The notes under the pieces: model-generated
What the model was told of the DNA's origin: nothing
Databases searched by the model: none
Seen by the model: the letters and a program-made list of their open reading frames with translations, nothing else
Shown here: in pieces, positions 1 to 18,014 of the stretch
Layout: each line of letters begins with the position of its first letter
How positions within the stretch are numbered: position 1 is the stretch's first letter
Program-made: the position numbers and the translations under genes
NCBI GenBank assembly: GCA_022706865.1
Contig: JAKJBT010000030.1
Location: 1-18,014 of the forward strand
Source: Bacillota bacterium
Lineage (GTDB): Bacteria; Bacillota_A; Clostridia; Lutisporales; Lutisporaceae
DNA length: 18,014 nt
Direction of reading: 5' to 3'

Positions 1-87
1 GGAGGTTGGGTTTATGTGCGTCAGGATTTTTACAAGTATCAAGCTCTGATTCTGTCCAAAGCTAATATCGTGCGAGTCGGGATATAA
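1..87 (+). CDS. 3' end of an unidentified gene (partial)
   Basis: Frame 1 is open from the left edge and ends with TAA at 85-87. It gives 28 residues, starting GGWVYVRQDFYKYQ and ending in ANIVRVGI. The codon use and the aromatic and hydrophobic pattern look like a genuine C-terminus. The ATG at 14 in another frame follows a GGAGG, but it closes after 11 codons. I cannot name the family from so short a tail. Confidence 0.45.
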   Translation, partial: GGWVYVRQDFYKYQALILSKANIVRVGI

Positions 88-274
88 GGCTAGTGCTCTG
101 TAGGATGACTACAAATTTATAAATGTGTCACATTCTTCATATTAAGCGCAAAAAAAAATTTCAGTTGTATTCCATAATTGGAAAGATATTTAGCCGTCAT
201 TAGGAAGCTAAAGCCGCTTCTGAAATTATATTAAAGAATAATTAAGGAATAATAATGTTAAAGAGGTGATTACT
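88..274 (+). other. Intergenic region before the lipoprotein gene
   Basis: AT-rich DNA with a run of nine or more A at 150-158 and a weak GGAAGC/GCTTCT hairpin near 204-222. I see no clear promoter; TATATT (226-231) is a possible -10 without a good -35. No RNA gene is evident. Confidence 0.3.
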
Positions 275-1234
275 TTGAATACGATAAAGCCTTTATATAG
301 AGTAATACTTCCAATACTTATTATATTGTCATTATTAAGCTTTACTTCATGTTCCCCCCAGAAGAAGCCGGATTTGGAGAAGGCACAGAAAGAAGCAGAA
401 GAAAAAAAGCCTCCTGATGAATTGGATAAGCTTAAAGACAGCATAAAAAAAGTGGAAAAAGCCCTTGAGGCAATACATGAGGAAAGCAAGAAGCCAATGT
501 TCATGCAGCAGGAAAAAATTGAGAAGCAAGCTTCTGAAGAAGGCAAGAAAAAGGAAGGGGAACAAGGAGGCCAGTCCGGCGGACAAGAAGAAGGAGGAGG
601 CAGCGGCGGCGGCGGTGAAAGCGGCGGCGGACAGCAAAAGGAGCAATCTCAGGCCCCAAAACTCACTCCTGAACAGCTGAAGATGAAGCTTGATCAGGAA
701 CGATACAAAAAGTATGAAGATATAAAGAAGGATGTACTGGAACTGCATAGTGCCTGGAACAGTTACGAAGCAAAAGCAATATCTGATTTTGCAATGCAGA
801 CAACCATTAACGATTTCGAATCGGCACTTAACAACCTGACCAAGACAGTAGAAGCGCAAGATGCCTATCTGAGCCTGCTGGAAATAAATCAACTGTATAA
901 ATACCTGCCGGATTTCTACATGCTCTATGAGTCAAAGGTTCCCCCCGACCTTGACAGGCTTAGGTTCGCAGCGAAGAAAATAATGCTCCTGAGTGAGAAG
1001 CAAAACTTCACCGGTGCAAATGATGTACTCCTGTACTTTGAAAATATATGGATGACAGCCAGGCCAAAGCTCAAAAGTGAAAACGCTGAAATTGTCAGCA
1101 AGTTCGAATTTGCCTTTGCCGATTTAAAAAATGCCGTTATCGCAAAAAATGATATGATTGTTGAAGCAAAATCCGAAGTCCTGCTGAAGCTTGTTGATGA
1201 GATAGAGAAAAAGGCCGAAAAATCCGGCAAATGA
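275..1234 (+). CDS. Predicted lipoprotein with coiled-coil and Gly-rich linker, function unknown
   Basis: I place the start at TTG 275 because AGAGGTGA (262-269) sits 5 nt upstream; the frame is also open from a GTG at 266 inside that ribosome binding site. The product is about 320 residues. It begins with a lipoprotein signal peptide: basic Lys/Arg, a run of Ile/Leu, then SFTSC, with the Cys as probable lipid attachment site, which would tether the protein outside the membrane. A Lys/Glu-rich, coiled-coil-like stretch follows, then a low-complexity Gly/Ser/Gln/Glu linker (about 90-130), then a helical C-terminal domain of about 190 residues that ends in Lys-rich sequence. I recognise no catalytic motif or named family. 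It has its own terminator and stands as a single gene before plsC. A surface-exposed structural or binding role is plausible but is inference. Confidence 0.8.
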   Translation: MNTIKPLYRVILPILIILSLLSFTSCSPQKKPDLEKAQKEAEEKKPPDELDKLKDSIKKVEKALEAIHEESKKPMFMQQEKIEKQASEEGKKKEGEQGGQSGGQEEGGGSGGGGESGGGQQKEQSQAPKLTPEQLKMKLDQERYKKYEDIKKDVLELHSAWNSYEAKAISDFAMQTTINDFESALNNLTKTVEAQDAYLSLLEINQLYKYLPDFYMLYESKVPPDLDRLRFAAKKIMLLSEKQNFTGANDVLLYFENIWMTARPKLKSENAEIVSKFEFAFADLKNAVIAKNDMIVEAKSEVLLKLVDEIEKKAEKSGK

Positions 1235-1270
1235 TAAGAGCCCACTGAAGCAGGGGTTCTTATCATTTTA
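1231..1270 (+). terminator. Intrinsic terminator of the lipoprotein gene
   Basis: ATGATAAGAGCCC (1231-1243) pairs with GGGTTCTTATCAT (1254-1266), a 13-bp stem with one G-U pair, followed by TTTTATATT. The left arm contains the gene's TGA stop codon. The right arm overlaps the likely -35 region of the next promoter. Confidence 0.75.
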
Positions 1271-1302
1271 TATTATATATGATATAATATGCGCATATCA
1301 TA
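1260..1302 (+). promoter_or_regulatory. Extended -10 promoter of plsC with inverted repeat
   Basis: TATG-A-TATAAT (1278-1288) is a full extended -10 element. The -35 at 17 bp spacing is the weaker TTATCA (1260-1265). TATGATAT (1278-1285) and ATATCATA (1295-1302) form a perfect 8-bp inverted repeat around the expected start of transcription, a possible operator. Confidence 0.55.
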
Positions 1303-1358
1303 AATGCCGCTTATTTAATGGTCATCAGACGATTGAGTCTGCGGATAGGGGGTAACAT

Positions 1359-2066
1359 ATGAAATTTTTAAAGCTTATCCTGCCATTGATAAATATTCTG
1401 CCCGAGTCTGTAATCCGCTTACTGGGAAGAATTATCGCCGGTTTTTTACTGTCAAAGTATGCAGAGCTGGAGATCCATGGCAGAGAAATATTGATTGAAA
1501 GAGAAAACAAACCAACAATATATATATCAAATCATCTGAGCAATATTGACGGCGTCGTGCTGAACAGCCTGATGAAAAACAATTCGGCAGCTTTCATGGC
1601 AGGAGTCAAGCTGGAAAAAAATCCTTTCACACGCTTTTTCCTTAAGAGCATAAACCACATACCCATTACTCCGGGCAGCCCCGACAAAAGTGCTTTGAAA
1701 TCTGCCCTGAAGCATCTTGGCTCCGGTGGCTCAATTGTCATTTTCCCCGAGGGTACACGCAGCAGGACGGGCTCCCTTATAAGTGTAAAGAAGGGTTTCA
1801 TTCTCTTGGTAAAACTGGCAAAGGTGCCTGTAGTGCCCATTGCCCTGGAAGGCACTGAAATAGTTCTTCCCATCAACGACAACGACATGGCCGGTGAGAA
1901 GCTCCATAGGGCAAGGGTCACAGTCAAAATTGGAGAGCCTTTTACTCTTCCTGCGAAGAATGAACAACCCGGGGATGAAGATTGGGAAGAAATATGCGCG
2001 ACCTACTCTATGAAAAAAATCGCGGCTATGCTGGAGCCAAAATACAGAGGAGTTTATGGAAATTAA
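1359..2066 (+). CDS. plsC: 1-acyl-sn-glycerol-3-phosphate acyltransferase (PlsC family)
   Basis: The product transfers an acyl chain to the sn-2 position of lysophosphatidic acid, giving phosphatidic acid for membrane phospholipids, at the inner face of the membrane. The 235 residues are usual for the family. The catalytic HX4D motif is seen as NHLSNIDG, and the acceptor-binding motif as FPEGTRSRTGSL, with VVPIALEGTE further on. A hydrophobic N-terminal stretch (roughly 1-30) fits a membrane-associated helix. The ATG at 1359 follows ATAGGGGGT. It is a monocistronic gene, with its own extended -10 promoter upstream. Its TAA overlaps the stop codon of the convergent DsrE-like gene. The family assignment is secure; the exact acyl acceptor is inferred. 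Confidence 0.92.
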   Translation: MKFLKLILPLINILPESVIRLLGRIIAGFLLSKYAELEIHGREILIERENKPTIYISNHLSNIDGVVLNSLMKNNSAAFMAGVKLEKNPFTRFFLKSINHIPITPGSPDKSALKSALKHLGSGGSIVIFPEGTRSRTGSLISVKKGFILLVKLAKVPVVPIALEGTEIVLPINDNDMAGEKLHRARVTVKIGEPFTLPAKNEQPGDEDWEEICATYSMKKIAAMLEPKYRGVYGN

Positions 2067-2533
2067 ATAAACAAGTTAACATTTGCCTCATCCGCTTCTC
2101 CCAGGTATGTGGCAACCCCTGCATATTCCACTCCGTCAATCAGTTCCTCAGGCTTAATACCCATTACATCCATGGACATGGTACAGGCTATGAACTTCAC
2201 ACCCAAGTCCTGTGCACTTTCGATAAGCTCAGGCAGGCTGCTCACTCTCTTCTTCCTCATTATGCCCTTCATCATTAATGTGCCCATACCGCCCATATTC
2301 ATCTTTGAGAGCCCAAGCTTGTCAGCTCCCCTGGGCATCATAAAGCCGAACATTTTTTCCATAAAGGACTTCCTGACTTTAATCTTCTGTGCCTTTCTCA
2401 AAATGTTCAGGCCCCAGAATGTGAAAAACATCGTCACCTCATCACCCATAGCAGCAGCTCCGTTGGCAATTATAAGCCCTGCCATAGCTTTATCCAGATC
2501 CCCGCTGAACATTATCATTGTTTTCCTGCTCAT
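2063..2533 (-). CDS. DsrE/DsrF/DrsH-like sulfur-handling protein
   Basis: This 156-residue protein fits the DsrE2 type of the DsrE/F/H superfamily, small proteins that carry sulfane sulfur on a cysteine. It shows the typical start KTMIMFSGDLDKAMAGLIIANGAA, the signature KFIACTMSMDVMGI with its single conserved Cys at 117, and the ending GVATYLGEADEANVNLFI. The middle (58-92) is remarkably Met-rich, about ten Met in 35 residues. It is the last gene of the arsR-reductase-tusA-dsrE operon, 9 nt after the TusA-like gene, with AAGGT as a modest ribosome binding site. In related Firmicutes this domain is often fused to the C-terminus of the CoA-disulfide reductase, which supports a shared pathway. 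The partner in sulfur transfer is inferred. Confidence 0.85.
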   Translation of the reverse strand: MSRKTMIMFSGDLDKAMAGLIIANGAAAMGDEVTMFFTFWGLNILRKAQKIKVRKSFMEKMFGFMMPRGADKLGLSKMNMGGMGTLMMKGIMRKKRVSSLPELIESAQDLGVKFIACTMSMDVMGIKPEELIDGVEYAGVATYLGEADEANVNLFI

Positions 2534-2542
2534 AATTGTACC

Positions 2543-2767
2543 TTACCCTTTCCGTATCACTGCTTTGATTATTCCATTCTCTTCAGAAAGACTTACCAGC
2601 TCATTATTGGTCTTTCTGCACCAGGCCGCAATATCTTTCTTAAAAGCCATGTCCGTAACCTCTATTGTAATCAAATCGCCGCTTTCAGATACCTTTGCGA
2701 CCTTGAAAAGCTCAACTACGGGTCCGGGGCATTGAAGCCCTCTTGCATTAATGTATTTTTCAGCCAT
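2543..2767 (-). CDS. TusA-like sulfur carrier protein
   Basis: A 74-residue protein of the TusA/SirA/YeeD family, which accepts and passes on sulfane sulfur as a cysteine persulfide. The family motif is present as RGLQCPGP, with the acceptor Cys at residue 13, followed by the expected helix PVVELFKVAK. Its length is normal for the family. The ATG is preceded by GGAGGAGAT. It lies 14 nt downstream of the rhodanese-containing reductase and 9 nt upstream of the DsrE-like gene, so sulfur could be relayed from rhodanese to TusA to DsrE. It is more likely dedicated to this pathway than to tRNA 2-thiolation, because no tus or mnm genes are nearby. Confidence 0.9.
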   Translation of the reverse strand: MAEKYINARGLQCPGPVVELFKVAKVSESGDLITIEVTDMAFKKDIAAWCRKTNNELVSLSEENGIIKAVIRKG

Positions 2768-2781
2768 TTGTATCTCCTCCT

Positions 2782-4461
2782 TTATACTAACTTATACGGA
2801 TAAGCGCAGATTCCACCTTCCAGAATCCTTAAGTTTGTAAATCCCAGCTTCTTCAGCTTCAGATATGACAGATATGCTCTTCTGCCTACCTTGCATACCA
2901 GAATTATTGTTTCTTTGCTTTTATCAATCTCGTCTATCCTGGCTTCAAGTTCATTCATGGGAATATTTCTTGAACCGGGAATTGCGGATATGAAGAATTC
3001 CTCCTCTTCCCTCACATCAAGCACATTGATGCCGCCTTTCTCAAGTATGTCCGGCATAACCGGAGCTTTAACGGACTCCATCCTTTTATTCAGCTTATTC
3101 AGCAGGACATTGGCAGACAGAATTGTCGAACCAACTGCCATAGAAAAAGGCGGTGCGTAAGCAAGATCCAGCTTTGCCAAGTCTTCTGCCCTTGCTCCCA
3201 TGGTTATTGCCGCAGCAATAGTATCTATGGGCTTATCAACTACACCCTCTCCTACTATCTGTGCTCCAAGTACCTTATGTGTGCTTTTTTCCACTACAAG
3301 CTTTGTATTAATCAGCCTATAACCCGGGAAATAATGAGCTTTATCGTTTGACGGAACAAGTACCGTTTCAACTTCATAGCTTTCCTTTAGAGCATCTTTT
3401 TCCGAAAGCCCTGTCTTTGCAGCGTTAACTTCAAACAACCTGACAATCGTTGTTCCAAGTACTCCCTCCAGGCTTTCCTTCAAAGCTTCCTCCTGCTTCT
3501 CAAGTGCCGCATTATGCCCTGCTATCCTTCCGGTTTTGTTTGCAGTAGAACCCATAGGGTACCATGCGGGCTTTCCGGTAATCAGATTCGTATTCTCAGC
3601 ACAGTCACCCGCCGCATATATATCCTCAATATTTGTTTCCATATATTTGTTTACCTTGATTGCCCCCGTCACACCCGTCTCTATGCCTGCTTCAACGGCA
3701 ATACCTGTATTTGGCCTTACTCCGATTGACAATATTACCATATCGGCCTCTAAATCCCCTGCTGAGGTTTTTACAGTGGTGACTTTCCCATCACTGCCCT
3801 CAAAGCCGGTGACTTTTTCTCCGGTCAGTATTCTGACTCCCCGGTCTATCATGTGGTTCTGTGCATATAACGCCATCTCTTCATCAAAAGGAGGCAGTAT
3901 ATGAGGCACAAGCTCAACTATAGTAACATCCATGCCCCTGTTTCTCAGGTTCTCGGCCGTCTCCAGGCCTATAAAGCCTCCGCCGACTATTACTGCCTTT
4001 TTTGCGGCTCCTGAGTCAAGCAGTTCTCTTATTGCAAATGCGTCGGATACGCTCCTGAGTGTGAATATGTTGGCAAGATTTATGTTTTCCAGGGGTGGTA
4101 TAATCGGGGAGGCTCCGGTGGCTATTATCAGTTTGTCATAGGAGTACTCCCTTATATCCCCGCTTTTCAGGTCTTCGACAATGACTTTTTTCCCGGATGC
4201 GTCTATCTTCTTTGCTTCATGCTCAGTAAATATGTCTATTCCCTGCTCACTTTTAAAATCCTCGATAGACCTGACAAGCAGCTCCTGCTTATCCCTGATG
4301 ATTCCGCCTATATAATATGGCAGGCCGCATCCGGCATAAGAAATATATCTTTCTTTAGTAAAAACCTTAACCTCCAAATCAGGATTGTCCCTCTTTGCCT
4401 TTGAAGCCGCCTTTGTACCTGCTGCAACTGCACCTATAACAATTAATTTCTTGTTAGCCAT
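2782..4461 (-). CDS. CoA-disulfide / persulfide reductase with C-terminal rhodanese domain
   Basis: A 559-residue FAD flavoprotein of the pyridine nucleotide-disulfide oxidoreductase group, fused to a rhodanese. It begins with the FAD-binding Rossmann motif (VIGAVAAGTKAA). The single redox Cys45 lies in SYAGCGLPYY, the hallmark of CoA-disulfide reductases. A second nucleotide-binding motif (VIVGGGFIGLETAE) and the FAD motif YAAGDCAE follow. The rhodanese part (about 460-559) has LDVREEEEF and the active loop CKVGRR with Cys523. Relatives reduce CoA-disulfide, CoA-persulfide or polysulfide with NAD(P)H. The ATG follows a GGGGG ribosome binding site, 17 nt after arsR. Fused forms in other Firmicutes carry TusA and DsrE domains on the same chain; here these are the next two genes. 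The physiological substrate, CoA-disulfide or persulfide, cannot be decided from sequence. Confidence 0.92.
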   Translation of the reverse strand: MANKKLIVIGAVAAGTKAASKAKRDNPDLEVKVFTKERYISYAGCGLPYYIGGIIRDKQELLVRSIEDFKSEQGIDIFTEHEAKKIDASGKKVIVEDLKSGDIREYSYDKLIIATGASPIIPPLENINLANIFTLRSVSDAFAIRELLDSGAAKKAVIVGGGFIGLETAENLRNRGMDVTIVELVPHILPPFDEEMALYAQNHMIDRGVRILTGEKVTGFEGSDGKVTTVKTSAGDLEADMVILSIGVRPNTGIAVEAGIETGVTGAIKVNKYMETNIEDIYAAGDCAENTNLITGKPAWYPMGSTANKTGRIAGHNAALEKQEEALKESLEGVLGTTIVRLFEVNAAKTGLSEKDALKESYEVETVLVPSNDKAHYFPGYRLINTKLVVEKSTHKVLGAQIVGEGVVDKPIDTIAAAITMGARAEDLAKLDLAYAPPFSMAVGSTILSANVLLNKLNKRMESVKAPVMPDILEKGGINVLDVREEEEFFISAIPGSRNIPMNELEARIDEIDKSKETIILVCKVGRRAYLSYLKLKKLGFTNLRILEGGICAYPYKLV

Positions 4462-4478
4462 AATTTACCCCCTATAAA

Positions 4479-4751
4479 TTAATCAAATAATGCATTGATG
4501 ATTTTTTTCACATCTTCATTTACTACACTATAGGTTATTTCCAGTCCGTTCCTTTCTCCCTTTATTATTCCCTTTGCCCTCAAAACGCCCAGATGCTGGG
4601 ATACAGTAGACTGCGGAAGCTCCAGGCATTCCTGCATATGTGTTACGTTGCACTTTTTGTCCATAAGCCCCTTTATAATGCATATCCTTACAGGATGAGC
4701 CATGGATTTCAATATTTCTGCAATACCTTCATACTTTTTTACATCTTCCAT
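4479..4751 (-). CDS. ArsR-family repressor, possible persulfide or metal sensor
   Basis: A 90-residue winged-helix protein of the ArsR/SmtB type and the first gene of the sulfur operon. The recognition region QSTVSQHLGVLRAKGII, the early SMAHPVRICIIKGL and the wing ERNGLEITYSV are typical. Cysteines are at 24, 34 and 42. The last two flank the segment before the recognition helix (KKCNVTHMQECLEL), where metal-sensing ArsR proteins have ELCVCDL, but the spacing of seven residues is wrong for that metal site. A dithiol or persulfide sensor of the BigR/SqrR kind is therefore attractive, given the sulfane-sulfur genes downstream. That is inference. The ATG follows GGAGGTG. It probably represses its own operon through the AATAT repeats in the promoter. 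Confidence 0.9.
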   Translation of the reverse strand: MEDVKKYEGIAEILKSMAHPVRICIIKGLMDKKCNVTHMQECLELPQSTVSQHLGVLRAKGIIKGERNGLEITYSVVNEDVKKIINALFD

Positions 4752-4772
4752 TGAATCACCTCCGCCAGTATT

Positions 4773-4812
4773 AATATATTCTAATATTACGATATTGTGA
4801 TATTGTTGTCAA
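4773..4812 (-). promoter_or_regulatory. Sigma-A promoter of the arsR-reductase operon with repeated operator
   Basis: On the minus strand TTGACA (4812-4807), a 17-bp spacer and TAATAT (4789-4784) make a near-ideal promoter. Transcription would start about 25 nt before the arsR ATG. Spacer and -10 lie in four tandem 8-bp units, AATATCAC, AATATCGT, AATATTAG and AATATATT (4804-4773). The middle two contain the inverted repeat AATAT-CGTA-ATATT. AT-rich AATAT half-sites are usual for ArsR proteins, so this is the likely autoregulatory site. Confidence 0.75.
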
Positions 4813-4911
4813 GCTTAAGCCGTCTTTTTAATAAATTCCTCATGTCTTTTCTATATTTTTCCGATATATATATCATAAGGATGTAAATTTATTTACCAAG
4901 GAGGGTTTATC

Positions 4912-5484
4912 ATGATTAACAGCATAAAAGGAAGCACTACAGTCAATCAAAATTACGAAGCAAAAGGAAAACAAGACAATAGGCATGCCGAGAATACCAA
5001 CACAAAAGAAGAACAAGCAGTAATTCTGGATCTAAGCAAGCCTGCCGAAAAAAGTGCCGCATACAGCAAGCCCGCAGCAAAAAAAATAGACACAGATGAG
5101 ATTAACAGGCTTTGGAAGGAATCGCAAAAGTCTTACGAAACATTGCGAAAGCTTGTTGAAAAACTCATATCAAAGCAAGGTAAAAAGCTGGGAGATTTAC
5201 TGGAAGGAAAAGATGTCCTGCTTATAGATGAGGAGACAAGAGCTGCAGCCGCACAGGCAGTTTCTGAGGATGGAGAATTAGGAGTAAAGGCTGTCAGCGA
5301 AAGAATAGTTGCCTTTGCAAAGGCAGTTTCCGGCGATGACAAAAGCAAGATTGGCGAGTTAAAAAATGCTATTATCCAAGGCTTCAAGGAAGCGGAGAAA
5401 GTTCTTGGGGGTAAGCTGCCGGACATTTCTCAAAGAACCTATGATGAGGTCATGAGGCAGCTTGATGAATGGGAACAAAGCTAA
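4912..5484 (+). CDS. Orphan helical protein, function unknown
   Basis: A soluble 190-residue protein with no signal peptide or membrane segment. The first 60 residues are polar and rich in Asn, Lys and Ala, so probably disordered. The rest is helical: a Lys-rich helix (LVEKLISKQGKKLGDLL), an Ala/Glu-rich region (TRAAAAQAVSEDGELGVKAV), then an ending GGKLPDISQRTYDEVMRQLDEW. Clostridial proteins of unknown function with a similar ending (LPDIS..TYD.VM..LDEW) are familiar to me, but I cannot name the family with certainty. The ATG follows AAGGAGG at good spacing. It is monocistronic, flanked by the divergent arsR operon and a shared terminator. Confidence 0.8.
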   Translation: MINSIKGSTTVNQNYEAKGKQDNRHAENTNTKEEQAVILDLSKPAEKSAAYSKPAAKKIDTDEINRLWKESQKSYETLRKLVEKLISKQGKKLGDLLEGKDVLLIDEETRAAAAQAVSEDGELGVKAVSERIVAFAKAVSGDDKSKIGELKNAIIQGFKEAEKVLGGKLPDISQRTYDEVMRQLDEWEQS

Positions 5485-5490
5485 TAAAAT

Positions 5491-5536
5491 ATACCCGGTT
5501 GAGGTAATAGTCACCCCGACCGGGTAAAATTTTTTA
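5491..5536. terminator. Bidirectional terminator between convergent genes
   Basis: TACCCGGT (5492-5499) pairs with ACCGGGTA (5519-5526). AAAATTTTTT follows on the plus strand and TATTTTATTAG on the minus strand. It can end both the orphan gene (stop 5484) and the membrane protein gene (stop 5534). Confidence 0.75.
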
Positions 5537-6334
5537 TCTGTTTTTACGACGCTTCACTATAAGAAAATATCCCAAGGCAATTCCAACCACAAACACGGCC
5601 ATAGGAGTTATAAAGGCTTTAAAGGGATTACCGGAAATAAAAATTGAAGTAGGTCCATCAGAGCCACCGATTATCCCTATAGAAGAGTTAATTTCAGTTT
5701 CACTTATATCTTCCGGTATACCGGTTGTATCTGGGGTCACAGTGTCTTCCCCCTCCCCTTCTTCTCCGGCAAAAATAACTGTCTGATCCTTACCGGCATA
5801 TACTGTTTTGGTATTTCCATCGAAAGAAAACTCAGTAATTTTCCCATCGCTGTTTACGAAGGCTTTAATAGCGGCAGCTTCCATCTGTGACCATACATCA
5901 TGGTCTTCAGGCAAGACCACCGATAAATTTTTATAGTCCGGGCCATCTACCTTATATGCTCCCCAGGCAATTTTAAAATCCGCGCCATGCTTCATGAGTG
6001 ACAAAAGCACATAGTCCCCGACTGCAGGACTGTTTAGGCTGCTGCCCTCCTCATTGTCAAACAAGTTGTAACTAAAGGAGGGTACTATCTTTGCTTCAAC
6101 AAGCTTTAACTGCTTTTTGGCAGAGGATACATTCAGATCCTTGCCACTGATAATACTTTTTTCCACCCGGACTTTTACAGCATTTTCATCAACGCTTATA
6201 ATTTCACCAATAACTAATGCATCATGATCATTATGCATAAATCGGTAAAGAGCATCTGCGGCATATACGCCGATAGGTAAAACTAATATCACAAGCAGTA
6301 TTAATAAAATCTTCAAATTTCTTAGAATTCTCAT
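5534..6334 (-). CDS. Membrane-anchored extracytoplasmic protein with GIIGGSDGPT motif
   Basis: I start this at ATG 6334 because AGGAGAG lies 9 nt upstream; the frame is open 12 codons further, to 6370, without a better site. The 266-residue product has a signal peptide (RILRNLKILLILLVILVLP, likely cut after VYA). An extracytoplasmic domain follows, with a beta-rich part (ALVIGEIISVDENAVKVRVE) and two PAVGDYVLLSL/KIAWGAYKVDG stretches. Next come an acidic Glu/Thr/Pro linker and, at 217-235, SSIGIIGGSDGPTSIFISG. A transmembrane helix (about 240-260) and a KRRKNR stop-transfer end complete it. The GIIGGxDGPT segment matches the conserved motif of beta subunits of Na+-translocating decarboxylases, but the rest of that multi-helix subunit is absent, so no pump function is implied. 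Function unknown. Confidence 0.8.
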   Translation of the reverse strand: MRILRNLKILLILLVILVLPIGVYAADALYRFMHNDHDALVIGEIISVDENAVKVRVEKSIISGKDLNVSSAKKQLKLVEAKIVPSFSYNLFDNEEGSSLNSPAVGDYVLLSLMKHGADFKIAWGAYKVDGPDYKNLSVVLPEDHDVWSQMEAAAIKAFVNSDGKITEFSFDGNTKTVYAGKDQTVIFAGEEGEGEDTVTPDTTGIPEDISETEINSSIGIIGGSDGPTSIFISGNPFKAFITPMAVFVVGIALGYFLIVKRRKNR

Positions 6335-6569
6335 ATTAATAGTCTCTCCTATACCCATATGGGAAAACATGCTTTTAAAAAATAATATGCCAGCGGGTTT
6401 TCTTTAATCAAAACTGCCTTTCGATTATTCTCTGCAGCCCGAAACACTGAGTCGCATCTGATACTGCTATTTCATAAGGTATTAAACAATCTAATATATG
6501 ATTTCAGCATTCTTAGCTGTTTGCACATCCGGACTATATAATTATATCACAATATACACTCATGCTACG
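6335..6569 (-). promoter_or_regulatory. Upstream region of the GIIGGSDGPT gene with extended -10 promoter
   Basis: The minus strand has TGTG-A-TATAAT (6554-6544), a perfect extended -10 element, but no good -35 at 17 bp. Transcription from it would leave an untranslated leader of about 200 nt before the ATG at 6334. The leader contains CTGC..GCAG and GGG..CCC pairings. I could not match it to a known riboswitch class. Confidence 0.35.
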
Positions 6570-6628
6570 CAAAAATGGGAAATGGATAGGCGTCATATAT
6601 AAAGACTACGATTGCCTATCCATTTCCC
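6570..6628 (-). terminator. Strong intrinsic terminator of the candidate RNA
   Basis: Read on the minus strand, GGGAAATGGATAGGC (6628-6614) and GCCTATCCATTTCCC (6591-6577) form a perfect 15-bp stem with a 22-nt loop. ATTTTTGCG follows, with five T at 6575-6571. There is no comparable T-run on the plus side, so it works in the minus direction. Confidence 0.75.
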
Positions 6629-6890
6629 GAGGCTTCCTGCAATGGAGGTTACCTCCTTTTTAAATTTACCCCATCGCTTCAGCTCTAATCCCTGCTTATC
6701 TAAATCGTCATTCAAAAAGGAGCGGGTTTCTGAAAATACTTTTCGATATAATCGAAACAACAGCGGCCTTAAGGCCTTTCAGCGAACTACACAATACCCT
6801 TTTTAAACCAAACCAATTCGTTTCAGCAGGTAATCAATAGCTTAGTCCCGCGGGGTACCCCCTTACTAAGGTTATTCCTTTTCTTGAGGT
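6570..6890 (-). ncRNA. Candidate structured non-coding RNA, about 320 nt
   Basis: This gap between two minus-strand genes has its own consensus promoter (6925-6897) and a strong terminator (6591-6577 with 6628-6614). In between there is no frame with a start codon and a matching ribosome binding site. The longest open stretch on this strand (about 61 codons, 6778-6593) has no ATG and no ribosome binding site. The transcript would be rich in local pairing: CTTAGT/ACTAAG around GGGGTACCCC near the 5' end, GGCCTTAAGGCC, TTTCGAT-TAT-ATCGAAA, and GCGATGGGG with CTCCATTGC. I compared it by eye with 6S, tmRNA, RNase P, SRP RNA, T-box and common riboswitches and saw no convincing match. A decayed gene fragment is the main alternative. 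Confidence 0.5.
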
Positions 6891-6896
6891 AACTTC

Positions 6897-6925
6897 ATTA
6901 TATAACTTACTGAATATTCTGTCAA
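6897..6925 (-). promoter_or_regulatory. Consensus sigma-A promoter of the candidate RNA
   Basis: Minus strand TTGACA (6925-6920), exactly 17 bp, then TATAAT (6902-6897): both boxes match the consensus perfectly. It lies after the terminator of the aminotransferase gene and faces the 330-nt region without a gene, so it should give a strong independent transcript starting near 6890. Confidence 0.75.
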
Positions 6926-6982
6926 TAATTGACGGAAAAATATTATTGTTTATCTTTTAACTATCATATAATAATTTCTGGA

Positions 6983-7020
6983 AATAAAAGTTCACCACGA
7001 ATACAACCTTCATGGTGAAC
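6983..7020 (-). terminator. Terminator of the aminotransferase gene
   Basis: GTTCACCA (7020-7013 on the minus strand) pairs with TGGTGAAC (6997-6990), followed by TTTTATTTCC. It lies about 20 nt beyond the stop codon of the aminotransferase gene and separates it from the RNA promoter. Confidence 0.75.
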
Positions 7021-7040
7021 TTCATTAGCTTATACGGAGT

Positions 7041-8186
7041 TTATTTCATTAAATGCTGCTGAATTATGCCCACACCTTTTCCAAGCTCCACAGGTATTCC
7101 TGCTCTGCATAATGCCCTTTCTACGGCTGCAATAACAGACACCATATCATGCTTGTCAATATTGCCCATATGGCCCAGCCTGAACATTCTTCCAGCATAG
7201 GCTGCCAGGCCTCCTGCCACCATGATGCCTTCCTCTGCCAAAAGGCCTCTGAATTTTGCATCATCTACTCCTTCAGGATAAACAAGGTTGGATAATGTGG
7301 CTGCCCTGCAGCCTTTCTTTGCCAATACTCTGAATCCCAGGGCTTCTAATGCTGCCTGCATTGCTGCACCGGTTTTTTTATGTCTTGCATACCTGTTTTC
7401 TATTCCTTCTTCCTTTATTATCCTCACCGATTCCTTCAAAGCCCATATCATATTTACAGCCGGTGTGGCAAAATACTTGGCCGTATCCTTCATTATAGGA
7501 AGCCATTTTTCAAAATCTATGTAGAATTCGGGAATGCTTCCTAAGCTTTTGCGCCTTTCCAGTGCTTTAGGGCTTGCCCAGAGCATTGTCAGCCCCGGGG
7601 CAACGCCAAAGGCTTTCTGTGAGCCTGTAAACAATATATCTATTCCCATGGCGTCAACATCTTCAGGCTCTCCTGCCGTAGCACAAACACCATCAACTAT
7701 GTAAACCGTCTCCGGAAATTCCTTCATCATCCTGCCAATTTCCGCAACCGGCGCACAAGCCCCCGTGGAAGTATCAACATGAGTAACTGTCATAGCCGCG
7801 TATTTTTTCTCTTTCAGCTTTTCTTTTATTTTTTCAACAGGTACCGTTTCGCCCCATTCGCTGGAAATCACATCTGCATTCAAGCCTTTTCTGCTGCATA
7901 GGTCTATGAACCGGTCCCCAAAAAATCCGTGAGATACTATAAGCACATTGTCGCCTTCCTTTGTAGTATTGGCAATGGCCATTTCCATCCCCATGGTACC
8001 GGTGCCTGCAACAACAAATACTTCTCCGCTGCAATTAAGCAAAGACTTCAAATCCTCCAGAAGCTCCTTAAAATCCTTTACAAAAGCCGGATCTCCAAAA
8101 GCAACAGTCTCTCTCCCCATCTGTTCCTGGATGGACCTGGCTACGGGAGTGGGTCCCGGAATCATTAACAGTTTCCTGGTTTTCAT
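7041..8186 (-). CDS. Class V PLP-dependent aminotransferase (alanine/serine-glyoxylate type)
   Basis: A 381-residue soluble enzyme of the alanine-glyoxylate / serine-pyruvate / ureidoglycine-glyoxylate aminotransferase family. It begins with the family start LLMIPGPTPV. GTGTMGMEMA binds the cofactor phosphate, and VDGVCATAGEPEDVD supplies the Asp for the pyridine nitrogen. The Schiff-base lysine is Lys191 in TGSQKAFG, and MFRLGHMG has the substrate-carboxylate Arg. Length is normal. The ATG follows AAAGGAGG. The gene is single, with its own promoter and terminator, and divergent from a sigma-54 activator. Its promoter is sigma-A type, so the activator is not an obvious regulator of it. The true amino donor cannot be read from sequence, and no purine-degradation genes are nearby to favour ureidoglycine. 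Confidence 0.9.
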   Translation of the reverse strand: MKTRKLLMIPGPTPVARSIQEQMGRETVAFGDPAFVKDFKELLEDLKSLLNCSGEVFVVAGTGTMGMEMAIANTTKEGDNVLIVSHGFFGDRFIDLCSRKGLNADVISSEWGETVPVEKIKEKLKEKKYAAMTVTHVDTSTGACAPVAEIGRMMKEFPETVYIVDGVCATAGEPEDVDAMGIDILFTGSQKAFGVAPGLTMLWASPKALERRKSLGSIPEFYIDFEKWLPIMKDTAKYFATPAVNMIWALKESVRIIKEEGIENRYARHKKTGAAMQAALEALGFRVLAKKGCRAATLSNLVYPEGVDDAKFRGLLAEEGIMVAGGLAAYAGRMFRLGHMGNIDKHDMVSVIAAVERALCRAGIPVELGKGVGIIQQHLMK

Positions 8187-8209
8187 AGAAATCCTCCTTT
8201 TTTACTATT

Positions 8210-8265
8210 GGTAAAATAATATTTACCTATACTTTAATTATGGGTCCTATTCCATGTAATGTCAA
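8210..8265 (-). promoter_or_regulatory. Sigma-A promoter of the aminotransferase gene with palindromic leader site
   Basis: Minus strand TTGACA (8265-8260), 17 bp, CATAAT (8242-8237). Just downstream, at about +3 to +20, is the inverted repeat GGTAAA-N6-TTTACC (8210-8227). It could be an operator that blocks early transcription, or a small RNA hairpin ahead of the ribosome binding site. Confidence 0.65.
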
Positions 8266-8369
8266 GGAATGAATTACCACATGTCTTTCCATTGCGGGCA
8301 TCTTATGATAAGCTATTAATGTACCCTGCAAATATCAGTGGTTAAATATGGTTTTAAGGAGGTGTTCCC

Positions 8370-10160
8370 GTGTCATATTTAAAGCTTATTGATTATAAAA
8401 TTCAATCCTTGGCAGAGTCGCTTTCATCCATACTCAATGTGGAAACCACCGTAGTCGATGAGCATTTGCTGAGAATCGCAGGAACAGGAGACTTTTACCA
8501 TCGTATTAATGAAAGCAGCCCCGAAAATTCGTTATTCGCAAAAGTTTTAAAAAGCGGAAAAGCAGAGTTAAACCTATACGATAAAAAAAATCCTATATGT
8601 CAGACCTGCAATAGTTCTGATACCTGCAAAGAGCTTAAAAGCATGATTCTTCCGATAAAAGTTGAGAATGATATTATCGGTGTTGCAAGCTTTGTATCCT
8701 TTAATGCCGCCCAGGATCAGCTTATGGTTGAGAAAAAAGAGGAATATCTTGAACTGCTTAAGCATTTTGCGGAAAGCATTGAAAAAGAGATAATGAGCAT
8801 CAAGATGGTGAATAAGCTCAATATGGGCATAGCCGAAATTAACGGCATCATAAACTCCATAAACAGAAGCATTATCATATTGAATAAAGAGCAGCGGATT
8901 ATTTATATAAATTCTAAAGCAATAAAATCCCTGAATATTAATTTTTCAGCCGATAAGATCATAAACAAAAGAATCAGCAGCATTATTAAGAATTTTAAAG
9001 CAGAGGATACTAATAATAAGGAAGTCATAGGCAGCTGGACAATAAGCGGCAAGCCGGTAAAAGTCATATATAAAATAAATTATATAATACTCGACAATAA
9101 AAACGTCTCAACTATAATTAATTTTGATACCCTGGATGAAATAATCAGCATAGCAATGACTTACAACAGCGATGATGAAACGACCTTCGAAAACATTATC
9201 GGACGCAGCCAGATAATGCAGGATGTTATAGAAAAAGCAAAAATAGCTGCTAAATCCGATTCCACAATATTTCTGCACGGCACAAGCGGTACCGGCAAGG
9301 AGTTGTTTGCCAGATCCATACACAATGCAAGCTACAGAAAAGACGGCCCTTTTGTTGCGGTAAACTGTGCCGCCCTGCCGGAAAACCTTATCGAATCGGA
9401 ACTCTTCGGTTATGAAAAAGGCGCTTTTACAGGAGCAAGTCAAAAAGGCAAAACAGGAAAGTTCGAACAGGCTAATAACGGTACATTGTTTCTTGATGAG
9501 ATTGCAGACCTCCCTCTGCATCTTCAGGCAAAGCTGCTAAGGGTTCTTCAGGATAAAAAGATTGACAGGATAGGCGGCTCCTCTCAGATAAATGTTAATG
9601 TCAGAATAATTTCCGCTACTCATAAAAACCTTGAGGAAATGGTAAGGAATAATGAATTCAGGGAAGACTTATTCTACAGGCTGAATGTAATACCCCTGCA
9701 CCTGCCGTCCTTAAAGGACAGAGGAGAAGATGTCCTCCTGTGTTCTGAATATATTATCAAAAAATTATGCCTTAAGATGAACAAATCCCCAAAACGTATT
9801 TCCAAGGATGTAGAAACAATGTTCATGGGCTATAGTTGGCCCGGAAATGTGAGAGAACTGGAAAATGTCCTGGAGTATGCCATTAATTTTTCCTTTGATG
9901 ATGAAATAACCGCAGAAAATCTGCCTGAGTATTTTCTGGCCAAATATGCAAAGAAAGATAATGTTGATGAATCCATCAATATTGAATCACCGGAAATCGA
10001 TAACTTAAAGAGCCTGGATGACATAACCAAAGAATATGAAAAAAAGCTTTTAAGAAATCTTTTAAGTAGATACGGCAATGATACCGCAGCGAAGAAGAAA
10101 ATCGCAGAAAAGCTCGGAATGAGCATTACTACCCTCTATAGAAAATTAAACGATTATTAA
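8370..10160 (+). CDS. Sigma-54-dependent transcriptional activator (PAS-AAA+-Fis), CdsR-like
   Basis: A 596-residue enhancer-binding activator. The N-terminal sensor (1-140) looks GAF-like and has a cysteine cluster, Cys77, Cys80 and Cys86 (CQTCNSSDTC), that could bind a metal, a cluster or a redox signal. A PAS-like domain (about 155-265, IIILNKEQRIIYINS) follows. The AAA+ domain has Walker A GTSGTGKE at 304-311, the sigma-54 contact loop GAFTGA at 351-356, Walker B GTLFLDEIADLP and WPGNVRELENVLE. The C-terminus is a Fis-type helix-turn-helix (AAKKKIAEKLGMSITTLYRKL). The GTG start follows AAGGAGGTG. It is convergent with the L-cysteine desulfidase gene, which has a -24/-12 promoter. In Clostridioides difficile a sigma-54 regulator, CdsR, controls the cysteine desulfidase CdsB, so the same link is likely here. 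Confidence 0.9.
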   Translation: MSYLKLIDYKIQSLAESLSSILNVETTVVDEHLLRIAGTGDFYHRINESSPENSLFAKVLKSGKAELNLYDKKNPICQTCNSSDTCKELKSMILPIKVENDIIGVASFVSFNAAQDQLMVEKKEEYLELLKHFAESIEKEIMSIKMVNKLNMGIAEINGIINSINRSIIILNKEQRIIYINSKAIKSLNINFSADKIINKRISSIIKNFKAEDTNNKEVIGSWTISGKPVKVIYKINYIILDNKNVSTIINFDTLDEIISIAMTYNSDDETTFENIIGRSQIMQDVIEKAKIAAKSDSTIFLHGTSGTGKELFARSIHNASYRKDGPFVAVNCAALPENLIESELFGYEKGAFTGASQKGKTGKFEQANNGTLFLDEIADLPLHLQAKLLRVLQDKKIDRIGGSSQINVNVRIISATHKNLEEMVRNNEFREDLFYRLNVIPLHLPSLKDRGEDVLLCSEYIIKKLCLKMNKSPKRISKDVETMFMGYSWPGNVRELENVLEYAINFSFDDEITAENLPEYFLAKYAKKDNVDESINIESPEIDNLKSLDDITKEYEKKLLRNLLSRYGNDTAAKKKIAEKLGMSITTLYRKLNDY

Positions 10161-10177
10161 TCTTTGCAATAACAACA

Positions 10178-10216
10178 GCAAACTGCTCAAACCAAAAAAC
10201 GGCTTGAGCAGTTCGT
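10178..10216. terminator. Bidirectional terminator between activator and desulfidase genes
   Basis: AACTGCTCAA (10181-10190) pairs perfectly with TTGAGCAGTT (10204-10213); the loop holds a run of A/T. It lies between stop codons at 10160 (+) and 10231-10229 (-). Plus strand continues CGTTATTTATT, minus strand TGCTGTTGTT, so it is a modest terminator in both directions. Confidence 0.7.
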
Positions 10217-10228
10217 TATTTATTGTGT

Positions 10229-11506
10229 CTATTTATCAAGCATTATATTTATTATTTCAACATCAGTGCCTTCCATTCCCTTTCTGCCTACTCTTCCAAA
10301 GCTTTTGATAGTTTCCTCAACTCCGCTTTTAACAAGTCCTTCACCGCTTCTAAATACCTTACCCTTTGCGCTTAGCTGGTATCCTAAAATTGCCGCACCG
10401 ACAGCGGAAGATATTTTTGCGGCGCAGGAGGGCTTTGCTCCGTCACAGACCATACCTCCTACGGTTGCTATTGTATTGATGATTGTGCTGGAAATCTCTT
10501 TATAACTGCCTCCGTTAAGGTATGCTATCCCCGCACCGCTTCCCGCCGCAGCACTTACAGCACCGCAATATGCCGAAAGATTGCCTATTTGGGCTTTCTG
10601 ATGGATGGAAACAAGATTGCTTATTATCAATGCCCTAAAGAGCTTTTCTTCACTTGCCTTTAATTCCCTTGCATACTCAATTACAGGAACAGATACCGTA
10701 ATCCCCTGATTTCCGCTGCCTGAGTTAATGACTACCGGCAGTGAACAACCGCTCATTCTGGCATCGCTTCCGGCAGCAGCCATGGCCCTTGCCCTTACCG
10801 TTACGTCATTGCCGTAGTTTTCCAGAAGTGTCTTTCCGACACTGACACCATAATCATTCCTGATGCCTTCCTCTGCAATAGCTGTGTTTACTATTACCTG
10901 TTTTTCAAGAAGTTCACGCAGTATGTTCAAATCAACAGTTTCAGCAAATTCCAGAATATCCTTTACATTGAGAAGGGTTTTGTCTCCGGCTAATTTGGGG
11001 TCTCTGCTGTCGCCCTTATTATTCTCAAAAAGAACCTTTCCGTCTTTTACAATTTTAATTATGTTGGTATGTGCATCTTCAATATAGACCTCTGCGGATT
11101 CATTTCCCGCATACACCTTTGCTTCAATATAAAGGTTGTCCACTCCTTTCAGGTGATACACCTTGCAGTAATCTTCCTCAGTTAATCTTTTTATCTTACT
11201 GTATTGTTCCTTCTTAACACTTTCCAACACCTGCAGCCCTCTGTCAGGATCTCCTCCTACGACTCCCGCAACAGCTGCAGCATCGATGCCTATAAGCCCG
11301 CCGGTATTTGGTACCACAACGCCTTTTACGTTTTTTACAATATTACCGCTGCATCCTACCTCTATCCTTTCCGGTACTTTTCCCAGAACCGACCTGGCCT
11401 TAGCTGCCGCATAGGCAATTGCTATGGGCTCGGTACAACCAAGGGCTTCAATTAATTCACTTTTCAAGATAAGAATATAGTTTTCCATTACCTTTTTGCT
11501 TAACAT
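10229..11506 (-). CDS. L-cysteine desulfidase family (Fe-S), CdsB/CyuA-like
   Basis: The likely reaction is breakdown of L-cysteine to pyruvate, ammonia and sulfide in the cytoplasm. Conserved residues match the Fe-S desulfidase family described for Methanocaldococcus MJ1025: an early LGCTEPIA Cys, then SAYCGAV, and the pair VCDGAKPSCA with the expected seven-residue spacing. Gly-rich segments (SGSGNQG, AAGSGAGIAYLNGG) are those of the UPF0597/serine dehydratase alpha fold. I prefer ATG 11506 (425 aa): GAGGGATGA precedes it, relatives start alike (MLSKKVMENYILILKSEL), and the sigma-54 start point near 11542 leaves a normal leader. The frame is open to 11536. Serine dehydratase activity is the main alternative, but the absence of a beta subunit argues for desulfidase. 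Confidence 0.88.
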   Translation of the reverse strand: MLSKKVMENYILILKSELIEALGCTEPIAIAYAAAKARSVLGKVPERIEVGCSGNIVKNVKGVVVPNTGGLIGIDAAAVAGVVGGDPDRGLQVLESVKKEQYSKIKRLTEEDYCKVYHLKGVDNLYIEAKVYAGNESAEVYIEDAHTNIIKIVKDGKVLFENNKGDSRDPKLAGDKTLLNVKDILEFAETVDLNILRELLEKQVIVNTAIAEEGIRNDYGVSVGKTLLENYGNDVTVRARAMAAAGSDARMSGCSLPVVINSGSGNQGITVSVPVIEYARELKASEEKLFRALIISNLVSIHQKAQIGNLSAYCGAVSAAAGSGAGIAYLNGGSYKEISSTIINTIATVGGMVCDGAKPSCAAKISSAVGAAILGYQLSAKGKVFRSGEGLVKSGVEETIKSFGRVGRKGMEGTDVEIINIMLDK

Positions 11507-11552
11507 TAATTCATCCCTCGCTCTCCTGTAAAACATATATTAAATATGATAT

Positions 11553-11568
11553 TGCAATTCCCATGCCA
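11553..11568 (-). promoter_or_regulatory. Sigma-54 (-24/-12) promoter of the desulfidase gene
   Basis: The minus strand reads TGGCATGGGAATTGCA (11568-11553). This fits TGGCAC-N5-TTGCA, with the invariant GG and GC at exactly the right spacing and one mismatch (T for C). Initiation would be near 11542, about 35 nt before the ATG at 11506. The activator encoded at 8370-10160 is the obvious candidate to work on it. Confidence 0.85.
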
Positions 11569-11665
11569 TGCTCAGATAGTTCACGCCATAACCCTTGTCA
11601 CTGACCGAGTTTACTAATTCTGCACACTAAATATTGCCTACAGTAAAAAGTGTATTTTAAAAATA

Positions 11666-11720
11666 ATATTTTCATTTATGCAAAATTTCTTTTATTTATG
11701 AAAATATCATTCCGTTTATG
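11666..11720. promoter_or_regulatory. Candidate regulator-binding array in the divergent intergenic region
   Basis: ATATTTTCAT (11666-11675) and ATGAAAATAT (11698-11707) are perfect 10-bp inverted arms, with centres 32 bp apart. Overlapping them are three TTTATG boxes at 11675-11680, 11695-11700 and 11715-11720, exactly 20 bp apart and so on one face of the helix. The centre is roughly 145 bp upstream of the sigma-54 start, a usual enhancer distance. The third box overlaps the -35 of the IclR-type gene. Confidence 0.5.
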
Positions 11721-11768
11721 ACACCGTATGCATTAATATGATATAATATGCGCAAGCGCATATTATAT
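11718..11768 (+). promoter_or_regulatory. Promoter of the IclR-type gene inside a 28-bp palindrome
   Basis: ATGACA (11718-11723), an 18-bp spacer and TATAAT (11742-11747) with an upstream TATG extended -10 form the promoter. ATATAATATGCGC (11741-11753) and GCGCATATTATAT (11756-11768) are perfect 13-bp inverted arms around AA. The palindrome starts at the -10 box and is centred on the expected start point, so a bound protein would block initiation. A T-run follows, but the left arm is not transcribed from this promoter, which argues against a terminator. Confidence 0.6.
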
Positions 11769-11842
11769 CTTTTTATTTAACTGCCGCGAGCAAACGCATA
11801 AATCCTGTAATAATCTTATATTACATCAGGAGCTGATTAAGA

Positions 11843-12628
11843 TTGGATAGTATTAACGAGAAAAATACAAAGACCATTGGGTCTGTTATAAAAGCTGTTG
11901 AAATTCTGGAAGAACTGGCTGAATCGGAAGAAGGGCTCGGGCTGACGGAAATAAGCAACAGGCTTAATTATGGAGTCAGTGCAACCTACCATATCCTCAA
12001 TACATTAAAGTTGCATAACATAATTGAGCAGAATAAAAAAACAAAGAAATACAGAATAGGTGTCGGCTTGTTCAGAATAAGCAGCAAGGCCAAAAGCCAG
12101 TATTCCCTGGCGAACCTTGCCATGCCTTTTCTGGACAAACTAAGGGCAATAGTTGACGAGACCAGTAACCTGTTGGTATTAGACGGAAATGAAGTGTTAT
12201 ATATTGCTCAGTCTGAAAGTACCAAGCTTTTAAAAATGTTTACTCAGCTCGGGGCAAAGGCTCCTCTGTACTGTACAGGCGGCGGCAAAGCGATTTTAGC
12301 CTATAAGCCCCTTAGCTTCCAAGAGCTTGCCCTGAGTAAAATCAACTTTCAAAAGTATACTGAGAATACTATTGTCACAGCAGATGAAATGCGAAAAGAA
12401 TTAGAAACCATAAAAAAGCAAGGCTATTCAATAGATAACGAGGAAAGGGAAAAGGGGATTACTTGTGTAGCCGCTCCGATATTTGATTGCTATGGCGAGG
12501 TTATTGCAGCCGTAAGCATATCAGGCCCCAGCTACAGAATAAAAGAAAAGGATTTAAACAGCATAATATCCAGTGTGGTTCTGACAGCAAAAAAAATATC
12601 AGCTAATTTGGGCTATGCAGAAAAATGA
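11843..12628 (+). CDS. IclR-family transcriptional regulator
   Basis: A 261-residue regulator. The N-terminal winged helix-turn-helix (about 10-75) has GLTEISNRLNYGVSATYHILNTL and the wing KKTKKYRIGVGLFRIS. The C-terminal IclR effector domain (about 90-255) shows LYCTGGGKAILAY, the loop that usually reads HCTALGKALLA, and GYSIDNEEREKGITCVAAPIFD, which lines the ligand pocket. Length is standard. Start is TTG 11843, with AGGAG at 11828-11832 ten nt upstream. It is divergent from the desulfidase gene and shares a 336-bp region with it, so it may control itself and that gene. The ligand is unknown; IclR proteins typically sense small organic acids. It is convergent with a diguanylate cyclase gene, with only 8 bp between the stop codons and no terminator hairpin. 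Confidence 0.9.
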   Translation: MDSINEKNTKTIGSVIKAVEILEELAESEEGLGLTEISNRLNYGVSATYHILNTLKLHNIIEQNKKTKKYRIGVGLFRISSKAKSQYSLANLAMPFLDKLRAIVDETSNLLVLDGNEVLYIAQSESTKLLKMFTQLGAKAPLYCTGGGKAILAYKPLSFQELALSKINFQKYTENTIVTADEMRKELETIKKQGYSIDNEEREKGITCVAAPIFDCYGEVIAAVSISGPSYRIKEKDLNSIISSVVLTAKKISANLGYAEK

Positions 12629-12636
12629 ATGCGCTG

Positions 12637-13584
12637 TCAGGATAATATAACTTTGTTTCTTCCGCCGGATTTTGCTGTCAATAAAGCATCATCCACCCGT
12701 GAAACAAACTGATCAATGCTTTCACCGGTCTTATATTCGCCTACCCCTGTGCTTATAGTGATTTTATCATGTTGTATCCCAAAGTTGTTTTCCTCTATTG
12801 ATTTCCTCACTCTTTCCGCAACCTTATATGCATTTTCGGAGGCTTTTCCGGGCATAAGTATGATAAATTCGTCTCCGCCCCATCGAAACAGCTTATCCTC
12901 TTGTCCTATTGAAGCTTTGACTATCTCCGATACTTCCTGCAAAATCCGGTCGCCCCAATTATGTCCGTAAATGTCGTTTATCAGCTTGAAGCAGTCGATA
13001 TCAAACATGATAATTGAAAAAGGGCTGCCGTGCATTTCTTTCATGCCAACAGCAGATTCAACGTATTCCTCAAATCTTCGCCTGTTGTATGCCCCTGTCA
13101 GAATGTCAAAGGTTGCAAGCTTCTCAAGCTCCCTGTTCGCAGCCTCCAGCTCATTATAGTATTTTTTTAATTCATTCTCATGTACTTTCTTTTCAGTGAC
13201 ATCCCTCGTAACACCGATATAACCCAGGAATTTGTTACGCTTGAAAACCGGCTTAACAGAAACCTCGACCCAAATTAACCCGTTATCCTTGCGAATGAAC
13301 TGAAGGTCATACATCATGATTCCGCTTGAATCACAGGATTTTCTGTTTTGTTCGTTTTTCTTCCATTGGTCCAATACAAACTCCCTCGACTCCGGAACAA
13401 GAAAATCCGTCATTCTTTTTCCTATCATTTCACTGGTATCGTATCCTGTCACTTCCTTGCACGCCGGGCTTATGTAGATAAACAACAAGTTGGTATCCAA
13501 TTCCCAGATAACATCCTTAATGTTTTCAACTACATATTTAAAACGGATATACTGCTTATAATCATCAGACGTAACTTCTTTCAT
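12637..13584 (-). CDS. PAS-GGDEF diguanylate cyclase
   Basis: A 315-residue cytoplasmic enzyme predicted to make cyclic di-GMP from two GTP. A PAS domain with PAC segment (about 12-130: FKYVVENIKDVIWELDTNLLFIY, GYIGVTRDVTEKK) senses an unknown signal. A short coiled-coil linker (ELKKYYNELEAANRELEKL) leads to a GGDEF domain with DILTGAYNRRRFEE, MFDIDCFKLINDIYGH and the intact active-site motif RWGGDEF. The allosteric I-site RxxD, normally five residues before GGDEF, reads GQED, so product inhibition there is probably lost. There are no membrane segments and no EAL domain. The ATG at 13584 follows AGGTGAAAGG; the frame is open 20 codons further but lacks a ribosome binding site there. Confidence 0.92.
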   Translation of the reverse strand: MKEVTSDDYKQYIRFKYVVENIKDVIWELDTNLLFIYISPACKEVTGYDTSEMIGKRMTDFLVPESREFVLDQWKKNEQNRKSCDSSGIMMYDLQFIRKDNGLIWVEVSVKPVFKRNKFLGYIGVTRDVTEKKVHENELKKYYNELEAANRELEKLATFDILTGAYNRRRFEEYVESAVGMKEMHGSPFSIIMFDIDCFKLINDIYGHNWGDRILQEVSEIVKASIGQEDKLFRWGGDEFIILMPGKASENAYKVAERVRKSIEENNFGIQHDKITISTGVGEYKTGESIDQFVSRVDDALLTAKSGGRNKVILS

Positions 13585-13719
13585 ACCTTTCACCTGCAAT
13601 CGACATAATCTGCTATATTTATAATTATTATACTGAATTAACAAATAAAAAGATACAATTTATTACAAGTTTTTCTATTTCGTATTTATTCCTTTGTTCC
13701 GTATATGCTTTCCTATGGT

Positions 13720-13756
13720 AAAAGCTGCACATCACCCTGTTCGTGTGACAGCTTTA
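13720..13756 (-). terminator. Terminator of the four-gene operon, overlapping its last codons
   Basis: Minus strand AAAGCTG (13755-13749) pairs with CAGCTTT (13727-13721), with CACA/TGTG continuing inside, then a short TTTTACC. The loop holds the stop codon of the dehydratase gene (13734-13732). The T-run is short, so termination may be partial. Confidence 0.5.
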
Positions 13757-14673
13757 AAGGCTTCCGGCAGGTACTTTATTATATCACTTGCAATGAGCGA
13801 ATACTCACCTACATAACTGCTGCCTATATCACCGGCCAGACCATGTATGTATACGGCAGCTCTCAGAGCATCCCGGATTTCAATCTTCTGGCCTATAAGT
13901 GAAGCAATTACCCCCGTCAGAACATCTCCGCTGCCGGCTGTTGCCATACCGGGATTACCGGTAGTATTAACATAGCTGTTTCCCTGGGGGCAGGCAATAG
14001 CAGTCCTTGCTCCCTTCAGTACCAGATAAACATTATATCTGCATGCAAATTCCGCGGCTTTTTCAACTATATTTTCCCTCAGATAATCTGTATCCTTATT
14101 TATCAGTCTTGCCATTTCACCATAATGAGGCGTTAATATCATGACTTGCTTGTGACTTTTCAATATATCGGGAGTCAATAGGTTTATTCCTTCCGCATCT
14201 ATCACCAGAGGTTTTTGTGAATTTTCCGCCAGGAACTTCAATAGCTCCCCGTACCTTCTCATATTAGCGCATCCGGAGCCTGTGGCAATTACATCCGAAA
14301 ACTGTATAAGCTCCCGGTCCAGCTCATCATAGTTTATGTTTTGTTCATCAAAGGCATATGTTATTGATTCTATTGCCATAGACTCTACAATACTGTATAT
14401 GGCTTCAGTCACACATGCCTTAACAAGGCCTGAACCGCTGCGCAGGGCAGCATTGCAGTTCAGTACCGCCGCCCCTGCCATACCCTTAGAGCCTGACAAT
14501 ACTCCCACTCTTCCGTAGGTTCCCTTGTGTGAATCCCTGACTCTTTTCCTGATTATTTTTCTCACATCCCGTCCTTCTGTCAGAAATATGTTCAGGCCTT
14601 TATTATCTGTTGGCATATCAGGAGATTCCGATATCCCCAATATATATTTGTCAATGCCGCTTACCATTTTCAC
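13732..14673 (-). CDS. nnrD: ADP/ATP-dependent NAD(P)H-hydrate dehydratase
   Basis: A 313-residue member of the CARKD/ribokinase-like family that repairs hydrated NADH and NADPH in the cytoplasm, using ADP or ATP. Signature parts are GRVGVLSGSKGMAGAAVLN, VIDAEGINLL, LTPHYGEMARL (usually TPHPGEMARL), VLKGARTAIA and the nucleotide-binding NPGMATAGSGDVLTG. The companion epimerase domain (NnrE), fused in many bacteria, is missing; instead there is a 35-residue N-terminal extension of no clear type. The frame starts with GTG 14673, with AAAGGGG upstream; the ATG at 14667 is the alternative. It is the last gene of the operon, 32 nt after the permease gene. Confidence 0.92.
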   Translation of the reverse strand: MKMVSGIDKYILGISESPDMPTDNKGLNIFLTEGRDVRKIIRKRVRDSHKGTYGRVGVLSGSKGMAGAAVLNCNAALRSGSGLVKACVTEAIYSIVESMAIESITYAFDEQNINYDELDRELIQFSDVIATGSGCANMRRYGELLKFLAENSQKPLVIDAEGINLLTPDILKSHKQVMILTPHYGEMARLINKDTDYLRENIVEKAAEFACRYNVYLVLKGARTAIACPQGNSYVNTTGNPGMATAGSGDVLTGVIASLIGQKIEIRDALRAAVYIHGLAGDIGSSYVGEYSLIASDIIKYLPEAFKAVTRTG

Positions 14674-14705
14674 TCAGCCCCTTTATTTCCTGTCAGCTCT
14701 TTTTG

Positions 14706-15482
14706 TCATAGTAACCTTATAGCGTCAAATAAAAGCTTCAGTGTAAGCACCAGTGCTATTGTCACAAATATCGGCTTTATCACCTTTGCTCCGTTTTTTA
14801 TGGCTATTTTGCTCCCCAGCCTTGCACCGGCTATCATGGCAAGGCCTATTGGTATTCCAAGCATATAGAATATCTTCCCGTTTATCGCAAACATCACAAG
14901 AGAAGTAAAATTACTTACAAAATTCAACACTTTGCTGTTACCGGCCGCTATCGTAAAATCAAAGCCATATACCTTTATGAACAGAAATATCAGAAAAGAA
15001 CCCGTTCCGGGTCCGAAAAAGCCGTCATAGAAGCCAAGGGAAAAGGCGAATAAACATCCCTGAATAATATTTCTGCTTGTGAGCCCCTTGAACTTATCCT
15101 CGCTGCCAAAATCCTTTTTGGCAATTGTATAAATTGCAACGGCAAAAATAAGTACCAATATTATTAATCGCAGAAACTTCTGATCGATCCTCAGCGCCGT
15201 GAATACTCCTATCACTGAACCTGCCAGAGTACACGGAACAGCGAATTTCATCAGAGGAATATGTACCTTTCCTGAGCGCATGAATGTATACGCGCTTGTA
15301 ACAGCTCCGAAGGAGCTTGAAAACTTGTTGGTTCCTAATGCGAAATGAGGGGGTACCCCTGCTGCCATAATTGCAGGAAGGCTGATAAGCCCTCCGCCTC
15401 CGGCAATAGCATCCACCGCAGCTGCTGCAAAGCCTATGAGGCATAATAATGCAACGTTTAACATATTGATTTCAAATTCCAT
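14706..15482 (-). CDS. TauE/SafE family membrane permease
   Basis: A 258-residue, strongly hydrophobic protein with about eight membrane helices in two repeated halves. It has the family motifs DAIAGGGGLISLPAIMAAG in the first half and GFYDGFFGPGTGSFLIF in the second, with LGTNKF and AAGNSKVLNF as the matching Asn-containing loops. Members export sulfite, sulfoacetate or other organosulfur anions, but many are uncharacterised. The ATG follows AGGAGTTACAA. It sits between the pyrophosphatase gene (43 nt) and nnrD (32 nt) in one transcription unit. The substrate is unknown; a sulfur anion is reasonable but not shown by the context. Confidence 0.9.
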   Translation of the reverse strand: MEFEINMLNVALLCLIGFAAAAVDAIAGGGGLISLPAIMAAGVPPHFALGTNKFSSSFGAVTSAYTFMRSGKVHIPLMKFAVPCTLAGSVIGVFTALRIDQKFLRLIILVLIFAVAIYTIAKKDFGSEDKFKGLTSRNIIQGCLFAFSLGFYDGFFGPGTGSFLIFLFIKVYGFDFTIAAGNSKVLNFVSNFTSLVMFAINGKIFYMLGIPIGLAMIAGARLGSKIAIKNGAKVIKPIFVTIALVLTLKLLFDAIRLL

Positions 15483-15525
15483 TTGTAACTCCTGAATCCA
15501 TATTTGGCACCGCTTCCTGCTGCTG

Positions 15526-17166
15526 TTATTGATTTACACTGCTTAACAGCGGAGGTATTACCTGCTTTTTCCGGGATACTACTCCGGGAAGCATTATTGA
15601 ATTCTTATCATGCTTTCCATCAAACGCTTTGGATATCAATTCGGTATTGCTGCCAACAAAAAGCAGCTCGGTTCTTTCTTTGGATATGTCAGTAAGCATG
15701 AACAGCACCATATCAAGATTCTTATCCCGGTAGACCTTGTCCATATATTCAAGCATCCTGTCCTTTATCTCAAGAAGCTCACTGCTGTCCAGAGAGTATA
15801 CTTGTCCTACTCCCAGCTCCAGTTCTCCCGTTCTGAACTGCTTGAAATCCTGATAAAAGATCTCCTCGGCACTTTTATCCATAAGGTTTGAGCTGGCCCT
15901 GAACATAATCATTGAAAACTCATCTATATCCAATCCGGCAATTCCCGCCAGACTCTCCGCCGCTTCCCTGTCAGCCTCCGTACAGGTGGGAGATTTGAAT
16001 GCCAGGGTATCCGATAATATTGCAGAGCAAAGAAGCCCTGCCATCTGTTTGTTTATTTCTGCATTGTTCTCCCTGTACATATTCCGGACAATCGTCGCGG
16101 TACAACCCAAGGGCTGGTTTCTGAAGTATACCGGCCCTACGGTCTCAATATCGCCTATTCTATGATGGTCGATTATCTCCAGTATTTCCGCTTCTTCAAG
16201 GCCATCCACTGCTTGCGATCGCTCATTGTGATCAACCAGTATCACCTGTTTTCTTGGGGAGTTGATTAATGATGCTCTTGAAAGCATCCCTATGAAATTG
16301 TATTTATCATCCACCACAGGGAAGTTTCTGTATCTTTTCTTGACCATAACTTCCCTTATGTCATCCAGATAATCATTAATATTAAAGGTGACCAGTTCCT
16401 TAGATTTCATGAACTGCCTTATAGGTATGCTTTGATTGATAAGCCTTGCCACTGTATAGGTGTCATGGGGCGAAACCACTATGGCACAGTTATTGGCTTC
16501 AGCCAGCTTTTTTATGGAGCCTGCCACGGGTACTCCCCCTGTTACCACGATGCATTGGGCACCCGTTTCGATGGCGCATAACTGGGATTCATATCTGTTC
16601 CCGACTATCACAACGTCCTTTGGATGCAGATAACTTTCCATCAGATCCGGATTCATGGCACCGATAAGTACATGACCGTTATATACGGAATCTTCTATAT
16701 CACCTGCCAACAATTCTCCGTTCAGCACTTCAACCACATTTCTATATGGAGTCCTGGCCTGGGATAATATATCATTGTCGTATATATCCATGAAAGAATG
16801 TGCTATATCATCCACCGCAATAATTCCGTCCAGTACTCTGTTATTGTGAGAAACCGGCAAGGTGGTTATCCCGCTGCTTTTCATTATTTCCCAAGCCTTC
16901 TTCAAGGATATCTCCGGTTTGACAAGCTCCACTTTCCTGATATTTATATCCTTAACCTGTGTCCTTACATTATCAATCAGCGCCGGTTCCTCGGCTTTGA
17001 AATAATTAAGCACGAAAAGTGTCTCGCTGTTTAATTCTCCTATTCTCTTCGGTAAATATACACTGCTTGATGTGATAATATTCTTAAGATTGGCATAAGC
17101 TATGGATGAGCAAATGGAATCGGTATCGGGATTTTTATGCCCTATTACTGAAATTTCCTTCTTCAA
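15526..17166 (-). CDS. Manganese-dependent inorganic pyrophosphatase with CBS and DRTGG domains
   Basis: A family II (DHH) pyrophosphatase that splits diphosphate into phosphate, with regulatory domains inserted. I start at TTG 17166 (546 aa) because GAAGGAGGA lies 7 nt upstream; the frame is open to 17208. Motifs are GHKNPDTDS (His10, Asp14, Asp16), two CBS repeats (GITTLPVSHNNRVLDGIIAVDDI and RYRNFPVVDDKYNFIGMLSRASL) flanking a DRTGG region, LVDHNE, IIDHHRIGD, AILSDTLAFKSPT, and SRKKQ near the C-terminus in the DHHA2 domain. CBS-PPases of Clostridia are inhibited by AMP and ADP and activated by ATP or diadenosine polyphosphates. The start overlaps the stop of the preceding gene (TTGA), so translation is probably coupled. 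Confidence 0.93.
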   Translation of the reverse strand: MKKEISVIGHKNPDTDSICSSIAYANLKNIITSSSVYLPKRIGELNSETLFVLNYFKAEEPALIDNVRTQVKDINIRKVELVKPEISLKKAWEIMKSSGITTLPVSHNNRVLDGIIAVDDIAHSFMDIYDNDILSQARTPYRNVVEVLNGELLAGDIEDSVYNGHVLIGAMNPDLMESYLHPKDVVIVGNRYESQLCAIETGAQCIVVTGGVPVAGSIKKLAEANNCAIVVSPHDTYTVARLINQSIPIRQFMKSKELVTFNINDYLDDIREVMVKKRYRNFPVVDDKYNFIGMLSRASLINSPRKQVILVDHNERSQAVDGLEEAEILEIIDHHRIGDIETVGPVYFRNQPLGCTATIVRNMYRENNAEINKQMAGLLCSAILSDTLAFKSPTCTEADREAAESLAGIAGLDIDEFSMIMFRASSNLMDKSAEEIFYQDFKQFRTGELELGVGQVYSLDSSELLEIKDRMLEYMDKVYRDKNLDMVLFMLTDISKERTELLFVGSNTELISKAFDGKHDKNSIMLPGVVSRKKQVIPPLLSSVNQ

Positions 17167-17903
17167 GAGTGTTCCTCCTTCAACATTGCTTTCACCTTCT
17201 CCGTGCAAAATGCGATAAAGCTTTCAAAATCCTCGTGTACTATATCTCTGGCTTTTTCTATGATATTGCTGCATTTCGATATGTCAATTTCTATTCCATG
17301 CTTGTAATTCATTTGTGTATTATATCTGCATGCAAGGGTAAAGCTGTTCAGATCCTTCAATTCCATAAACTCTGTGAACCTGCAGAAGCATTCTGATACG
17401 GACTTGTCTATCAAACCGTAGTACTTATCAAGGTATAATGAAAGCTCTTTTATCAGGCGGTAGTCCGTTAAGCCCTTACAAAATTCATACATCAGCTCCC
17501 TTTCGGATTCTGCAATATTCATTTCGATGCCCATTTCTATAAAATTATGAGCCTTCCATAGTCCGAATTCTGCAGGAATATTACAGGCTTCAATTACTTC
17601 TTTCTCTATTGCTGCCCCCTTCTGAAAACAGTAGCCCTTATATCCGTCCCCGTATTCCTCATCTCCATAGAAATCAAGGCCTCTCGGATTTACGGTATGA
17701 GTAACCATAGCCCTTGCAAAATCAAGGTACTCATTTCCGTGCTCCTTAAGGTATTTATACAGCCCCCATCCCACATTATGGGTCTGGTCACGGTTGAGGC
17801 TGCATTTTATAACAGTATCAGGAAAAACAGACCCCAAAACAGTCATATTACTGCTGTAACCCAATACTCTCCTGCAAAACCAAATATGTGTTATCGGAAA
17901 CAT
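17163..17903 (-). CDS. Zinc-dependent phospholipase C-like protein
   Basis: A 246-residue protein without a signal peptide or membrane helix. It has the spaced metal ligands of the zinc-dependent phospholipase C / S1 nuclease fold: His6, Asp29 in GSVFPD, His42, His69 in MVTHTVNPRGLDFYGD, and an HNFIEMG motif with His119 and Glu123. These fit the H..D..H..H..HxxxE order of the family, but the protein is shorter than secreted phospholipases and appears cytoplasmic. Clostridial relatives are usually annotated as zinc-dependent phospholipase C family or hypothetical. The ATG follows AAAGGAAGAA. It is the first gene of the operon, overlapping the pyrophosphatase gene by 4 bp. The substrate is unknown, and hydrolase activity is inference from the ligand pattern. 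Confidence 0.8.
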   Translation of the reverse strand: MFPITHIWFCRRVLGYSSNMTVLGSVFPDTVIKCSLNRDQTHNVGWGLYKYLKEHGNEYLDFARAMVTHTVNPRGLDFYGDEEYGDGYKGYCFQKGAAIEKEVIEACNIPAEFGLWKAHNFIEMGIEMNIAESERELMYEFCKGLTDYRLIKELSLYLDKYYGLIDKSVSECFCRFTEFMELKDLNSFTLACRYNTQMNYKHGIEIDISKCSNIIEKARDIVHEDFESFIAFCTEKVKAMLKEEHS

Positions 17904-18014
17904 TAGTTCTTCCTTTCTTATATCTTTATTTCTATATCTTTTGCCTGATTTATCTATACTTTCATATTAATATATTTTTAACAAATTATAAAGGACTATT
18001 ATACAATAGAAGAA
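17904..18014 (-). other. AT-rich upstream region of the four-gene operon
   Basis: This stretch should hold the operon promoter. On the minus strand there are several TATAAT-like sequences (TTGTATAAT, TTTATAAT, AGTATAGAT) but none has a convincing -35 at 16-18 bp. I therefore mark the region and not a specific promoter. The window ends before the next gene. Confidence 0.3.

Follow-up and report, generated by a model that had tools for sequence, protein, structure and literature searches.

We propose that the 18,014-nt window (the whole stretch of DNA analysed) carries a stand-alone gene, with a strong-looking sigma-70 promoter and an intrinsic terminator of its own, for a structured small RNA some 320 nt long, which belongs to one small Lutispora-like clade and would act by pairing in trans with Shine-Dalgarno regions; we give this reading as a whole a probability of roughly 0.5. 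Computation supports a separate, non-coding transcription unit with few broken base pairs and a narrow distribution. A free-standing structured RNA gene is the best reading of the locus because no Rfam family matches it, its promoter is kept, few of its pairs are broken and the reading frame within it is broken. An earlier sequence-only reading had proposed an independent, uncharacterised non-coding RNA of about this length, and that proposal is favoured by the boundaries, a promoter identical in the sister genome G001, a fold z-score of -5.4, the few broken pairs and the lack of an Rfam family.

Promoter, terminator and reading frames of the RNA gene

The RNA locus lies on the minus strand of a Lutispora-like Clostridia bacterium, between the gene for a class-V aminotransferase (8186-7041) and the gene that follows (Table 1). 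A promoter scan of the window yielded 50 promoter-like sites, among which the one at 6925-6897 is the only perfect one, matching 12 of 12 consensus positions with a 17-nt spacer; from 300 dinucleotide shuffles, a perfect promoter with a spacer of 16-18 nt is expected 0.033 times per window. The 29-nt promoter is identical to that of G001 at 29 of 29 positions. At the other end of the unit, perfect 15-bp arms (6628-6614 and 6591-6577) enclose a 22-nt loop and are followed by one A and then T5. This terminator is the only inverted repeat in the window with arms of at least 15 and a loop of up to about 30, and none of this kind arose in 100 shuffles. All 15 terminator pairs form in each of four sequences (window, G001, G021 and G022), with two pairs altered on both sides in G022; set against a shuffle control (21-33 of 500), this pair-keeping is only suggestive. 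The perfect promoter, the perfect 15-bp stem with its T5 and the high quality of both boundaries had all been pointed out by the sequence-only reading, and each is borne out, promoter and terminator both going beyond chance in the shuffles. We placed the putative 5′ end of the RNA about 7 nt past the -10 box and its 3′ end at the T run.

Table 1. Features of the RNA gene, in window positions
Feature	Position	Strand	Basis
Sigma-70-type promoter of the RNA gene, TTGACA-N17-TATAAT	6897..6925	-	consensus scan, shuffles and identity with G001
Proposed RNA, about 320 nt	6571..6890	-	fold z, alignment to G001, pair-break test
Rod-like domain, about 195 nt, closed by UACCCC/GGGGUA	6664..6858	-	folds predicted separately for window and G001
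AAAAGGAGG, just 5′ of AACCTCC and able to pair with it	6652..6660	-	sequence comparison
Conserved 31-nt block, GUAACCUCCAUUGCRGGAARCCUCGGGAAAU	6622..6652	-	shared by window, G001, G021 and G022, which differ at two A/G positions only
Intrinsic terminator stem-loop, 15 bp	6577..6628	-	inverted-repeat search, shuffles, pairs kept across four sequences
Terminator T run	6575-6571	-	sequence

The list of open reading frames places a 55-aa frame with a TTG start within the RNA (6760-6593). In the alignment, read by eye, a one-base indel breaks this frame in G001, and it has no match in Pfam, NCBIfam or a protein database searched for proteins of 0.55-1.75 times 55 aa; on these grounds we rejected a small protein. 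The earlier statement that the region lacks a usable reading frame is therefore right in effect, although a frame exists. A remnant of a coding gene, which would have spoken against an RNA, was found neither by Pfam and NCBIfam on two frames nor among proteins of the size range just given; because of that range, a remnant of a longer protein was checked by Pfam and NCBIfam alone, on the two frames. By eye, the frames of a possible leader peptide after AAGGAGGT differ between the window, G001 and G022.

The neighbouring genes gave observations of their own. Positions 6493-6373 (minus strand) hold a broken remnant of a 136-aa ORF, spread over two frames with 85% DNA identity over 123 positions; in G022 this ORF stands intact after the 3′ module of the RNA (L095:2154-1744), and no NCBIfam model matches it. 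A 278-aa ORF (5534-6370, minus strand) is listed from 6370, its start lying probably nearer 6334 by eye, and residues 228-259 of its protein resemble the beta subunit of sodium-pumping oxaloacetate decarboxylase, below the Pfam cut-off. The gene at 8370-10160 (plus strand) encodes a sigma-54-type activator whose best NCBIfam model, PrdR, is likewise below cut-off; it diverges from the aminotransferase gene in the window and G001.

Predicted fold and its conservation

The fold of the whole unit is more stable than those of its shuffles (z -5.4 in the window and -4.4 for the RNA of G001), and much of this excess stability comes from the terminator, since z falls to -2.5 both for a 211-nt stretch containing the rod and for the stretch in G022. 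The largest predicted feature is the rod, which has several internal loops and a two-hairpin end and is predicted independently in the window and in G001. Three palindromes had been noted from the letters; all are in the sequence, and two of them, GGCC-UUAA-GGCC and UUUCGAU-UAU-AUCGAAA, are predicted to fold as hairpins within a longer domain, whereas CTTAGT/ACTAAG is unformed in the predicted fold.

Between the window and G001, 293 of 319 aligned sites of the RNA are identical (91.8%), as against 83.7-87.7% of third codon positions and 92.6-94.0% of all positions in three neighbouring genes; so compared, the RNA appears to be under moderate constraint. When the 31 differing columns are laid on the window's own fold, 12 fall in the 204 paired columns and 19 in the 117 unpaired ones. 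Eight of the 12 changed pairs still pair in G001, three are broken by substitution and one by a gap. Random placement of the same substitutions over all columns, a test that mixes helix avoidance with pair-keeping and uses the two complete copies only (window and G001), broke 10.6 pairs on average, and in 0.1% of its 2000 trials no more than four. Between these two copies every change that keeps a pair is one-sided, and none of the pairs in the rod is altered on both sides.

Distribution among relatives

With the aminotransferase as bait we gathered 80 loci, several of which end soon after the aminotransferase gene; the closest by identity come from Bacillota, Gracilibacteraceae, Lutispora and Clostridiales genomes. 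BLAST found the RNA in only one of the 80, L001 of genome G001. In a sample of 22 genomes of the family, three match, each with one copy (the whole RNA in G001, its 3′ half in G021 and 39 bases in G022), and the RNA was undetected in the other 19. The G021 copy is cut by the contig end, its 5′ part being off the contig, and G022 keeps only the last 90 nt or so. The sequence-only reading had called for a collection of homologues and had named a lack of conservation beyond the species as a reason to drop the RNA; G001, G021 and G022 do share the RNA or parts of it, which takes its conservation past the species, but it was not seen beyond this small clade.

The 26-nt core of the conserved block is exact in the same three of the 22 family genomes. 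With at most three mismatches allowed, the block is matched in 5 of 391 genomes of the class sample, three of them being the known exact ones and the other two having three mismatches, and the reversed-block control gave at least 2 matches; in the phylum sample, with 2 candidates scored per genome, 2 of 398 genomes match, namely G001 and, over 24 bp, G683. A model of the rod finds only G001 among the 22 genomes and missed the partial copy in G021, which has model positions 120-195, up to the contig end. In G022 this model search did not find the rod, and the promoter scan gave no promoter of 9/12 or better ahead of the block, so what this genome carries may be a remnant or a different transcript. 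When we modelled the 3′ module and scored 150 of about 600-1600 candidates per genome, the best match beyond the three known genomes was in G004 (E 0.007); we rejected it as a distant homologue, as it is a terminator-like hairpin without the conserved block. A phage, plasmid or viral origin was likewise rejected, since a distant-mode search of phages and plasmids gave no match and three patterns had no exact counterpart in viral contigs.

At locus L002, whose aminotransferase is 90% identical, inspection by eye shows a terminator and the next gene's promoter-like stretch, with no RNA between them. In G003 and G006 the sigma-54-type regulator and aminotransferase genes run in one direction, and the RNA was undetected. 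Given the narrow distribution, including the lack of a detected RNA at L002 and in G003 and G006, the RNA was probably gained, or changed beyond recognition, within the clade.

A conserved block that may pair with Shine-Dalgarno sequences

The 31-nt block is the farthest-surviving part of the RNA. It is C-rich, with an anti-Shine-Dalgarno-like core, and runs into the terminator, its last 7 nt being the start of the 5′ arm. Between the window and G022, 29 of its 31 letters are kept; for comparison, the sigma-54-type regulator genes of the two agree at 72 of 153 fourfold-degenerate sites. The neighbouring AAAAGGAGG is common to the window, G001 and G021 (its first base differs) and absent from G022. 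In the predicted folds the C-rich core is mostly paired in the window and G001 and mostly open in G022, which is without the neighbouring GGAGG.

The ACCUCC of the block matches the anti-Shine-Dalgarno end of 16S rRNA. We computed duplexes of the block with the start regions of 16 window genes (all 17 except a GGDEF gene, whose start is uncertain), and only 1 of 300 shuffles of its own letters scored as low. The 5′ end of the RNA gave the same figure at these start regions (1 of 300) and the rod stretch, used as control, 243 of 300; low duplex energies of this kind are expected of any RNA with CCUCC. No gene in the window stands out as a target of the block, the strongest duplexes lying away from gene starts. 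Across three genomes we found 15 sites complementary to the block, 3 of which are the RNA genes themselves, and 9 control matches. The 12 other sites, some of which recur in two or three genomes, divide into 7 inside a frame of at least 80 residues and 5 in none; not one precedes an independent start, the start codons close to five of them being internal to the same frame, and we took none as a target. A similarity to tusA (window 2658, two mismatches) was rejected, since it is mid-gene and near chance by our own estimate.

A trans-acting sRNA that covers ribosome-binding sites would be the likeliest mechanism, because the C-rich part can pair with Shine-Dalgarno sequences; we put such pairing at about even odds. 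Specifically, GUAACCUCCAUUGC, the C-rich 3′ block immediately upstream of the terminator, would pair in trans with the Shine-Dalgarno regions of mRNAs and so keep ribosomes from binding, in the manner of the C-rich-seed sRNAs known from other Gram-positives. The rod, together with the local GGAGG, would make the RNA more stable and control how accessible the seed is. It is a familiar trait of Gram-positive sRNAs that their C-rich stretches engage Shine-Dalgarno sequences, as parts of PMC9410917 and PMC4132741 describe. A bolder version strikes us as a long shot: a new RNA family in which one clade combines a 195-nt rod with a 3′ module (31-nt block plus terminator) of wider conservation, making an anti-Shine-Dalgarno RNA whose seed its own GGAGG would lock and a signal or protein acting on the rod would open.

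Alternative explanations

A structured RNA might instead work through a protein, for example as a rod-shaped, 6S-like decoy of RNA polymerase or by offering the CCUCCAUUGCAGG hairpin as the site where a protein binds. The rod, larger than any other predicted feature and recovered in the prediction for G001 too, fits such a role, as does the hairpin CCU-CCAUUGC-RGG with its flanking AA/AA, in which both variable positions of the block are A/G opposite U. However, a 6S covariance model gives no match to the RNA even at E-values up to 5, and 6S genes over the cut-off sit elsewhere in seven of the eight genomes of the group searched, on which grounds we rejected 6S RNA (RF00013) as the identity of the RNA. 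Moreover, the search of G022 did not find the rod, and in this genome the small hairpin loses three outer pairs and a different fold is favoured. We consider a protein-binding role unlikely, if less so than the explanations that follow.

The conserved block could also be a DNA element, such as an operator of the neighbouring sigma-54-type regulator, with the RNA incidental to it. TCCATTGCRGG, a part of the block, recurs as TCCATTGCGGG at 8288-8298 (plus strand), between the regulator and aminotransferase genes, and in G001 (L097:3280, minus strand) with A for G, near ATGTCT as in G022; the latter genome has an imperfect second copy, ACCTCAATTGCG, at L095:2365 (minus strand), about 40 nt before ACCTCCATTGCG. 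The few broken RNA pairs and the both-sided changes in the terminator favour RNA over this explanation, as does the position of the block, which adjoins the terminator, where sRNA seeds are common. A role as DNA alone seems improbable to us.

Still less credence goes to a leader acting in cis, in which the terminator of an attenuator or riboswitch would control the gene downstream. Such a leader is disfavoured because the downstream ORFs differ, being HAD-phosphatase-like in G001 and G021 and the 136-aa ORF in G022, where a 10/12 promoter also lies between terminator and ORF; no Rfam riboswitch matches. The terminator does precede a gene reachable by read-through, and the only promoter of that gene's own in the window, G001 and G021 is an extended -10 (TGATATAAT) that was recognised by eye and is unlisted by the promoter scan, which makes a leader unlikely rather than firmly out. 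By eye, however, the sequence around the TGATATAAT-like site is common to L002, which is without the RNA. A remnant or lineage-specific stretch without present function is the least probable of all, for despite the very narrow distribution and the broken ORF just downstream, the promoter is identical in G001, few pairs are broken, each of the three genomes has one copy, and neither a similar protein nor a match in phage or plasmid records or to the three patterns in viral contigs was found.

Comparison with known RNAs

No Rfam 15 family reaches its gathering score in the window or G001, so the RNA takes on no known-family identity in the Rfam search that the sequence-only reading had advised, and its failure to recognise 6S, a T-box or a common riboswitch by eye is matched by Rfam. 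In E-value mode the window stretch gives five matches far below gathering, the best being a microRNA-type hairpin on the terminator, and G001 gives two sub-threshold matches, including RsaF, whose 18.6 bits fall short of the cut-off of 60. As far as Rfam and a limited literature search on Lutispora small RNAs show, the RNA is undescribed. Family databases miss lineage-specific regulatory RNAs of little-studied anaerobic Clostridia; should our reading hold, this locus is a candidate with exact boundaries, and an example of an RNA gene that varies between relatives in its 5′ part yet keeps a short block and the terminator. It is a narrowly distributed new sRNA candidate with clear boundaries, and taken alone it gives no evidence of a new principle or a new kind of system.

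By eye, GGGGGTACCCCGCGGG of the RNA resembles the T-box sequence AGGGTGGNACCGCG. In contrast to T-box leaders (RF00230), it lies near the 5′ end of the RNA, not beside the terminator, and Rfam gives no match. 6S RNA (180-200 nt; the RF00013 model has 187 positions) is, like the RNA proposed here, a free-standing rod with internal loops. We also noted two 6S genes over the cut-off in each of G001, G002 and G022 (loci such as L087 and L094).

Known C-rich-seed sRNAs are shorter than the RNA described here. With them it shares its own promoter and Rho-independent terminator, in the window and G001, and a conserved C-rich anti-Shine-Dalgarno stretch. According to parts of PMC9410917 and PMC4132741, IsrR and RsaE of S. 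aureus, LhrC of L. monocytogenes and FsrA of B. subtilis likewise have a terminator and a conserved C-rich stretch that can pair with Shine-Dalgarno sequences. The RNA of the window differs from this group in that no family matches over the cut-off, RsaF being the nearest named sRNA, and in that it is about 320 nt long, with a 195-nt rod and a core of ACCUCC rather than UCCC or a run of C.
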